NCBI RefSeq assembly: GCF_003054225.1
Contig: NZ_QBKQ01000001.1
Coordinates: 992,001 to 1,056,000, forward strand
Origin: Christiangramia gaetbulicola
GTDB lineage: Bacteria; Bacteroidota; Bacteroidia; Flavobacteriales; Flavobacteriaceae
Direction of reading: 5' to 3'
DNA: 64,000 nucleotides
A program made the position numbers and the translations under genes. The notes under the pieces were generated by a model. The model saw only the letters and a program-made list of their open reading frames with translations, ran no database searches and was not told the DNA's origin. Shown here in pieces: positions 1-64,000 of this stretch (positions are counted from its first letter, which is position 1; each line of letters begins with the position of its first letter).

Positions 1-1479
1 ATAGATTTTCCAGGCATCAGATCCGCTTTCGCGACCTCCACCGGTTTCTTTTTCACCTCCAAAGGCTCCACCGATCTCAGCTCCAGAAGTACCAATATTA
101 ACATTGGCAATTCCGCAATCAGACCCTTCAGCAGAAAGGAATCTTTCAGCCTCTCTCAGGTTATTGGTCATTATTGCTGAAGAAAGACCCTGTTTCACCC
201 CGTTCTGAAGTTTCAGCGCGTCACTTACATCACCTTTATATTTCATGATATAAAGTACCGGCGCGAAAGTCTCATGCTGCACGATCTCGAAATGATTTTC
301 AGCTTCGGCGATAGCTGGTTTTACGTAGCATCCGCTTTCGTAACCTTCACCTTCAAGCACTCCACCTTCTACCAGTATTTTTCCACCTTCTTCAACTACC
401 TTATCTAAAGCAGCCTGGTAGTTCTTCACCGCATCTTTATCTATAAGCGGCCCAACATGGTTATTTTCATCCAGTGGGTTACCAATTCTAATTTGTTTGT
501 ATGCGTTCACGATAGCATCCTTCACTTTATCATAAACATCTTCGTGCACAATAAGTCTTCTCGTAGAAGTACAACGTTGTCCGCAAGTTCCAACCGCTCC
601 AAATACCGCACCTATCACGGTATTCTTAATATTAGCGTCTGGAGTAACGATAATGGCATTATTCCCTCCTAGTTCAAGTAATGATTTTCCAAGTCTGGCC
701 GCTACTGCCTGCGCAACGATCTTACCCATTCTAATAGAACCGGTAGCCGAAATCAAAGGCACACGCTCATCTGTGGTCATCATCTCACCTACTTTATAAT
801 CTCCGGTAATCAAACTTGAGATCCCTGCAGGCACGTTATTTTCAGCAAAAATTCTCGCCGCAATATTCTGGCAGGCTACAGAGGTCATTGGAGTTTTTTC
901 TGAACCTTTCCAGATACAGGCATCTCCACAAACCCATGCTAAAGCAGTATTCCATGACCAAACCGCTACCGGGAAGTTAAAAGCAGAAATAATTCCCACC
1001 ACTCCTAGCGGATGGTATTGCTCATACATTCTATGTCCTGGGCGCTCACTGTGCATAGTAAGCCCGTAAAGCTGTCTGGAAAGACCTACCGCGAAATCAC
1101 AGATATCGATCATTTCCTGAACCTCTCCAAGGCCTTCCTGGTAAGATTTTCCCATTTCATAAGAAACGAGTTTTCCCAGCGGTTCTTTCAGTCTTCTTAA
1201 TTCGTCATTGAACTGGCGTACCACCTCACCTCTTTGTGGGGCTGTCCAGGTTCTCCATTCTTTAAAACCCTTTTCAGCAGTAGTGATCACCTTTTCGTAA
1301 TCTTCTTTGGTGGTCGTCTTAACTTTACCAATTAAAGCTCCGTCTACAGGTGAATATGATTCAATGATATCTCCGTTGCTAAACCAGTCGGTTCCGGTAG
1401 AAGTACCATTATTGATGTCGTTCAATCCTAAATCTTTCAGGGCTTGTTTAATCCCGAATTCTTCAGCAATTTTGCTCAT
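1..1479 (-). CDS. Aldehyde dehydrogenase, ALDH7-like (3' end beyond window)
   Basis: NAD(P)-dependent aldehyde dehydrogenase resembling the ALDH7 group (alpha-aminoadipic semialdehyde dehydrogenase). The 493 codons in the window start at an ATG (complement of 1477-1479) that gives MSKIAEEFGIKQAL and run off the left edge still in frame, so only a short C-terminal tail is missing. Seen: ISAFNFPVAVWSWN, the glutamate-bearing LELGGNNAIIV and the catalytic cysteine in GTCGQRCTSTRRL, in family order. The family oxidises semialdehydes to carboxylates, often in lysine breakdown. The neighbour is a kynurenine-pathway dioxygenase, so an amino-acid catabolic role is plausible but inferred. The exact substrate cannot be read from the sequence. 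Confidence 0.9.
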   Translation of the reverse strand, partial: MSKIAEEFGIKQALKDLGLNDINNGTSTGTDWFSNGDIIESYSPVDGALIGKVKTTTKEDYEKVITTAEKGFKEWRTWTAPQRGEVVRQFNDELRRLKEPLGKLVSYEMGKSYQEGLGEVQEMIDICDFAVGLSRQLYGLTMHSERPGHRMYEQYHPLGVVGIISAFNFPVAVWSWNTALAWVCGDACIWKGSEKTPMTSVACQNIAARIFAENNVPAGISSLITGDYKVGEMMTTDERVPLISATGSIRMGKIVAQAVAARLGKSLLELGGNNAIIVTPDANIKNTVIGAVFGAVGTCGQRCTSTRRLIVHEDVYDKVKDAIVNAYKQIRIGNPLDENNHVGPLIDKDAVKNYQAALDKVVEEGGKILVEGGVLEGEGYESGCYVKPAIAEAENHFEIVQHETFAPVLYIMKYKGDVSDALKLQNGVKQGLSSAIMTNNLREAERFLSAEGSDCGIANVNIGTSGAEIGGAFGGEKETGGGRESGSDAWKIY

Positions 1480-1539
1480 TAATTTGCGTTTTTATCGATT
1501 AATTTGTGTAGTTGTTGCGAAAATAGTAAAAATAAAGCT

Positions 1540-2082
1540 CTATTCCACCTCAGATGTGAATCTGGAATCCACAGGCATCACTTCCCCGCAGTTATCGCAG
1601 GTTCTTAATTCTTCGCTATTATAAAAATGCCTGAAATGCTTAAGAAAATCTGTCTCAATATCCTGAAGCGGGAAATACACTTCGTATAATTTATGGTTGC
1701 AGTTATCGCAGAACCACATCAAGCCATCCTTGCCTTCCTCGCCAATTCTTTTGCGTTCTATCACCAGCCCAATGGAGTTTTCACCTCTCTCTGGAGAGTG
1801 TGGAACTTTTGCCGGGTGCAGGTACATATCTCCAGTCCCTAGCTTCATCGTGCGCTTCTTCCCATCTTCCTGTATATGAACTTGAATGTTGCCTTCGAGC
1901 TGATAAAAAAGTTCTTCGGTTTCATTATAATGGTAGTCCTTACGAGTGTTAGGCCCTGCAACCACCATTACGATATAATCTCCAGATTCCTTGTAGAGAT
2001 TCCGGTTTCCAACAGGCGGTTTCAAAGTATCCCGGTTCTGTTCGATCCATTTATTTAAATTAAAAGGCTCATTAACTGCCAT
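1540..2082 (-). CDS. nbaC: 3-hydroxyanthranilate 3,4-dioxygenase
   Basis: Cupin ring-cleaving dioxygenase that opens 3-hydroxyanthranilate in tryptophan/kynurenine breakdown or quinolinate formation. The 180-aa length fits the bacterial family. The Fe(II) ligands His51, Glu57 and His95 are all present, as are the substrate-binding Arg47 and Arg99 known from characterised homologues. The C-terminal half has two CxxC pairs (Cys125/128 and Cys162/165), the rubredoxin-like iron site typical of the bacterial enzymes. It lies 60 bp upstream of the aldehyde dehydrogenase on the same strand, so the two may be co-transcribed. No other kynurenine genes are in the window. Confidence 0.95.
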   Translation of the reverse strand: MAVNEPFNLNKWIEQNRDTLKPPVGNRNLYKESGDYIVMVVAGPNTRKDYHYNETEELFYQLEGNIQVHIQEDGKKRTMKLGTGDMYLHPAKVPHSPERGENSIGLVIERKRIGEEGKDGLMWFCDNCNHKLYEVYFPLQDIETDFLKHFRHFYNSEELRTCDNCGEVMPVDSRFTSEVE

Positions 2083-2135
2083 ATTTTCTATTTTTTACTA
2101 AAATTAAACATTACTTTTTAGAAAAGTCATAGGAT

Positions 2136-2280
2136 AGTCTTAATATCTCTCCTGGCGCCTGCCCTGGAATTCGGGCACCGCGCTATCCACTGCAAGTCCT
2201 CGTCGTTTTTATAAAACTCCTGCGGGCTTTACGCTACTATCGCTGGCGCAAAACATTCAAAATTGCCTTGGATTAAGACT
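2136..2280. repeat. Interspersed repeat-like element flanked by 9-bp inverted repeats
   Basis: This gene-free stretch is more GC-rich than its surroundings and carries several short palindromic words (GGCGC, GGGC). It is bounded by AGTCTTAAT (2136-2144) and its exact inverse ATTAAGACT (2272-2280). The core (about 2152-2250) resembles the element at 40787-40871, sharing GGGCTWTACGCT and CTATC/GCGCAA-like words. It looks like a non-coding dispersed repeat of the kind seen between genes in Bacteroidota; copy number in the genome is unknown from this window. Confidence 0.5.
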
Positions 2281-2326
2281 TTTAGCTTGATTTTTTAGTA
2301 ATTTCAACCAAAATTAATCCCAAAAC

Positions 2327-3400
2327 ATGAAAAAAGCCCTTTTCCTCTTCAGCCTGATACTTTTTATAAGTTGTAATGATAAAACCACTCAGGATTCCGC
2401 AGAAAATGAACAACCCGTCTCAGAACAGAAAGATTCCATCCCTAATTTCGGAATTGTAATTCACGGGGGCGCCGGAACCATCCTTAAAGAGAACATGAGC
2501 GATTCACTTGAAAATGCTTATAAATTGAAACTTGAAGAAGCGATTAGAACCGGCCATGAGATCCTCGCCAATGGCGGCACCGCCCTGGAAGCCGTGCAAA
2601 GAACCATTAATGTGATGGAAGATAGTCCGCTTTTCAATTCTGCCAAAGGAGCTGTTTTTACCAACGAAGGCAAAAATGAACTGGACGCGTCGATCATGGA
2701 TGGAGAGACCCTGAATGCCGGGGCCGTTGCCGGAGTGACCAATGTGAAAAACCCTATCAACCTGGCCTATGAGGTGATGGTGAATTCAGAACACGTGATG
2801 CTTTCCGGGAAAGGTGCCGAGCAATTCGCAAAAGAACAGGGACTGGAGATCGTAGATCCCGAATATTTCTATACCGAAAAACGTTTCAGGTCTATGGAAA
2901 GAGCCAGGGAACGTGAAAAAGAAAAGAACAATAAAACTGCTTTTTATGATCCATTCATAAAAGATGAAAAGTTTGGGACCGTAGGTTGCGCAGCCCTTGA
3001 CAAGAATGGGAATATCGCTGCCGGAACCTCTACTGGCGGAATGACCAATAAGAAATATAATCGAATTGGAGATGCTCCTGTTATTGGTGCAGGAACTTAT
3101 GCCAATAATAAGACCTGTGCGGTATCAAGCACGGGCTGGGGAGAGTTCTTTATAAGAGGCGTGGTGGCTTATGATATTTCAGCCATGATGGAATACAAAG
3201 GAGCTAGTCTTCAGGAAGCAGCCCGGGAAGTGATCCAGGAAAAAGTTCCCGCTATGGGTGGTAATGGTGGTATCATTGCCATAGATCATGAGGGGAACGT
3301 AGCTATGGAATTCAATACTGCGGGAATGTATCGCGCTGCCATGAACAAAGAAGGAGAACTTACCATTGGCTTATATAAAGAAAATGAAGATATGGAATAA
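2327..3400 (+). CDS. Isoaspartyl peptidase / L-asparaginase (Ntn hydrolase), lipoprotein
   Basis: Plant-type asparaginase/isoaspartyl dipeptidase of the N-terminal-nucleophile family. It removes isoaspartyl residues or hydrolyses asparagine. The first 16 residues form a lipoprotein signal ending in FISC (Cys16 lipidated), so the protein is probably membrane-anchored outside the cytoplasm. IHGGAG begins the alpha subunit. The autocleavage nucleophile is Thr218 in KFGTVGCAALD, followed by GTSTGG and the GAGTYA/ STGWGE region of the beta subunit. Full length (357 aa). It is a single gene with its own terminator just downstream. Confidence 0.93.
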   Translation: MKKALFLFSLILFISCNDKTTQDSAENEQPVSEQKDSIPNFGIVIHGGAGTILKENMSDSLENAYKLKLEEAIRTGHEILANGGTALEAVQRTINVMEDSPLFNSAKGAVFTNEGKNELDASIMDGETLNAGAVAGVTNVKNPINLAYEVMVNSEHVMLSGKGAEQFAKEQGLEIVDPEYFYTEKRFRSMERAREREKEKNNKTAFYDPFIKDEKFGTVGCAALDKNGNIAAGTSTGGMTNKKYNRIGDAPVIGAGTYANNKTCAVSSTGWGEFFIRGVVAYDISAMMEYKGASLQEAAREVIQEKVPAMGGNGGIIAIDHEGNVAMEFNTAGMYRAAMNKEGELTIGLYKENEDME

Positions 3401-3424
3401 GATTCCCACAATACCAAACAACCT

Positions 3425-3451
3425 AAGCTCCATACCTATGGAGCTTTTTTT
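3425..3451 (+). terminator. Intrinsic terminator after the isoaspartyl peptidase
   Basis: A perfect 10-bp stem AAGCTCCATA / TATGGAGCTT is followed by a T-run. It lies 25 bp after the stop codon. Confidence 0.85.
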
Positions 3452-3509
3452 ATGTTTTGTTTGACTTGCATCTGCCAGTAACTTAATAGTTTTCCTAAAA
3501 AGTTAAAAG

Positions 3510-3517
3510 TATCTTTG
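3510..3517 (+). promoter_or_regulatory. Flavobacterial -7 element (TATCTTTG) for phospholipase A
   Basis: TATCTTTG matches the Bacteroidota -7 consensus TAnnTTTG and lies 42 bp before the ATG. No clean -33 TTG could be placed at the usual 19-21 nt spacing. Confidence 0.5.
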
Positions 3518-3559
3518 CGACTGAAAATCTTTCAGTGATACAGGCCTAAAAAACAGATC

Positions 3560-4393
3560 ATGAAGCGATTGACCTATTACTGCTTTTTAATTTGGGCTTT
3601 TTTCAGCCCGTTAGATATCCTGGGCCAGCGTCTCACCAGGCAGGAGATTTATGATACAATCCAGACCATGCCCTCATTTTCCAGTTATCATGATAACTTT
3701 TTAATTAGCGGTATTCCAACCAATAAAACGGCCTCAAAAGATAATTCTGATATTAAATACCAGATCAGTTTTAAACAACTGGTTACCAGAACCACTTTAC
3801 CTTTAAATAGCTACCTTTTTGTAAGCTATACGCAAAAAGCCTTCTGGGATGTATATAGAAGATCCAGTCCCTTTGAAGAGATCAATTTTAACCCCGCGAT
3901 TGGCCTGGGAAAACCACTTTTTAATAAGGACGGATACATATTTGGTCTTGCCGAATTAAAAATGGAACATGAATCCAACGGTAGAGCAGGAGAAGAAAGT
4001 CGGAGCTGGAATCGAGTTAGCGGAGCCTTTCATACACCATTAGGCAGAAGAACAACTCTTAGCGTGAAAGCCTGGATCCCATTTGCCTATAAAGATCCGC
4101 ATCCAGATCTTCTGGATTATGTTGGTCTTGGCGAGGTAAAAGTAGAGCAAACCTTTTTTTCTAATCGTTTTATCGGGGAGGTAACTTTAAGAAAAGGCCT
4201 GGAGGACTGGAAAGGATCTTTGGGTGCCAAACTTTATTACAAGCTATTTAATAATTCGGGCAACCAGTATCTCATGCTGGAATGGTTCGCGGGTTATGCC
4301 GAAAGCCTTATCGATTACAACCGTTACACCAGTATGGTTAGACTGGGTTATGTTATAAAATCTACCGACCTGGATATTCTTAAAACAAGATAA
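3560..4393 (+). CDS. pldA: Outer-membrane phospholipase A (OMPLA family)
   Basis: Beta-barrel phospholipase A1/A2 of the outer membrane, which degrades phospholipids that reach the outer leaflet. A signal peptide of about 22 residues ends at LGQ. The catalytic signature is clear: His137 and Ser139 in EHESNGR, and Asn151 in SRSWNR. The 14-residue distance from His to Asn equals that in the E. coli enzyme (His142, Ser144, Asn156). The upstream YTQKAFWDVY and SSPFEEINFNP segments also match the family. Length 277 aa is normal. It has its own promoter-like element and sits before the efflux regulator; a link to envelope stress is inference only. Confidence 0.94.
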   Translation: MKRLTYYCFLIWAFFSPLDILGQRLTRQEIYDTIQTMPSFSSYHDNFLISGIPTNKTASKDNSDIKYQISFKQLVTRTTLPLNSYLFVSYTQKAFWDVYRRSSPFEEINFNPAIGLGKPLFNKDGYIFGLAELKMEHESNGRAGEESRSWNRVSGAFHTPLGRRTTLSVKAWIPFAYKDPHPDLLDYVGLGEVKVEQTFFSNRFIGEVTLRKGLEDWKGSLGAKLYYKLFNNSGNQYLMLEWFAGYAESLIDYNRYTSMVRLGYVIKSTDLDILKTR

Positions 4394-4475
4394 ACCAGAC
4401 TTGAGTTCCAGATTCCTTTTTTAAAAAAATTTCCGTTTTTCAGCCTGATCAGGTTTAACTAATTTTTAGGGTTTG

Positions 4476-4511
4476 ATTAGTTCGGTTAATTCCGAACCAA
4501 TTGTATATTTG
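4476..4511 (+). promoter_or_regulatory. Promoter with overlapping dyad (candidate GbsR/MarR operator)
   Basis: Inverted repeat ATTAGTTCGG - TTAATT - CCGAACCAAT (4476-4501, one mismatch per arm) abuts the -7 element TATATTTG (4504-4511), and it covers the place where a -33 box would sit (TTCG at 4481, 19-nt spacing). A dimeric regulator bound here would block RNA polymerase. The first gene downstream encodes such a regulator, so autoregulation of the efflux operon is the natural inference. Confidence 0.6.
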
Positions 4512-4537
4512 CAGCCTCAATATTTAAAATACCTGAT

Positions 4538-5020
4538 ATGAACTGCTGTTCACCAGAAAAACAGAAATTGATCGAAGAGATAGGTGTTCATTTTGAAAAA
4601 GTGCACAATCTCGCTCCCCTGGCCGCCAGGATCTACGTGATCATGATCCTGTGTCCCAATGACGGGCATACTTTCGATGAGATCATCTCGATTACGGGAG
4701 CCAGTAAAAGTTCGGTCTCTACCCAGCTTAATCTCTTGATGCAAACCAATAAAGTGGAGTATTTTACTAAGACCGGAGACCGCAGAAGATATTTCCGTTC
4801 CAGTAGAACCTATCTTAAGAACAACCTTCTGGACCAGTTGGAACAGGTCAAGGAAGACATTCGGTTAATAGAGAAGATCCATGATTTCAATGCCGAATTC
4901 AACAAAGAGAAATTTGAAAAGACCGGTGGAGTAGCGCTTCTGTACAAAGAATATCTTATTGCTCAGAAAAAGAATCTTGAGACTACCATAGAACAAATGA
5001 GCAAAATCACTATAGAATAA
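4538..5020 (+). CDS. GbsR/MarR-family transcriptional regulator of the efflux operon
   Basis: Winged-helix DNA-binding protein of 160 aa. The middle (about residues 45-90) has the helix-turn-helix and wing, including FDEIISITGASKSSVSTQLNLL and the wing TKTGDRRRYFR. The C-terminal half is helical and probably the dimer interface. Two adjacent cysteines at positions 3 and 4 could sense thiol-reactive compounds, but this is speculative. It is the first gene of a four-gene operon (27 bp to the adaptor gene), so it most likely controls the RND pump. A dyad overlapping its promoter is the likely operator. Ligand unknown. Confidence 0.88.
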   Translation: MNCCSPEKQKLIEEIGVHFEKVHNLAPLAARIYVIMILCPNDGHTFDEIISITGASKSSVSTQLNLLMQTNKVEYFTKTGDRRRYFRSSRTYLKNNLLDQLEQVKEDIRLIEKIHDFNAEFNKEKFEKTGGVALLYKEYLIAQKKNLETTIEQMSKITIE

Positions 5021-5047
5021 TCCCCTGAATAATCTGAATATAAGATC

Positions 5048-6178
5048 ATGAAAAAAGCAATTAAATATATAGCTGTACTGGCGGGAGCACTTAGCCTGGT
5101 TTCCTGTGGAGGTGACCAGAATTCTAAAGCGAATGCAGCACCGGCGAAACAAGCCATGCCTTATCCCGTAACCGAAGTACCTACAAAAACGTTAACCGGC
5201 TATACCACTTATCCCGTGAGTATCGAAGGAATGGTGAACAGTGAGGTTCGAGCTAAAGTAAGCGGTTACATCACCGATGTTCTGGTAGATGAAGGTGAAA
5301 AAGTAAATAAAGGACAGGTCTTGTTCAGACTGGAAACTCAATCCCTGAATCAGGATGCCGAAGCGGCCAAAGCAAATGTAAATGCCGCCCAGGTTGAAGT
5401 TGATAAGCTAAAGCCTCTGGTAGAAAAGGATATTATTAGCGAGGTACAGCTGGAAACAGCCAAGGCAAAACTTCAGCAGGCGAAAAGCAATTACAACAGT
5501 ATTACGGCTAATATTGGCTATGCGAATATCAAAAGCCCTGTAGATGGATATGTTGGGGCCATTCGATTAAGAGAAGGTGCCCTGGTAAGTCCAACAAGTC
5601 AGGCGCCCTTAACCACAGTTAGCGACATTAGTAAGGTATATGCCTATTTTTCGCTGAGTGAAGTAGATTACCTGAATTTTCTTCAGAATAATGAAGGAGA
5701 AACGGTGGAAGATAAGATCGAAAATATGCCCAAAGTTGAACTCGAACTTGCGAACGGAAATATTTACAAGGAAGAAGGAACCATTGAGACCATCAATTCC
5801 CAGGTGAATGCCAATACCGGTTCTATCTCCTTTAGAGCTGTATTTGATAATCCTTCCAGGTTACTTACCAATGGCAACAGCGGTAAGATCCGCATCCCGA
5901 AAATTTACGAAAACGCCGTAGTAGTGCCTCAGGAAGCCACCTATGAAAAACAGGGCAAGATCCTGGTTTATAAACTAGGTGAAAATAACAAGGTGAATAC
6001 ATCGGTAATTGAAGTCCTTGCAAGCATTGACAACCTTTACGTGGTAAAGTCTGGAGTTAAAAAAGGCGACAGTATCGTGGCTAAAGGACTTGCAAAATTA
6101 AGGCCAGATACCGAGATCAAACCTCAACCCGTTGCTTTCGACAGCATCGCCAAACCTATAGAACAAGTATTCAGATAA
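5048..6178 (+). CDS. RND efflux periplasmic adaptor (membrane fusion protein), lipoprotein
   Basis: AcrA/MexA-type adaptor that links an inner-membrane RND pump to an outer-membrane channel. A lipoprotein signal ends in SLVSC (Cys20). Then come the lipoyl-like half motifs (VRAKVSGYITDVLVDEGEKVNKGQ and NIKSPVDGYVG), separated by an alpha-helical hairpin rich in Ala, Lys and Gln (about residues 98-155), and beta-barrel and membrane-proximal domains to the end. Length 376 aa is typical. It lies between the regulator and the pump gene with 22-27 bp gaps, forming one operon. Confidence 0.95.
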   Translation: MKKAIKYIAVLAGALSLVSCGGDQNSKANAAPAKQAMPYPVTEVPTKTLTGYTTYPVSIEGMVNSEVRAKVSGYITDVLVDEGEKVNKGQVLFRLETQSLNQDAEAAKANVNAAQVEVDKLKPLVEKDIISEVQLETAKAKLQQAKSNYNSITANIGYANIKSPVDGYVGAIRLREGALVSPTSQAPLTTVSDISKVYAYFSLSEVDYLNFLQNNEGETVEDKIENMPKVELELANGNIYKEEGTIETINSQVNANTGSISFRAVFDNPSRLLTNGNSGKIRIPKIYENAVVVPQEATYEKQGKILVYKLGENNKVNTSVIEVLASIDNLYVVKSGVKKGDSIVAKGLAKLRPDTEIKPQPVAFDSIAKPIEQVFR

Positions 6179-6200
6179 GCCATACTGAAAAAGAAAAATT

Positions 6201-9200
6201 ATGCTAAAGACTTTTATAGAAAGACCCGTACTCTCTACGGTGATCTCGATAATCATAGTAATACTTGGGATTCTGGGACTTCTAAACTTACCCATCACCC
6301 AGTATCCAGATATTGCCCCACCAACCATCACGGTAAGCACCTCCTATCCCGGAGCGAATGCAGAAACGGTGCTGGAAAGTGTGATCATCCCCATCGAGGA
6401 GCAGATCAACGGCGTGGAGGGAATGACCTATATAACCTCAACAGCCACCAATAATGGTACGGCAGAGATCACTGTTTTCTTTGACCAGGAAGTAGATCCA
6501 GATATAGCCGCGGTGAACGTACAAAACAGGGTTGCCAGGGCGAATCCCCTGCTCCCGGCAGAGGTTAAACAAACCGGTGTTACCACCCAGAAGCAGCAGA
6601 CCAGTGCCTTAATGTATTTCTCGGTTTACAGTGATAATGAGGAATATGATGATACTTATATTCAGAATTACCTGAAAATTAATGTCATCCCCGAGATCCA
6701 AAGGGTGAATGGAGTTGGTAACGTTCTCGTGTTTGGAGGAAAGGATTATGCGATGCGAATCTGGCTTCAGCCCGATAAACTTGCAGCTTACAACCTCGTA
6801 CCTTCAGACGTTCTTGGCGCTTTAAATGAGCAGAGCCTGGAAGCGGCCGCAGGTTCTCTGGGGGAGAATAACGGGGAAGCTTTTTCCTATACTATCAAGT
6901 ACAGCGGGAGATATAATTCTGAAGAACAATACAGTGATATCATTATTAAAGCCCTGGGAAATGGTGAATTTCTGCGCTTAAAGGATGTGGCCAGGATCGA
7001 ACTGGATGCACAGTCCTATAATGGAAATTCAAAAACAAAAGGCCTTCCCGCGGTGAATATGGGAGTTTTCCAGACCAAGGGTTCCAATGCCCGTGATATT
7101 ATCCTGGAAATCGAAGATCGCCTCGAGACCATCGAAAAAGAGCTTCCCGAAGGTTTAAAACTATATGTTCCCTATAACACTAATGAGTTCCTTAATGCAT
7201 CCATCAGCAAAGTGGTGCACACATTGATCGAGGCATTTATACTGGTTTTCCTGGTGGTATTCATCTTCCTGCAGGATTTCAGGTCTACCCTTATTCCGGC
7301 GATTGCCGTACCCGTGTCTATTGTAGGTACTTTTTTCTTCCTGAACTTATTTGGTTATTCCATCAATTTACTAACGCTTTTCGCTCTGGTGCTCGCTATT
7401 GGTATTGTGGTAGATGATGCGATCGTGGTGGTGGAAGCCGTACACTCCAAACTGGACGATGGAGCCAAAAGTGCCAAAAAAGCGACGGTAGACGCCATGC
7501 ATGAAATTTCCGGAGCTATTGTTTCCATTACCCTGGTGATGGCAGCAGTATTTATACCGGTGACCTTCATTAAAGGACCAACCGGAGTTTTCTACGAACA
7601 ATTTGGGATCACCCTTATCGTGGCGATAGGAATTTCAGCAATTAATGCGCTTACTTTAAGCCCGGCATTATGTGCGCTTTTCCTGAAAACCCATGACGAA
7701 AAAGACAGGTCTAAAAAGACCTATTTGCAAAGATTCTATGATGCCTTTAATAAAGGATTCAATGCCACTATCCACCGCTACGGTAGATCTTTAAGTTATT
7801 TATATAAGAACAAATGGATCACCGCGGTTATTCTGATTCTTGCCGTTGCCGGGATCTGGTGGTCATCCAGTACCACTCCTTCCGGTTTTGTGCCAGATGA
7901 AGATCGTGGGCTTATTTTCGTGAATGTTGAACTTCCTGCCGGGGCTTCTATAGATCGTACCCAGGAAGTAAATGATAAATTATACGATAAGATCAATAGC
8001 CTTGAAGGTGTTGAAGGCGTATCGGTGATTTCAGGGAGAAGTTTGATCAATGGTGCCGGTAGTAACTATGGGCTTGGATTTATCAAGCTGGATGACTGGG
8101 ATCAGAGAGAATCCGATGAACTTTCGGTTGAAGCCATTACTGGAAAACTGTTCGGGATCGCGGCTACCATGCCCGAAGCGAATATTATCTTTTTCGCACC
8201 ACCGAGTATTCCAGGATTTGGTAACTCCTCTGGATTTGAGGTGAACCTCTTGGACAGGTCAGGTTCTAGTTTTGACGAACTTGATGCAGCCAACCAGGAA
8301 TTCATTCAGAAGTTGAGTCAGAGACCAGAGATCCAATATGCCCAGTCCTCATTCAACACCAATTACCCGCAATATGAATTGATGCTGAATGTGCCGCTGG
8401 CGAAGGAAAAAGGTGTAACCACAAGAGAGATCTTCACGACCTTGCAGGGTTATATCGGTGGAATTTATGCCGCAGATTTTACAAAATTCGGTAAACAATA
8501 TCGAGTTTATGTACAGGCGCTACCGCAGGATAGGGCTGATAAAAGCGATCTGAATAAACTTTACGTAAGAACAGATTCAGGAGAAATGGCTCCAATTACC
8601 CAGTTTGTTAGTCTTAAAAGGGTTTATGGGCCACAATCTGTGACCAGGTTCAACCTTTTTAATTCCACCAAACTTTCCGGAGCAACAAATCCGGGATATA
8701 GTTCTGGAGATGCGATCGCGGCCATAGAAGAGGTTTCGTCTACACTGCCTGAAAATTATAGCACAGCTTATTCAGGTTTGACCAGGGAAGAAGTAAATGC
8801 GGGTAACCAGACCACTACGATATTCTTATTGTCTATCCTGTTCGTGTACTTCCTGCTGGCAGCGCAATATGAAAGCTATTTATTACCATTTTCGGTATTG
8901 CTTTCACTTCCGCTAGGAGTTTTTGGTGCCTATATCACCACAAAATTTGCCGGACTAGAGAATAACATCTATTTCCAGATCGCGCTGATCATGCTGATAG
9001 GACTTCTGGCCAAGAATGCGATCCTGATCGTGGAATTTGCCATACAGCGAAGAAGGCAGGGTGAGTCTATCCCAGACGCGGCCATTAATGGAGCCAAAGC
9101 CAGGCTAAGGCCAATTTTAATGACCTCATTCGCCTTTATCCTTGGACTTTTACCATTGGTGCTGGCCACAGGAGTTGGTGCTGAAGGAAACCGTTCTATA

Positions 9201-9332
9201 GGTACCGGTGCCGCCGGAGGATTATTGATTGGTACGGTCACCGGAGTATTTGTGATCCCGATCTTGTTCATTCTCTTCCAGTGGCTTCAGGAGAAAGTTG
9301 GAAAGAAACCGGCAGCAGTAGAAAACCAATAA
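6201..9332 (+). CDS. RND multidrug efflux pump, HAE1 (AcrB) family
   Basis: Inner-membrane proton-driven drug exporter of 1043 aa. The N-terminus MLKTFIERPVLSTVISI gives TM1, followed by a large periplasmic porter domain, TM2-6, a second porter domain and TM7-12. The proton-relay aspartates are seen as Asp405-Asp406 in GIVVDDAIVVVEAV, and the TM10 lysine as Lys938 in LLAKNAILIVEFA. These are the key residues of the hydrophobe/amphiphile family rather than the metal-exporting family. It is operonic with adaptor and outer-membrane factor, so the complete tripartite system is present. Substrates cannot be deduced. Confidence 0.97.
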   Translation: MLKTFIERPVLSTVISIIIVILGILGLLNLPITQYPDIAPPTITVSTSYPGANAETVLESVIIPIEEQINGVEGMTYITSTATNNGTAEITVFFDQEVDPDIAAVNVQNRVARANPLLPAEVKQTGVTTQKQQTSALMYFSVYSDNEEYDDTYIQNYLKINVIPEIQRVNGVGNVLVFGGKDYAMRIWLQPDKLAAYNLVPSDVLGALNEQSLEAAAGSLGENNGEAFSYTIKYSGRYNSEEQYSDIIIKALGNGEFLRLKDVARIELDAQSYNGNSKTKGLPAVNMGVFQTKGSNARDIILEIEDRLETIEKELPEGLKLYVPYNTNEFLNASISKVVHTLIEAFILVFLVVFIFLQDFRSTLIPAIAVPVSIVGTFFFLNLFGYSINLLTLFALVLAIGIVVDDAIVVVEAVHSKLDDGAKSAKKATVDAMHEISGAIVSITLVMAAVFIPVTFIKGPTGVFYEQFGITLIVAIGISAINALTLSPALCALFLKTHDEKDRSKKTYLQRFYDAFNKGFNATIHRYGRSLSYLYKNKWITAVILILAVAGIWWSSSTTPSGFVPDEDRGLIFVNVELPAGASIDRTQEVNDKLYDKINSLEGVEGVSVISGRSLINGAGSNYGLGFIKLDDWDQRESDELSVEAITGKLFGIAATMPEANIIFFAPPSIPGFGNSSGFEVNLLDRSGSSFDELDAANQEFIQKLSQRPEIQYAQSSFNTNYPQYELMLNVPLAKEKGVTTREIFTTLQGYIGGIYAADFTKFGKQYRVYVQALPQDRADKSDLNKLYVRTDSGEMAPITQFVSLKRVYGPQSVTRFNLFNSTKLSGATNPGYSSGDAIAAIEEVSSTLPENYSTAYSGLTREEVNAGNQTTTIFLLSILFVYFLLAAQYESYLLPFSVLLSLPLGVFGAYITTKFAGLENNIYFQIALIMLIGLLAKNAILIVEFAIQRRRQGESIPDAAINGAKARLRPILMTSFAFILGLLPLVLATGVGAEGNRSIGTGAAGGLLIGTVTGVFVIPILFILFQWLQEKVGKKPAAVENQ

Positions 9333-9353
9333 TTAAGAAAAGTATCATTTAAG

Positions 9354-10751
9354 ATGAAACGAATATATAATATCAAATTCCTTATTGCTGGTGTGGGTCT
9401 TTTAAGCCTACAGTCGTGTTTTGTAGCAAAAGAATACGACCAGCCAGAAGTTGTAGAGGAAGAATATTACCGAACAGATAATATAAAGCAGGACAGCCTG
9501 AATATGGCCAATATTTCCTGGACCGAAATGTTCACAGATCCAATCCTGCAGGATTATATCAACAAAGGGCTGGAGAATAATATCGATATTAGGGTGGCCA
9601 TGCAACAGATAATTGCTGCTGAAGCCTACGTAAAACAAGGTAAGGCCGGATATTTGCCAACCATAAGTGGTAATGGGACTTATACTCACCAGGAATTGTC
9701 CCAGAATGGCCAGTTCGGAAGCTTTTTTAGCTCTGTAAATCAATATCAAATTAATGCAGACCTCTCCTGGGAGGCCGATATCTGGGGAAAGATCAGGAGC
9801 CAGAAACGCGCATTCGATGCCCGTTATTTACAAAGCATCGCGGCGCATCAGGCTGTTAAAACCAGACTAATCGCAAATATCGCCTCCACCTATTACCAGT
9901 TGTTATCCCTGGATGAGCAAATTAGGATCACTAAGGAAACCATTGACACCAGGGAGAACAGTCTTGAAACCACCAGGGCGCTGAAAGAGGCTGGAAATCT
10001 TACCGAAGTTGGGGTAAAACAAACCGAAGCACAATTATATACGGCTCAGGGAATTTTAATAGATCTTCAAAACGAGGAAAGACTGCTGGAGAATACCTTA
10101 TCTATACTTTTAGGAGAGGCGCCCATGCAAATAGAACGTTCTGAACTCGATGAACAGGAGATCACCACAGAACTCAATATTGGTGTTCCGGTGCAGCTCT
10201 TACGAAACAGGCCAGATGTGATCGCTGCGGAATATGATCTCGTGAATGCCTTTGAACTCACCAATGTCGCCAAAAGTAATTTTTACCCGTCGCTGACTTT
10301 AACTGCTTCAGGAGGGCTACAGGCTCTAGAGGCAGGAGATCTTTTCGATGCGAATTCGCTATTTGCCACGATCATTGGAGGAATCGCCCAGCCAATTCTT
10401 AATGGTAGAAGGATAAGAACAGAATATGAAGTTTCACAGGCGCAGCAGGAACAGGCCCGGCTGGAATTCCGAAGAGCCATTTTAACTGCAAGCAAGGAAG
10501 TTTCAGATGCGCTTTACACCTATCAGGCGGCTACGAACAAGATAGAGGTAAAACAAAAGGAATATGAGGCCTATGGTCTCGCCACAGATTATTCAGAAGA
10601 ATTATTGAATAACGGGCTTGCCAATTATCTGGAGGTATTAACGGCCAGGGAAAATGCCCTGAACTCCAGTTTAGATCTTAGTAATGCTAAATACAACCAG
10701 TTAAAAGCGGTGGTAGATCTTTATGAAGCCCTTGGAGGCGGATGGCAGTAA
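9354..10751 (+). CDS. Outer-membrane efflux factor, NodT/OprM-type lipoprotein
   Basis: TolC-superfamily channel that completes the RND pump. The lipoprotein signal ends in SLQSC (Cys22). The 465-aa protein contains two repeated OEP domains with long helical hairpins, for example the DLSWEADIWGKIRSQKRAFD region and the RNRPDVIAAEYDL motif typical of the NodT subfamily. The C-terminus YNQLKAVVDLYEALGGGW is also characteristic. It starts 21 bp after the pump gene and is followed by a strong terminator, marking the operon end. Confidence 0.96.
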   Translation: MKRIYNIKFLIAGVGLLSLQSCFVAKEYDQPEVVEEEYYRTDNIKQDSLNMANISWTEMFTDPILQDYINKGLENNIDIRVAMQQIIAAEAYVKQGKAGYLPTISGNGTYTHQELSQNGQFGSFFSSVNQYQINADLSWEADIWGKIRSQKRAFDARYLQSIAAHQAVKTRLIANIASTYYQLLSLDEQIRITKETIDTRENSLETTRALKEAGNLTEVGVKQTEAQLYTAQGILIDLQNEERLLENTLSILLGEAPMQIERSELDEQEITTELNIGVPVQLLRNRPDVIAAEYDLVNAFELTNVAKSNFYPSLTLTASGGLQALEAGDLFDANSLFATIIGGIAQPILNGRRIRTEYEVSQAQQEQARLEFRRAILTASKEVSDALYTYQAATNKIEVKQKEYEAYGLATDYSEELLNNGLANYLEVLTARENALNSSLDLSNAKYNQLKAVVDLYEALGGGWQ

Positions 10752-10782
10752 ATTGTAATTTTAGTTAGTTGTTGGTTGAATC

Positions 10783-10816
10783 TGACCTCAGGCTTGCGTG
10801 GCCTGAGGTCATTTTT
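10783..10816 (+). terminator. Intrinsic terminator of the efflux operon
   Basis: Perfect 11-bp stem TGACCTCAGGC / GCCTGAGGTCA with a 7-nt loop followed by a T-run, 31 bp after the outer-membrane factor gene. Confidence 0.88.
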
Positions 10817-10827
10817 GAATAAATATT

Positions 10828-11673
10828 ATGAAGAAGAATATCCCTGTTTTTATTTTAGTTCTATCCGTGTTATTTCTGAATGGAATTACCGCCCAGCAGT
10901 TAACACCTAAAGATAGCCTCCCATCTACCTGGGATTTGATGAAATATGATGGTGTAAGCGCATTTGGCGGCCTTAAAAAAGCATATACCGCGCCTTTGCA
11001 TTGGCAAAAAGATGATATCGTGATTGCAAGTGCAGTTGTTGCAGGTACAGCTGCTATTTATATTTTCGACGAGGAGACCAGCGAATATTTCAAGAAACAA
11101 GGTGAAAACGCACCTTCTGTAGTTCGAGATTTTGGATGGTATTTTGGAAGCCCTCAAAACAATTATGGCATTACCGGGGCAGTTTATCTGGTAGGATTAT
11201 TTACGAAAAATGAGAAGATAAGAAAGACAGGGGTTTTGATGATCTCTGCTGCTACAGCTTCCGGAATTATTCAATCTATTTCTAAAACCGCAGTTGGAAG
11301 AGCAAGGCCTACCGCAGAAGAGGGAAAGGCCAGCTTCAAGCCATTCAGTAAAGAAGGGACTTATCATTCATTTCCTTCTGGGCATACCATCCTTTCTTTT
11401 ACTACTATGTATGCCTTATCTAAGCAGTTTGAAAGTCCATTTATAAAAGCAGGACTTATGGGTGTTGGTCTTATCGCCCCAGTATCCCGGCTTTGGGACG
11501 GTGCCCACTGGCTTACCGATGTTGGGCTAAGCCTGGCCCTGAGCGTAGCCGTAGTAGATACCATAGACAAATATCTAAGTACCGAGCGCGATTATGGCGT
11601 AGAAAAAGAAAAAACGATCAGCTGGAAAATGCACGTTGGCCTTGGCAGGGTTGGGATTGTAGGCACTTTTTAA
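10828..11673 (+). CDS. PAP2-family phosphatase
   Basis: Exported acid phosphatase of the PAP2 superfamily. A signal peptide of about 22 residues ends in ITA. The three motifs of the active site are present: KTAVGRARP (about residues 153-161), FPSGH (about 182-186) and SRLWDGAHWLTD (about 219-230). Several hydrophobic segments are present, so it may be membrane-bound and act on lipid phosphates such as undecaprenyl or phosphatidylglycerol phosphate; the substrate is inferred only. It follows the efflux terminator and is probably a separate transcript. Confidence 0.92.
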   Translation: MKKNIPVFILVLSVLFLNGITAQQLTPKDSLPSTWDLMKYDGVSAFGGLKKAYTAPLHWQKDDIVIASAVVAGTAAIYIFDEETSEYFKKQGENAPSVVRDFGWYFGSPQNNYGITGAVYLVGLFTKNEKIRKTGVLMISAATASGIIQSISKTAVGRARPTAEEGKASFKPFSKEGTYHSFPSGHTILSFTTMYALSKQFESPFIKAGLMGVGLIAPVSRLWDGAHWLTDVGLSLALSVAVVDTIDKYLSTERDYGVEKEKTISWKMHVGLGRVGIVGTF

Positions 11674-11730
11674 CCATGTATTGGCTGTATTAATTCCCGG
11701 GATTTTTTAAATTTCAGTAAATTAAAGATC

Positions 11731-12027
11731 ATGAAAAGTAGTTTCAGCGAAATAATCAAAAGTGATACTCCGGTCCTTATAGATTTCTATGCCGATTGGT
11801 GCGGCCCATGTAAAACGCTCGCTCCTATTTTAAAAGAAGTAAAGTCTGAATTAGGAGAAAAAGTGAAGATCGTGAAGATAAATGTGGATAAGAATCAATC
11901 TCTGGCTGCAAAGTACCAGGTAAGAGGAGTTCCAACGATGATGATCTTTAAAGATGGTAAACAGTTATGGCGTGAATCTGGCGTTTTACCAAAACATGTC
12001 ATTGTAGATAAGATCACTTCGCTCTAA
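11731..12027 (+). CDS. Thioredoxin
   Basis: Small cytoplasmic thiol-disulfide oxidoreductase of 98 aa. The redox centre WCGPC is at residues 23-27 and the cis-proline segment is RGVPTMMIFKDG, so all classical thioredoxin features are present. No signal peptide. It converges on the DUF5996 gene with a 4-bp overlap of the stop codons. It could be the general thioredoxin or one of several paralogues. Confidence 0.95.
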   Translation: MKSSFSEIIKSDTPVLIDFYADWCGPCKTLAPILKEVKSELGEKVKIVKINVDKNQSLAAKYQVRGVPTMMIFKDGKQLWRESGVLPKHVIVDKITSL

Positions 12028-12953
12028 AGTTCTTTTAGCGGAGGAACCTTAAAATTTTCTATATCCCAACCGGCCAGGGAAGCGCCCGCCTGGTATGCAC
12101 TCTCCAGAAATTCTAGCAATATTTTTCTGGGATTATCTTTTTCTTTAAGATCTGCATAGGTTAAAACAGCCATCGGGCTGCCGTTATTCATGATCCAGTT
12201 CGCATTCCCAGGTTCTAGTGGCTGATTGTCTAAATTTTCAGGCGCAGGAAAGGTATATGAATAGAATGCCGGTTCCTGTACATTATCATCACCCGCCCAG
12301 AATCCAAAGCTGATACACTCGTGACTATAGGCATCTTTATCTGAGGTTCTCGCTTCTGCCGGCATCGCAGGTGCTTTTTTTCCGGAAAAACGGGTTACCG
12401 CAAGGTCCATGGAATGCCAGTACAAATGAACCGGACAGGTCTTTCCATAAAACCTTCCGCTGAATTCCTTAAAAACTGAACTAACCCATAAAAAGATCTT
12501 CCAGTAGGCAGTTACATATTCTTTATTATAATGATGATACTCGGTAATTTCAGAAAACCTCTTGTCGATATTCAAATCGAAAGGTTTACCATTGATCTTT
12601 ACATTGATATCAAGTTCTTTAAGAGTGCTGAGCAAATAATTATAAAAATCGGAAACACTTAAGCCTTTTTCCAGCCTGAAGGATCTTATCTCACCCGTAC
12701 TTTTAAAAATATCAAGTTTGTTTTCGAGAATATTTAGGGTTAGGGAAAAGGATTCAAATCCATCCTCGATGGGTATAGGCCCGGTCGTAAAACCCTTCTC
12801 ATTCACATATAAGGTAATGTACCACCAATGATTTTTCCGGGGCATAAAACACATTCTCACCTTCCCAAGGATCTGGAAAAAAAGATGCAGCGTGAGCTTT
12901 TTCTTTTCGTTGCCTACATATTTTAACTCCGGTAAAACATTGATATTTTCCAT
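12024..12953 (-). CDS. DUF5996 family protein
   Basis: Protein of 309 aa resembling the DUF5996 family of uncharacterised, often plasmid- or operon-encoded bacterial proteins. Recognisable parts are the N-terminal MPRKNHWWYITLYV segment, the central HLYWHSMDLAVTRFSG and the C-terminal FSYTFP / ESAYQAGASLAGWD region. No signal peptide or membrane segment. It is the last gene of a four-gene minus-strand operon, 1 bp after the YCII lipoprotein. No biochemical function is known to me. Confidence 0.8.
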   Translation of the reverse strand: MENINVLPELKYVGNEKKKLTLHLFFQILGKVRMCFMPRKNHWWYITLYVNEKGFTTGPIPIEDGFESFSLTLNILENKLDIFKSTGEIRSFRLEKGLSVSDFYNYLLSTLKELDINVKINGKPFDLNIDKRFSEITEYHHYNKEYVTAYWKIFLWVSSVFKEFSGRFYGKTCPVHLYWHSMDLAVTRFSGKKAPAMPAEARTSDKDAYSHECISFGFWAGDDNVQEPAFYSYTFPAPENLDNQPLEPGNANWIMNNGSPMAVLTYADLKEKDNPRKILLEFLESAYQAGASLAGWDIENFKVPPLKEL

Positions 12954-12954
12954 A

Positions 12955-13458
12955 TTATTTCAATTTACCTCCTTTGGCGGCCCACCAGGGATGAACCTCA
13001 ACAACGAGTCTCCCTGCTTTTACCATAGGATCAAGATTTGCCAAACTATCGGCCTCTTTTTGAGTAGCCGTGTTAAAAACCACTATCCCGCGTATGTCTC
13101 CATTATCGCCCATGGGCCCGGTTAAGCTGGTGTAGCCTTCGTTAGCCATGCGTTCAAGATGCGCCAGGTGCCTTTTCTGAAGTTCGGCTGCCTCGGTAGA
13201 GTCCTGACTACGGGTTGGTCCCGACTTTAAAAATACCATATAATATTGCTGCATTAAATAGGTGGTATCCCCTTCTTTATAACTAAAAGTCTGATATCCA
13301 TCTTTTTTTAATTGCGCTTCGATAGAGGCCATATCCTGTGCTTTGACACTATCTTTTTCAGTTCCGGTTTTCTCTTTTTCTGACACATTCTCCTTCTGGA
13401 CATTATCACAGGCTAGTATGCCCAGGCTCAAAAAAATATATAAAAGTGATTTTTTCAT
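12955..13458 (-). CDS. YCII-domain lipoprotein
   Basis: Protein of 167 aa with a lipoprotein signal ending in GILAC (Cys17), a charged linker rich in Lys, Glu and Ser (about 18-60) and a C-terminal YCII-like domain (about 72-155). The domain is recognised by the YYMVFLKSG start, the AELQKRHLAHLERMANEG helix, the GP.GDNGDIRGIVVF strand and the HPWW end. YCII proteins are usually small cytoplasmic ferredoxin-like proteins of unclear function, so an anchored, exported version is unusual. It overlaps the CYTH gene by 4 bp (ATGA). Confidence 0.83.
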   Translation of the reverse strand: MKKSLLYIFLSLGILACDNVQKENVSEKEKTGTEKDSVKAQDMASIEAQLKKDGYQTFSYKEGDTTYLMQQYYMVFLKSGPTRSQDSTEAAELQKRHLAHLERMANEGYTSLTGPMGDNGDIRGIVVFNTATQKEADSLANLDPMVKAGRLVVEVHPWWAAKGGKLK

Positions 13459-13925
13459 TTCCAGTTCTTATAAGGATTGCTAATTAAATTCGAATTATAA
13501 TAATCCAGGTTACCGGTCACTTCCTTACCCAGCCATTCCGGTTTTTTAAATTCCTCTTCTTCATGCTCAAGTTCTACCTCGGCCAGGACCAGGCCATGGT
13601 TATCTTCCAGGAATTCATCAACTTCATATACATGATCCCCATGGTTAATATGATACCTGTATTTTTCGATCTTACCGGGTTCACATATTTTCAAAAGTTC
13701 TTTGGCTTCTGCTAGCGGAATTTCCTTTTCCCATTCAAACCTGCTCAAACCATTTTCAGATGATTTCCCCTTGATGGTCATAAAAGCCTTATCATCTGTG
13801 ATCCTGATTCTAATGGTTCTTTCTGGATCTGTATTCAAATAAGCCTGGATGAATAATGTCTTTTTAGAGGCTTCTTCTTTGAAGTCATTAGAACTCACTA
13901 AAAACTTCCTTTCTATCTCTGTCAT
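13455..13925 (-). CDS. CYTH domain protein (triphosphate tunnel metalloenzyme)
   Basis: Member of the CYTH/TTM superfamily, whose members hydrolyse tripolyphosphate or nucleoside triphosphates within a beta-tunnel. The hallmark EIERKFLV (ExExK) is at residues 3-10. It is followed by basic and acidic strand motifs RTIRIRITDDKAFMTIKG, EWEKEIPL, EKYRYHI, YEVDEFL and LVLAEVELEHEEE, matching the order of tunnel residues. Length 156 aa is that of the short bacterial TTMs. It is translationally linked to the YCII gene and 1 bp from the upstream reductase gene. Substrate not deducible. Confidence 0.92.
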   Translation of the reverse strand: MTEIERKFLVSSNDFKEEASKKTLFIQAYLNTDPERTIRIRITDDKAFMTIKGKSSENGLSRFEWEKEIPLAEAKELLKICEPGKIEKYRYHINHGDHVYEVDEFLEDNHGLVLAEVELEHEEEEFKKPEWLGKEVTGNLDYYNSNLISNPYKNWK

Positions 13926-13926
13926 T

Positions 13927-14598
13927 CTATTTCTTTTCTTTCTCTGCTATATTTTTGATCTCATCATTCTGAATGATTCCACTGCGATATTCGTTATTGG
14001 CCAGGTGGATCATAGCATCTGCAATAGTCGACGGATGTATAGATCGGTACTTTTTCAAACTTCCCACCAGCAAATGGTCTCCCACGCTCATGATCTTTTT
14101 GAAAACAGATTCAAAAAACCTGCTTTCTTCGCGTTCTCCCCCAATAAGTGCCGGTTGGAGTATATACGTATTCGAGATCTTTTGCTCGAGTACAGCGCCT
14201 TCCATCTCTCCCTTAACCCGGTTGTAAAAAATTCGGCTATGTTCATCTGCACCCATGGCAGAGATCACCTGGAAGGTTTTGATCTGGTTCTTTTTTGAGA
14301 GTTTTGCTGCGGTTGCCGGTATGCAAAAATCCACTTTTCTATAGATCTCCTTATCTGGTGTTTTTTGCTTGGTGGTACCAACACAACAATACACCTCATC
14401 TGCTTTAAAAAGTTCCTGGAACTGGTCCAGTTCAAATAGATCGATAAGGTATTCTTCTATTTTTTCATGTTTCTGGCGTACATGATTCCGGGTAAACACC
14501 AGTATTTTATGATACCTTTCGTCTTCCAGTAATTTATCCAGAAGGATCCCTCCGGTTAAACCGGTGGCCCCTAGAATTATCGCTGTTTTTTGTTTCAT
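13927..14598 (-). CDS. NAD(P)H-binding protein (atypical SDR, HTATIP2-like)
   Basis: Rossmann-fold protein of 223 aa with the dinucleotide-binding loop GATGLTGG (about residues 10-17) at the N-terminus. The following segments CCVGTTKQKTP, VISAMGADEHSRIFYNRVKGEME and LQPALIGGEREESR match the atypical short-chain dehydrogenases near HTATIP2/TIP30 and YbjT. The YxxxK-like YNRVKG occupies the place of the SDR catalytic pair. It is the first gene of the operon with the CYTH, YCII and DUF5996 genes. Reaction unknown. Confidence 0.85.
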   Translation of the reverse strand: MKQKTAIILGATGLTGGILLDKLLEDERYHKILVFTRNHVRQKHEKIEEYLIDLFELDQFQELFKADEVYCCVGTTKQKTPDKEIYRKVDFCIPATAAKLSKKNQIKTFQVISAMGADEHSRIFYNRVKGEMEGAVLEQKISNTYILQPALIGGEREESRFFESVFKKIMSVGDHLLVGSLKKYRSIHPSTIADAMIHLANNEYRSGIIQNDEIKNIAEKEKK

Positions 14599-14762
14599 TG
14601 CTGCAAATTACTATATAAAGATAAGTTATATGGCCAAGAAATTAAATGTTCGCTACATCTATTCGAAGGCCTATTGAGAATAATGACAGATAAGCAAAAC
14701 CAACCATTTCAAACTCACTTTTTGCTTGCGGAAATTTATAAGCAGTACTATTTTGAAGAGAG

Positions 14763-14832
14763 AGATTCCTCCCTTTGGTCGGAATGACATCTTCTGTCAT
14801 TCAGAGCGAAGCGATAGCGTAGTGAAGAATCT
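14763..14832. repeat. REP-like paired inverted element
   Basis: An imperfect palindrome bounded by AGATTC and GAATCT with an inner perfect hairpin GAATGAC / GTCATTC (14782-14788 and 14796-14802). The right arm contains the words AGAGCGAAGCGATAGCG. The same architecture, with GATGAC facing GTCATT and ending AAATCTT, occurs at 40958-41031. The rest of the 339-bp gap between the reductase and dinB shows no gene. Confidence 0.6.
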
Positions 14833-14937
14833 TTGTAAACTTAAAACAGAAAAACTCTCCTAAAGTCGAGATAGGTAAAAATAAGTATTCCGTCTCGTCT
14901 TTAGCTTGCTGCGCTGTAGTTTCACTAAATTTACCCT

Positions 14938-16029
14938 GTGGAGAAACTTCGTAAAATAATCCATATAGATATGGATGCTTTTTATGCCTCGGTAGAGCAA
15001 CTGGACAACCCCGAACTTCAGGGAAAACCAGTGGCCGTTGGTGGTAGTTCACAACGTGGCGTGGTGAGCGCAGCCAGCTATGAGGCGAGAAAATTTGGAG
15101 TCAGAAGTGCCATGAGCAGTGTTATTGCTAAAAGGAACTGTCCCGATCTCATTTTCGTAAAACCCCGTTTTGAAAGATATAAAGAGATATCCGGACAGAT
15201 ACGGGAGGTGTTTTTTGAATATACAGACCTTGTGGAACCACTTTCCCTGGATGAGGCTTACCTGGATGTGACCGAAAACAAAAAAGGTCTGCCCAGCGCC
15301 ACTCTTATCGCAAAACAAATAAGAAATCGCATCAAGGAAAAAACGGGTTTAAATGCTTCCGCAGGGATCTCTATTAATAAGTTCATCGCGAAAGTTGCCA
15401 GCGATGTAAATAAACCCAATGGGCAGAAAACCGTTCCGCCGGAAGAAGTACTTCAATTCCTGGAAGATCTTGATATTAGAAAATTCTACGGCGTGGGAAA
15501 GGTAACCGCAGAAAAGATGTATCGCCTGGGAATTTTCACCGGAAAAGATCTTAAACTTAAAACCGAAGAGTATCTTACCGAGCATTTTGGAAAGAGCGGG
15601 GCTCATTTCTATAATGTGGTTCGAGGGATACATCTTAGCGAAGTAAAACCGCATAGAATAAGAAAATCCCTGGGTGCCGAAAGAACCTTTAATGAGAACA
15701 TATCTTCTGAAATATTCATGCTGGAACGGCTGGAGAACATCGCTGAAGAAATTGAACGCAGACTCAACAAAAGCAAAGTGGCTGGCAAAACGGTCACCTT
15801 AAAGATAAAATACAGCGATTTCACTCAGCAAACCCGCAGTAAGACGATCAGTTATTTTATTTCCAGCAAAGAACTCATTCTCGAGATCGCCAAAGAGTTG
15901 CTTTATCAGGAAAAAATGAAGAATTCGGTACGCTTATTAGGCATCAGTTTATCGAATCTGAATACTGAGAAAGATGATCCCAAAGAAGAGAAAAAAGAGA
16001 TCTCAGTTCAATTAAAATTTAAATTCTAA
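14938..16029 (+). CDS. dinB: DNA polymerase IV (Y-family)
   Basis: Error-prone translesion polymerase of 363 aa. The GTG start gives MEKLRKIIHIDMDAFYASVEQ, with the first catalytic motif DMDAF at about residues 11-15. The second motif SLDEAYLD is at about 103-110. Palm, fingers, the helix-hairpin-helix region RKFYGVGKVTAEKM and the little-finger domain (about 240-345) follow in order. The C-terminus is short and ends in SVQLKFKF, possibly the beta-clamp-binding tail. No in-frame ATG fits better. No LexA-type box was identified upstream. Confidence 0.95.
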   Translation: MEKLRKIIHIDMDAFYASVEQLDNPELQGKPVAVGGSSQRGVVSAASYEARKFGVRSAMSSVIAKRNCPDLIFVKPRFERYKEISGQIREVFFEYTDLVEPLSLDEAYLDVTENKKGLPSATLIAKQIRNRIKEKTGLNASAGISINKFIAKVASDVNKPNGQKTVPPEEVLQFLEDLDIRKFYGVGKVTAEKMYRLGIFTGKDLKLKTEEYLTEHFGKSGAHFYNVVRGIHLSEVKPHRIRKSLGAERTFNENISSEIFMLERLENIAEEIERRLNKSKVAGKTVTLKIKYSDFTQQTRSKTISYFISSKELILEIAKELLYQEKMKNSVRLLGISLSNLNTEKDDPKEEKKEISVQLKFKF

Positions 16030-16071
16030 AATGCCATCGGCATTAAAATCACAGCTGAACTAATTGGATAA

Positions 16072-16115
16072 AAAAAGCCACGAATACAATGATAGGTTGT
16101 GCATTCGTGGCTTTT
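16072..16115. terminator. Bidirectional terminator between dinB and pyk
   Basis: Stem AAAAGCCACGAAT / ATTCGTGGCTTTT with a 17-nt loop, an A-run on the left and a T-run on the right, placed between two convergent genes. Confidence 0.8.
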
Positions 16116-16133
16116 ATAATTTTCGAAATAAAT

Positions 16134-17564
16134 CTATTCTATCTCAGAAACTCTTAGCGTATTCACCATTCCTTTAGCGGTAATTGGCATGGCGGCCAGG
16201 TTGATCGTAAAATCACCTGTCTCTACGAATTTGTCTTTTTTAGCGATATCGTTAATATCATCTATGGTTTCATCTGTGCTTACGAATTTATCGTAATAGA
16301 ACGCTTTAACACCCCAAAGCAGACTCAATTGATTTAATATCCTTCTATTCGAAGTAAATACTAAGATATGAGCTTCGGGTCTCCAGGCTGAGATCTGGAA
16401 AGCTGTATAACCACTATTGGTCAAAGTACAGATCGCTTTTGCCTTGATCTCATTAGCCATATGCGCGGCGTGAAAACAAACCGCCTTGGTAATATATCTT
16501 TTTGTTCTTACGTGTGGTGGTTCATGCGGAACCTTGATCAATGGTGAATTCTCTACACTATGCAGGATCTGGGCCATTTTCTGGATCACCTGAACCGGGT
16601 ACTGCCCTACTGAGGTCTCTCCAGATAACATTACTGCATCTGCACCATCCATTACCGAGTTAGCCACGTCATTCACCTCTGCCCTGGTTGGAGTAAGGCT
16701 GGTGATCATGGTTTCCATCATCTGTGTTGCGATGATAACCGGTATTCTCGCTTTTTTAGCAGTAAGAACCAGTTTCTTCTGAATCAATGGTACTTCCTGA
16801 GCAGGAATTTCCACGCCAAGATCTCCACGTGCCACCATAAGTCCGTCGCAGTAAGCCACGATCTTATCGATATTGGCCACCCCTTCAGGCTTTTCAATTT
16901 TAGCTACGATCGGGATCTTGTATTTTGAATGTTTCTTTATCAACTCCTGAAGTTCCATAAGATCTTCAGCATGTCTTACAAAAGAAAGTGCCATCCAGTC
17001 TACCCCAATTTCGCAGGCGAAAATCGCATCCTTTACATCCTTTTCTGTCAAGGCAGGTAAAGAGATATTGGTATTTGGCAGGTTTACCCCTTTTTTAGAT
17101 TTAAGTGGTCCTCCCTGGATAACCTTTGTTTTTACTTCGTTCTTTTTGTTGGTGCTTACTACCTCAAAGATAAGTTTACCATCATCCAGCAAAATCCTTT
17201 CGCCGGCTTTTACATCTTTTGGAAAAGAGTCATAATTCATGTAAACTCTCTCGGCCGTTCCTTTGAATTCCTCTCCGGTAGCGAAAACAATCTGATCGCC
17301 TTCGTTCACCACGACCTCTTCTTTCATCACCCCAACCCTTAGTTTCGGACCCTGTAGGTCACCAAGGATAGCTGCATTAAAACCGTGTTCATCATTAAGT
17401 TCACGTATCATCTGGATTCTCTCCTTTACATCCTCGTAGTCTGCATGAGAGAAATTGATACGAAAAACATTTACACCTTCCTGCAACATTTTTCTTAAGA
17501 CATCTTTACTACTGGTTGCAGGGCCCAGCGTAGCGACTATTTTTGTTTTCTTGTTGGTAGGCAT
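16134..17564 (-). CDS. pyk: Pyruvate kinase
   Basis: Glycolytic enzyme transferring phosphate from phosphoenolpyruvate to ADP. The 476-aa protein begins with KKTKIVATLGPATSS. It contains the NFSH segment (about 38-41), GDLQGPKLRVG, the active-site IVAKIEKPEGVANID (about residues 219-233), MVARGDLGVEIP and the ETSVGQYPV C-domain entry. The ADP-binding and C-terminal allosteric domains are full length. It starts directly after the IPExxxVDY gene (1-bp overlap), a flavobacterial gene pair. Confidence 0.97.
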   Translation of the reverse strand: MPTNKKTKIVATLGPATSSKDVLRKMLQEGVNVFRINFSHADYEDVKERIQMIRELNDEHGFNAAILGDLQGPKLRVGVMKEEVVVNEGDQIVFATGEEFKGTAERVYMNYDSFPKDVKAGERILLDDGKLIFEVVSTNKKNEVKTKVIQGGPLKSKKGVNLPNTNISLPALTEKDVKDAIFACEIGVDWMALSFVRHAEDLMELQELIKKHSKYKIPIVAKIEKPEGVANIDKIVAYCDGLMVARGDLGVEIPAQEVPLIQKKLVLTAKKARIPVIIATQMMETMITSLTPTRAEVNDVANSVMDGADAVMLSGETSVGQYPVQVIQKMAQILHSVENSPLIKVPHEPPHVRTKRYITKAVCFHAAHMANEIKAKAICTLTNSGYTAFQISAWRPEAHILVFTSNRRILNQLSLLWGVKAFYYDKFVSTDETIDDINDIAKKDKFVETGDFTINLAAMPITAKGMVNTLRVSEIE

Positions 17565-18049
17565 TATTCGAATATTAGATTTTGTTTGGATTTTAGTTTA
17601 TCTACGTCAATAGCATAAGCAGCCTGTACTCCTGGAATCTGCCCGATCTTATTAAGCACCTTTGTAAACTCTTTAGGCTGAATCTCTTCACTTATTTTGA
17701 GGAAGTAATCCACCTTATTGTATTCCGGTATCAGGTACACTTCCTGAGGGCTTAATTCTTCTTCTTCAAATAGTGATCCCGAGCTTAGAATTCTTTTTGG
17801 TTCACCCTTGAATTTATTTGAAACAAGGTCAAGACGATAATATGAATTTGGGTCTTTGTGCGAATACAACGCGTATAAAGCATCATATTCTGAATGATTG
17901 AAATCTATATCTCTTCGTTCTCTTTCGAGTTTGATCTTAAGATGCTTATTTAGAAAATAAGCCATCTTATATCCCTCAAGGGAGGAATATATTCCAATCA
18001 AAAAGAAATATTCATCTTCAACTTCCAGTAGCATTTTATGCGATTGCAT
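17564..18049 (-). CDS. IPExxxVDY family protein
   Basis: A 161-aa cytoplasmic protein of a Bacteroidota-specific family named after the motif IPEYNKVDY, seen at about residues 115-123. The fold resembles short regulatory-type alpha/beta domains, with alternating strands such as EEQFFLIGIYSSLE-like and KVDYFLKI, but no catalytic residues can be named. It sits immediately upstream of pyruvate kinase with overlapping ends, which suggests a role tied to that enzyme or simply co-expression. A -7-like element precedes it. Confidence 0.85.
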   Translation of the reverse strand: MQSHKMLLEVEDEYFFLIGIYSSLEGYKMAYFLNKHLKIKLERERRDIDFNHSEYDALYALYSHKDPNSYYRLDLVSNKFKGEPKRILSSGSLFEEEELSPQEVYLIPEYNKVDYFLKISEEIQPKEFTKVLNKIGQIPGVQAAYAIDVDKLKSKQNLIFE

Positions 18050-18067
18050 AAACTTAAACTTAAAGGC

Positions 18068-18075
18068 TAAAGATA
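18068..18075 (-). promoter_or_regulatory. -7-like element (TATCTTTA) for the IPExxxVDY-pyk pair
   Basis: On the minus strand TATCTTTA differs from TAnnTTTG by one base and lies 18 bp before the start codon. Weak support. Confidence 0.35.
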
Positions 18076-18163
18076 CTATTTGATTAACAAAATGAAGATT
18101 TTAAGGGGTTAAAATTCATAATTTTTTACGAAAACGTTATAGTTTACGACAATTCGTTAAAAA

Positions 18164-18895
18164 TTATTCTATTTTATTTTGAAGCGCATAATAGGCTCTC
18201 TTAGAAGCTTTTTCTTCGGCTTTCTTTTTAGAAGTAGCCCTGGCTTTTGCCACCACCCTTTGATTAATTCGCAATTTTACCGCAAAATGCTTAAGTTCAT
18301 CATTGCCGGTATCTTCATAAACTTCATAATCGAATTCCTTCTTTTCTTTCTGGCACCATTCGATTACAAGACTCTTATAACTAATAACCTTTCCTTCCAG
18401 CTGCTCAATATCAACATAAGGGTCTATCACCCGTTCGTAGATAAAGCGCTTACAGTATTTGTATCCGCGGTCGAGATAAATCGCCCCGACCAAAGCTTCA
18501 AAAAGATTTCCATGGATGTTCACTCCAAATTGATCCTTAGGAATATTGGTTTGAACGTGATTAATAAGTCCAAGATCTTTTCCGAGTTCATTTAAATGCT
18601 TCCGGCTAACTACCTTGGATCTCATTTTAGTAAGATACCCTTCATTTCCTCCGGGAACGGCCTTGAACAAGTGCGAGGCAACAACAGCACTAAGCATAGC
18701 GTCACCAAGGAATTCCATTCGCTCAAAGTTGATAGCATTTCCTTCCTCATCCTTTCGGTTAAGAGAGCGGTGAGTAAAGGCTTTTTTATAGTGGGTAAGA
18801 GATTTCGGTTTGAAACCGAGTATTTGAGTAAGTATATTAAAAAAATTCCCGCCTTGTGAAGAACGGGAATTTAATATGTTACGAATAACGCTCAT
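18164..18895 (-). CDS. rnc: Ribonuclease III
   Basis: Double-strand-specific endoribonuclease for rRNA and regulatory RNA processing. The 243-aa protein has the catalytic signature FERMEFLGDAMLSAV (about residues 58-72), the second acidic site ALVGAIYLDRGY, and a C-terminal dsRNA-binding domain (about 165-243) with KSLVIEWCQKEKK and the KKKAEEKASKRAY helix. It lies 3 bp after fabF on the same strand, the usual acpP-fabF-rnc order. Confidence 0.96.
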   Translation of the reverse strand: MSVIRNILNSRSSQGGNFFNILTQILGFKPKSLTHYKKAFTHRSLNRKDEEGNAINFERMEFLGDAMLSAVVASHLFKAVPGGNEGYLTKMRSKVVSRKHLNELGKDLGLINHVQTNIPKDQFGVNIHGNLFEALVGAIYLDRGYKYCKRFIYERVIDPYVDIEQLEGKVISYKSLVIEWCQKEKKEFDYEVYEDTGNDELKHFAVKLRINQRVVAKARATSKKKAEEKASKRAYYALQNKIE

Positions 18896-18898
18896 GGT

Positions 18899-20152
18899 TT
18901 ATTCGTCAAGTTTTTTAAACACCACGCAGGCATTATGACCTCCAAAACCAAAGGTATTGCTCATCACGATGTTAACGTCTCGTTTCTGAGCCTTATTTAA
19001 AGTAAGGTTTAGCTCAGGATCGATGTTCTCGTCTATGTTCTCATGATTAATGGTTGGAGGAACAATTCCATGTTTCATGGAAAGAATAGCTGCAATAGCT
19101 TCTATTGCCCCAGCCGCCCCTAGTAAATGCCCGGTCATAGACTTGGTAGAGTTGATATTAATATTCTTCGCATGATCCCCAAAAACCTTGGTAATTGCCT
19201 TTAGTTCGGCAACATCTCCAAGAGGAGTGGAAGTTCCATGTGTATTAATGGCATCAACATCTTCCGGCTTTAAACCAGCATTCTTAAGGCAGTTTTTCAT
19301 AACCGCAACAACTCCATCACCCTCAGGATGTGGAGCGGTCATATGATAAGCATCAGATGACAATCCACCACCAAGTACCTCTGCATAGATCTTTGCTCCT
19401 CTGGCCTTAGCGTGCTCATATTCTTCTAATATAAGCGCACCTGCACCTTCACCAAGAACGAATCCGTCTCTGGTCGCATCAAATGGTCTTGATGCAGTTT
19501 CGGGGCTGTCATTTCTAGTAGAAAGGGCATGCATTGCGTTAAATCCACCCATTCCTGCTATAGTAACAGCTGCCTCAGATCCTCCGGAAACAATTACATC
19601 ACTATATCCCAAACGTATATTGTTCAGGGCATCTATCATGGCATTCGCCGAAGAGGCGCAAGCCGATACCGTGGTATAATTTGCTCCCATAAACCCATGC
19701 TTGATCGAAATATTACCAGGGGCAATATCTGCGATCATTTTAGGAATAAAGAAAGGATTGAATCTTGGAGAGCCGTCTCCTTCCGCGTAATTGATCACTT
19801 CGTTCTGGAAAGTTTCCAGACCTCCGATACCGGCACCCCAGATAACGCCAACGCGATATTTGTCTACCGTATCAAGATCTAACCCCGAGTCGAGGATCGC
19901 TTCATCTGCAGATACCATCGCATACTGAGCAAATCTATCGAGTTTTCGGGCTTCCTTTCGATCAAAATGATCTAGCGGATCAAAGTTTTTGAGTTCGCAA
20001 GCGAATTTAGTCTTGAACTTTTCGGTATCAAAATAAGTGATAGGCGCGCTACCACTTCTACCATTAATAAGCCCATCCCAATATTCCTCTAAATTGTTAC
20101 CAATTGGGGTTAAGGCACCAAGGCCTGTAACTACTACTCGCTTTAACTCCAT
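18899..20152 (-). CDS. fabF: Beta-ketoacyl-ACP synthase II
   Basis: Condensing enzyme that elongates acyl-ACP with malonyl-ACP. The 417-aa protein carries the nucleophile in TVSACASSANAMIDA (Cys at about residue 164), the two histidines in NTHGTSTPLGD and TGHLLGAAGAIE, and the C-terminal NTFGFGGHNA loop. It follows acpP by 14 bp and precedes rnc by 3 bp, forming the conserved fatty-acid / RNase III operon. Confidence 0.97.
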   Translation of the reverse strand: MELKRVVVTGLGALTPIGNNLEEYWDGLINGRSGSAPITYFDTEKFKTKFACELKNFDPLDHFDRKEARKLDRFAQYAMVSADEAILDSGLDLDTVDKYRVGVIWGAGIGGLETFQNEVINYAEGDGSPRFNPFFIPKMIADIAPGNISIKHGFMGANYTTVSACASSANAMIDALNNIRLGYSDVIVSGGSEAAVTIAGMGGFNAMHALSTRNDSPETASRPFDATRDGFVLGEGAGALILEEYEHAKARGAKIYAEVLGGGLSSDAYHMTAPHPEGDGVVAVMKNCLKNAGLKPEDVDAINTHGTSTPLGDVAELKAITKVFGDHAKNININSTKSMTGHLLGAAGAIEAIAAILSMKHGIVPPTINHENIDENIDPELNLTLNKAQKRDVNIVMSNTFGFGGHNACVVFKKLDE

Positions 20153-20166
20153 ATGGTGTGTCGATT

Positions 20167-20403
20167 TTATTTCTTAGCGTCTTCGATATATGAAACTGCC
20201 TGACCTACAGTAGCGATATTCTCTGCCTGATCGTCTGGGATCTGGATATCAAATTCCTTCTCAAATTCCATGATCAATTCTACTGTGTCTAGTGAATCAG
20301 CACCCAAGTCGTTGGTGAAGCTGGCTTCGTTTACAACTTCATTCTCGTCAACACCCAATTTGTCAACGATAATAGCTTTTACTCTTGATGCAATGTCTGA
20401 CAT
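20167..20403 (-). CDS. acpP: Acyl carrier protein
   Basis: Carrier of growing acyl chains in fatty-acid synthesis. It has 78 aa and an acidic composition. The phosphopantetheine attachment site is Ser37 within [14 protein letters not shown]. It is the first gene of the acpP-fabF-rnc operon, preceded by a good -7 element. Confidence 0.97.
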
Positions 20404-20432
20404 AATTTTTTATTTTAATTTTGATTAGGTGG

Positions 20433-20440
20433 CAAAAATA
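20433..20440 (-). promoter_or_regulatory. -7 element (TATTTTTG) for acpP-fabF-rnc
   Basis: On the minus strand TATTTTTG fits TAnnTTTG, 30 bp upstream of the acpP ATG, within the divergent acpP/purN spacer. Confidence 0.5.
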
Positions 20441-20550
20441 AAAAACTTTATTTTAAAACCGATTTTTCCTCTAAAAATGTGATGGTAATTTACATAAAAT
20501 TCATTGAAAGCCTTTAATTTTACATCCAATTAAATGTTAACAACCTTATT

Positions 20551-21147
20551 TTGAGCCACAAAGAGAATGCTAAAACCAGCAAGATTGTAATTTTTGCTTC
20601 AGGTTCTGGCACCAATGCCGAAAATATCATCAAATTCTTTCAGAAATCCAGAAATGCCGAAGTTACCGCTGTACTTTCTAATCGCAGATCTGCCGGTGCA
20701 TTAAAAAGAGCACATGATCTAAACGTCAAAGCTCTTTTATTTGATAAGGACGCCCTCTATAATTCCCATGATGTATTGAATATCCTGAAGGATATGGATC
20801 CAGACCTGATTGTCCTGGCCGGATTTCTATGGTTGTTCCCTACTAATATCATAAAGGCATTTCCGAATAAGATCATAAATATCCACCCTGCACTTTTACC
20901 AAAATATGGTGGCAAGGGAATGTATGGATCAAAAGTTCATGAAAGCGTGATCGATGCAAAAGAAAAAGAAAGCGGGATCACTATTCATTATGTGAACGAA
21001 AAATACGATGAAGGCCAGACCATTTTCCAGGCTACCACACCCGTAAATGAAAATGACACTGCAGAAACTCTCGCCGAAAAGATCCATGAACTGGAATACA
21101 GGCATTTCCCAGAGGTAATTCAGCAACTACTAGAAAAGAACAATTAG
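20551..21147 (+). CDS. purN: Phosphoribosylglycinamide formyltransferase
   Basis: Transfers a formyl group from 10-formyl-THF to GAR in purine synthesis. The 198-aa reading frame uses a TTG start. Seen: FASGSGTNAENI (phosphate loop), NIHPALLPKYGGKGMYG with the catalytic Asn-His, and SGITIHYVNEKYDEGQ containing the third catalytic residue Asp. No in-frame ATG lies before the conserved core, so TTG or a slightly later codon must be used. The stop overlaps the start of rnhA by 1 bp. Confidence 0.95.
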   Translation: MSHKENAKTSKIVIFASGSGTNAENIIKFFQKSRNAEVTAVLSNRRSAGALKRAHDLNVKALLFDKDALYNSHDVLNILKDMDPDLIVLAGFLWLFPTNIIKAFPNKIINIHPALLPKYGGKGMYGSKVHESVIDAKEKESGITIHYVNEKYDEGQTIFQATTPVNENDTAETLAEKIHELEYRHFPEVIQQLLEKNN

Positions 21148-21611
21148 TGCATACACCAGAAGTTCACATTTACACCGATGGTGCAGCAAGAGGTAACCCG
21201 GGCCCTGGAGGTTTTGGGATCGTGATGGAGTGGGTAGGTAAACCCTATAAAAAAGAATTTGCCCAGGGCTTTAAGCTAACTACCAATAACCGAATGGAGC
21301 TAATGGCCGTGATCGTCGCACTAAGCAAGCTGAAAAATCCCGGAACACAAGCCACCGTCTTTACCGATTCTAAATATGTGGCAGATGCCGTGAACAAGGG
21401 CTGGATCTTTGGATGGGAAAAAAAGAATTTTGTAAACCGTAAGAATACCGATCTCTGGAAAGCCTTCTTAAAAGTATACCGCAGGCACAAGGTGAAATTT
21501 CAATGGATTAAAGGCCATAATGACCATCCCCAAAACGAACGCTGCGACACTTTAGCGGTGATCGCCTCTAAAGGAAAGAACCTTATCGAAGATACCGGTT
21601 ACAAAGCTTAA
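21147..21611 (+). CDS. rnhA: Ribonuclease HI
   Basis: Degrades RNA in RNA-DNA hybrids. The 154-aa protein starts at GTG overlapping the purN stop (TAGTG). The catalytic DEDD set is visible: Asp in YTDGAARGNPGPGG, Glu in NNRMELMAV, Asp in VFTDSKYV and Asp in NERCDTLA. His in KGHNDHPQNE is also present. It is translationally coupled to purN. Confidence 0.95.
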   Translation: MHTPEVHIYTDGAARGNPGPGGFGIVMEWVGKPYKKEFAQGFKLTTNNRMELMAVIVALSKLKNPGTQATVFTDSKYVADAVNKGWIFGWEKKNFVNRKNTDLWKAFLKVYRRHKVKFQWIKGHNDHPQNERCDTLAVIASKGKNLIEDTGYKA

Positions 21612-21655
21612 CATATCGAAGCCAAATTGAGGTTTATACCTTGAAAAACAAACTG

Positions 21656-21663
21656 TATATTTG
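21656..21663 (+). promoter_or_regulatory. -7 element (TATATTTG) for the PfkB kinase
   Basis: TATATTTGCAG is identical in 11 bases to the promoter core of the efflux operon (4504). It lies 22 bp before the ATG at 21686 and downstream of an in-frame TTG at 21641, so the TTG cannot be the start. Confidence 0.6.
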
Positions 21664-21685
21664 CAGCGTCATTTTAAAACCTGTT

Positions 21686-22609
21686 ATGAGCAAATTACTT
21701 ATTGTTGGAACCGTTGCGTTCGATGCTATTGAAACTCCTTTTGGAAAAACTGACAAGATTCTTGGTGGTGCGGCCACTTATATAGGACTTTCGGCTTCAA
21801 ATTTTGATGTTGAAAGCGCTGTGGTTTCTGTTGTTGGAGAAGATTTCCCGCAAGAATACCTAGACCTTTTAAAAACTAATAACATCAATATTGAAGGTGT
21901 AGAAGTTGTAAAAGGAGGTAAAACTTTTTTCTGGAGTGGTAAATATCATAATGATCTTAATACCAGAGATACTCTGGATACCCAACTTAATGTACTTGCA
22001 GATTTTAACCCTGTAGTACCTCAATCTCATAAAGACGCCGAGTTCGTAATGCTAGGAAACCTGCATCCATTAGTACAGCTAAGTGTCCTGGAACAGGTGA
22101 AAAATCCAAAACTGGTAGTGCTGGACACTATGAATTTCTGGATGGACAATGCCCTGGAAGATTTAATGAAGGTTATTGAGAAGGTAGATGTAATTACCAT
22201 CAACGATGAAGAGGCCAGGCAACTATCAGGCGAATATTCCCTGGTAAAAGCTGCCAGAAAGATCGAAGAAATGGGTCCTAAATATGTAGTGATCAAAAAA
22301 GGAGAACACGGAGCACTTCTTTTCCACAAGGAACAGATCTTCTTTGCACCGGCCTTACCGCTGGAAGAAGTATTTGATCCAACAGGAGCCGGAGATACTT
22401 TTGCCGGAGGTTTTATTGGATATCTAGCCAGAACAGGCGACATTTCATTTGAAAATATGAAAAGCGCTATTATCTATGGCTCCAACCTCGCTTCCTTCTG
22501 CGTGGAAAAATTTGGAACCGAAAGGATGCAAAGCCTTACCGGAAGCCAGATGAACGAAAGGCTTGACGAGTTCAAGAAACTAACTCAATTCGAAACACAA
22601 CTGGATTAA
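21686..22609 (+). CDS. PfkB-family sugar/nucleoside kinase
   Basis: Ribokinase-fold kinase of 307 aa. The ATG at 21686 (MSKLLIVGTVAFD) is preferred because the promoter core lies between it and an upstream in-frame TTG. Seen: the N-terminal GGAATYIGLSAS substrate-binding segment, and the C-terminal DPTGAGDTFAGGFIGYLA with catalytic Asp and anion hole (about residues 232-249). The family phosphorylates sugars, nucleosides or vitamin precursors. Because it lies between purN/rnhA and the amidophosphoribosyltransferase, a purine-related substrate (for example adenosine) is possible but unproven. Confidence 0.9.
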   Translation: MSKLLIVGTVAFDAIETPFGKTDKILGGAATYIGLSASNFDVESAVVSVVGEDFPQEYLDLLKTNNINIEGVEVVKGGKTFFWSGKYHNDLNTRDTLDTQLNVLADFNPVVPQSHKDAEFVMLGNLHPLVQLSVLEQVKNPKLVVLDTMNFWMDNALEDLMKVIEKVDVITINDEEARQLSGEYSLVKAARKIEEMGPKYVVIKKGEHGALLFHKEQIFFAPALPLEEVFDPTGAGDTFAGGFIGYLARTGDISFENMKSAIIYGSNLASFCVEKFGTERMQSLTGSQMNERLDEFKKLTQFETQLD

Positions 22610-22615
22610 TATCAT

Positions 22616-22640
22616 GCCCTGTAATTTCAGGGCTTTTTTT
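22616..22640 (+). terminator. Intrinsic terminator after the PfkB kinase
   Basis: Stem GCCCTG / CAGGGC with loop TAATTT and a 7-T tail, 6 bp after the stop codon. Confidence 0.85.
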
Positions 22641-22678
22641 ATGACAAACACAACAAAATTCCTAAAGGAAACTAAGAT

Positions 22679-24577
22679 ATGAGTGATGCTTTAAAACACG
22701 AATGCGGAATTGCCCATATAAGGCTTTTAAAACCTCTGGACTATTATAAGGAGAAGTATGGGACTGCATTTTACGGGGTAAATAAAATGTACCTGATGAT
22801 GGAAAAACAGCATAACCGTGGGCAGGATGGCGCTGGTTTTGCAAGCATCAAACTCAACACGATCCCTGGCGAACGTTATATAAGCCGGGTAAGATCTAAT
22901 CAGGCTCAACCAATTCAGGATATTTTTGAACAGATCAATCAAAGGATCAACGACGAAATTAAAGCCAATCCTGAGTATGCCGACGATACAGATCTTCAAA
23001 AAAGATATATCCCTTACCTAGGCGAGGTTTTCCTGGGACATGTTAGATACGGTACTTTTGGGAAGAATAGCATAGAAAGCGTACACCCTTTCCTTAGGCA
23101 GAACAACTGGATGCATCGTAACCTGATCGTTGCCGGAAACTTCAACATGACCAATGTAAACAAGCTCTTCAATAATCTTGTTGAATTGGGACAGCACCCA
23201 AAGGAAAGAGCAGATACGGTTACAGTGATGGAAAAGATCGGTCATTTCCTGGATTCTGAAGTAAGAAAACTGTACAAGAAACTTAAAAAGGAAGGCTACT
23301 CCAAGGTACAGGCATCACCAATTATTGCTGAAAAATTGAATGTAGCCAAGATCCTTAAGAAATCTTCAAAGAACTGGGATGGTGGGTACGCTATGGCCGG
23401 ATTAATTGGTCATGGAGATTCATTTGTATTACGCGATCCTGCCGGAATAAGACCAGCATACTATTATAAAGACGACGAAGTTGTCGTGGTGGCTTCAGAA
23501 AGACCGGTGATACAAACCGTTTTCAACGTTGATTTTAAAGATGTACATGAATTACCTCCAGGTAATGCTATCATTACGAAAAAGAACGGAGAGGTATCAA
23601 TTACAGAAATCATTGAACCACTTGAGAGAAAAGCATGTTCTTTTGAAAGAATCTACTTTTCCAGAGGTAGTGATGCAGAGATCTACGAGGAAAGAAAAAT
23701 GCTGGGTAGGCTATTGATGCCAGACGTTTTGAAGTCTATAGAGCATGATACCCTTAAAACGGTATTTTCGTTTATCCCTAATACTGCCGAAACATCGTTT
23801 TACGGAATGGTGGAAGCAGCCCAGGATGAACTGAACAAACAAAAGAACGAAGCAATCCTGGAAGAAAAGGAAACACTTACCGATGCCAGGCTTCAGGAAA
23901 TACTTTCACATCGCTTAAGAACCGAGAAGATCGCAATTAAAGATGTGAAGCTAAGAACATTTATTACCGAAGACAGCAGCCGGGACGATCTCGTTGCTCA
24001 CGTTTATGATGTTACTTATGGTGTAGTAAAACCGGAGGACAATCTTGTTATTATAGATGATAGTATCGTAAGGGGAACCACTCTTAAGAAAAGTATCATA
24101 AAGATGATGGACAGGTTAAAACCTAAGAAGATCATCGTGGTTTCCTCTGCTCCTCAAATTAGATATCCAGATTGTTACGGTATAGATATGGCACGCCTGG
24201 AAGACCTGGTAGCATTTAGAGCCGCGCTGGAACTTCTAAAAGATGAAGGTAAATATGATATCGTAGAAAAAGTTTACGAAAAATGTAAACAACAGGTAGA
24301 CCTGGATGATCGCGAAGTACAGAATTTCGTAAAGGAGATCTATGATCCTTTTACCGATGAACAAATTTCAGATAAGATCTCAGATTTGCTTTGTGATGAT
24401 GATGTGAATGCAGAAGTGAAGGTCATCTATCAAACGGTTGACAATCTTCATAAGGCATGTCCGAAAAATCTTGGTGACTGGTATTTTACCGGAGATTATC
24501 CAACGGCCGGTGGTAACAGGGTTGTTAATCGAGCATTTATGAACTTTTTCGAAGGGAAAAAGGATAGAGCGTATTAA
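22679..24577 (+). CDS. Amidophosphoribosyltransferase, long Bacteroidota type
   Basis: First committed enzyme of purine synthesis or a close paralogue: glutaminase half plus PRPP transferase half. Cys9 in KHECGIAHI is the expected class II glutaminase nucleophile after loss of the leader. Further glutaminase markers are HNRGQDGAG and GHVRYGTFG, and LRDPAGIRP follows. The PRPP-binding loop is LVIIDDSIVRGTTLKKS (about residues 457-473). At 632 aa it is about 130 residues longer than the usual PurF (about 500 aa), with extra segments such as around residues 370-430. No propeptide-like Cys2 is present. It may be the only PurF or a paralogue; the rest of the genome is needed. Confidence 0.88.
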   Translation: MSDALKHECGIAHIRLLKPLDYYKEKYGTAFYGVNKMYLMMEKQHNRGQDGAGFASIKLNTIPGERYISRVRSNQAQPIQDIFEQINQRINDEIKANPEYADDTDLQKRYIPYLGEVFLGHVRYGTFGKNSIESVHPFLRQNNWMHRNLIVAGNFNMTNVNKLFNNLVELGQHPKERADTVTVMEKIGHFLDSEVRKLYKKLKKEGYSKVQASPIIAEKLNVAKILKKSSKNWDGGYAMAGLIGHGDSFVLRDPAGIRPAYYYKDDEVVVVASERPVIQTVFNVDFKDVHELPPGNAIITKKNGEVSITEIIEPLERKACSFERIYFSRGSDAEIYEERKMLGRLLMPDVLKSIEHDTLKTVFSFIPNTAETSFYGMVEAAQDELNKQKNEAILEEKETLTDARLQEILSHRLRTEKIAIKDVKLRTFITEDSSRDDLVAHVYDVTYGVVKPEDNLVIIDDSIVRGTTLKKSIIKMMDRLKPKKIIVVSSAPQIRYPDCYGIDMARLEDLVAFRAALELLKDEGKYDIVEKVYEKCKQQVDLDDREVQNFVKEIYDPFTDEQISDKISDLLCDDDVNAEVKVIYQTVDNLHKACPKNLGDWYFTGDYPTAGGNRVVNRAFMNFFEGKKDRAY

Positions 24578-24599
24578 AATTTACCATTTAACTAATAAT

Positions 24600-24630
24600 C
24601 ATGCACTTCATCTATTATTCTTTGTGCATG
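24600..24630. repeat. Inverted repeat upstream of small-RNA copy 1
   Basis: CATGCAC (24600-24606) and GTGCATG (24624-24630) form a perfect 7-bp dyad with a 17-nt spacer. It is found only before copy 1, between the amidophosphoribosyltransferase stop and the array. Confidence 0.45.
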
Positions 24631-24655
24631 AATCAATTCTATCTACTTTAGTATC

Positions 24656-24728
24656 ACCATAACATAAGTAGGTTAAGTTCATGGTAGATTTGGGGCAAAA
24701 AAAGGTGGAATTCATTCCGCCTTTTTTT
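24656..24728 (+). ncRNA. Candidate small RNA, copy 1
   Basis: 5' stem ACCAT (24656) / ATGGT (24681), G-rich linker GATTTGGGGC, then A-run, stem GGTGGAA / TTCCGCC and T-run (terminator, about 24697-24728). It differs from the other copies by A for G in the loop and by CACCAT for TACCAT, which shortens the first stem by one pair. The TACTTTA word upstream may be the -7 element. Confidence 0.7.
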
Positions 24729-24867
24729 ATTTTGTGCCGGCTCTGAATTTAGTAGAAAATTATTACTAATTTTCTTTCATTTATCTGTCTTTCAGCTATT
24801 TAACCATTTAAACGGCACTTCATCTAAAACATTTATTTCCAAGGAATATTCTTTTTATCTTTAATAT

Positions 24868-24940
24868 ACCATAGCATAAGTAGGTTAAGTTCATGGTAGA
24901 TTTGGGGCAAAAAAAGGTGGAATTCATTCCGCCTTTTTTT
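24868..24940 (+). ncRNA. Candidate small RNA, copy 2
   Basis: Same core as copy 1 with the full 6-bp stem TACCAT / ATGGTA. The promoter-like TATCTTTA lies just upstream. The terminator loop is TTCA. Confidence 0.72.
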
Positions 24941-25067
24941 ATGGAAAAAATTCAGATCAAATTTTGATATGCATGCATAACAAACTGCTTTTCAGTATTT
25001 TAACTAATATTTAAGCATTTCGTCTAAAAACTAAAACTACCCCGAATATTCGTTTTATATTCACTAT

Positions 25068-25141
25068 ACCATAGCATAAGTAGGTTAAGTTCATGGTAGA
25101 TTTGGGGCAAAAAAAGGTGGAATTCTATTCCGCCTTTTTTT
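25068..25141 (+). ncRNA. Candidate small RNA, copy 3
   Basis: Same core. The terminator has one extra base (GGTGGAA - TTCTA - TTCCGCC), which keeps the stem but shifts any reading frame. The upstream element TATATTCA is shared with copies 4 and 5. Confidence 0.72.
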
Positions 25142-25268
25142 ATGGAGTAAATTCAGATCAAATTCTCAAACAGCCACATAAAAAACTGTTTTTCAGTATT
25201 TTAACTAATATTTAAGCATTTCGTCTAAAAACTAAAACTACCCGAAATATTCGTTTTATATTCACTAT

Positions 25269-25342
25269 ACCATAGCATAAGTAGGTTAAGTTCATGGTAG
25301 ATTTGGGGCAAAAAAAGGTGGAATTCTATTCCGCCTTTTTTT
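25269..25342 (+). ncRNA. Candidate small RNA, copy 4
   Basis: Same core as copy 3, including the 5-nt terminator loop. The upstream block of about 125 bp is nearly identical to those of copies 3 and 5. Confidence 0.72.
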
Positions 25343-25469
25343 ATGGAATAAATTCAGGTAAAATTCTCAAATAGACCTATAAAAAACTGTTTTTCAGTAT
25401 TTTAACTAATATTTAAGCATTTCGTCTAAAAACTAAAACTACCCCGAATATTCGTTTTATATTCACTAT

Positions 25470-25542
25470 ACCATAGCATAAGTAGGTTAAGTTCATGGTA
25501 GATTTGGGGCAAAAAAAGGTGGAATTCATTCCGCCTTTTTTT
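25470..25542 (+). ncRNA. Candidate small RNA, copy 5
   Basis: Same core with the 4-nt terminator loop of copies 1 and 2, but the upstream block of copies 3 and 4. This mixture suggests recombination or gene conversion between units. Confidence 0.72.
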
Positions 25543-25567
25543 ATGGAATAAACTCAACCTCATTCAT

Positions 25568-25595
25568 AAAAAAAGGCCGCATGATGCGGCCTTTT
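25568..25595. terminator. Terminator downstream of sodA (minus strand)
   Basis: Stem GGCCGC / GCGGCC with loop ATGAT, flanked by an A-run on the left (T-run for the minus strand) and TTTT on the right, so it may work both ways. It separates the small-RNA array from sodA. Confidence 0.8.
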
Positions 25596-25620
25596 CCTAT
25601 ATCATTAGATATGCTTTGAT

Positions 25621-26229
25621 CTATTTCGCTTTAGCATAACGACTGGAAACTTCTTTCCAATCTATTACATTAAAGAATGCCTCGATATAATCTGGACGCT
25701 TATTTTGGTAATGCAGGTAATAAGCATGTTCCCAAACATCAAGTCCCAGAATTGGAGTTCCTCCACAACCTACTTCAGGCATGATAGGGTTATCCTGGTT
25801 TGGAGTAGAACAAACTTCTACCTTACCACCAGCATGAACACACAACCAGGCCCAACCAGATCCAAACTGACCTGCAGCTGCCTTAGAAAACTCTTCTTTA
25901 AAAGCTTCAAAAGAACCATATGCGCTATTTATAGCTTCAGCAAGTTCACCTTCAGGCTTACCTCCTCCATTTGGAGACATGATCTCCCAGAAAAGGCTAT
26001 GGTTATAAAAACCACCACCATTATTACGAACAGCCTTGTTAGACATATCAAGATTCTTCAAGATGTTCTCGATATTTTTCCCTTCAAGATCTGTTCCCTC
26101 AATGGCAGCATTTAATTTACTCGTGTAACCTGCGTGGTGCTTACCATGGTGAATCTCCATAGTTCTTGCATCAATATGTGGTTCCAATGCATCAAAAGCA
26201 TATTTTAATTTTGGTAACTCAAAAGACAT
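25621..26229 (-). CDS. Superoxide dismutase, Fe/Mn family
   Basis: Cytoplasmic enzyme converting superoxide to oxygen and hydrogen peroxide. Metal ligands fit the family: His in HHGKHHAGY, His in [12 protein letters not shown], and Asp and His in [16 protein letters not shown]. Length 202 aa is typical. The sequence FGSGWAWL precedes the third ligand. Iron versus manganese use cannot be settled by eye. It has its own -7 element and terminator, so it is a single-gene unit. Confidence 0.96.
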
Positions 26230-26268
26230 AATTATCTGATTTTTTAGTGATTAGTACTTAAACTGATC

Positions 26269-26276
26269 CAAATTTA
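26269..26276 (-). promoter_or_regulatory. -7 element (TAAATTTG) for superoxide dismutase
   Basis: Minus-strand TAAATTTG fits TAnnTTTG, 40 bp before the ATG. Confidence 0.55.
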
Positions 26277-26405
26277 GCCATTAGGCTATTTAATGGAAAT
26301 TATTTAGTGTTATAAAATACTTAAAAGGATTGCCCTTCCGGCTCTCATTTTTATTTTAAATTTAAACTTTTGTAATTCTGGCTAATCTCACTAATATCCT
26401 TCTTT

Positions 26406-29400
26406 TTGAAAAATTCCTTTAATATTTACAATGCCTCGGCCGGTTCCGGTAAAACCTTTACACTTGTAAAAGAATATCTTAGCCTGCTCTTTACTTCTTC
26501 TAAAAAGGATCGTTATAAAAATATCCTGGCGATCACCTTTACAAACAAGGCAGTGGGGGAAATGAAAAAAAGGATCATCGATAGCCTTGCCGATTTCTCC
26601 AAAACTGAAAATGATAAGGAGGATAATGCCTTACTGAATATTATCTCCGCAGAAACCGGCCTTTCTACCGCAGAATTAAGAACCCGATCTGCCGAAATAC
26701 TAAAGAGTATAATTCATAATTATGCTGCTTTCGAGATCTCTACGATCGATGGCTTTACACATAGAGTGCTAAGAACCTTTGCCAGGGATCTGGGAATTCC
26801 CATGAATTTTGAAGTAGAACTTAGCGCAGATGAAGTATTAATGGAAGCTGTGGAAAGCCTGATTAGTCGTGCCGGGAATGATAAAAAATTAACCAAAGTC
26901 CTTATAGATTATACGCTGTCTAAAACCGATGACGACAAAAGCTGGGATATAAGCCGTGATCTTTTTCAGATATCGAAACTGTTAATTAACGAAAATCATC
27001 AGAAAGCGATACAAACGCTGAAAAGTAAAACCCTAGAGGATTTTGAGAAATTCGGTAAAAAATTACGTTCAGATATAAAGACCGCGGAAGAAACCGTAAA
27101 ACTTTCTGCGGAATCATTTTTCGATCTTATAAATAGCAACGGAATACAGGAATCAGATTTTAGCGGACAGTACGTTCCGAAGCATTTTAAAAAGCTTCAA
27201 TCTGGTAATGTTGCGGTTAATTTCAGCGCGAAATGGGCTGAACATATAGCAGAGCAACCTTTATACCCGAAAAAAGCCAGTGAAGATGCCAAAAGAGCTC
27301 TTGATGGCATTCAGGATGATATTGTAGAAATCTTCAATACTACCAAAAGAGCCTATTTTCAGATAGAATTTTTAGGAGAGATCAAAAAGAACCAGGTGCA
27401 ATTATCTCTTCTTAACGAGATCAACCGGGAGGTAGAAGCTATCAAGAAAGAACGCAACCTGGTTCTAATTTCAGAATTCAATCCCAAGATCAGTGAACAG
27501 GTAAAGGATCAGCCGGTACCTTTTATATATGAGCGTCTGGGAGAAAGATATGAGCATTACTTTATTGACGAGTTCCAGGACACCTCGACCATGCAATGGG
27601 AAAACCTGATTCCACTTGTAGGCAATAAACTGGATTCTGCCGATGCTGCCGGACTAACCATTGTTGGAGATGCCAAGCAAAGCATTTATCGTTGGCGTGG
27701 TGGGCGGGCAGAGCAACTCATTGACCTTAGCAATCTTAAAACCCTACCATTTCAAACGGAACAGAAAGTAGTAAATCTACCTGACAATTTCAGGAGCGGT
27801 TCCCAGGTGGTTAATTTCAATAATGGCTTTTTTCAATATGCCGCTTCCACGCTTAATTACCCGGAATACGCAGAGTTATTTCATAATTCTGCCCAGAATC
27901 CAAAAAAAGGGGATTATGGCTATGTGAATATTGAATTTGTACAAGCTGAAAATAGGAATGAAGAATTTGAGATCTACCCGCAAAAGATACTCGAGATCAT
28001 CAAAGACCTGGACGCCAAGGGCTTCAACCGTAAAGACATTTGCATACTTACCCGCAGAAGAAGCGAAGGCGTGGCGGTTGCTGAATATTTAAGTGAGAAC
28101 GCTGTTCCTGTGATCTCATCAGAAACTCTTCTTCTATCACAATCGCCTGAGGTAAGGTTTATTGTCGATCTGCTTTTCTATTCCATGAATCCAGATGATG
28201 ACAAGATAAAACTGAGTATCTATGATTACCTGGCTGAAAAATTGATCCCTGAAGAAAAAATTCACCAGATCCTTATTCAGAATTTAAAGAAAAACGGTGC
28301 TGAATTCTTTGGCTGGCTTAAGGAATATGATCTTGAATTCGACCTTTCCCAGATAAAGAGGCTCTCTTTATATGAGGCTGTTGAATATATTATTCGTGCC
28401 TTCGATCTGGTAAAAGACTCTGATGCCTATATACAGTTCTTCCTGGATTTCGTATTTGAAACGGCGCAGAAAACCTCTAACGGACTGGGAGAATTCCTGG
28501 ATAAATGGGAGCAGAAAAAAGATAAACTAAGTATTGTGGTGCCGGAAGCAGATAATGCCGTCCAGATCATGACCATACACAAATCTAAAGGTCTGGAATT
28601 CCCTGTGGTTATCTATCCTTTTGCTAATTCAGACCTTCAGGATACCAGAAATGACAATTTATGGCTGGATATAAATGATGAAAATATCCCGATAGCCTAT
28701 GTTAGTGCTTCTCAGAAAATGTTGAACTGGAATGAGAATGCCGCTGCTAAATATGAAGACCTCTTATTTAAGAATGAGCTGGATACTTTAAATGTATTAT
28801 ACGTAGCCTGCACCAGGGCGGCCCAGCAACTATATATACTTTCTAACCATAACGAAAAACCAAAAAAGACCCCGAATGTATCAGATATGCTGGTAGATTT
28901 TATAAGGTCTGCAGGGAAATGGGATGACGGCCTAAACTATAGCTTTGGTGATCCTGGGAAGGTCATAAATTCAAAAGCATCCGGGAATACCGGCATAGAG
29001 GTTTCAAAATATTATTCTTCGCCAACCCAGAATCAGGCGGTGAATATTGTGACCAGATCTGGTTCCTTATGGGATTCAAAACAACAGGAAGCCATAGAAA
29101 AAGGTGAGATCGCCCATGAGATCCTGGCCAGGATCCATAAAAAAGCAGACCTAACCACGGCTGTTGACTGGGCTGTAAACAACGGGATCATTACCGAAGA
29201 ATCAAGAAATGAAATTACCGGACTTATTTCAGGAGTAATTGAACATCCGGAACTACAGGAATTCTTTTCTCCAGAGTCAGAAAACCTCAATGAAAAGGAA
29301 TTGATCACTACTTCTGGCAAAAGATTAAGGCCAGACAGACTGAATTTTAAAGGAAAAAATGTAAGCGTTATAGATTATAAAACCGGAGGATTTGTGGACA

Positions 29401-29513
29401 CGCATACCAGACAGGTTTTAGAATATGCTAATGCACTGCAGGATATGGGCTATTTAATTGATAAATGTTTATTGATTTACACTAATAGCCCAATTATCAT
29501 TAAGAATGTATAA
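26406..29513 (+). CDS. AddA-like UvrD/RecB helicase-nuclease
   Basis: ATP-dependent helicase subunit of a double-strand-break repair nuclease. The 1035-aa protein starts at TTG and has superfamily 1 motifs in order: Walker A NASAGSGKTFTLV (residues about 8-20), AITFTNKAV, the DEFQDTS Walker B, GDAKQSIYRWRGG, MTIHKSKGLEFPVV and LYVACTRA. A C-terminal PD-(D/E)xK nuclease is shown by RPDRLNF and VIDYKTGGF. The partner AddB-like gene is 3 kb downstream on the same strand, with kbl and an OmpA gene between. Known function of the family: end resection for RecA-mediated repair. Confidence 0.92.
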   Translation: MKNSFNIYNASAGSGKTFTLVKEYLSLLFTSSKKDRYKNILAITFTNKAVGEMKKRIIDSLADFSKTENDKEDNALLNIISAETGLSTAELRTRSAEILKSIIHNYAAFEISTIDGFTHRVLRTFARDLGIPMNFEVELSADEVLMEAVESLISRAGNDKKLTKVLIDYTLSKTDDDKSWDISRDLFQISKLLINENHQKAIQTLKSKTLEDFEKFGKKLRSDIKTAEETVKLSAESFFDLINSNGIQESDFSGQYVPKHFKKLQSGNVAVNFSAKWAEHIAEQPLYPKKASEDAKRALDGIQDDIVEIFNTTKRAYFQIEFLGEIKKNQVQLSLLNEINREVEAIKKERNLVLISEFNPKISEQVKDQPVPFIYERLGERYEHYFIDEFQDTSTMQWENLIPLVGNKLDSADAAGLTIVGDAKQSIYRWRGGRAEQLIDLSNLKTLPFQTEQKVVNLPDNFRSGSQVVNFNNGFFQYAASTLNYPEYAELFHNSAQNPKKGDYGYVNIEFVQAENRNEEFEIYPQKILEIIKDLDAKGFNRKDICILTRRRSEGVAVAEYLSENAVPVISSETLLLSQSPEVRFIVDLLFYSMNPDDDKIKLSIYDYLAEKLIPEEKIHQILIQNLKKNGAEFFGWLKEYDLEFDLSQIKRLSLYEAVEYIIRAFDLVKDSDAYIQFFLDFVFETAQKTSNGLGEFLDKWEQKKDKLSIVVPEADNAVQIMTIHKSKGLEFPVVIYPFANSDLQDTRNDNLWLDINDENIPIAYVSASQKMLNWNENAAAKYEDLLFKNELDTLNVLYVACTRAAQQLYILSNHNEKPKKTPNVSDMLVDFIRSAGKWDDGLNYSFGDPGKVINSKASGNTGIEVSKYYSSPTQNQAVNIVTRSGSLWDSKQQEAIEKGEIAHEILARIHKKADLTTAVDWAVNNGIITEESRNEITGLISGVIEHPELQEFFSPESENLNEKELITTSGKRLRPDRLNFKGKNVSVIDYKTGGFVDTHTRQVLEYANALQDMGYLIDKCLLIYTNSPIIIKNV

Positions 29514-29521
29514 AAGAAGTT

Positions 29522-29529
29522 TAAATTTG
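29522..29529 (+). promoter_or_regulatory. -7 element (TAAATTTG) for glycine C-acetyltransferase
   Basis: TAAATTTG fits TAnnTTTG and lies 100 bp before the ATG, just after the AddA stop codon. Confidence 0.45.
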
Positions 29530-29628
29530 TGAGTCGCGAACAGGCAGAATATGGATGCCAGGTAACTTTTATATGTAAATAAGGTTTACTAAAAGCCATA
29601 AAGTAAAACAGATGAAAATTATTTTAAT

Positions 29629-30822
29629 ATGTACGGAGACATAAAAGAGCACTTAGAAAAAGAGATTGAAGAAATAAAAGAAGCCGGACTTTATAAAAAA
29701 GAAAGGATCATCACCAGCCCACAGGATGCAGTTATCAAGATCGCATCTGGCCAGGAAGTGATCAATTTCTGCGCAAATAACTACCTGGGATTATCTTCAC
29801 ACCCAGAAGTTATAAAAGCGGCCAAAGATACCCTGGATTCACATGGATTTGGAATGTCCAGCGTACGTTTTATTTGCGGTACCCAGGATATCCATAAGGA
29901 ACTGGAGCAGAAAATTTCAGATTTCTATGGTACAGAAGATACGATCCTATACGCGGCATGTTTCGATGCCAATGGGGGAATCTTTGAGCCTTTATTGACT
30001 AAAGACGATGCGATCATTTCAGATTCGCTTAATCATGCTTCTATTATCGACGGGGTAAGATTGTGTAAAGCTGCACGTTATAGATATCAAAATGGCGATA
30101 TGCAGGACCTTGAGGACAAATTAAAAGAAGCGAACGAAAAAGGTGCACGCTATAAACTAATTGTCACCGATGGTGTATTCTCTATGGATGGCCTGGTAGC
30201 CCCATTAGATAAAATTTGTGATCTGGCAGATAAATATGACGCCATGGTAATGATAGATGAGTGTCATGCTACCGGATTCATCGGCGAACAGGGAATTGGA
30301 ACCCTGGAAGAAAAAGGTGTTCTAGGCAGAATAGATATAATTACAGGAACCCTTGGTAAAGCATTAGGTGGCGCCATGGGAGGATATACTACCGCCAAAA
30401 AGGAGATCATCGAGATCCTGAGACAAAGATCCAGACCTTATTTGTTTTCAAATTCACTGGCACCGGCTATCGTTGGAGCATCTATCAAAGTGTTTGATAT
30501 GCTAAAAACAGATAACAGCCTTAGGAAGAAATTAAAGGAAAATACAGCCTATTTCAAAAAAGGAGTAAAAGACACTGGTTTCGAGATCATTGATGGTGAA
30601 TCTGCGATCGTACCGGTGATGTTGCACGATGCAAAGCTTTCGCAGGATATGGCAGATAAATTATTAGAAGAAGGAATTTACGTAATTGGCTTCTTTTACC
30701 CGGTAGTCCCTAAAGGAAAAGCCAGAATTCGAGTGCAACTATCTGCAGCTCACGAAAAAGAGCATTTAGACAAGGCAATTAATGCTTTTAAAAAGGTTGG
30801 AAAAGAATTAGGCGTAATTTAA
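29629..30822 (+). CDS. kbl: Glycine C-acetyltransferase (2-amino-3-ketobutyrate CoA ligase)
   Basis: PLP enzyme of the alpha-oxoamine synthase family, converting 2-amino-3-ketobutyrate and CoA to glycine and acetyl-CoA in threonine breakdown. Length 397 aa. Seen: [28 protein letters not shown], the [12 protein letters not shown] aspartate region and the PLP lysine in [13 protein letters not shown] (about residue 244). The FICGTQ and VRF words favour Kbl over the related BioF/SPT enzymes. Threonine dehydrogenase is not in the window. Confidence 0.93.
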
Positions 30823-30940
30823 TTTTATAGAAGAGTGATAAAAACTCCTTAAATTATTATCAAAATATTTGATAATCAGATATTAAAATGTTTATTAATC
30901 ACTTGGAAACGCTCTGTAATTAAGAAAACTTTATTATTTT

Positions 30941-30948
30941 TACCTTTG
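30941..30948 (+). promoter_or_regulatory. -7 element (TACCTTTG) for the OmpA-family protein
   Basis: TACCTTTG matches TAnnTTTG and gives a 5' leader of about 60 nt, AT-rich and lacking a Shine-Dalgarno sequence. Confidence 0.55.
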
Positions 30949-31009
30949 TTAATATACATTAAGCGTATACTTTTGTTCACAATTAACACTTAAAACTAAA
31001 CTATTAAAT

Positions 31010-32422
31010 ATGAAACATCTTAGCAAAATTGTACTTGCCTCATTACTGATATTGGGCTTTACTTCGGTTAAGGCACAGGATGCTGACAACCCATGGGCAA
31101 TTGGTATTGGTACCAATGCTGTCGATTTCTATCCTGTAGGAGAAGATGCTCCTCGTGGAGGAATGTTCGACGAATATTTCAATTCAGGAGACCACTGGAA
31201 CGTTCTACCAGCTGTATCCAGATTAACAGTATCCAGATATATCGGTGCAGGATTTGTTGGGGAATTAAGTGGTACAATCAATTCAATTGATAACTATGGT
31301 GATAGATCTGTGGGAGATCTTGCATATTATGCAGTTGACCTTAGTGCAGATTACAGCCTTAGAGCAATGCTAAATGGCGGATGGTTTGATCCGGTAATTG
31401 GTATTGGTGGTGGTTACACTTGGATAGGTGACCAGGGTGGACAGGACATCGATAATGCCGATGCTGCAACCCTTAACGGTAAATTCGGAATTAATTTCTG
31501 GTTCTCAGACAACATTGCACTTTCTGTAGAGTCTAAGTATAAGCATGCTTTCGAACCTGAAAGCGCTAAGCATTTCCAACATGCTGCTGGAATTAAATTC
31601 ATGTTCGGTGGTAAAGATACTGACGGTGACGGAATCTATGACAAATATGATGAGTGTCCAGAAGAGCCAGGTCTAGAAGAGTTTAACGGTTGTCCTGATA
31701 CTGACGGTGACGGAATCGAAGATCGTCAAGATGCTTGTCCAGAAAAAGCTGGTTTAGCTGAATTCGACGGATGTCCTGATACTGACGGTGACGGAATCGC
31801 AGATCCAGATGATGACTGTCCAGAAGAAGCTGGTTTAGCTGAATTAAACGGTTGTCCAGATGCTGACGGTGACGGTGTAAGAGATGGTGAAGATAACTGT
31901 CCAGACGAAGCTGGTCCTGCTGAAAACGACGGATGTCCTTGGCCTGATACTGACGGTGATGGAATCCTAGATAAGGATGATGACTGTCCAGAAGAAGCTG
32001 GTCCTGCTGCAACTAACGGTTGTCCAGAGCCAACTGCTGAAGTTATTTCTGAATTGAACGAATATTCTAAAACTGTTCTTTTCGATCTTAACAAAGCGAC
32101 TATCAGACCAGAATCTGAAGAAGCACTACAATCTATCGTAGATATCATGAATGAGTACTCTACTACTATTTTCCACGTAGAAGGTCATACAGATAGCTCA
32201 GGTAGTGATGCTTACAACATGAAGCTTTCTAAAGAGCGTGCTGCATCTGTAGCTAAGTGGTTAGAAGAGCACGGTGTACCTGCGAAGAGATTAACTTCTG
32301 AAGGTTACGGTGAAACTCAGCCAATCGCTACTAACAGTACAGCTGCTGGAAGACAAGAAAACAGACGTGTTGAGATTTCTCTTGATAAAGACAGAGAGAT
32401 GAAAGACACATCTAACGAATAG
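31010..32422 (+). CDS. OmpA-family outer-membrane protein with TSP3 calcium repeats
   Basis: Likely abundant outer-membrane protein that ties the membrane to peptidoglycan. A signal peptide of 22 residues ends in VKA. Residues about 23-200 form an OmpA-type beta-barrel. Residues about 203-343 contain five thrombospondin type 3-like repeats with DTDGDGI ... CPEE.G words, expected to bind calcium. The C-terminal OmpA domain (about 350-460) has [26 protein letters not shown] and the RENRRVEI-type end. Length 470 aa. The repeats are also near-identical at the DNA level. It is a single-gene transcript with promoter and terminator. Confidence 0.95.
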
Positions 32423-32460
32423 TAATACGGTTAGTATTTACTAATAATTCATACAAGAAA

Positions 32461-32487
32461 ACGCTCCGCATTGCGGGGCGTTTTTTT
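32461..32487 (+). terminator. Intrinsic terminator after the OmpA-family gene
   Basis: 9-bp stem ACGCTCCGC / GCGGGGCGT (one T-G pair) with loop ATT and a long T-run. Confidence 0.88.
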
Positions 32488-32498
32488 ATTTTAGGCGT

Positions 32499-35255
32499 AT
32501 GGAATCATTTATACGCGAAGTATTACAGAAGCTTCAGAATTCTGATACTCCCCTTTCTGAAATTATATTCATTCTTCCCAGTAAAAGAGCAGGATCTTAC
32601 CTGATCAAGGAACTGGCTTCCATCTCAAAAAACACTCTTTTTGCTCCTAGGATCTATAGCGTGGAAGAGTTTACAGAAGTGATTTCAGGCTTACAATCCA
32701 TAGATAACACCATCAGCCTTTTTGAGTTTTATGATGTTTACAAAGCCCTTACTCCAAAAGAAGATACCGAGGATTTTGAAACATTTATTACCTGGGCTCA
32801 AAGCCTTATCCAGGATTTTAATGAAATAGACCGGTACCTTATAGATCACAAACCCTTCTTTGATTATTTATCAGGGATCCAGGACCTTAAGCACTGGTAT
32901 GTTCAGGAAGAAAAAACAGATCTTATAAAGAAATATCTAAAGTTCTGGAAAAAGCTTCCGGAGTATTACGAGGAGCTATCAAAAAGACTTATAGCAAAAG
33001 ACCAGGGTTACCAGGGTCTCATCTATCGTAAGGCCACAGAAAATATTCAGCAATATATATCTGAAAATAATCAGAAGCATGTTTTCATTGGCTTTAACGC
33101 CTTGAATGCCGCAGAACAAAAGATCATCCAGGAATTACTGGAAAAAGAGCAGGCCGAGGTTTTCTGGGATATGGATAAAGTCTTTTACGAAGATGGATCT
33201 CATGCAGCTTCTATTTTTATAAGGGACTACCTCAAAAACTGGAAATTCTACCAGGACCATTCATACGAGCATTTTTCAGAAAATTATGCACAGGAGAAGA
33301 ATATAGAACTAATTGGTGCACCTAAAAATATCGGCCAGGCGAAATTTATCGGGGAGATCCTGAATAGTCTCGATCCATCTCAACTGGAGAATACGGCGAT
33401 AGTGTTAGGAGAGGAAGAACTCCTGTTACCTGTTCTTAATTCACTGCCTTCAGAGATCAACGAGCTTAATATTACCATGGGATTCCCTATAAAGAACGCT
33501 CCCATCAACTCTTTGTTCGAAAGCCTTTTTCAGATCCATTTAAACAACAATAGCGATTATTATTACAAAGAGATCATTTCTGTGATCAACCATCCTTCTC
33601 TGAATCCACTTTTAGGAAATCATGCCGAAGAACTGGTTTCGAGGATCAATGCTGAAAATTTGGTTTACTTAAAATATGAAAAGATCAACGCTGCTTTTCC
33701 TGAAGAGATCAAACCGATAATTAAGGCATGTTTTGAACCGAAAAGAGATTCCGTTTCCAGGCTTATAGAAGATCTTCATTCTTTGATCCAGTTATTGAAA
33801 ACCCATCTGAAAGAGGGAGAAGACACGATATCCCTTGAATTCTTATACCACTTCCATGTTTTATTTAATAAACTGGAAAACCTGAATGGCAAATACCCGC
33901 ATTTAAAAAGCATTAAATCGCTTTATAACTTTTACAAAGAATTACTGAGTACAGAAACCCTGGATTTCCAGGGAAAACCATTTAAGGGACTTCAGTTAAT
34001 GGGAATGCTGGAATCAAGGGCACTGGATTTTGAAACCGTTATTATTACTTCGCTGAATGAAGGAGTATTGCCAGCAGGTAAATCTGATAATTCTTTTATC
34101 CCTTATGACCTGAAACAGGAATATAAACTACCCACCTACAGGGAAAAGGATGCGGTATACACCTATCACTTTTACAGGCTGCTGCAGAGAGCAAAAAATG
34201 TTTATTTACTATATAATACCGAGTCTGAAGGTTTGAATTCCGGGGAAAAGAGCAGGTTTATAACGCAACTGGAGATCGAGAAACAAAAGGCACACCAATT
34301 AAAAAAGGTGCTGGTGAGTCCTAAAGTACCGCAGATCAAGAACGAATTAAAGGAGGTCAAAAAAACCCCGGAGATGCTGAAGCAGATAAAGTCTCTTGCA
34401 GGATCAGGATTTTCACCTTCGGCCCTTACTACCTATATCAGAAATCCGCTGGACTTTTATTACCAGTATGTTCTGGGTGTTAGAGATCAGGAGGAAGTGG
34501 AAGAAACGGTAGCTTTTAATACCCTGGGGACGGTAGTTCACAATGCCCTGGAAAATCTGTATAAGCCTTATGAAGGAAAATTAATTACAGAGGAGATCAT
34601 TCAAAGTTTCATCAAGCAGGCAGACCAGCAGATCGCGAAAGAGTTTTCAGAAACCTACAGTAAATTACCTCTGGAAAAAGGAAAGAACCTTCTCATTTTT
34701 GAGGTGGCCAAGCGCTATCTCCATAATTTTCTGAGGTTCGAGATAAAAAGATTAAAAAGTGGGGAAGAGATCGAGATCGTTCAGATAGAAAAAGATCTGA
34801 AAGTAGAACTTCCTATAGAAAATTTGCCTTTTTCAGTTTATCTTCGCGGCAAGGTAGACCGCTACGAAAAATCTAACGGCATACCCAGAATTATAGATTA
34901 CAAAACCGGGAAAGTAGAGTCCAGGAATCTTAACGTTGGCGATTGGGGTGAAATAACAAAAGATTATGACAATTACTCCAAAAGTTTTCAGGTTTTAACT
35001 TATGCAAGCTTGATTGCACTGGAGAAAGACCTTAAATTCCCCGCCGAAGCCGGTATTGTCTCATTTAAGAACCTGAAATCGGGATTTTTAAAATTTGAGA
35101 AGAAAGAAGTTGGAACAAGAAAGAAGGATTCAATGATCACTGAAGAAACCCTGGAGGAGTTCCAAATTGAATTAAAAAAATTAATTATGGAGATCTGCGA
35201 CCCGGAGATCCCATTTGTTGAAAAAGAAATTAAGAAGAGTTATGGAAGTTTCTAA
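32499..35255 (+). CDS. AddB-like nuclease subunit (PD-(D/E)xK)
   Basis: Second subunit of the AddAB-type repair nuclease. The 918-aa protein has a degenerate helicase body: the N-terminal IIFILPSKRAGSYL replaces Walker A, and SLNEGVLPAGKSDNSFIP is a conserved AddB-like word. A C-terminal nuclease domain is marked by LRGKVDRYEKSNG and RIIDYKTGKVE. The position where classical AddB has a cysteine of its Fe-S staple reads SALTTYIRNPLDFYYQY, without Cys. The start ATG is 12 bp after the OmpA terminator. The alpha/beta hydrolase gene overlaps its end by 14 bp. Confidence 0.88.
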   Translation: MESFIREVLQKLQNSDTPLSEIIFILPSKRAGSYLIKELASISKNTLFAPRIYSVEEFTEVISGLQSIDNTISLFEFYDVYKALTPKEDTEDFETFITWAQSLIQDFNEIDRYLIDHKPFFDYLSGIQDLKHWYVQEEKTDLIKKYLKFWKKLPEYYEELSKRLIAKDQGYQGLIYRKATENIQQYISENNQKHVFIGFNALNAAEQKIIQELLEKEQAEVFWDMDKVFYEDGSHAASIFIRDYLKNWKFYQDHSYEHFSENYAQEKNIELIGAPKNIGQAKFIGEILNSLDPSQLENTAIVLGEEELLLPVLNSLPSEINELNITMGFPIKNAPINSLFESLFQIHLNNNSDYYYKEIISVINHPSLNPLLGNHAEELVSRINAENLVYLKYEKINAAFPEEIKPIIKACFEPKRDSVSRLIEDLHSLIQLLKTHLKEGEDTISLEFLYHFHVLFNKLENLNGKYPHLKSIKSLYNFYKELLSTETLDFQGKPFKGLQLMGMLESRALDFETVIITSLNEGVLPAGKSDNSFIPYDLKQEYKLPTYREKDAVYTYHFYRLLQRAKNVYLLYNTESEGLNSGEKSRFITQLEIEKQKAHQLKKVLVSPKVPQIKNELKEVKKTPEMLKQIKSLAGSGFSPSALTTYIRNPLDFYYQYVLGVRDQEEVEETVAFNTLGTVVHNALENLYKPYEGKLITEEIIQSFIKQADQQIAKEFSETYSKLPLEKGKNLLIFEVAKRYLHNFLRFEIKRLKSGEEIEIVQIEKDLKVELPIENLPFSVYLRGKVDRYEKSNGIPRIIDYKTGKVESRNLNVGDWGEITKDYDNYSKSFQVLTYASLIALEKDLKFPAEAGIVSFKNLKSGFLKFEKKEVGTRKKDSMITEETLEEFQIELKKLIMEICDPEIPFVEKEIKKSYGSF

Positions 35256-36138
35256 AGATTTAAACCTGGTAATTGAAGGTAAGCATGATAAGCCGATCGT
35301 GGCCGATCTAATCTTTAAAGATGATGGTAAACCAAAACCGATAGTTATATTTTGTCATGGTTACAAAGGTTTTAAAGACTGGGGAGCATGGGATAAAATG
35401 GGAGAAAGAATTGCAGAAGAAGGTTTCTTTTTCATAAAATTCAACTTTAGCCATAACGGGACAGACCCGGAAAACCTAACCGAGTTTCTGAATATTGAAG
35501 CTTTTGGAGACAACAATTACACCAAGGAACTTGACGATCTACAATCTGTTCTGGACTGGATACTTATGCCAGATTTTAAATTTGCCAAGCAAATTAAGCC
35601 AGATGATATCAACCTCATAGGTCATTCCCGAGGTGGCGGAATTGTAGTTATTAAAGCTGCTGAGGATAAAAGGGTTACCAAATTGATCACCCTAGCCTCT
35701 GTATCAGATTTTGGATCTCGTTTTCCTGAAGGGAAAAAACTTGAAAAATGGGAAAAGAAAGGGGTGCAGTATATTGTAAATACCCGCACTGGGCAACAAT
35801 TACCGCATCATTACCAGTTCTATAAAAACTTCAAAGAGAACAAAGAGCGCCTTAATATTAAAAAGGCAGCAAAAAAATTACAGATCCCGCATTTAATCGC
35901 TCATGGAAGCAGCGATACCAGCGTATCTATAGGCGAAGCCGGAAATCTTTTCGAATGGAGCCCGGCACCAAAGTTATTGCTAGTGGAAAATGCAGATCAT
36001 GTTTTTGGAATTTCACACCCGTGGAAGGAGGAAGAACTTCCGAAAGTTTTCAAACATGTGATCAATAAAAGTATAGATTTCCTGAAAACCGATTCTAAGG
36101 TTCTCTGGGATGAATATGGAGATTCCAACGATGATTAA
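35242..36138 (+). CDS. Alpha/beta hydrolase
   Basis: Serine hydrolase of 298 aa. The ATG at 35242 (MEVSKDLNLVIEGKHD) is chosen over an in-frame TTG 27 bp upstream. Seen: the oxyanion-side FCHGYKGFKDWG (about residues 37-48), the nucleophile elbow LIGHSRGGGI (Ser about 126), and AHGSSDTSVS with the acid residue followed by ENADHVFG with the catalytic His. Related to dienelactone hydrolase / peptidase S9-like esterases. Substrate unknown. It overlaps addB and is probably co-transcribed. Confidence 0.88.
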   Translation: MEVSKDLNLVIEGKHDKPIVADLIFKDDGKPKPIVIFCHGYKGFKDWGAWDKMGERIAEEGFFFIKFNFSHNGTDPENLTEFLNIEAFGDNNYTKELDDLQSVLDWILMPDFKFAKQIKPDDINLIGHSRGGGIVVIKAAEDKRVTKLITLASVSDFGSRFPEGKKLEKWEKKGVQYIVNTRTGQQLPHHYQFYKNFKENKERLNIKKAAKKLQIPHLIAHGSSDTSVSIGEAGNLFEWSPAPKLLLVENADHVFGISHPWKEEELPKVFKHVINKSIDFLKTDSKVLWDEYGDSNDD

Positions 36139-36144
36139 AAATTC

Positions 36145-36173
36145 AAACCACTGCGAAATCAGTGGTTTTTTTT
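36145..36173 (+). terminator. Intrinsic terminator after the alpha/beta hydrolase
   Basis: 9-bp stem AAACCACTG / CAGTGGTTT with loop CGAAAT and T-run, 7 bp after the stop. Confidence 0.85.
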
Positions 36174-36382
36174 ATGAGATATAATAAACCTATCCAAACT
36201 TATGGTGGTTGGGGAAAATAGAAAGCCGCTGCCCTTAAAGGGCATTTATTAGAGATTCTTCAGCTACAAATTCTCTATGAGAAATATGTAAGTTTTTCCA
36301 AATGAAAACACCAATGTTCAATGACAGTTTTAATTGAGAAAATCACCCGGAAGCCTCGGGAGAACCGATGACCTTTGTAAAT
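36174..36382. other. Gene-free stretch with a tRNA-like fragment
   Basis: No ORF or clear structure apart from the 15-bp word GAACCGATGACCTTT at 36362-36376, identical to the T-arm/variable part of the tRNA-Ala gene 71 bp away (36433-36447). It may be a decayed tRNA copy or part of an old insertion junction. Confidence 0.4.
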
Positions 36383-36414
36383 AAAAAAACCACCGCTATA
36401 AAACGGTGGTTTTC
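36383..36414 (-). terminator. Terminator of the tRNA-Ala gene
   Basis: Stem ACCACCG / CGGTGGT with 8-nt loop. On the minus strand it is followed by seven T's. Confidence 0.82.
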
Positions 36415-36415
36415 G

Positions 36416-36489
36416 TGGAGAATATCGGAGTCGAACCGATGACCTTTTGGCTGCCAGCCAAACGCTCTAGCCAGCTGAGCTAATCCCCC
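36416..36489 (-). tRNA. tRNA-Ala (anticodon GGC)
   Basis: 74-nt cloverleaf on the minus strand. The acceptor stem is GGGGGAT / ATTCTCC with discriminator A and has the G3-U70 alanine identity pair. The D arm is AGCTCAGCTGGCTAGAGC, the anticodon stem TTTGG / CCAAA holds loop CTGGCAG (anticodon GGC), and the T arm is ATCGGTTCGACTCCGAT. CCA is not encoded. Confidence 0.96.
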
Positions 36490-36498
36490 GACTGGGAG

Positions 36499-36506
36499 CA
36501 AATGTA
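36499..36506 (-). promoter_or_regulatory. -7 element (TACATTTG) for tRNA-Ala
   Basis: Minus-strand TACATTTG, 9 bp before the mature 5' end, fits TAnnTTTG. Confidence 0.55.
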
Positions 36507-36550
36507 ACAATTTTTCCGAAATATGGAAATGTTTATTTTTCTGAAATTAT

Positions 36551-37051
36551 ATGATAAGAACAGCCCAAATAAAAGACCTACAGGAAATAAAATCACTTAC
36601 CGAAGCCTGTGCGCAGGCTATGATCAAGAAGCATATCTATCAATGGAACGAGCACTATCCTTCTCTGGAAAAACTGGAAGCAGATATACTTAAAAAGGAA
36701 CTTTTCGTTCTCGAAGAAGGAGCGAAAATCATTGGTATCATTGTGATCACGCCTACTAAGGATGAAGAATATATTCCTATCGTTTGGCTCAGTAAAACCG
36801 AAAATAATCTTTATATCCACCGCCTGGCAACACATCCAGATCACTGGGGTAAAGGATATGCGCAAAAACTGATGGATTTTGCTGAAGATTATGCGAAACA
36901 GCACAAATATGAATCAGTAAGACTCGATACTTTTAGTCAGAATCTCCGAAATCAAAGGTTTTACGAAGCCAGGGGATACCAGAGACTTGGTAATATCTTT
37001 TTCCCTAAACAAAGTGAACATCCATTTTATTGCTATGAATTGCTTATTTAA
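36551..37051 (+). CDS. GNAT-family N-acetyltransferase
   Basis: Acetyl-CoA-dependent acyltransferase of 166 aa covering one GNAT domain. Seen: the beta4 strand NNLYIHRLATHPDHWGKGYAQKLMDFAE with the pyrophosphate-binding Q/RxxGxG/A variant HWGKGYA (about residues 98-104), and the C-terminal RLDTFSQNLRNQRFYEARGYQRLG. No signal peptide. It lies between the tRNA (divergent) and the MATE gene, and its acceptor substrate is unknown. Confidence 0.88.
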   Translation: MIRTAQIKDLQEIKSLTEACAQAMIKKHIYQWNEHYPSLEKLEADILKKELFVLEEGAKIIGIIVITPTKDEEYIPIVWLSKTENNLYIHRLATHPDHWGKGYAQKLMDFAEDYAKQHKYESVRLDTFSQNLRNQRFYEARGYQRLGNIFFPKQSEHPFYCYELLI

Positions 37052-37071
37052 GCCATTGCATTCTATATTTG
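37040..37071 (+). promoter_or_regulatory. Promoter (TTG - 21 nt - TATATTTG) for the MATE gene
   Basis: -33 TTG at 37040-37042 and -7 TATATTTG at 37064-37071, at standard flavobacterial spacing. It overlaps the GNAT gene end and supports the TTG start at 37091. Confidence 0.6.
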
Positions 37072-37090
37072 TCCAGCATTTGATGAGCCC

Positions 37091-38419
37091 TTGGAAAATT
37101 CAGTAAGCTTTAAGAACATAAATAAGATCGCAATTCCGGCAATTATCGCAGGAATAGCAGAACCTCTTATCTCCCTTACCGATATCGCAGTAATAGGGAA
37201 CGTAGATGAAAATTCCATTGAAGCCCTTGCGGCAGCAGGTATCGTTGGTTCCTTTCTTTCTGCGATCATCTGGATCGTGGCTCAAACCAAAACTGCTATT
37301 TCAGCTATTGTATCCCAGCATCTAGGCGCAAACAGGCTGCATGCAGTTAAAACTTTGATTCCGCAGGCAATAGCGTTCAATTTTATTTTCAGCCTGGTCA
37401 TTTATGCGACCACGGCCTTCTTTGCCAGAGCTATTTTCAGTGCCTATAATGCCGAAGGTCTTATTTTACAATATTCCGAAGATTATTACCAGATACGTGC
37501 CCTGGGTTATCCCCTAACCCTGGTCACATTTGCCATATTTGGAGTTTTTAGAGGATTACAGAACACTTTGTGGGCCATGAAATGTAGTTTGACCGGGGCA
37601 GCAGTAAACATTGTGCTGGATTATCTCCTGGTTTACGGAGTCGACGGACTAATACCTCCGCTACACCTCAAAGGTGCAGCTTATGCCAGTTTAGCGGCCC
37701 AGGGAACCATGTTAGTAATGGCACTATGGTTCTTTTTCAAAAAAACTCCCTTTCATTTAAAACTGAGCTTCAATATAAATCCAAGAATGCGAGGCCTGCT
37801 AATTATGGCGGCCAATCTTTTCATAAGAACAGCAGCCCTTAATTTTGCTATCTACCTGGCCAATGCCTATGCCACAGATTATGGTAAGAATTATATCGCT
37901 GCGCAAAGTATACTCATGAACATCTGGTTGTTTTTCAGCTTCTTCATTGATGGCTACGCCAACGCCGGGAATGCGATTGGAGGCAAATTACTGGGAGCGC
38001 ATGACTATAAAAATTTATGGGAACTTAGTAAGAAAATAAGCAAATACGCCGTACTTATTGCCCTAATTTTAATGGGACTTTGCGCGCTTTTCTATGACCA
38101 GATAGGATTGCTCTTTAATAAGGAAGCTAGTGTGCTGGCCATATTCTCTTCAGTTTTCTGGATCGTACTTTTAATGCAACCCGTGAATGCGATCGCTTTT
38201 ATGTTCGACGGCATCTTCAAGGGCCTTGGAGAAGCAAAATATCTTAGAAATGTTCTACTTGTAGCTACCTTTTTAGGCTTTACTCCTACCCTTTTAATTT
38301 CAGATCACTTCGGTTTGAAATTATACGGTATCTGGATCGCCTTTTTTGTATGGATGCTTATTAGAAGCAGTACGCTGGTTATATATTTCAGAAGGAAATA
38401 CCTGCATAAGGACGTTTAG
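37091..38419 (+). CDS. MATE-family efflux transporter (DinF-like)
   Basis: Multidrug/toxin exporter of 442 aa with about 12 hydrophobic segments. The first half begins NKIAIPAIIAGIAEPLISLTDIAVIGN, the MATE entry with the conserved aspartate, and the second half begins FIRTAALNFAIYLANAYATDYG. Repeated internal symmetry is evident. No ATG is in frame before the first helix, so the TTG at 37091 is used. It is preceded by a good promoter. Substrate and coupling ion (Na+ or H+) are unknown. Confidence 0.92.
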   Translation: MENSVSFKNINKIAIPAIIAGIAEPLISLTDIAVIGNVDENSIEALAAAGIVGSFLSAIIWIVAQTKTAISAIVSQHLGANRLHAVKTLIPQAIAFNFIFSLVIYATTAFFARAIFSAYNAEGLILQYSEDYYQIRALGYPLTLVTFAIFGVFRGLQNTLWAMKCSLTGAAVNIVLDYLLVYGVDGLIPPLHLKGAAYASLAAQGTMLVMALWFFFKKTPFHLKLSFNINPRMRGLLIMAANLFIRTAALNFAIYLANAYATDYGKNYIAAQSILMNIWLFFSFFIDGYANAGNAIGGKLLGAHDYKNLWELSKKISKYAVLIALILMGLCALFYDQIGLLFNKEASVLAIFSSVFWIVLLMQPVNAIAFMFDGIFKGLGEAKYLRNVLLVATFLGFTPTLLISDHFGLKLYGIWIAFFVWMLIRSSTLVIYFRRKYLHKDV

Positions 38420-38457
38420 ATTGTGTTAAGCAAGCTCCTGCTTTGGCACAATATCCT

Positions 38458-38465
38458 TAACTTTG
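38458..38465 (+). promoter_or_regulatory. -7 element (TAACTTTG) for the enoyl-CoA hydratase gene
   Basis: TAACTTTG fits TAnnTTTG and lies 18 bp before the ATG at 38484. It overlaps an in-frame TTG (38463), which therefore cannot be the start. Confidence 0.5.
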
Positions 38466-38483
38466 GTGAAAACCCTATTTTTT

Positions 38484-39251
38484 ATGACAACCAGCCGCGA
38501 CAACGGAAGTTTATATACCAATATCAAAGATAAGATCGCTACTGTAGAATTTGGTCACCCTGCCAGTAATTCATTTCCCTCTGTTCTTTTAGACCGATTG
38601 GAAAAGGAGATCATTCAACTTTCAGACAACGACGATGTGAACATTATTCTTCTAAGATCTGAAGGTGAAAAAGCATTTTGCGCGGGCGCCTCTTTCAATG
38701 AACTTATCGAGATCAATGACCTTGAATCGGGAAGAAAATTCTTTTCTGGCTTTGCAAATGTGATCAACGCGATGCGCGAATGTAAAAAGCTGATCGTGGG
38801 AAGAGTCCAGGGAAAAACAGTTGGTGGAGGAGTAGGTTTGGCTGCCGCCTGCGATTATGTATTTGCAACAGATGCAGCGGCCATAAAATTATCTGAATTA
38901 AGCATCGGGATAGGACCTTTTGTGATCGCTCCGGCGGTAGAAAGAAAAATGGGCGTTGGTGCTCTGGCCGAACTCAGCCTTGCTCCGCACGAATGGAAAA
39001 ATGCCTATTGGGCCAAGGAAAAAGGATTATATGCCCGGGTTTTTGAAACCATAAAAGCTATGGATAAAGAGGTGGATATTTTCACTCAAAAACTAGCTTC
39101 TTACAATCCTGGAGCATTAGTGCAGATGAAGAAAACCCTTTGGAAAAACACAGATCACTGGGCCCATACTTTATATGAAAATGCCGGAATTTCAGGAGAA
39201 TTAGTGCTCTCTGAATTCACTAAGGAAGCGCTGGCAAAATTTAAAAAATAG
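38484..39251 (+). CDS. Enoyl-CoA hydratase/isomerase family protein
   Basis: Crotonase-fold protein of 255 aa, the start chosen at ATG 38484 (MTTSRDNGSLYTNIKDKIATVEF). Seen: the first oxyanion-hole segment KAFCAGASFNEL, and the second GGGVGLAAACDYVFATDAAAIKLSELSIGIGP. The acidic residues usual in hydratases are partly present (Glu in SELSIGI). The role is probably in fatty-acid or phenylacetate-type CoA degradation, but the precise reaction cannot be fixed. It is followed closely by two tiny membrane-protein genes. Confidence 0.9.
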   Translation: MTTSRDNGSLYTNIKDKIATVEFGHPASNSFPSVLLDRLEKEIIQLSDNDDVNIILLRSEGEKAFCAGASFNELIEINDLESGRKFFSGFANVINAMRECKKLIVGRVQGKTVGGGVGLAAACDYVFATDAAAIKLSELSIGIGPFVIAPAVERKMGVGALAELSLAPHEWKNAYWAKEKGLYARVFETIKAMDKEVDIFTQKLASYNPGALVQMKKTLWKNTDHWAHTLYENAGISGELVLSEFTKEALAKFKK

Positions 39252-39284
39252 ACCAGTTTTACTTTGGCCCATTAAAATAAAACC

Positions 39285-39467
39285 ATGATGCAGGAACATT
39301 TACCAAAAGATAAAGACCCAAGTGAAGTACAGGAATGGGGTTGGACCTTTCAGGAGTTCATCACTGAGAATTTCTGGTATTTACTGGCGATCCTGGTCCT
39401 GCTGGCACTATTCTTTTACGCCCGCCATCGCTGGAATGTTAGGAATTCACGAAAATATAAGAACTGA
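39285..39467 (+). CDS. Small single-pass membrane protein (60 aa)
   Basis: Unrecognised small protein of 60 aa. An acidic N-terminal half (DKDPSEVQEWGWTFQEF) is followed by one hydrophobic helix WYLLAILVLLALFFYA (about residues 31-46) and a basic tail RHRWNVRNSRKYKN, so the N-terminus is likely outside and the C-terminus cytoplasmic by the positive-inside rule. It starts 33 bp after the hydratase gene, and its stop overlaps the next start (TGATG). No family known to me. Confidence 0.72.
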   Translation: MMQEHLPKDKDPSEVQEWGWTFQEFITENFWYLLAILVLLALFFYARHRWNVRNSRKYKN

Positions 39468-39577
39468 TGGATCAGGATACCTGGGAAATATTCAGCTTTT
39501 TAAGCGGCATGGGGTTCTGGCTGTTACTGGCCCTGATCCTGATTGGGGTTTTCGTTTATAAAAAATTCCGCAAATAA
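39467..39577 (+). CDS. Tiny membrane protein (36 aa), overlapping the previous stop
   Basis: Not long enough for usual gene calls. The ATG at 39467 overlaps the previous TGA as TGATG, suggesting translational coupling. The 36-aa product starts MDQDTWEIFSFLSGM, has one hydrophobic helix (GFWLLLALILIGVFVY, about residues 16-31) and ends in the basic KKFRK. The topology mirrors the 60-aa neighbour. Function unknown; the pair could form a small membrane complex. Confidence 0.62.
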   Translation: MDQDTWEIFSFLSGMGFWLLLALILIGVFVYKKFRK

Positions 39578-39578
39578 A

Positions 39579-40232
39579 TTATCTCGTCTTTAGCCAGCCG
39601 GTGATACTTAATCGTGGAACCTTTACCGGTTTCACCTCGTGTTCGAGTTCCTGGCTTTCGAAGATCACTACCCTACCCGGGAAAGGATACAAGTTGATCG
39701 TTTTTTCTTCTCCGTTTTCCTGGGTATAAATAGCAAGCTCCCCACCATTTTCAGGTTTCCAGTCTTCATTGTTAAGGTAGCAGACCATAGATAATTTTCT
39801 TCGGCCGTCATTCTGGAAAGTGTCCAAATGTTTCTTATAGAAAGTCCCCTCAGGATAAACCGCGTAATGAAATTCTTTATGGAGAATACCCATAAAACAG
39901 GTTCGGTTAAGATAAGCAACCAGGGAATTGATCTTATTAAAATAGACATTTTCTGCAGGTCCCGCTTCAGCTTCGTTGATCCAGAGAATAAAATCCCCGC
40001 GTACAGATTTTGCGATCACCTCGTTGGTACGGTTACCAATCGCAGCCTTTTTGAAATTATCCTCTTCATATTTTTCCAGCAGGGTAGAACGTAAAAGATC
40101 AACCTCATCTGCATTAAAAAAGTCATCTACCACACTGTATTTCTTTTCAAGAAGATCAGATATAATTCTCTCGTAAAGAGGATTTTCGGTAAATTCCAAC
40201 TGTTCGAACAGCTCGGATGCGTTTGCGATCAT
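39579..40232 (-). CDS. 2OG-Fe(II) oxygenase family protein
   Basis: Dioxygenase of 217 aa with a prolyl-4-hydroxylase-like double-stranded beta-helix. The iron ligands are visible as His-x-Asp in KKHLDTFQNDGRRKLS and the distal His in ESQELEHEVKPV. The 2-oxoglutarate-binding arginine is likely in VPRLSITGW. Such proteins hydroxylate proline or other protein residues, or small molecules. Its stop is 1 bp from the end of the 36-aa microprotein (convergent). Target unknown. Confidence 0.88.
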   Translation of the reverse strand: MIANASELFEQLEFTENPLYERIISDLLEKKYSVVDDFFNADEVDLLRSTLLEKYEEDNFKKAAIGNRTNEVIAKSVRGDFILWINEAEAGPAENVYFNKINSLVAYLNRTCFMGILHKEFHYAVYPEGTFYKKHLDTFQNDGRRKLSMVCYLNNEDWKPENGGELAIYTQENGEEKTINLYPFPGRVVIFESQELEHEVKPVKVPRLSITGWLKTR

Positions 40233-40307
40233 TAGCTACAAAAATTTCGCAAATGTAAATTATAATTCAATTCAAGAATGTTAAAAATTCAAGCTGAAAA
40301 TTTCAAT

Positions 40308-40315
40308 TATCTTTG
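40308..40315 (+). promoter_or_regulatory. -7 element (TATCTTTG) for the QueD/PTPS gene
   Basis: TATCTTTGCAGC fits TAnnTTTG and lies 17 bp before the ATG. Confidence 0.55.
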
Positions 40316-40332
40316 CAGCAAAATCAGTTGAA

Positions 40333-40785
40333 ATGAGCAACATTAGAATCACCAAACAATTCTCTTTTGAAACCGGTCACGCGCTGTATGGCTACGACGG
40401 GAAATGCCGCAATGTGCATGGTCATAGCTATAAATTGAGCGTTACCGTGATCGGGAAACCAATTACAGACAGTGATAATGTGAAATTTGGAATGGTGATA
40501 GATTTTGGTGATCTCAAGAAGATCGTGAAGTCTGAAATTGTAGACCAATTCGACCACGCCACGGTTTTTAACAAGAATACCCCTCATATAGAGCTGGCCG
40601 AAGAACTTAAGAGTCGGGGCCACCATGTGATCCTTGTCGAGTACCAGCCAACCAGCGAGAATATGGTTATCGATTTTGCTAAAAAGATCAAAAAACATTT
40701 GCCTTCTCATATCCAGCTGCACTCCCTAAAGCTTCAGGAAACCGAAACTTCTTTCGCCGAGTGGTATGCCAGCGATAATAATTAG
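40333..40785 (+). CDS. queD: 6-carboxytetrahydropterin synthase / 6-pyruvoyltetrahydropterin synthase family
   Basis: Enzyme of the PTPS/QueD family, acting on dihydroneopterin triphosphate in queuosine or pterin synthesis. The 150-aa protein has zinc-binding histidines in FETGHAL and CRNVHGHSYKL. The active-site cysteine is in YDGKCRN, and DQFDHATVFN plus PTSENMVIDFAKKI complete the family pattern. QueD and PTPS are hard to separate by eye. The other queuosine genes are not in this window, so the QueD name is a likelihood. Confidence 0.87.
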   Translation: MSNIRITKQFSFETGHALYGYDGKCRNVHGHSYKLSVTVIGKPITDSDNVKFGMVIDFGDLKKIVKSEIVDQFDHATVFNKNTPHIELAEELKSRGHHVILVEYQPTSENMVIDFAKKIKKHLPSHIQLHSLKLQETETSFAEWYASDNN

Positions 40786-40786
40786 G

Positions 40787-40871
40787 GCGCAACCCTAACG
40801 GGTCGGGCTATACGCTTTTAGTCCCGCTCGCTTTTTCGCGAACGGGAGCTAACCGCTGCTATCCCTTGCGC
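40787..40871. repeat. Interspersed palindromic element
   Basis: GC-rich, 85-bp, bounded by GCGCAA and its inverse TTGCGC. The core has words CGGGCTATACGCT, AGTCCCGCTCGC and GCGAACGGGAGCTAACC with inner palindromes. It starts 2 bp after the queD stop and resembles the core of the 2136-2280 element. Confidence 0.55.
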
Positions 40872-40913
40872 AATTCCCAATTTGTAGAGAAGAACTTCAA
40901 ATTATTTACTTGG

Positions 40914-40936
40914 CGCACTGAGCCTGTCGAAGTGCG
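40914..40936. repeat. Short hairpin repeat (CGCACT...AGTGCG)
   Basis: CGCACT and AGTGCG arms around GAGCCTGTCGA. This wording (CACTGAGCCTGTCGAAGTG) occurs as a dispersed repeat in many Bacteroidota genomes, as I recall from experience. Confidence 0.5.
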
Positions 40937-40957
40937 ATTCCTCTTATTATTTTTTTT

Positions 40958-41031
40958 GAGATCCTGAAACAAGTTCAGGATGACTAATTTCACAAACAAA
41001 AATTGTCATTTCGACCAACGCGAGAAATCTT
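40958..41031. repeat. REP-like doublet upstream of lpxH
   Basis: Left half GAGATCCTG...GATGAC (40958-40984, 27 bp), a 20-bp spacer, then right half GTCATTTCG...AAATCTT (41005-41031, 27 bp). It has the same design as the 14763-14832 element. The element ends just before a -7-like sequence. Confidence 0.6.
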
Positions 41032-41032
41032 A

Positions 41033-41040
41033 TATCTTTA
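41033..41040 (+). promoter_or_regulatory. -7-like element (TATCTTTA) for lpxH
   Basis: TATCTTTA is one base from TAnnTTTG, 17 bp before the lpxH ATG at 41058, at the right edge of the repeat. Confidence 0.4.
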
Positions 41041-41057
41041 CCCCGAACAAATCATTT

Positions 41058-41816
41058 ATGGATATTCCGAAAGGCAAAAAAATTTATTTCTCCAGCGATA
41101 ATCACCTTGGTGCTCCAACCATGGAAGAAAGCAGAAAGAGAGAAGCCGTATTCGTAAAATGGCTGGACAGTATAAAAGAAGATGCTGCCGCGATTTTTCT
41201 ATTAGGCGATCTTTTCGATTTCTGGTTCGAGTATAAACACGTTGTTCCTAAAGGCTTCATTAGAACCCTGGGTAAACTTGCCGAAATTAAGGATAGCGGT
41301 ATCCCGGTATATTTCTTCGTGGGAAATCATGACCTGTGGATGGACGATTATTTTGAGACCGAACTCAATATACCTGTCTTTCACCAGCCAAAAGAATTCC
41401 AGTTCAATAACAAGACATTTTTAGTTGGTCATGGTGATGGTCTGGGCCCGGGCGATGAAGGCTATAAACGCATGAAAAAGGTTTTCACCAATCCGCTTTC
41501 AAAATGGCTTTACCGGTGGTTGCATCCAGACCTGGGAGTGCCCCTGGCGCAATATTTCTCGGTGAAGAATAAAATGATCTCGGGTGAAGAAGACCAGCAA
41601 TTCCTGGGCGAAGACAAGGAATGGCTCATCCAGTATTGTCGCCGGAAACTAGAATCGAAACACTACGATTATTTTCTTTTCGGGCATCGTCATCTTCCTT
41701 TAGAAATAGACCTTAATGGAAAATCAACCTACGTAAATACCGGTGACTGGATTAGTCATTATACTTACGCTGAGTTTGATGGTGAAAAGTTGAGCCTTAA
41801 AAAACTAAACGAGTAA
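41058..41816 (+). CDS. lpxH: UDP-2,3-diacylglucosamine diphosphatase
   Basis: Peripheral membrane enzyme of lipid A synthesis, cleaving UDP-diacylglucosamine to lipid X. The 252-aa protein starts at ATG 41058 (MDIPKGKKIYFSSDNHLG); a longer in-frame start would put the REP-like repeat inside the gene. Metallophosphatase motifs are present: SSDNHLG, LGDLFDFW, FVGNHD, GHGDGLGPGD and GHRH. The inserted cap FTNPLSKWLYRWLHPDLG is family-typical. Confidence 0.94.
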   Translation: MDIPKGKKIYFSSDNHLGAPTMEESRKREAVFVKWLDSIKEDAAAIFLLGDLFDFWFEYKHVVPKGFIRTLGKLAEIKDSGIPVYFFVGNHDLWMDDYFETELNIPVFHQPKEFQFNNKTFLVGHGDGLGPGDEGYKRMKKVFTNPLSKWLYRWLHPDLGVPLAQYFSVKNKMISGEEDQQFLGEDKEWLIQYCRRKLESKHYDYFLFGHRHLPLEIDLNGKSTYVNTGDWISHYTYAEFDGEKLSLKKLNE

Positions 41817-41833
41817 ATTCCCCCGTTTTCAGC

Positions 41834-43933
41834 CTATTGCTTCATAAAACTTATCGCGGCTCCTCCACCCGGAGCAAGATTCAATTCTAATTCATCTTCA
41901 GAAGTCACCTTGACGCTTCTTATATTGGTAGCTGTTGGATTCTTATCCCAGTGAGCATCTTGAGCATCTTCATAAATTTCGGCTTTATAGGTAGCTCCAT
42001 CTTCCAGAAAATCCAGTTTTACGGTTAGGTCACGTGAGTTTTCATCGGTAATAGCTCCCAGGAACCAGTTATCACTATTCCTGTCTCCCCTGGCTATGGT
42101 GACAAAATCTCCAACCTCGCCATTGAGCACTTTCGTTTGTTTCCAGTCTACACCTACATCCCTGATAAATTGAAATTCAGGCTTCCCTTCATAATGTTCC
42201 GGCAGATCTGGCACCATCTGCACCGGGCTGTAAATAACCACATATAAAGCCAGCTGATGCGCCAGAGTGGTGTTCACCTGGTTTTCTGTTTTATATTCAT
42301 CGAATTTGATATTGAAGATCCCCGGGGTAAAATCAATGGGGCCGGCAAGCATCCTGGTAAAAGCTACTATAGGCAAATGTTCCGGCGGATTTCCCCCATC
42401 ACTAGCCCAGGCATTGAACTCCTGCCCTCTTAATCCCTCCCTCGCGATAATATTAGGATAGGTTCTGCGTAATCCCGTGGCTTTAATAGGTTCGTGCGCG
42501 TTTACGGCCACCTGGTAATCTGCGCCTTTAATGGCCACATCGTTATAATGGTTCACCATCCACTGCCCGTGATGGTATTCGCCTTTAGGAATAATCTTAC
42601 CTACGTAACCAGACTTCACCACGTGCATACCGTATTTCTGCATCAATTTATAAGCAGTGTCCAGTTGTTTTTCATAAGTTCTGGGAGCGGCAGATGTTTC
42701 GTGGTGCATCACGATATCTACTCCTTTAGATTTCCCATATTCAACTACCTCATCAAGATCATAATCGGCATAAGGAGTTACAAAATCGAAAACGCCTTCA
42801 CGATCCTCAAATCCTATCCAATGCTCCCATCCGGTATTCCATCCTTCCACGAGCATCGCACCAATACCATTTTCGGCGGAAAAATCAATAAGCGCCTTCG
42901 CATTTTCAGTAGTAGCACCATGCATTCCATGGGGTTTGGCATTTTTAGTATAGGTATTCATATCCTGGTTCCCGGTCATGTCCCAGGTAGATTTCCCAAG
43001 ATGCATTTCCCACCAGATGCCGGAATATTTAGTTGGCTTGAACCAGGAAATATCTCCAATTTTATTCGGTTCATTTAAATTAAGTACGAGCTTGGAATCT
43101 ATAAGTTCGGTAGCTTTTTCGGTAATGACCACCATTCTCCAGGGTGTATCAAATGGAGTCTCCCTTTTTACCTTATAGCCGGTGATTTCAGAACCTACCA
43201 GTTCGCTGGTTAGCTTTAGATTTTCAGGATCTACTTTTAAGGTCATCCCGGCATAATCTATTAGCTGCGCCTCATGAAAACTTAAATGATAACCATCGTC
43301 TGCCTTCATGGTCACCGGCGTGTTTACCGCATTATATGGAATATGAGAGGAGGCCAGATCCTTATGATCTCTCTTTGCGATAGCGTCTATTTCTGAAACC
43401 GGGGTAGTGTTATAAAGGTGCTCATAAATATCCCAGTCTCCGGGGATCCAGAAGGCTTTATGGTCACCGGTAAGAGCAAATTCAGTATTCTCGTCGGTAA
43501 TGATCATTTCCTGAAGATTCTCCTGTTCCGGGAAATGATATTTAAATCCTATCCCATCGTCGTAAGCTCTAAAAGTGATCTTTAATTTTCTCTTTAGACC
43601 GGTCTTTTCTTCGAGATAGATTTCCATCTGCCTGTAATTATTTCTAACCTCTAGCTGTTCTCCCCAGGGCATTGGCCAGGTTTCATCGAATTCTTCTTTT
43701 TGGAAATCCACTACCTGGAAATCATCATCCAGCGCCGGGGCATCCTTAAGGTCAAAGCTAAGGTAAGAACGGTCCAGAACCGTTTTATCATTGAAATCCA
43801 CCTTATAAAAAGGCTTACCGGAATCGTCAATATCGAAGCTTATATCAAGTTTACCATCGGGTGAACTTATATTTTGTTGAGCGATAAGGTTTAGGGTAAG
43901 AAAAAGGAATGCAAGCAAAGATAAGTTTCTCAT
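41834..43933 (-). CDS. Glycoside hydrolase family 97 (alpha-glucosidase-type)
   Basis: Secreted or periplasmic glycosidase of 699 aa with a signal peptide ending in LIAQQ. An N-terminal beta-sandwich is followed by a TIM barrel, and a C-terminal domain ends GGGAAISFMKQ. Barrel markers are MLVEGWNTGWEHW (Glu363) and MHHETSAAPRTYEKQLD (HHE at 410-412). In GH97, acidic residues in these places are linked to inverting alpha-glucosidases such as SusB, while retaining alpha-galactosidases differ; this assignment is from memory and not proven. No SusC/SusD or regulator is adjacent. Confidence 0.88.
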   Translation of the reverse strand: MRNLSLLAFLFLTLNLIAQQNISSPDGKLDISFDIDDSGKPFYKVDFNDKTVLDRSYLSFDLKDAPALDDDFQVVDFQKEEFDETWPMPWGEQLEVRNNYRQMEIYLEEKTGLKRKLKITFRAYDDGIGFKYHFPEQENLQEMIITDENTEFALTGDHKAFWIPGDWDIYEHLYNTTPVSEIDAIAKRDHKDLASSHIPYNAVNTPVTMKADDGYHLSFHEAQLIDYAGMTLKVDPENLKLTSELVGSEITGYKVKRETPFDTPWRMVVITEKATELIDSKLVLNLNEPNKIGDISWFKPTKYSGIWWEMHLGKSTWDMTGNQDMNTYTKNAKPHGMHGATTENAKALIDFSAENGIGAMLVEGWNTGWEHWIGFEDREGVFDFVTPYADYDLDEVVEYGKSKGVDIVMHHETSAAPRTYEKQLDTAYKLMQKYGMHVVKSGYVGKIIPKGEYHHGQWMVNHYNDVAIKGADYQVAVNAHEPIKATGLRRTYPNIIAREGLRGQEFNAWASDGGNPPEHLPIVAFTRMLAGPIDFTPGIFNIKFDEYKTENQVNTTLAHQLALYVVIYSPVQMVPDLPEHYEGKPEFQFIRDVGVDWKQTKVLNGEVGDFVTIARGDRNSDNWFLGAITDENSRDLTVKLDFLEDGATYKAEIYEDAQDAHWDKNPTATNIRSVKVTSEDELELNLAPGGGAAISFMKQ

Positions 43934-43998
43934 AGCAATTTGAAATTTTAGTTCCAGGAACTACAATTTCGGAAAAACACTGCCATAAAGCAAACTTA

Positions 43999-45696
43999 TC
44001 ACAAAACAGATTCTCTTATATCCTTGAGTTTAAGCTGAATTTTGGTATTCCCGTTCCAGGTATTCTCATCGAGACTATATACCGCGTCAAACTTTTTACC
44101 CTCTTTAATAAGGTCCAGTTTATCACCAAGGTTAAAACCTATGACATCAAAAACAGCTTTCGAATCGGCTTGCTTCACCTGGCATTTAAGATGGGTCTTA
44201 TCTTCTCCCACGCATTTCCCGAATCCGGTATCGGTTAATCCCCGGCTAATAAAGACCGGCGACATATTCCCGGGACCAAAAGGCGCGAATTGCTTGAGAA
44301 TTCTATAGAACTTAGGCGTGATATCCTTTAGTTCCAGTTCTTCATCTATACTTATTTCAGGAGTAAGCAGATTACGGTCTATAGTTTCTGAAACCACCTC
44401 CTCAAACTTCTGTTTGAAATTTAAATATTCAGATTCCAGAAGAGTTAATCCTGCGGCGTATTTATGTCCTCCAAACTGTTCAATATGTTCTTTACATCCT
44501 TCCAGGGCTTCATAAACATCAAAACCTTTTACAGACCTGGCCGAGGCCGCCAGTCTTTCCCCGCTTTTTGTAAAAACGAGAGTTGGACGATACCAGGTTT
44601 CGGTAAGCCTGGAAGCTACGATCCCTATCACGCCTTTATGCCAGTTCTCATCGTAAACAACCGTGGTTAAACGTTCTTCTTCCTTCTGCTCGATGATCTG
44701 CAGTTTCGCTTCTTCAGTTATAGTTTTATCGGCACTCCTTCTATCTGAATTATATGCCTCGATCTCTTCAGCATATTTTTTGGAGATTTCCTGATCTTCT
44801 TCAGTAAGCAGATTTACCGCATGCAGACCATGTTTCATTCTACCTGCCGCGTTGATCCTTGGCGCAACGATAAAGACCACATCGGTAATACTTACGTTCT
44901 TACGATCTCCTAACAAACTGCTGATCCCTCTTCTGGGAGCAACATTTATAACATGTAAACCATGATAGGCCAGAATTCTATTTTCACCGGTTATGGGTAC
45001 TATATCTGCTCCAATAGCAGTGGCAACCAGGTCAAGGTAGGGCAGTAAAGTTTCCTCGGGCTCATTATTCTTTTGAGTAATTGCCTGTATAAGTTTAAAT
45101 CCAACTCCGCAACCACAAAGCTCATCATATGGGTAACTGCAATCTTCTCTTTTTGGATCTAGAACAGCAACAGCATCGGGAATCTCACTTCCCGGTCGGT
45201 GGTGATCACAAATGATAAAGTCTATACCTTTTTCTTTTGCATAGGCCACCTTTTCTATAGCCTTAATCCCGCAATCCAGGGCAATAATAAGGCTAATATC
45301 ATTATCTTCGGCATAATCTATTCCCTGGTAAGAAACCCCGTAACCTTCTTCGTAGCGATCTGGGATATAAGTAGTAACGTGTGGGTATCTGAATTTTAGA
45401 AAAGAAGACATCAAAGCGACACTGGTGGTGCCATCTACATCATAATCGCCATAGACCATGATATTCTCTTCGTTTTCCATAGCCTGCTCAATACGCTCCA
45501 CGGCTTTTTCCATATCCTTCATCAGGAAAGGATCATGCAGCAATTTAAGGTCTGGGCGAAAGAATTTTTTAGCTTCTTCAAAAGAAGTGATCCCTCTTTG
45601 TACCAGTAATTTTGCAACTGGAACTCCAACTCCTAATTTGTCTGCCAGGCTGTTAACAGTAATAGGATCTGGTTTGGGTTTTAAGGTCCAGCGCAT
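43999..45696 (-). CDS. recJ: Single-stranded-DNA-specific exonuclease RecJ
   Basis: 5'-3' ssDNA exonuclease of recombination and repair. The 565-aa DHH-family protein shows YGDYDVDGTTS (motif I), IALDCGIKA (motif II) and FIICDHHRPG (motif III). DHHA1-domain words include LAASARSVKGFDVYEAL and EQFGGHKYAAGLTL. The C-terminal OB fold has LKDITPKFYRILKQFAPFGPGN. Length matches bacterial RecJ cores. Confidence 0.95.
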   Translation of the reverse strand: MRWTLKPKPDPITVNSLADKLGVGVPVAKLLVQRGITSFEEAKKFFRPDLKLLHDPFLMKDMEKAVERIEQAMENEENIMVYGDYDVDGTTSVALMSSFLKFRYPHVTTYIPDRYEEGYGVSYQGIDYAEDNDISLIIALDCGIKAIEKVAYAKEKGIDFIICDHHRPGSEIPDAVAVLDPKREDCSYPYDELCGCGVGFKLIQAITQKNNEPEETLLPYLDLVATAIGADIVPITGENRILAYHGLHVINVAPRRGISSLLGDRKNVSITDVVFIVAPRINAAGRMKHGLHAVNLLTEEDQEISKKYAEEIEAYNSDRRSADKTITEEAKLQIIEQKEEERLTTVVYDENWHKGVIGIVASRLTETWYRPTLVFTKSGERLAASARSVKGFDVYEALEGCKEHIEQFGGHKYAAGLTLLESEYLNFKQKFEEVVSETIDRNLLTPEISIDEELELKDITPKFYRILKQFAPFGPGNMSPVFISRGLTDTGFGKCVGEDKTHLKCQVKQADSKAVFDVIGFNLGDKLDLIKEGKKFDAVYSLDENTWNGNTKIQLKLKDIRESVL

Positions 45697-45757
45697 AAAT
45701 TTATAAGATTAGATGAATGCCGAAATTAGCAAAAACAAGTTACAGGATTTTAATTCT

Positions 45758-46324
45758 TCAGCTTAAAATTTCAGCAATTTTATCCCGAAGTTCTGGAACT
45801 ACTTCCTCCTCGAACCAGGGATTTTTCATTCGCCAGAATCTGTTCACCGGAGATGGATGCGGCAAAGGCCAGAAATCAGGTAAGTGATCTGTGTAATTTT
45901 CAACCTTTTCGGTCAGTTTTGACCTTTTTCCCAGGTAATAATTGGCGGCATACGAACCTATGATGATCTTAAGATCAACATTCTCCAGTTCATTCCAAAC
46001 CTCATCATGCCATAAAGGAGCGCACTCTTTCCTTGGAGGAAGATCACCGGTCTTCGCTTTACCCGGATAACAAAACCCCATGGGCAGGATCGCGAAATTA
46101 TTGGGATCGTAAAAGGTTTCCTCGTCTACTCCCAGCCACTCTCTTAGCTTTTTCCCACTTTGATCTTTCCAGGCCACACCAGATTCGTGAACCACTCTTC
46201 CCGGCGCCTGACTTATCAATACGACCTTCGAGTTTTTGTTAGCCTCGATGATCGGCCTGGGGCCAAGAGGCAGGTGATCCTTACAAACCTTGCAGTCTCT
46301 TATTTTGCATAAAAGATCTTCCAA
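45758..46324 (-). CDS. Uracil-DNA glycosylase family protein
   Basis: Protein of 188 aa of the UDG superfamily. Seen: KVVLISQAPGRVVHES in the place of the GEAPG uracil-binding loop, a central NFAILPMGFCYPGK segment, and the leucine-loop motif PLPHPSPVNRFWR near the end. N-terminal cysteines CKIRDCKVCKD could bind an Fe-S cluster together with later Cys, as in family 4, but this is unsure. It is 4 bp upstream of nothing on this strand except recJ (61 bp); the next upstream gene is rsmI. True UDG activity is inferred. Confidence 0.85.
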   Translation of the reverse strand: MEDLLCKIRDCKVCKDHLPLGPRPIIEANKNSKVVLISQAPGRVVHESGVAWKDQSGKKLREWLGVDEETFYDPNNFAILPMGFCYPGKAKTGDLPPRKECAPLWHDEVWNELENVDLKIIIGSYAANYYLGKRSKLTEKVENYTDHLPDFWPLPHPSPVNRFWRMKNPWFEEEVVPELRDKIAEILS

Positions 46325-46328
46325 AAAA

Positions 46329-47000
46329 TCAAGCTTTTCCTTCTACGATGATCACGATCTCCCCTTTAGGAGGATGATCTGTATAATATTGTAAAACTTC
46401 TGTGGCAGTGCCGCGAATGGTCTCTTCGTGCATTTTAGTGATCTCCCTAGAAACCGAAACCTTGCGATCTTCTCCAAAATATTCCACGAAATTTCCCAGG
46501 GTCTTTATGAGTTTATGGGGAGATTCATAAAACACCATGGTACGGGTTTCTTCGGCAAGTATCTTTAATCTTGTTTGCCGGCCTTTCTTGACCGGAAGAA
46601 AACCTTCGAAAACAAATTTATCGTTAGGAAGACCGCTATTCACCAGGGCAGGAACAAATGCGGTGGCACCGGGCAGGCAATCTACTACTACACCCGCCTC
46701 GACACAGGCACGAGTCAATAAAAATCCCGGATCTGAGATGGCCGGAGTTCCTGCATCGCTTATTAAAGCAACCGTTTCTCCTGCCTTGATCCTGGACACA
46801 ATATTATCTACCGTCTTATGCTCATTATGCATATGATGGCTTTGCATCTGGGTTTGAATCTCGAAATGTTTTAATAGTTTCCCACTATTCCGGGTGTCCT
46901 CGGCCAGTATTAGATCTGCCTCTTTAAGAACTCTTATCGCTCTAAAAGTGATATCCTCCAGGTTTCCAATGGGTGTTGGAACCAGAAACAATTTTCCCAT
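46329..47000 (-). CDS. rsmI: 16S rRNA (cytidine1402-2'-O)-methyltransferase
   Basis: SAM-dependent methyltransferase that modifies C1402 of 16S rRNA. The 223-aa protein has the tetrapyrrole-methylase-like start LFLVPTPIGNLEDITFRAI, AEDTRNSGKLL, VALISDAGTPAISDPGF (SAM site) and GATAFVPALVNSG, all family marks. It lacks the extra C-terminal extension of longer homologues. 4 bp separate it from the UDG-like gene, and 8 bp from the acidic protein upstream. Confidence 0.95.
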   Translation of the reverse strand: MGKLFLVPTPIGNLEDITFRAIRVLKEADLILAEDTRNSGKLLKHFEIQTQMQSHHMHNEHKTVDNIVSRIKAGETVALISDAGTPAISDPGFLLTRACVEAGVVVDCLPGATAFVPALVNSGLPNDKFVFEGFLPVKKGRQTRLKILAEETRTMVFYESPHKLIKTLGNFVEYFGEDRKVSVSREITKMHEETIRGTATEVLQYYTDHPPKGEIVIIVEGKA

Positions 47001-47008
47001 AGATTATT

Positions 47009-47758
47009 TTACTGCTGGTTATCGAACTTATTCTCGATATGCGCCATAAAACGCTCTTCGTATTCTTCTTTTCCTTCCCAGTGTTTATAATCTGGTTTTA
47101 CCACTAGTTCGATAAATTTCCTTGCCTCTTCCAGGCTGGTAAAGGTATTTAGCTGTGACAGTACCCTGTTATAGTCAGCAGTATTTCCATCAAATAGATG
47201 CTTGATGTAAGCAAGACGCTCATTCAAACCAATATTTATACCTTTCTTAAGCCTGTCGTTCAAAGATCTCGGCTTATTGTTCTTTTCAACATGATTTACC
47301 GGTTCAAAATCGGGCAGATTATCATAGTCTACTCCAATATTTCTGAAATCCTTTTTAGATTCCGCAGATTCCGACCTTTTTGGTGGTTCTGGAGCAGCAT
47401 TAATGCTTTCCATTATAAAATCTACCGACTCTGCTTCAGGAGGCATTTGAGCTACAATATCCTTTATTTTCTCGGTATTTGGCTCGGTGATCGCATCAGA
47501 ATCCCTGTTGTATTCGGTTCCGTCAGGATAAAATTCATCGTACAGGTTTTTCTGCTGCACCGGTTTAGGTTCCTTCTTAACCTTTACTTCTTTTACTACA
47601 GGTTCTTCTGCCAGATGTTTTTCGGTAAAAGCCAGTACGGTTAGCTTTTCATAAAGATCTTGCGCCATTTTTTTGAGTTGAGCAGCATCCATCTTCCCCT
47701 TTTCTTTGAGGATCTTTTCGGCAATACCAACCAGGTCTGCTTCGATTTTATTTTTCAT
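47009..47758 (-). CDS. Uncharacterised flavobacterial protein (249 aa)
   Basis: No enzyme motif recognised. A helical N-terminus (about 1-50, AEKILKEKGKMDAAQLKKMA) is followed by a low-complexity, charged linker rich in Lys, Glu and Pro (about 55-165). The ordered C-terminal part (about 165-249) reads ERLAYIKHLFDGNTADYNRVLSQLN, then SLEEARKFIELVVKPDYKHWEGKEEYEERF. No signal peptide or TM helix. It is the first gene of a minus-strand run with rsmI. The layout resembles conserved hypothetical proteins in flavobacteria; function unknown. Confidence 0.8.
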   Translation of the reverse strand: MKNKIEADLVGIAEKILKEKGKMDAAQLKKMAQDLYEKLTVLAFTEKHLAEEPVVKEVKVKKEPKPVQQKNLYDEFYPDGTEYNRDSDAITEPNTEKIKDIVAQMPPEAESVDFIMESINAAPEPPKRSESAESKKDFRNIGVDYDNLPDFEPVNHVEKNNKPRSLNDRLKKGINIGLNERLAYIKHLFDGNTADYNRVLSQLNTFTSLEEARKFIELVVKPDYKHWEGKEEYEERFMAHIENKFDNQQ

Positions 47759-47887
47759 CTGAAATTATTTTTGATCATTTATAAGTTAGTGGAAAATAGT
47801 CGCAATCATTTCTATAGTCATAAAAATTATGCCGGGTTCATTTCATAACTTTAAGGATTCACCCCTATCCCAGGGTTGTATTTTTAA

Positions 47888-47895
47888 TAAATTTG
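47888..47895 (+). promoter_or_regulatory. -7 element (TAAATTTG) for tdk
   Basis: TAAATTTG fits TAnnTTTG, 53 bp before the thymidine kinase ATG. The rest of the 190-bp divergent spacer shows no other structure. Confidence 0.5.
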
Positions 47896-47948
47896 TTCCA
47901 CCTTTATGCGAATGAGGTATTTCCCCAATTCGATTTGAAAAATACAAA

Positions 47949-48596
47949 ATGTTTCTCGAAAATACAGTAAATCACGAAGAGCAATTTGGCTGGATTGAAG
48001 TTATTTGCGGCTCTATGTTTTCCGGTAAAACCGAAGAACTAATCCGTAGACTGAAACGTGCAAAATTTGCAAAACAGAACGTAGAGATCTTTAAACCCGC
48101 TATCGACACAAGATACGACGAGGAGATGGTGGTGTCTCACGATTCTAATGAGATACGTTCCACGCCGGTGCCTTCTGCGGCCAATATCAGGATCCTGGCA
48201 GACGGCTGTGATGTGGTTGGGATAGATGAGGCCCAGTTCTTTGATGATGAGATCGTGACCGTTTGCAATGACCTGGCGAACCAGGGAGTGCGGGTGATAG
48301 TTGCCGGCCTGGACATGGATTTTAAAGGAAATCCATTTGGCCCAATGCCCAACCTGATGGCTACGGCAGAATATGTAACCAAGGTACATGCTGTTTGTAC
48401 CCGTACCGGGAACCTGGCGCAGTTCAGCTATAGAAAAGCGATCAACGATGACCTGGTATTTCTTGGGGAAAATGAAGAATATGAACCTTTAAGCAGGGCC
48501 GCTTATTACAAAGCCATGTTGAAAGAAAGGGTTAAAAAACTTGATGTAAAGGAACCCGAAGAATTAAAATCTAAAGCAAAAGAAGAAAATGCCTGA
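47949..48596 (+). CDS. tdk: Thymidine kinase
   Basis: Salvages thymidine to dTMP. The 215-aa type II kinase has the P-loop [16 protein letters not shown] (about residues 18-33), DEAQFF (about 95-100) and the lasso-side [15 protein letters not shown] (about 135-149). The usual zinc-binding CxxC pairs are not intact: only one Cys remains near the lasso and the later pair reads SRAAYY. The end overlaps the alr start by 8 bp. Confidence 0.94.
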
Positions 48597-49698
48597 AGCC
48601 AAAGAAACCGTTCTGGAAATCGATCTTGGGAACCTGGCTCATAACTATCGTTTTTTACGATCTAAATTAGACAAGGATGTAAAATTCCTTTCGGTGGTGA
48701 AAGCTCATGCCTACGGAAGCGATTCTGTGGCTATCGCTAAAAAACTTCAGGAATTAGGGACAGATTATTTCGCGGTGGCTTATGTGGAAGAAGGAATAAG
48801 ACTTCGTGAAAACGGCATTACTCTACCTATTTTGGTCTTGCATCCTCAGGTACTCCATTTTGAAGAGATCATCGAACATTGCCTGGAACCAAATCTTTAT
48901 AGCGAAAGAACTTTAAAGGCATTTATTTCTGCTGCTGAAAAATCCAATCTAAAAGACTATCCGGTACATATTAAACTGAACACAGGTCTTAATCGTTTAG
49001 GCTTCGATCAACCTGAAATAAAAAAAGTATTTGACCTGGTGACCGGCACCAAGTCAATAAAAATCGCTTCTGTTTTCTCTCATCTTGCCGCGAGCGAGGA
49101 CTGGCAGGAAAGAGATTTTACTATCGGGCAGATAGATCTTTTCAGGAAAATGACCTGGCAACTAATAGAAAACCTGGACTACGAGCCAATTCTCCATATC
49201 TGCAACACTTCAGGAGTCATCAATTACCCAAAAGCCGCTTTCAGCATGGTAAGAACGGGTATTGGTCTTTATGGCTATGGAAATGATAAGAATGTAGATC
49301 CCGAATTAAAACCGGTAGGTACCTTAAAAACCATTATTTCCCAGATCCGTGAAATTGGAAAAGGTGATACCGTAGGATACAACCGGGTCTTTAAAGCAGA
49401 GAAACCTACCAGAATCGCGACGCTGCCCATTGGGCATGCAGATGGTATTAACCGGATCTACGGCAAACAAAAAGCCGGCGTTTATGTAAACGGGAAATAT
49501 GCTCCAATCGTAGGCAACGTCTGCATGGATATTATCATGATCAATGTTACAGGTATAGACTGTGAAGAAGGCGATGAAGTCATCGTTTTTGGCGGACCTC
49601 AACATCCTGTTGCTTTTGCTGAAGCCGGAGGTACTATTTCTTATGAGCTTATCACCGGAATACAACGCAGGGTTTCCAAAAAGATCATCCCCGAATAA
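48589..49698 (+). CDS. alr: Alanine racemase
   Basis: PLP enzyme making D-alanine for peptidoglycan. The 369-aa protein has the PLP lysine in [11 protein letters not shown] (about residue 38), [10 protein letters not shown], and the second catalytic tyrosine in [25 protein letters not shown] is also a family word. It overlaps tdk by 8 bp and is translationally linked to it. Confidence 0.96.
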
Positions 49699-49762
49699 GT
49701 CTCTATCTTACATTAATTTTTTTTATATAAATTAGGGCTCAACTAACTACTAATACTTTAAT

Positions 49763-50191
49763 ATGGGCTTTTTAAAAGATTTTAAAACCTTTCTTTTTCA
49801 GAAGGATATTGTAATGCTGGCAACTGCCGTGGTAATTGGTGCGGCCTTTAACAAGATTGTTACCTCAGTGGTAAATGATGTTATAATGCCAATTATTGGG
49901 GTGCTTACCGGCGGAATAGATTTTACTCAAAAATTCATTTCCCTGGATGGGAAAGCATATGCCAGTCTGGACGCAGCCAAGGAAGCTGAAGCTGCAGTCA
50001 TCACTTATGGTAATCTAATTCAGGCCATTATCTATTTTATTATCATTGGCTTTTTCATATTTTTGGTTTTGAGATCTTATGAAAAGACCAAGAAAAAAGA
50101 AAATGTAGAAGAAGCTCCAGCACCAAAAGGGCCAACTCAGGAGGAAATTCTTCTGGAAATTAGAGACGAACTAAGAAAACAAACACCATAA
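49763..50191 (+). CDS. mscL: Large-conductance mechanosensitive channel
   Basis: Pressure-relief channel in the inner membrane. The 142-aa protein has the N-terminal amphipathic helix [19 protein letters not shown], the pore helix TM1 with [25 protein letters not shown], a periplasmic loop, TM2 ([19 protein letters not shown]) and a charged C-terminal helix. All are in the expected order and length. Confidence 0.96.
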
Positions 50192-50232
50192 AGAAATACG
50201 CTTACCGCTACACTATTCATTTTGAACACTAA

Positions 50233-50260
50233 ACCCCGATGAGAATCGGGGTCTTTTTTT
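50233..50260 (+). terminator. Intrinsic terminator after mscL
   Basis: 8-bp stem ACCCCGAT / ATCGGGGT with loop GAGA and a 7-T tail. Confidence 0.88.
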
Positions 50261-50342
50261 AACAAATTGTACAAATCTGTTTAAATTTTTATAGCGCGAT
50301 TATTTTTTAGCTTTAAAATATTTTAGGTTATTCACCAACCAA

Positions 50343-50350
50343 TACCTTTG
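50343..50350 (+). promoter_or_regulatory. -7 element (TACCTTTG) for asd
   Basis: TACCTTTG fits TAnnTTTG, 31 bp before the asd ATG. Confidence 0.55.
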
Positions 50351-50381
50351 CAATCAAAATTTTAATAAAATACAGTATCCT

Positions 50382-51371
50382 ATGAAAATAGCTGTTGTTG
50401 GAGCCACCGGGATGGTAGGAAGCGTAATGCTGAAAGTACTAGAAGAAAGAAATTTTCCGTTAACTGAGCTTATTCCTGTAGCTTCAGAAAAATCTGTAGG
50501 AAAAAAGATCAAATTCGGAGATAAGGAATTTGAAGTAGTTGGTTTAGAAACTGCTGTTGCTATGAAACCTGAGATCGCATTATTTTCAGCTGGTGGAGAT
50601 ACTTCTTTAGCCTGGGCACCAAAATTTGCCGAGGCCGGTACTACCGTGATCGATAACTCTTCAGCCTGGAGAATGAATCCAAAACATAAACTGGTCATTC
50701 CAGAGATCAATGCAGATCTACTTACTGCAGATGATAAGATCATCGCGAATCCAAATTGTTCGACTATACAGCTGCTTATGGCCTTAAAGCCATTGCACGA
50801 TGCATATAATATTAAACGTGTGGTAGTTTCCACTTACCAGTCCATTACCGGGACCGGAGTAAAGGCAGTAAAACAACTGGAAAATGAATATGCCGGGGAA
50901 AGCGGAGATATGGCTTATCCTTATCCAATTCACAGAAATGCCTTACCGCATTGTGATGTATTCCAGGATAACGGCTACACCAAGGAAGAAATGAAGCTTA
51001 CTAATGAGACCAAGAAGATTCTTGGTGATGATTCAGTAAATGTCACCGCGACCGCAATTAGAATTCCGGTTGTGGGTGGACATTCAGAATCTGTAAATAT
51101 CGAATTCAGCAAAGAATTTGAAGAGGGCGATGTGCGAAAACGTCTTAGCGATTTTCCTGGTATTACCGTGCAGGATAACCCAGCAGTAAACACATATCCT
51201 ATGCCTATTTACGCAGAAGGTAAAGATGATGTTTTCGTTGGGCGAATTAGAAGAGATCACTCCCAGCCGAATACTTTAAACATGTGGATCGTTGCAGATA
51301 ACCTGCGCAAAGGTGCGGCTACCAATGCCATACAGATCGCAGAATATCTCATAGAAAATAAACTGGTATAG
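50382..51371 (+). CDS. asd: Aspartate-semialdehyde dehydrogenase
   Basis: Second step of the aspartate pathway to lysine, methionine and threonine. The 329-aa protein has the NADP loop VVGATGMVGSVML (residues about 4-16), the catalytic cysteine in NPNCSTIQL (about 127) and the later histidine in IPVVGGHSESVNIEF. Full length. It has its own promoter and terminator. Confidence 0.97.
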   Translation: MKIAVVGATGMVGSVMLKVLEERNFPLTELIPVASEKSVGKKIKFGDKEFEVVGLETAVAMKPEIALFSAGGDTSLAWAPKFAEAGTTVIDNSSAWRMNPKHKLVIPEINADLLTADDKIIANPNCSTIQLLMALKPLHDAYNIKRVVVSTYQSITGTGVKAVKQLENEYAGESGDMAYPYPIHRNALPHCDVFQDNGYTKEEMKLTNETKKILGDDSVNVTATAIRIPVVGGHSESVNIEFSKEFEEGDVRKRLSDFPGITVQDNPAVNTYPMPIYAEGKDDVFVGRIRRDHSQPNTLNMWIVADNLRKGAATNAIQIAEYLIENKLV

Positions 51372-51400
51372 AAATTCCAAATATTTCAATAAATTTAAAG

Positions 51401-51432
51401 ACCTGAAAGAGTTTAACTTTCAGGTTTTTTTT
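51401..51432 (+). terminator. Intrinsic terminator after asd
   Basis: 9-bp stem ACCTGAAAG / CTTTCAGGT with 7-nt loop and an 8-T run. Confidence 0.88.
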
Positions 51433-51463
51433 GTCTTAATTTATGTTCTATCAAATTTGAAAT

Positions 51464-53620
51464 ATGAAAAAAATAAGTACCGCTATTTGTGTTCTGGGTT
51501 TAATCACCTATTCTAACACAGCAAATAGTCAAAATCCAAATGAATTGAAATACCCCGAAACTAAAAAAGTAGATACGGTTACCGATTATTTCGGTACCAA
51601 GGTTGAGGATCCATACCGCTGGCTGGAAGACGATCGCAGCGAAGAGACCGAAAACTGGGTAAAGGCACAGAATAAGGTTACCTTCAATTATCTGAAGCAG
51701 ATCCCTTATCGCGACCAACTCAAAAAAAGACTTACTCAGCTTTGGGATTATGAAAAACTAAGTGCCCCTTTTACCGAGGGAGATTACATTTATTTCTTCA
51801 AAAATGACGGTTTGCAGAACCAGAGCGTGATGTACCGCAAAAAAGGAGAAGAAGGGAAAGCCGAAATTTTCCTTGATCCGAATAAATTTAGTGAAGATGG
51901 CACTACTTCCCTTGGAGGGTTGAGCTTCTCTAAAGATGGAAAAATTCTTGCTTATGCCATTTCAGAAGGCGGAAGCGACTGGAGAAAGATTATCGTTATG
52001 GATGCTGAAAATAAAAAGATCCTGGGAGATACCATCAGGGATGTAAAATTCAGCGGTATGTCCTGGAAAGGAAATGACGGTTTCTTCTATTCCAGCTATG
52101 ACAAACCAGATGGTAGCGAGCTTTCTGCCAAAACAGATCAGCATAAATTATATTACCATAAACTGGGAACTGCACAATCTGAAGATAAAGTCATCTTTGG
52201 AGCTACCCCAGAACAGAAACACAGGTATGTTGGTGGTGGTGTTACTGAAGATGATCACTACCTTACCATTTCTGCAAGGAATTCAACTTCTGGTGGAAAG
52301 TTATTCTTAATGGACCTTACCAAGGAAGATCCTGAACTGGTAACTATCCTGGACCACGAAAAAACCGATTCTTATGTGATCAAAAACGAGGGTAGCAAGC
52401 TATTTATCGTAACCAACCTTGACGCTCCCAATAAAAGGATCGTAAGCGTAGATGCTTCCAACCCTACTCCAGAGAACTGGGAAGATTTTATTCCTGAAAC
52501 CGAAAACGTGTTAAGTCCTTCTACCGCAGGTGGCGATTTCTTTGCAGAGTATATGGTAGATGCCATTTCACAGGTAAAACAATATGATTCTGAAGGGAAT
52601 TTAATTCGTGAAGTGGAACTTCCTGGAATTGGTTCTGCCGGAGGATTTGGCGCCAAAGAAGATGAAAAAGTGCTTTATTACTCTTTCACGAATTATGTAA
52701 CTCCGGGTACTATCTACAAATACGATATAGAAAAAGGTACTTCTGAAGTATACAATAAGCCAAATATCGATTTTGATCCTGAGAATTACGAAAGCAAACA
52801 GGTTTTCTATGATTCCAAGGACGGTACAAAAGTGCCTATGATCATTACCTATAAAAAGGGAACCGAAATGAATGGCGAGAACCCAACCATACTTTATGGA
52901 TATGGTGGATTCAATATTAGCCTAACCCCAGGATTCAGCACTGCAATGAGCGTTTGGCTGGAACAGGGCGGTATTTATGCGGTACCTAATCTACGTGGAG
53001 GTGGAGAATATGGTAAAGAATGGCACGATGCCGGTATCAAGCTAAAGAAGCAAAATGTATTTGATGATTTTATCGCCGCCGCGGAATATCTTATAGCCAA
53101 CGATTACACTTCCAGCGACAAACTGGCGGTAAGAGGAGGTTCCAACGGTGGACTACTGGTTGGAGCAACCATGACCCAGCGTCCAGATCTTATGCAAGTG
53201 GCATTGCCTGCGGTTGGGGTAATGGACATGCTTAGATATCACACTTTCACTGCTGGTGCTGGCTGGGCTTACGATTATGGTACGGCTGAAGACAACAAGG
53301 AAATGTTTGAATATCTTTACGGGTATTCCCCAGTACACAATGTAAAAGAAGGAGTGGAATATCCTGCTACGATGGTAACTACGGGAGACCATGATGACCG
53401 TGTGGTTCCAGCGCATTCTTTCAAGTTTGCTGCCGAGTTACAAGACAAGCATGCCGGTGAGGAGCCTGTACTTATTAGAATCGAGACCAAAGCAGGTCAC
53501 GGAGCAGGTAAACCAACCAGCATGATCATCGAAGAATATGCAGATATTTTTGGATTTACCCTTTACAATATGGGTTATAAAGACCTTCCGAAAGACATCG
53601 AAAAAGGTGTGGGACAATAA
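51464..53620 (+). CDS. Prolyl oligopeptidase family serine peptidase (S9)
   Basis: Exported peptidase of 718 aa that cleaves short peptides after proline. A signal peptide of about 22 residues ends in ANS. Residues about 75-430 form the seven-bladed beta-propeller. The C-terminal alpha/beta hydrolase domain has the nucleophile in [13 protein letters not shown] (Ser about 563), Asp in [13 protein letters not shown] and His in [10 protein letters not shown]. The N-terminal [28 protein letters not shown] is a textbook S9A entry. Confidence 0.96.
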
Positions 53621-53645
53621 AACAGGAAATACCATATAAATTGAT

Positions 53646-53676
53646 AAAGCGCGGATTATGTTCCGCGCTTTTTTTA
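53646..53676 (+). terminator. Intrinsic terminator after the S9 peptidase
   Basis: 10-bp stem AAAGCGCGGA / TCCGCGCTTT with 6-nt loop and T-run. An in-frame ATG at 53658 for the next gene lies in this hairpin and is therefore not used. Confidence 0.85.
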
Positions 53677-53705
53677 TTTTAACTTCGACCTTATATTTCC
53701 TCAAT

Positions 53706-54674
53706 ATGCTGAAACTTCAGAATGTATCCTTCGCCTACCAAAAAGAACCGGTTCTAAAAAACATAAGTTTTGAGATCGGAAAAGGTCAGAATGTTTCGGT
53801 GATCGGAGAAAGTGGCTGCGGAAAAAGCACTCTTTTAAAACTGATTTACGGCCTTTTACATACAGATGGGAAAGTAAGCTGGAACGGAGAAGAAATGCTG
53901 GGACCAAATTTCAACCTGGTGCCCGGGGAACCTTTTATAAAATACCTGGCTCAGGATTTTGATCTTATGCTGCCCCTCACGGCTGCAGAAAATGTAGGAA
54001 AACATCTTAGTAATTTTTATCCGGTCAAAAAGAAAAGGCGCATTAAAGAGTTACTGGAAGTAGTGGAAATGGAAGATCTGGCCGATAAAAAGGCAAAACT
54101 TCTTAGCGGTGGACAGCAACAACGTATCGCTTTAGCCCGCGCCCTGGCCAAGGAACCGGAATTAATTCTACTGGATGAACCTTTCAGCCATATAGATCAT
54201 TTCAGAAAAAACAACCTGAGAAGACGCCTGTTTTCTTACCTGAAAGAAAAGAATATTACCTGTATCGTGGCAACGCACGATAGTACCGATGCCCTTTCCT
54301 TTGCAGACCACACCTTTGTTCTGAAGAATGGAAATATTTATGCCGATGGCACTCCTGAAGAACTGTATAAATCGCCACCCAATAAATATATCGCCTCGCT
54401 ATTCGGGGATGTGAACCATATCATGCTGAAAAATTTAAAAGAAAATGAGAGCAGCCGTAAAAGAGTGGTTTTATATCCTCACGATATTAGCATTGTTAAA
54501 AGTTCTCCTATAAAGGCTGAAGTAAAGAACACGTATTTCAAAGGAGAAAACTTCCTTATTCAGGCAAAATTGAATGGTGAGGAGGTATTAGTAGAACATA
54601 AGAATGATATTCAACCCGGAAAAACCATATCATTAAAAGTCCCTGAAAAACTGATCGAGGAGCGACTTAAGTGA
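53706..54674 (+). CDS. ABC transporter ATP-binding protein
   Basis: ATPase of 322 aa (start ATG 53706, MLKLQNVSFAYQKEPVL). Walker A is GESGCGKST (about residues 35-43), Q-loop KYLAQDFDLML, signature LLSGGQQQRIALARAL and Walker B ELILLDEPFSHID. The C-terminal part (about 235-322) resembles a TOBE-like domain (EVLVEHKNDIQPGKTISL). The presence of this domain points to an importer-type ATPase as in sulfate, molybdate or polyamine systems. No permease or binding protein is adjacent. It converges on the Gre-like gene with an 8-bp overlap. Confidence 0.9.
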   Translation: MLKLQNVSFAYQKEPVLKNISFEIGKGQNVSVIGESGCGKSTLLKLIYGLLHTDGKVSWNGEEMLGPNFNLVPGEPFIKYLAQDFDLMLPLTAAENVGKHLSNFYPVKKKRRIKELLEVVEMEDLADKKAKLLSGGQQQRIALARALAKEPELILLDEPFSHIDHFRKNNLRRRLFSYLKEKNITCIVATHDSTDALSFADHTFVLKNGNIYADGTPEELYKSPPNKYIASLFGDVNHIMLKNLKENESSRKRVVLYPHDISIVKSSPIKAEVKNTYFKGENFLIQAKLNGEEVLVEHKNDIQPGKTISLKVPEKLIEERLK

Positions 54675-55122
54675 TCTCTAAAACTTCAAATTCACGCCTG
54701 TTAAATACGGCTTTTTCACCTGCTTTTTTGCCGAGTAAAACCTGGGCGATAGGTGATTTGATCCCAACTGCATAGAATTTATCTTTACCACTTGAGATCT
54801 CCCCTGCCGGAATAGAAATAAAATATTTAGCGACATTGGTCACGACGATGCTTCCCAGAATTACATTGCCGTTGGGTTTATATTCTTCGATCCTGTTCAG
54901 GATATTTCCCAGCCGGTCATATTCATTTAGCTGAACGCTTAATTTATTCCATTCGATATTGATCATTTCCCTGCCGGTCTCAAATTTATCGCCGGCACTG
55001 CTTTTGGATTCGTTCTCAAGGTCTTCCTTGAGTCCGTCCATGGCTCTTTTAACCACCGAAACTCTCGTTTGAAGATAATCCCGGCAGGCAGATATTAAGT
55101 CTTGACGTCTTTCAGCTTCCAT
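54667..55122 (-). CDS. GreA/GreB-like C-terminal domain protein
   Basis: Protein of 151 aa. The N-terminal half is helical (RRQDLISACRDYLQTRVSVVKRAMDGLK), like the coiled coil of Gre factors though with different residues. The C-terminal half has beta strands GNVILGSIVVTNVAKYFISI and the words YAVGIKSPIAQVLLGKKAGE, which are Gre-like (SPLGRALLGK-type). The acidic tip residues that stimulate RNA cleavage are not evident. It is the last gene of a minus-strand trio with mtgA and the FAD oxidoreductase. An alternative annotation seen for relatives, 3-oxoacyl-ACP synthase, has no support in the sequence. Confidence 0.75.
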   Translation of the reverse strand: MEAERRQDLISACRDYLQTRVSVVKRAMDGLKEDLENESKSSAGDKFETGREMINIEWNKLSVQLNEYDRLGNILNRIEEYKPNGNVILGSIVVTNVAKYFISIPAGEISSGKDKFYAVGIKSPIAQVLLGKKAGEKAVFNRREFEVLEIT

Positions 55123-55793
55123 TATTCCAGCATAAATTTTCCGTAATTCTGCATCTGTCTTACGATCCAGTTCTTTCGACGCTGAATGAAGTTTGATGCT
55201 GGATTTGCCCGATATTCCCTGGGATTAGGCAAAACCGCGGCGATTGCTGCAGCTTCGTATGGCCCCAGTTTAGAAGCATCTTTTTTAAACCAGTGTTGAG
55301 ATGCGGCCTGGGCTCCATATACGCCTTTACCCATTTCTATACTATTCAGGTAAACTTCCAGGATCCTTTCTTTACTCCAGATCATTTCGATTAAAAAAGT
55401 AAAATAGGCTTCCATTCCTTTTCTAAACCAGGTTCTTCCTGGCCACAGAAATACATTTTTAGCAGTTTGTTGCGAGATCGTAGAGGCACCACGAATCTTT
55501 CTACCCGAGCGGTTATCTTCCATCGCTTTCTGGATAGCTTCAAAATCGAAACCACTATGGTTTTCAAAATTCTGGTCTTCACTGGCGATGACCGCCAGTT
55601 GTAAATGCCTTGAAATTTCATCGATAGGAACCCAATCATGTTCTACCGGTTCTTCAGGATTTTCGAAGTATCGTATCGCCATCAAAGGCGTAAATGGAAC
55701 CGGAACGAACTTATAGATTACCACCATAAGAATACTGAAAAGGAAAAGACCCAACAGGATCTTAAAAATAAATTTGAAAAATCTTTTTATCAT
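55122..55793 (-). CDS. mtgA: Monofunctional peptidoglycan glycosyltransferase
   Basis: Polymerises lipid II into glycan strands. The 223-aa protein starts at the ATG (complement of 55791-55793), which gives MIKRFFKFIFKILLGLFLFS, an N-terminal TM anchor. The GT51 motifs follow: VIASEDQNFENHSGFD (catalytic Glu), RGASTISQQTAKNVFLW, the second Glu in KERILEVYLNSIEMGKGVYG and YEAAAIAAVLPNPREY. An upstream in-frame ATG would add 27 residues overlapping the oxidoreductase; ATGA overlap favours the shorter form. Confidence 0.95.
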   Translation of the reverse strand: MIKRFFKFIFKILLGLFLFSILMVVIYKFVPVPFTPLMAIRYFENPEEPVEHDWVPIDEISRHLQLAVIASEDQNFENHSGFDFEAIQKAMEDNRSGRKIRGASTISQQTAKNVFLWPGRTWFRKGMEAYFTFLIEMIWSKERILEVYLNSIEMGKGVYGAQAASQHWFKKDASKLGPYEAAAIAAVLPNPREYRANPASNFIQRRKNWIVRQMQNYGKFMLE

Positions 55794-56911
55794 GATCTTA
55801 TGGCTAGCTCTGCGATTTCCTTTCCAACGAGGCTGCCAATGGCAATTCCCATTCCGCCAAGGCGCACACCGCAATAAATATTTTTAGAAAGTTCTTTTAC
55901 AATTGGTTTCTTCTGTACCCCAACTCCCATAATCCCGCTCCAGGATTGCTGAATTTCAAAATCGGTTTCCGGTAGGATGCAGGTTTCGAGTAGTTCTTTT
56001 AATTTATCCTGGATCAGGTCTGTCAATCCGGTCTCATCTGTTTCTTCGGTTTTAAAATCAAGGTTTCTCCCGCCTCCAAACAAAACTCTATCTCCAATAT
56101 TACGGAAATAATAATAACCCTTATCCAGGTGAAAAGTGCCTTTAAAGGGAATATCTGTAATAGGCTTGGTGACCAGTACCTGTGCCCTGGCCGGTTTCAC
56201 CTCTTCTATACCCAGCCTGGATGCGAAGCCATTGGTAGCGATGATCAGTTTTTTGACTTCCAGGTCAAATTCTGAAGTTTCAACACTTATCCCATTTGTA
56301 GATTGCTCAAAAGATCTTACTTCCACACAGTTAAGAATACGGATATCTTTCTCGATAGCCTTCTTCACTAAAGCGCTCATCATTTTACCGGTATCTATCT
56401 GGCCCTCGAATTTATTGAAGATGAGTTTTGGCTGAATTTTTTTAAACCCGAATTTATTTTCGGCGATTTCAAATACCTCTCCCTGGAATACCTCTTTTAA
56501 AAGATCGTTTATTTCAGGAATCCGGAGAAGACATTCCTCGTAAAGCTCTTTATCGGCTTCAGTAAAAAGTTCATATCCTCCTTTTTCCTGATAATCGATA
56601 ATATCATCGCCCAGATTATTCCGAAGCAATTCCAGGCCCATTTTACGCTTTTCGCATAACTGCACCACCTCTTGTCTCGAATGTGTCTTAAGATCGTCCA
56701 GGATCTCTGAAATACTCCCAAAACAAGCAAATCCGGCATTCTTGGTGCTGGCACCTTCGGGCAACATCCCTTTTTCCAGGATGAGCACCTTAGCTTCCGG
56801 CTCAGATTCCCTGATCTTCAAGGCACAATTTAGTCCGGTAATGCCACTGCCAACGATACAATAATCGATATTAGAAAACCAGGAATCGGTCTCCCAGAAA
56901 GAAAAATTCAT
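55790..56911 (-). CDS. FAD-dependent oxidoreductase (DAO family)
   Basis: Flavoprotein of 373 aa with the FAD loop YCIVGSGITGLNCALKI (about residues 17-33), the second Rossmann motif GASTKNAGFACFGS with glycine-rich flavin contact, and the C-terminal YCGVRLGGMGIAIGS. It belongs to the D-amino-acid oxidase / glycine oxidase-like family, which oxidises amines or amino acids. The exact substrate is unknown. It overlaps mtgA by 4 bp (ATGA). Confidence 0.9.
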   Translation of the reverse strand: MNFSFWETDSWFSNIDYCIVGSGITGLNCALKIRESEPEAKVLILEKGMLPEGASTKNAGFACFGSISEILDDLKTHSRQEVVQLCEKRKMGLELLRNNLGDDIIDYQEKGGYELFTEADKELYEECLLRIPEINDLLKEVFQGEVFEIAENKFGFKKIQPKLIFNKFEGQIDTGKMMSALVKKAIEKDIRILNCVEVRSFEQSTNGISVETSEFDLEVKKLIIATNGFASRLGIEEVKPARAQVLVTKPITDIPFKGTFHLDKGYYYFRNIGDRVLFGGGRNLDFKTEETDETGLTDLIQDKLKELLETCILPETDFEIQQSWSGIMGVGVQKKPIVKELSKNIYCGVRLGGMGIAIGSLVGKEIAELAIRS

Positions 56912-56953
56912 AGGTTAGTATTTCTACGGCTGAAATTACAAAATATTGGACAT

Positions 56954-56980
56954 AAAAAAACCCCGGAATTACCGGGGTTT
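56954..56980 (-). terminator. Terminator of the fabH-accB-accC operon
   Basis: 9-bp stem AAACCCCGG / CCGGGGTTT with loop AATTA, followed on the minus strand by a T-run, 4 bp after the accC stop. Confidence 0.88.
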
Positions 56981-56984
56981 CAAT

Positions 56985-58340
56985 TTATGCTTGCTCTTCC
57001 TGAGGCTTCATCTTGAAATCCTCCATGAATTTTGTAGTATAATTTCCTTCTACATAATCTGGATGATCCATCAGCTGCCTGTGGAAAGGTATCGTTGTTT
57101 TAATTCCTTCGATCACAAACTCGTCTAAAGCTCGCTTCATCTTATTGATCGCTTCTTCTCTGGTTTGAGCAGTAGTGATCAATTTGGCGATCATAGAGTC
57201 ATAGTTTGGCGGGATGGTATAGCCACTGTAAACGTGGGTATCTATACGAATTCCATGTCCTCCGGGTGCATGTAAATTCGTGATCTTACCTGGAGAAGGA
57301 CGGAAGTTATGGTAAGGATCTTCCGCATTAATTCTACATTCTATAGAGTGTAATTGCGGAAAATAGTTCTTTCCTGAAATTGGCACTCCTGCCGCTACAA
57401 GGATCTGCTCACGAATAAGGTCATAATCTATTACCTGCTCGGTAATTGGATGCTCTACCTGTATACGTGTGTTCATCTCCATGAAGTAGAAATTCCTGTG
57501 CTTGTCTACAAGGAATTCAACCGTACCGGCTCCTTCATATTTAATATATTCTGCTGCCTTAACCGCTGCGTCTCCCATTTTCTTACGAAGGGTATCGGTC
57601 ATGAATGGAGACGGAGTTTCTTCAGTTAACTTCTGGTGACGACGTTGTACCGAACAATCCCTTTCAGAAAGGTGACAGGCTTTACCGCTACTGTCTCCCA
57701 CGATCTGGATCTCGATATGGCGAGGCTCTTCAATAAGCTTCTCCATATACATCCCGTCATTACCAAAAGAGGCATCTGCTTCTTTTCTGGCAGATTCCCA
57801 TGCTGGTTCAAGATCTTCCTCTTTCCAAACGGCACGCATACCTTTACCACCACCACCGGCAGTAGCTTTTAGCATTACCGGAAAGCCGATATCCTTGGCC
57901 AGCTTCATGCATTCTTTAAAATCCTTGATAATTCCCTCAGATCCCGGAACACAAGGAACTCCTGCAGCTCTCATCGTAGCTTTTGCAGTCGCCTTATCTC
58001 CCATTTTACTGATCATATCTGGAGAAGCACCGATGAATTTGATATCGTGCTCTTCACAGATCTTAGAGAATTTGGCATTTTCAGATAAGAATCCGTATCC
58101 CGGATGTATCGCATCAGCATTGGTAATTTCTGCTGCTGCAATGATATTTGATATTTTAAGATAAGAAAGGTTACTCGGTGCAGGTCCTATACAAACGGCC
58201 TCATCGGCAAATCTTACATGAAGACTTTCAGCGTCTGCTGTAGAGTATACCGCAACCGTCTTTATACCCATTTCTTTACAGGTACGGATAACACGCAATG
58301 CGATCTCCCCTCTGTTGGCAATCAATATTTTTTTAAACAT
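56985..58340 (-). CDS. accC: Acetyl-CoA carboxylase, biotin carboxylase subunit
   Basis: Carboxylates biotin on AccB with ATP and bicarbonate. The 451-aa protein has [18 protein letters not shown], the ATP loop [14 protein letters not shown] (about residues 156-169), catalytic [29 protein letters not shown] and the C-terminal RPSPGKI. It follows accB by 65 bp on the same strand. Confidence 0.97.
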
Positions 58341-58405
58341 ACCTAGTTGCTTTTAAAGTTCTGAAGCCCATAAACGGGCTTACAGTTGTTAAAACGGGCA
58401 GTAAA

Positions 58406-58909
58406 TTATGACGGATCAACTAAAAATAAAGGCTGATCAAATTCTACCGGAGAAGAATCCTCAACCAATACTTTTACGATCTTTCCAGAAACTTCACTTT
58501 CGATCTCGTTGAAAAGTTTCATCGCCTCGATGATACAAAGTACATCTCCTTCTTTAATAGTATCTCCAACCTCAGCAAAAGTTGGCTTGTCTGGAGAAGG
58601 TTTTCTATAGAAAGTACCAATAATAGGAGATTTCACAGTGATATACTTAGACTCATCATCGCCAGAATCTTTTGATTCTTTTTGCGGAGCAGCGCTTTCC
58701 TGAGGTGCAGGTGCTTGTTGCTGCTGCGGTTGCTGAGCCGGCATCTGCTGTTGTGGCATATGCTGCGGAACATGTTGTACTATGGTAGTTTCTTTATCGT
58801 CTGAACCTGTTCTAATAGTGATCTTTACATCACCTGTTTCCAGTTTCACCTCGCTTGCGCCAGACTTGGCTACAAATTTAATCAGGTTCTGAATTTCCTT
58901 TAAATCCAT
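58406..58909 (-). CDS. accB: Acetyl-CoA carboxylase biotin carboxyl carrier protein
   Basis: Biotin carrier of 167 aa. The ATG (complement of 58907-58909) gives MDLKEIQNLIKFVAKSGASEVKLE, the standard AccB N-terminus; the longer upstream frame overlaps fabH and is not used. A Gln/Pro/Ala-rich linker (about 60-95) precedes the biotinyl domain with the modified lysine in CIIEAMKLFNEIE. It lies between fabH and accC in an operon. Confidence 0.96.
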   Translation of the reverse strand: MDLKEIQNLIKFVAKSGASEVKLETGDVKITIRTGSDDKETTIVQHVPQHMPQQQMPAQQPQQQQAPAPQESAAPQKESKDSGDDESKYITVKSPIIGTFYRKPSPDKPTFAEVGDTIKEGDVLCIIEAMKLFNEIESEVSGKIVKVLVEDSSPVEFDQPLFLVDPS

Positions 58910-58928
58910 AATATTTGGTGTTGGTTTT

Positions 58929-59927
58929 TTATGAGTTATAAGCCCATTTAAGGTAAGCAGCTCCCCATGTGAAGCCACCTCCAAAAGAGGCAAATATTAA
59001 ATTATCTCCTTTTTTAAAGTTCTTTTCGTAATCGCTAAGCAAAAGAGGTAAAGTAGCAGAAGTGGTGTTACCATATCTCTGGATGTTCATCAAGACCTTA
59101 TCCTCATCGTTAAGTCCCATCCTGTTCGCTGTCGCATCTATGATTCGCTTGTTTGCCTGGTGTGCCACCAGCCAGTTTACGTCTTCGTTAGAAAGATCAT
59201 TTCTTTTCATGATCTGTTCACTAACCCCGGCCATATTGGAAACCGCGAATTTAAATACAGTCTTCCCATCCTGTTGCACGAAATGAAGTTTTCTTGCCAC
59301 AGTTTCTTCAGTTGGTGGCATAAGAGATCCACCAGCTTCGATCTTTAAAGATTCCCTACCAATGGAATCGCTTTTTAATATTTCATCCTGAAGTCCAAGG
59401 CCTTCAGTATTTGGTTCCATCAATACTGCTCCGGCACCATCTCCAAAGATGATACAGGTAGTACGATCTGTATAGTCTATTATAGAAGACATCTTATCTG
59501 CCCCTATTAATAGCACTTTTTTATATCTCCCTGCTTCAATATAAGCCGCGGCGGTAGACATTCCATATAAGAAACTGGAACATGCTGCCTGCAGGTCATA
59601 AGAAAAGGCGTTTGTAGCGCCTATCTGGGTAGCCACATGCACACCGGTAGATGCCACAGGCATGTCTGGTGTGGCCGTAGCCATAATAACAAGATCTATT
59701 TCTTTGGGGTCCAGGTTGGTTTTGCGAAGTATATCTTTTGCTGCCTGGATTGCTAAATATGAAGTTCCTTTATTAGGATCTTTAAGAATATGTCTTTCTT
59801 TAATTCCCGTCCTGGTGGTGATCCATTCATCGTTCGTATCCACCATTTCTTCCAACATCTTGTTGGTTAAAATATCCTCAGGCACGTAAGCACCTACAGC
59901 CGTGATCGCTGCCGTGATTTTACTCAT
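58929..59927 (-). CDS. fabH: Beta-ketoacyl-ACP synthase III
   Basis: Starts fatty-acid chains by condensing acetyl- or branched acyl-CoA with malonyl-ACP. The 332-aa protein has the Cys-His-Asn triad: Cys in YDLQAACSSFLYGM (about residue 115), His in WLVAHQANKRIID and Asn in RYGNTTSATLP. The end GGGFTWGAAYLKW is also family-like. It precedes accB, forming fabH-accB-accC; yceD-rpmF lies just upstream. Confidence 0.97.
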   Translation of the reverse strand: MSKITAAITAVGAYVPEDILTNKMLEEMVDTNDEWITTRTGIKERHILKDPNKGTSYLAIQAAKDILRKTNLDPKEIDLVIMATATPDMPVASTGVHVATQIGATNAFSYDLQAACSSFLYGMSTAAAYIEAGRYKKVLLIGADKMSSIIDYTDRTTCIIFGDGAGAVLMEPNTEGLGLQDEILKSDSIGRESLKIEAGGSLMPPTEETVARKLHFVQQDGKTVFKFAVSNMAGVSEQIMKRNDLSNEDVNWLVAHQANKRIIDATANRMGLNDEDKVLMNIQRYGNTTSATLPLLLSDYEKNFKKGDNLIFASFGGGFTWGAAYLKWAYNS

Positions 59928-60052
59928 AAATTTGGATTTAATTCACCCTTCACCGGCCTTTCCTTTGAACTCTCCATAAATAGAAAATTACTAAAATTAA
60001 TTATAACCGGCGTGCAAATTAAGGTCTTTTTAGGACTTAATCAACTAAAAAC

Positions 60053-60077
60053 AAAAAACTCCCACGATGTGAGAGTT
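60053..60077 (-). terminator. Terminator between rpmF and fabH
   Basis: On the minus strand a stem AACTCTCAC / GTGGGAGTT (one T-G pair) with loop ATC, followed by TTTTTTG. Confidence 0.72.
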
Positions 60078-60107
60078 CCTGTAATTTTTTGAAGCTCTAA
60101 GTGTCGA

Positions 60108-60305
60108 CTAAGCCTCTACTTCTTCAGTATTATCAATTAATACCTGACCACGGTAATAAAGTTTACCTTCGTGCCAGTGAGCTCTGTGATAAAGGTGTGC
60201 TTCACCTGTTACAGAATCTACAGCCACTTTTGGAGCTGAAGCTTTATAATGTGTTCTTCTTTTATCTCTTCTGGTTTTCGAGATTTTTCTCTTTGGATGT
60301 GCCAT
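60108..60305 (-). CDS. rpmF: 50S ribosomal protein L32
   Basis: Small basic ribosomal protein of 65 aa with the standard start [19 protein letters not shown]. The zinc-binding cysteines of other L32 forms are absent (region [16 protein letters not shown]), as expected for the Cys-less type. It is 13 bp after the YceD gene, the conserved yceD-rpmF pair. Confidence 0.97.
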
Positions 60306-60318
60306 GGCTTCCTATTAA

Positions 60319-60852
60319 TTATTCGTTTAATAAATTTTTTAATTTGTCCCAGCGAGGATCTATATCATCCTCATTTTTCTTTTTCTGATTTTTCAAACTA
60401 AGTTCTTCTAGCTTGTCGAGTACTTCAGATTTCAATGTGCCGTCTTCAACTCCCGGATGTATCCTCTTTTGAGGTACCGAAAGTACGACCAACTCATATA
60501 TGTACTGCTGAATATTCACTTCGTAATCGCCATGTGGCAGAATAAGCAAATCTTCATCCTCATTATTGAATTCATCCCCAAACTTGATCACCAAGAACAA
60601 CTCGCTATCTATGGGTTGATCATAAGGTTCGTTCGTAAGATCGCAATTAACATTTACTGTCCCGGTTGCTCTGAAGGTAAGCTCCATCATGGTGCTTTTC
60701 TTTTCGAACAACAAATCGATCTTTACATCGGATTTATTGAATTCCTCGTACTCAAAATGTTCAAAGAACCTGTTATCTAACTCATACTCAAACTGGTGCT
60801 TTCCAAGCTTTAATCCCTTAAAAGGAATTGTAAACTCTGCTAAATTCCTCAT
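60319..60852 (-). CDS. yceD: DUF177 / YceD family protein
   Basis: Protein of 177 aa (start ATG at complement 60850-60852, MRNLAEFTIPFKGLKLG). Seen: LLFEKKSTMMELTFRATGTVNVNCDLTNEPYD-type beta region and the acidic EDLLILPHGDYEVNIQQYIYELVVLSVPQKRIHP, both typical of DUF177. Family members affect 23S rRNA maturation or stability in some bacteria, and the gene is nearly always next to rpmF, as here. Confidence 0.93.
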   Translation of the reverse strand: MRNLAEFTIPFKGLKLGKHQFEYELDNRFFEHFEYEEFNKSDVKIDLLFEKKSTMMELTFRATGTVNVNCDLTNEPYDQPIDSELFLVIKFGDEFNNEDEDLLILPHGDYEVNIQQYIYELVVLSVPQKRIHPGVEDGTLKSEVLDKLEELSLKNQKKKNEDDIDPRWDKLKNLLNE

Positions 60853-60895
60853 TTCTCCACAGTTTTGAGTGCCCACGTTTCCGTTAAGGCGGGTG

Positions 60896-60903
60896 CAAAG
60901 ATA
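60896..60903 (-). promoter_or_regulatory. -7 element (TATCTTTG) for yceD-rpmF
   Basis: Minus-strand TATCTTTG, 43 bp before the yceD ATG, in the spacer after pdxA. Confidence 0.6.
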
Positions 60904-60946
60904 TAAAAATTAATTAATTATGTTCTTTTTATAAACAAATTTCTGT

Positions 60947-61993
60947 TTATATCTTCCTTCCCTGTTTTTGCAGCTGATTTTCGGTAAGATCCTTATATTC
61001 TTCTCTTGCTTTAAAGATCTCGATACCTTTAAATACAGCCTCTTTAAAAGAGTTGATATTTGCTTCGTTCTTACCCGCTATTTCAAAAGCGGTTCCATGA
61101 TCTGGTGAAGTTCTCACTTTATTTAATCCAGCAGTGAAATTCACCCCCATCCCAAAAGATAAGGTCTTGAAAGGCACCAGTCCCTGGTCATGGTAAGAAG
61201 CTATTACCGCGTCAAAATTCTTATAGTTCTTGGTTCCGAAGAAACTATCTGCCGCGTAAGGACCAAAAACCAGGTCTCCCTTGTCCCTTAATTTCTTTAT
61301 GGTCGGTTTTAAAACTTCTTCGTCCTCCTTACCAATTAAACCATTATCCCCACTATGCGGATTAATACCCAGAACGGCGATTTTCGGCTTTCTTACCCTG
61401 AAATCACTTTTCAAAGTTTCCTGGATGATCTTTATCTTTTTCTCGATCAATTCCGGAGTAATTACCGAAGCGATATCTTTTAGTGCCACATGGTCTGTTA
61501 ATAATCCAACCTTGAGATTATCTGTGATCATGAACATAAGGCTTTGACCTCCAAGTTCTTTCGCCAGGTAATCTGTATGACCCGGGAAATTGAATTTATC
61601 AGATTGAATGGTCGCTTTATTAATAGGTGCAGTTACCAGCACATCGATTTCATCCTTTTTCAATGCTGCCGTAGCAGCCTCTAAAGATCTAAAGGCATAC
61701 TCACCGATCTTTACGTCTTCCTCGCCAAAATTAATATTGACGTTTTCCTTCCAGACATTCACCACATTCACTTTCCCGTCAACCGCATTAGAAGGCTGAT
61801 CTATGGCATGCAAATGAATGGACAGTTTATATTGTTTCTTTAAAAAATTGAGAATCTTAATATTCGCAAAGATAATTGGGGTACAAAAATCGAGCATCCT
61901 GGAATCATCAAAGGTCTTAAGTACAATTTCACTACCAATTCCATTAAGATCACCAATACTAATTCCCAATTTGATCATTTCGGCTTGTTTCAT
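60947..61993 (-). CDS. pdxA: 4-hydroxythreonine-4-phosphate dehydrogenase
   Basis: NAD-dependent dehydrogenase of pyridoxal phosphate synthesis. The 348-aa protein has ISIGDLNGIGSEIVLKTF at the start, TAPINKATIQ, a metal-binding FPGHTDYLAKELGG, LGINPHSGDNGLIGKEDEEVL and ASYHDQGLVPFKTLSFG, then RTSPDHGTAFEIAGK. All are PdxA markers in order. It is a single-gene unit, divergent from ribE. Confidence 0.96.
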   Translation of the reverse strand: MKQAEMIKLGISIGDLNGIGSEIVLKTFDDSRMLDFCTPIIFANIKILNFLKKQYKLSIHLHAIDQPSNAVDGKVNVVNVWKENVNINFGEEDVKIGEYAFRSLEAATAALKKDEIDVLVTAPINKATIQSDKFNFPGHTDYLAKELGGQSLMFMITDNLKVGLLTDHVALKDIASVITPELIEKKIKIIQETLKSDFRVRKPKIAVLGINPHSGDNGLIGKEDEEVLKPTIKKLRDKGDLVFGPYAADSFFGTKNYKNFDAVIASYHDQGLVPFKTLSFGMGVNFTAGLNKVRTSPDHGTAFEIAGKNEANINSFKEAVFKGIEIFKAREEYKDLTENQLQKQGRKI

Positions 61994-62027
61994 AAAGTTT
62001 CCCGATATAATATTTTAATTTTACACA

Positions 62028-62035
62028 CAAATGTA
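62028..62035 (-). promoter_or_regulatory. -7 element (TACATTTG) for pdxA
   Basis: Minus-strand TACATTTG fits TAnnTTTG, 34 bp before the pdxA ATG. Confidence 0.5.
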
Positions 62036-62054
62036 ACCATTATTATAGAAAGGA

Positions 62055-62642
62055 ATGTTCACAGGAATAGTAGAAGAATTAGGAAAGATCGTTAAACTGG
62101 AGAAATCTGGCACTAACCTCGACATTACAGTTGAAGCAGGTATGACACCTGAATTAAAGATAGACCAGAGTGTTTCTCACAACGGGGTATGCCTAACCGT
62201 TGTTTCCACAGAAAACGAGCAATACAAGGTTACAGCAGTAAAAGAGACCCTGGACAAGACCAATATAGGTCTGCTAAAAACAGGCGATGTCGTGAATCTG
62301 GAACGCGGAATGAAACTCGGGGACCGTTTAGATGGGCATATTGTACAGGGACATGTAGACCAAACTGCAACATGTAAAAGTTTAAAAGAAGCTGATGGTA
62401 GCTGGGAGTTCACTTTTGAGTACGATCCTAATATTGGAAATATCACTATAGAAAAAGGATCTATCACCGTTAACGGGGTAAGCCTAACCGTGGTGAATTC
62501 AAGAATTAACGAATTTAGCGTGGCGATTATCCCTTACACCTATGAACATACTACATTTAAATATCTTAAAGCCGGGGATACAGTTAACCTGGAATTTGAT
62601 GTAATAGGGAAATATGTGAAAAGGATCACTGAGCTGTCTTAG
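62055..62642 (+). CDS. ribE: Riboflavin synthase, alpha subunit
   Basis: Converts two 6,7-dimethyl-8-ribityllumazine molecules to riboflavin. The 195-aa protein has the standard MFTGIVEELGKIV start and two lumazine-binding repeats: SVSHNGVCLTVVS with GHIVQGHVDQTA, and SITVNGVSLTVVNS with the end domain. Full length. It overlaps the convergent PID-CTERM-like gene by 17 bp. Confidence 0.97.
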   Translation: MFTGIVEELGKIVKLEKSGTNLDITVEAGMTPELKIDQSVSHNGVCLTVVSTENEQYKVTAVKETLDKTNIGLLKTGDVVNLERGMKLGDRLDGHIVQGHVDQTATCKSLKEADGSWEFTFEYDPNIGNITIEKGSITVNGVSLTVVNSRINEFSVAIIPYTYEHTTFKYLKAGDTVNLEFDVIGKYVKRITELS

Positions 62643-62904
62643 CATTCCCGAAATCGCGCAATTTATAACAGCCGTACATTAAACCTACGGCCATGAGTAT
62701 ATAAACGTAATCATCTATGGGCAAGCAAAGCCCGGGTGGAGGTGGCACTCCGTTCCCGTTCCCGTTACCAGGATCACATGGTGGTCCCTTGTGACGTTTT
62801 TCGGTAGGAGCCGGCGGACCCTTACCGTCTTTTTGAGCATAAGAGGTAACCGATACTCCCACTAAAAGAGTAATGCATAGCAATATACACCTAAGTTGCC
62901 CCAT
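62626..62904 (-). CDS. Small exported protein with PID-CTERM-like sorting tail
   Basis: Protein of 92 aa. The start is set at ATG (complement of 62902-62904), giving MGQLRCILLCITLLVGVSV and a signal peptide ending about SYA. A Pro/Gly-rich middle (KGPPAPTEKRHKGPP, GNGNGNGVPPPPG) is followed by LPIDDYVYILMAVGLMYGCYKLR, which matches the PID-CTERM type of C-terminal sorting domain: PID, one hydrophobic helix and basic end. An upstream in-frame ATG would add a hydrophobic stretch before the signal and is less likely. The function of such proteins is unknown. Its end overlaps ribE. Confidence 0.72.
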   Translation of the reverse strand: MGQLRCILLCITLLVGVSVTSYAQKDGKGPPAPTEKRHKGPPCDPGNGNGNGVPPPPGLCLPIDDYVYILMAVGLMYGCYKLRDFGNAKTAQ

Positions 62905-62998
62905 TGATGTTCGGTTAGTATTTTCGACGAATGCCCTGATAATTAATATTATAATTCTAAAATCACTTACTAAAGTAAGAATTTTCCACAATCAAATC

Positions 62999-63019
62999 AC
63001 CTTTATCCGGGATAAAGGT
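62999..63019. promoter_or_regulatory. Perfect 21-bp palindrome (candidate operator)
   Basis: ACCTTTATCC - G - GGATAAAGGT, 10-bp arms with no mismatch, 95 bp upstream of the PID-CTERM-like gene start (minus strand). No T-run follows on either strand, so it is more likely a protein-binding site than a terminator. Confidence 0.5.
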
Positions 63020-63186
63020 AGAGCATAGAAAACTTACTTCAAGAAAATATACGTAATATGTAAGGTTTTGGTTCCTAAGACAGCAAGAGAAAACAAAAAA
63101 TTGAACTATCTATCTATGAACCAACTACTTCAATGTTCTCAAATTTATATAATTAGTGAATTCAATTCAAAATTAATTAGGCAAAT

Positions 63187-63206
63187 TTTACCACATTCGG
63201 GGTAAA
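63187..63206. promoter_or_regulatory. Dyad TTTACC-N8-GGTAAA
   Basis: 6-bp inverted arms with 8-nt spacer, similar wording (TTTAYCC / GGRTAAA) to the 62999 palindrome. Weak on its own. Confidence 0.3.
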
Positions 63207-63472
63207 TGTATCATCTATTGAATTTCTAAGCGACAGAACATTTCGTTTTAACAAATGTTATAGGTTTTCAGCATAAATCTGAATCATTCAGAAAATATGA
63301 TATTTTAATTTGCTCAGTGCTTGCTGCTAAGATGATTGGCGCCTTTTTAAGGAAGTTAATTGACTGAATTTCAGTAAAAAGCTTTCAATATTTCACATAT
63401 ATCGTTAAAACAATTACTTATACCGTTAACCATATCTCCCTAGTCGGGATAATTTTACCAAAAATAACCGGA

Positions 63473-63574
63473 ATGATTAAGAATAAAAGCGAAAAGAGAT
63501 TATTAGTTCTTTCCATAGGCCTTAGTGTTCTGGCGATATTGGTTTTTGTGTATTTCGTAATGTACCTACAATAA
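63473..63574 (+). CDS. Microprotein with one transmembrane helix (33 aa)
   Basis: Short ORF of 33 aa: basic N-terminus MIKNKSEKR, then a hydrophobic helix (LLVLSIGLSVLAILVFVYFV, about residues 10-29) and a short end MYLQ. It is followed 62 bp later by a clear + strand terminator, which supports a + strand transcript. The dyad near 63437 lies 24 bp upstream of the ATG. An overlapping minus-strand frame (67 aa) is less convincing. No homologue known to me. Confidence 0.5.
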   Translation: MIKNKSEKRLLVLSIGLSVLAILVFVYFVMYLQ

Positions 63575-63636
63575 TATACTGAAGAATTAAATACCTCGCT
63601 GTCTATAGCGATGGTACCCAATTAATAAATTAACCA

Positions 63637-63664
63637 GCCCTGCAGAAATGCGGGGCTTTTTTTT
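63637..63664 (+). terminator. Intrinsic terminator after the 33-aa microprotein
   Basis: Stem GCCCTGC / GCGGGGC (one T-G pair), loop AGAAAT, followed by an 8-T run. Confidence 0.8.
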
Positions 63665-63700
63665 GTGGCTAAATGCAGGAAAAAGAAAAAATGTAGAAAC

Positions 63701-63730
63701 AAAAAAACCTGCCTTAAAAAAGACAGGTTT
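63701..63730 (-). terminator. Terminator of the tRNA (CAT) gene
   Basis: On the minus strand ACCTGTCTT / AAGGCAGGT (one T-G pair) with a T-run, 7 bp after the tRNA 3' end. Confidence 0.8.
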
Positions 63731-63737
63731 TATAATG

Positions 63738-63811
63738 TGGTCCCACTTGGGCTCGAACCAAGGACCACCTGATTATGAGTCAGGTGCTCTAACCAACTGA
63801 GCTATGGGACC
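63738..63811 (-). tRNA. tRNA with anticodon CAT (elongator Met or Ile2)
   Basis: 74-nt cloverleaf on the minus strand. Acceptor GGTCCCA / TGGGACC with discriminator A, D arm AGCTCAGTTGGTTAGAGC, anticodon stem CCTGA / TCAGG with loop CTCATAA, T arm CTTGGTTCGAGCCCAAG. Paired position 1-72 argues against the initiator. C4-G69 and C5-G68 are compatible with TilS recognition, so Ile2 is possible. CCA not encoded. Confidence 0.93.
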
Positions 63812-63835
63812 TGATACGTATTTGTATCGCGAGCG

Positions 63836-63867
63836 CAAATTTAGATAATTGCAAGTTACGCACCAAA
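63836..63867 (-). promoter_or_regulatory. Promoter (TTTG - 20 nt - TAAATTTG) for the CAT tRNA
   Basis: Minus strand: -33 TTTG (63864-63867) and -7 TAAATTTG (63836-63843), the best complete match to the flavobacterial promoter in the window, 24 bp from the tRNA 5' end. Confidence 0.7.
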
Positions 63868-63878
63868 CAAAAATATTC

Positions 63879-64000
63879 CTATTTTTCCTGACACAGCTCT
63901 ACCAGTACGCCATTGGCATCTTTTGGATGCATAAAAGCCACGATCTTATTATCTGCGCCGGGTTTTGGCTGCTCATTCAGCAATCTAAAACCTTCTCCTT
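63879..64000 (-). CDS. Methylmalonyl-CoA epimerase, C-terminal end (5' part beyond window)
   Basis: Only the last 40 codons are in the window. They read GFRLLNEQPKPGADNKIVAF and then MHPKDANGVLVELCQEK, the glyoxalase-fold end typical of methylmalonyl-CoA epimerase: the metal-binding Glu in LVELC and the HPK segment are clear. The enzyme interconverts the epimers of methylmalonyl-CoA in propionate metabolism. Confidence 0.8.
   Translation of the reverse strand, partial: GEGFRLLNEQPKPGADNKIVAFMHPKDANGVLVELCQEK

Follow-up and report, generated by a model that had tools for sequence, protein, structure and literature searches.

An intergenic kilobase of the Christiangramia gaetbulicola genome carries one short sequence five times over, which raises the question of what these units encode, what their product might act on, and why several of them would be kept side by side. 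The original prediction, made from the letters of the window (the whole 64,000-nt stretch of DNA analysed here), had described a gene-free region holding five independently terminated copies of a candidate small RNA. Members of the Flavobacteriaceae matter as colonisers of surfaces and as degraders of polysaccharides, and to our knowledge little has been established about their post-transcriptional control.

A tandem array of five units between two conserved genes

The five units follow one another at spacings of 212, 200, 201 and 201 bp, exactly as predicted, and TRF recovered the array with a score of 1227 at a 201-bp period (Table 1). No ORF of 80 aa or more occurs within 24578-25620, in line with the gene-free kilobase that had been claimed. 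The 75-nt copies share 88-99% ungapped identity with the reference copy, in keeping with the near-identical core of about 73 nt first described; in the two copies at 88% the loop of the terminator has 1 nt inserted. Copies 3-5 also have an upstream spacer in common, as is expected of recent tandem duplication. Searching the C. gaetbulicola genome by BLAST with the unit returned, beyond the five copies, weak partial matches (best E 0.139). A phage origin of the array was also considered, and the one blastn search gave no match.

The 5' end of the RNA had been placed near ACTATACC. This was approximately right but slightly displaced: given the spacing from the -7 box and the boundary of conservation, the predicted +1 is the A or G just before CCAT. 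The flanking genes are presumed, from their protein sequences, to be purF and sodA. Between the last copy and sodA, at 25565-25599, a GC-rich hairpin is bordered by runs of A and T; it is probably the sodA terminator and possibly bidirectional.

Table 1. Predicted features of the array and its flanks, in window coordinates.
Feature	Coordinates	Strand	Basis
purF (presumed), conserved neighbour upstream of array	22679..24577	+	ORF and synteny
Putative activator box, copy 1 (two half-sites, 20-bp period)	24587..24615	+	putative, from sequence
-7 promoter element TACTTTAG of copy 1	24644..24651	+	TAnnTT element equally placed in other copies
sRNA copy 1 (predicted +1 to end of U tract)	24656..24728	+	sequence, folding, covariance model
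Putative activator box, copy 2	24799..24827	+	putative, from sequence
sRNA copy 2	24868..24940	+	sequence, folding, covariance model
Putative activator box, copy 3	24999..25027	+	putative, from sequence
sRNA copy 3	25068..25141	+	sequence, folding, covariance model
Putative activator box, copy 4	25200..25228	+	putative, from sequence
sRNA copy 4	25269..25342	+	sequence, folding, covariance model
Putative activator box, copy 5	25401..25429	+	putative, from sequence
sRNA copy 5	25470..25542	+	sequence, folding, covariance model
sodA (presumed superoxide dismutase), conserved convergent neighbour	25621..26229	-	ORF and synteny

A frozen 5' core precedes a covarying terminator

In the predicted fold of every unit, a 5' hairpin is followed by an unpaired linker and then by a strong terminator hairpin (z -3.8 to -4.1 relative to 200 dinucleotide shuffles), which agrees with the 5' stem and strong terminator first proposed for each unit. 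In partition-function folding the GUAGG apical loop of the 5' hairpin and the linker GAUUUGGGGC are unpaired, and the CAUGG segment is mostly paired within the predicted hairpin. Two-sided changes were found at four base pairs (25 cells), all of them in the terminator stem, and none of 500 shuffles scored as high. None of the 11 pairs of the 5' hairpin changed on both sides and three changed on one side; the structure of that hairpin therefore rests on folding.

Conservation is concentrated in the first 41 nt, ACCATA[AG]CATAAGTAGGTTAAGTT[CT]ATGGTAGATTTGGGGC, which are near-invariant in the genus and its neighbours and show some variation in more distant relatives. Mean pairwise identity was 0.93 over the first 30 nt, a value somewhat inflated by the anchoring of the rows on AGTAGGT there, against 0.33 from the box to the -7 element. 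Among 160 units at loci identified independently of the motif scan, GTAGG was present in all 160 and GATTTGGG in 159; across all 415 units the counts were 413 and 409, respectively.

Two departures from this uniformity were seen between copies of the same locus. The last unit at L058, L059, L062, L063 and L067 has GGGACG in place of GGGGC and no discernible activator box upstream, so that one paralogue may differ in both regulation and seed. At L032, L034, L035 and L036 the first copy reads UUCAUGG and the second UUUAUGG; judged from their sequences, these are two paralogue types kept in parallel.

The family spans the Flavobacteriaceae and keeps a nearly fixed locus

The original prediction had proposed comparing the core with Bacteroidota genomes. 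By BLAST, the unit was found in 23 of 23 other genomes of the same genus and, elsewhere in the family, in 8 of 12; of 23 additional genomes from the order, 3 gave weak matches covering the terminator half only. A covariance model was then built from 30 distinct units, for which the regular expression used had caught all 88 of the 88 nhmmer units in the first relatives, so that none were lost there. At E<1e-9 this model matched 64 of 76 Flavobacteriaceae genomes and one of 319 other genomes of the order. In a phylum-wide sample, matches at E<=1e-5 were obtained for 33 of the 41 Flavobacteriaceae genomes and for none of the 354 others; the order-wide and phylum-wide searches both used stricter filters, under which weak matches are lost. 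Matches between E 0.01 and 5e-5, in 5 of the 76 family genomes and 56 of the 319 others of the order, are presumably terminator-like. A motif scan of named genomes gave at least 118 stretches, and the 80 matches listed include Maribacter, Zobellia, Flavobacterium, Winogradskyella, Aquimarina, Salegentibacter and others, along with unclassified Bacteroidetes drafts. The sole strong match outside the family (G426 contig 81, 4046-4117, E 8.4e-16) is in a 74%-complete draft from another family and reflects either transfer or contamination.

The position of the array is conserved along with its sequence. purF and/or sodA lay beside it at 30 of the first 30 loci and 29 of 29 in the next set; among 78 interior loci, 72 have purF on the upstream side, 69 have a convergent sodA on the downstream side, and 65 have both. 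Some copies lie elsewhere. Six loci had neither gene in view; three of these (L075, L126 and L136), which are interior or far enough from a tile end for other neighbours to be visible, hold single copies, the one at L126 near a gene that we take to be purC from its protein sequence.

Copy number varies. The 78 interior loci carry one copy (29 loci), two (25), three (10), four (12) or five (2), so that 49 have at least two. All 24 same-genus loci have 2-5 copies, a count that leaves out opposite-strand terminator matches and includes a few loci cut by contig ends. The range across the family is 1-6, with up to six among 177 loci, many of them shortened by tile ends. Because copy number varies from 1 to 6 at what is nearly a single locus, the question of why several identical sRNA genes are kept is a testable one.

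From these comparisons we consider it very likely that the array encodes a short RNA family that extends across the Flavobacteriaceae. The original suggestion of a multicopy trans-acting RNA family also draws support from a core conserved beyond its flanks, a covarying terminator, predicted promoters of its own and retention of 2-5 copies. Sequence and folding predict features expected of a trans-acting base-pairing sRNA: its own promoter and terminator, and a conserved unpaired seed. A near-frozen 41-nt core present in most sampled genomes of the family offers a concrete handle on post-transcriptional control in these bacteria.

Predicted promoters with an upstream direct-repeat box

To describe the promoters we tabulated 383 distinct upstream sequences, which leave out, from the 415 units in all, those without 85 nt upstream, duplicates and unanchored units. 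A TAnnTT -7 element is present in 381 of the 383 and lies exactly at -12 in 332, while a TTG or TTTG around -33 occurs in only 132. Further upstream, the half-site TT[CTG][AG][TA]C peaks at two places, with 208 occurrences at -69/-70 and 264 at -49/-50; other positions have at most 15 each, save for 26 inside the -7 region. By the strict half-site near -49, 273 of the 383 upstream regions have it and 110 do not. Each copy in the window is preceded by such a direct-repeat box at about -69/-49, and the repeat is clear in Flavobacterium-type copies, where it reads GCATTTCATC and GCCGTTCATC. When the whole C. gaetbulicola genome was searched with the in-genus box consensus, allowing up to three mismatches, only the five array copies were found.

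Promoters that depend on an activator typically combine a weak -33 region with direct repeats placed two helical turns apart further upstream. The arrangement resembles LytTR promoters such as that bound by YpdB (PyhjX), in which two direct repeats of about 10 nt lie upstream of the promoter (PMC4847170). YpdB is reported to bind GGCATTTCAT twice (PMC4847170), a half-site that resembles GCATTTCATC of the Flavobacterium-type copies. LytTR regulators are described as recognising two repeats of 9-11 nt with 11-13 nt between them (PMC4847170), whereas the array half-sites have a 20-bp period and a spacer of about 10 nt, and for this reason the likeness is no more than suggestive. Ten LytTR matches were found in the genome, and the proposed activator of the box would probably be a response regulator of the LytTR type.

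A giant Ig-domain gene shares the promoter box

With a promoter matrix built from 254 copies we scanned 1.256 Mb of C. gaetbulicola, roughly one third of its genome, together with 1.2 Mb from a relative, G015. The best match outside the array was the same gene in both, on contig C1 in each case, scoring 28.4 in C. gaetbulicola and 21.6 in the relative; it was also the only non-array match above 18 in either scanned genome. A Markov sequence of 1.06 Mb gave no match of 14 or more. Three weaker C. gaetbulicola matches (17.4, 16.9 and 16.7) had no counterpart at 14 or above in G015. The last of these belongs to a lipoprotein gene (C1 968376-968476), whose leader contains CCAAATCTA as well as TACTTATG; these words complement two stretches of the RNA.

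The gene common to both genomes encodes a protein of 3391 aa with Ig-like and PKD-like domains and sits downstream of a dehydrogenase gene, which we take to be that of P5C dehydrogenase. Because its Por secretion tail lies just under the Pfam cut-off (23.3 bits versus 27), we infer only that the protein is probably a secreted adhesin. The box ahead of it scores at least 17 at 18 of 22 loci in the genus; in three related genomes (L369-L371) it is unrecognisable and scores low, and one further contig is truncated. A box common to both promoters suggests that a regulon exists and that its regulator could be found, and it is likely, going by these matrix matches, that the array and the adhesin gene answer to a common activator.

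Candidate pairing between the RNA and the adhesin leader

The adhesin leader is about 110 nt long and contains the C-rich elements GCCCC(AC), GCCCC(AC) and ACCC(C)TAC. GCCCC and CCTAC are complementary to the two unpaired G-rich segments of the RNA, and their order would allow both to pair simultaneously. The leader alignment covers 20 of the 22 adhesin loci, L370 (not alignable) and L375 (at a contig end) having been dropped. The pattern GCCCC.{3,50}CCTAC occurs in 17 of these 20 leaders, which are orthologues and had been seen before the test was framed. In 125-nt upstream windows it occurs once among 1070 in C. gaetbulicola and once among 1036 in G015, at the adhesin gene both times. Relaxing GCCCC to CCCC gave 19 of 20 leaders, one C. 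gaetbulicola window and two G015 windows; 3 of the 20 leaders have the two words in reversed order, and for three altered 3' words the counts were 1, 0 and 0 of 20. With spacing of 8 to 45 nt and on both strands, the pattern is present 18 times in 2.11 Mb (1.056 Mb of C. gaetbulicola DNA) and 14 times in 2.4 Mb.

Calculated energies for duplexes between the RNA and each of the 20 leaders fell mostly within the range of shuffles and gave the target no support: at most 5 of 100 shuffles were as good for one of 20 leaders when the leader was shuffled and for two of 20 when the RNA was. Outside the genus, a leader match in G334, a genome of another genus, has both a box (18.1) and GCCCC..CCTAC; among 15 genomes of G334's genus the leader model matched 10 at E<=0.001. 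Across other genera of the family the model found 13 of 149 genomes at E<=0.01, including C. gaetbulicola itself, with all but two weaker than 1e-4. The rarity of the leader in other genera means that this target would be lineage-specific, though the RNA is family-wide. Taken together, we give the adhesin mRNA an even chance of being a direct target and, if it is one, lean towards repression over activation.

These elements can be assembled into a single scheme. An activator would bind the box and switch the copies on together, in which case copy number would set the dose; the same activator would switch on the giant Ig-domain adhesin. The RNA would then bind the C-rich adhesin leader through GGGGC:GCCCC and GUAGG:CCUAC in antiparallel order and tune its translation or stability, most likely downward, which would make the circuit an incoherent feed-forward loop. 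Different mRNAs would be its targets in other genera. The C. gaetbulicola genome has no Hfq or RRM match (see below), which suggests that the RNA would act alone or with some further protein. As a whole, the explanation we cautiously favour is a multicopy RNA that is induced by an activator, acts in trans and helps to regulate a surface protein. Its more specific form, a hard-wired circuit in which a dedicated regulator drives array and adhesin, the RNA docks at two points of the leader without Hfq or an RRM protein, and copy number tunes surface adhesion, is an idea we advance tentatively.

Comparison with known small RNAs

At the gathering score, Rfam gave only two tRNAs in the window; the covariance search of the core suggested by the original prediction thus returned no family. 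Flavo-1, the comparison it had named, was absent both at the gathering score and at E<=10. Permissive settings gave sub-threshold matches only for the array, the biologically closest being FopS (RF04319). Membership of FopS was rejected by the criteria applied, the five copies scoring 19.6-20.9 bits against a gathering score of 56. The word UUCAUGGU..AGAUUU is common to the array RNA and the Rfam FopS consensus and is weakly significant: for two variants of the core, 1519 and 336 out of 20000 shuffles, respectively, did equally well. The array RNA belongs to an sRNA family absent from Rfam.

FopS is reported to have a single-stranded 5' end with the R1' seed, to have the RRM protein RbpB as its partner and to repress susC-type mRNAs at the start codon (PMC11697453). 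Bacteroides FopS and the array RNA are both short multicopy Bacteroidota sRNAs in which a seed region is followed by an intrinsic terminator, and both have a Bacteroidota-type promoter (TAnnTT, 381 of 383 for the array) (PMC11697453). They differ in that the array RNA begins with a predicted hairpin rather than a single-stranded end, its copies are mostly at one fixed locus with a direct-repeat box before most of them, and the genome that carries it lacks an RRM protein. Pfam searches of the C. gaetbulicola genome gave no RRM (PF00076) match, with a positive control in Bacteroides ihuae, and no Hfq match.

The Qrr RNAs of Vibrio are several near-identical sRNAs under one response regulator, whose copy number sets the dose. 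Their genes are dispersed, driven by sigma54 and LuxO and dependent on Hfq. The likeness is that several near-identical sRNAs are proposed to be switched on together; unlike Qrr, the array is tandem at one locus, in a genome without an Hfq match. The Rfp RNAs of Flavobacterium psychrophilum are likewise conserved flavobacterial small RNAs; the transcriptome study of that species reports 85 new RNAs, and Rfp18 is described as pairing through a third stem-loop (PMC9723704). One of the 85 may be a member of the array family. Our literature search, drawing on partial texts, found no published description of a small-RNA array between purF and sodA.

Alternative explanations

The main rival to a base-pairing RNA is one that sequesters a protein, following the logic of CsrB and RsmZ: the frozen hairpin and G-rich linker would bind the protein, and additional copies would raise the dose of the sponge. 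That all of the first 41 nt are nearly frozen, paired and unpaired alike, exceeds what many base-pairing sRNAs need, and in upstream windows without the start codon there was no general excess of targets (4 observed versus 4.6 in trinucleotide shuffles at -20 kcal/mol). A sponge would leave aside that the unpaired segments have a specific complement in a conserved gene sharing the promoter box, and by Pfam neither Hfq nor an RRM protein is available in this genome, though other proteins are possible partners; we consider it unlikely. Less probable again is a FopS- or GibS-like sRNA that blocks start codons through CAUGG. Such an RNA would accommodate the word shared with the FopS consensus and a modest excess of conserved interactions at start windows. 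Among 611 ortholog pairs at -20 kcal/mol we counted 54, against 26.5 in dinucleotide shuffles (0 of 80 as high) and 39.4 (sd 8.0) in trinucleotide shuffles (1 of 40 as high). We read this excess as CAU triplets pairing with AUG. CAUGG itself is mostly paired, the shared word is of weak significance, the bit scores are far below the FopS threshold and the RRM partner is missing; in the 30 start regions inspected, out of 47 SusC/TonB-receptor matches, no clear pattern emerged. Perfect complementary runs of at least 9 nt in 1070 start windows numbered 15, versus a mean of 17.4 for 40 shuffled RNAs.

Two further readings dispense with a regulatory RNA, and both are very improbable. If the units did no more than terminate transcription or space the convergent genes purF and sodA, the gene setting would be explained, as would hairpins that score on the opposite strand too; a frozen 41 nt ahead of the terminator, a promoter, usually a box, and the keeping of several copies all argue the other way. 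The slightest chance goes to a micropeptide starting at ATGGTAGATTTG: some copies do have a short open frame, but a single-base insertion (GGTAAGATTT) and terminator-loop indels shift that frame between copies and genera.

Other observations

At C1 75403-76191 of the C. gaetbulicola genome, a gene that looks as if it encodes a polysaccharide-export lipoprotein has C-runs upstream, and in two genomes its start codon is immediately preceded by CCCCC. Elsewhere in the window, an 81-bp tandem repeat at 31616-32028 encodes acidic repeats of the DTDGDGI type, in what is presumably an OmpA-like outer-membrane protein.
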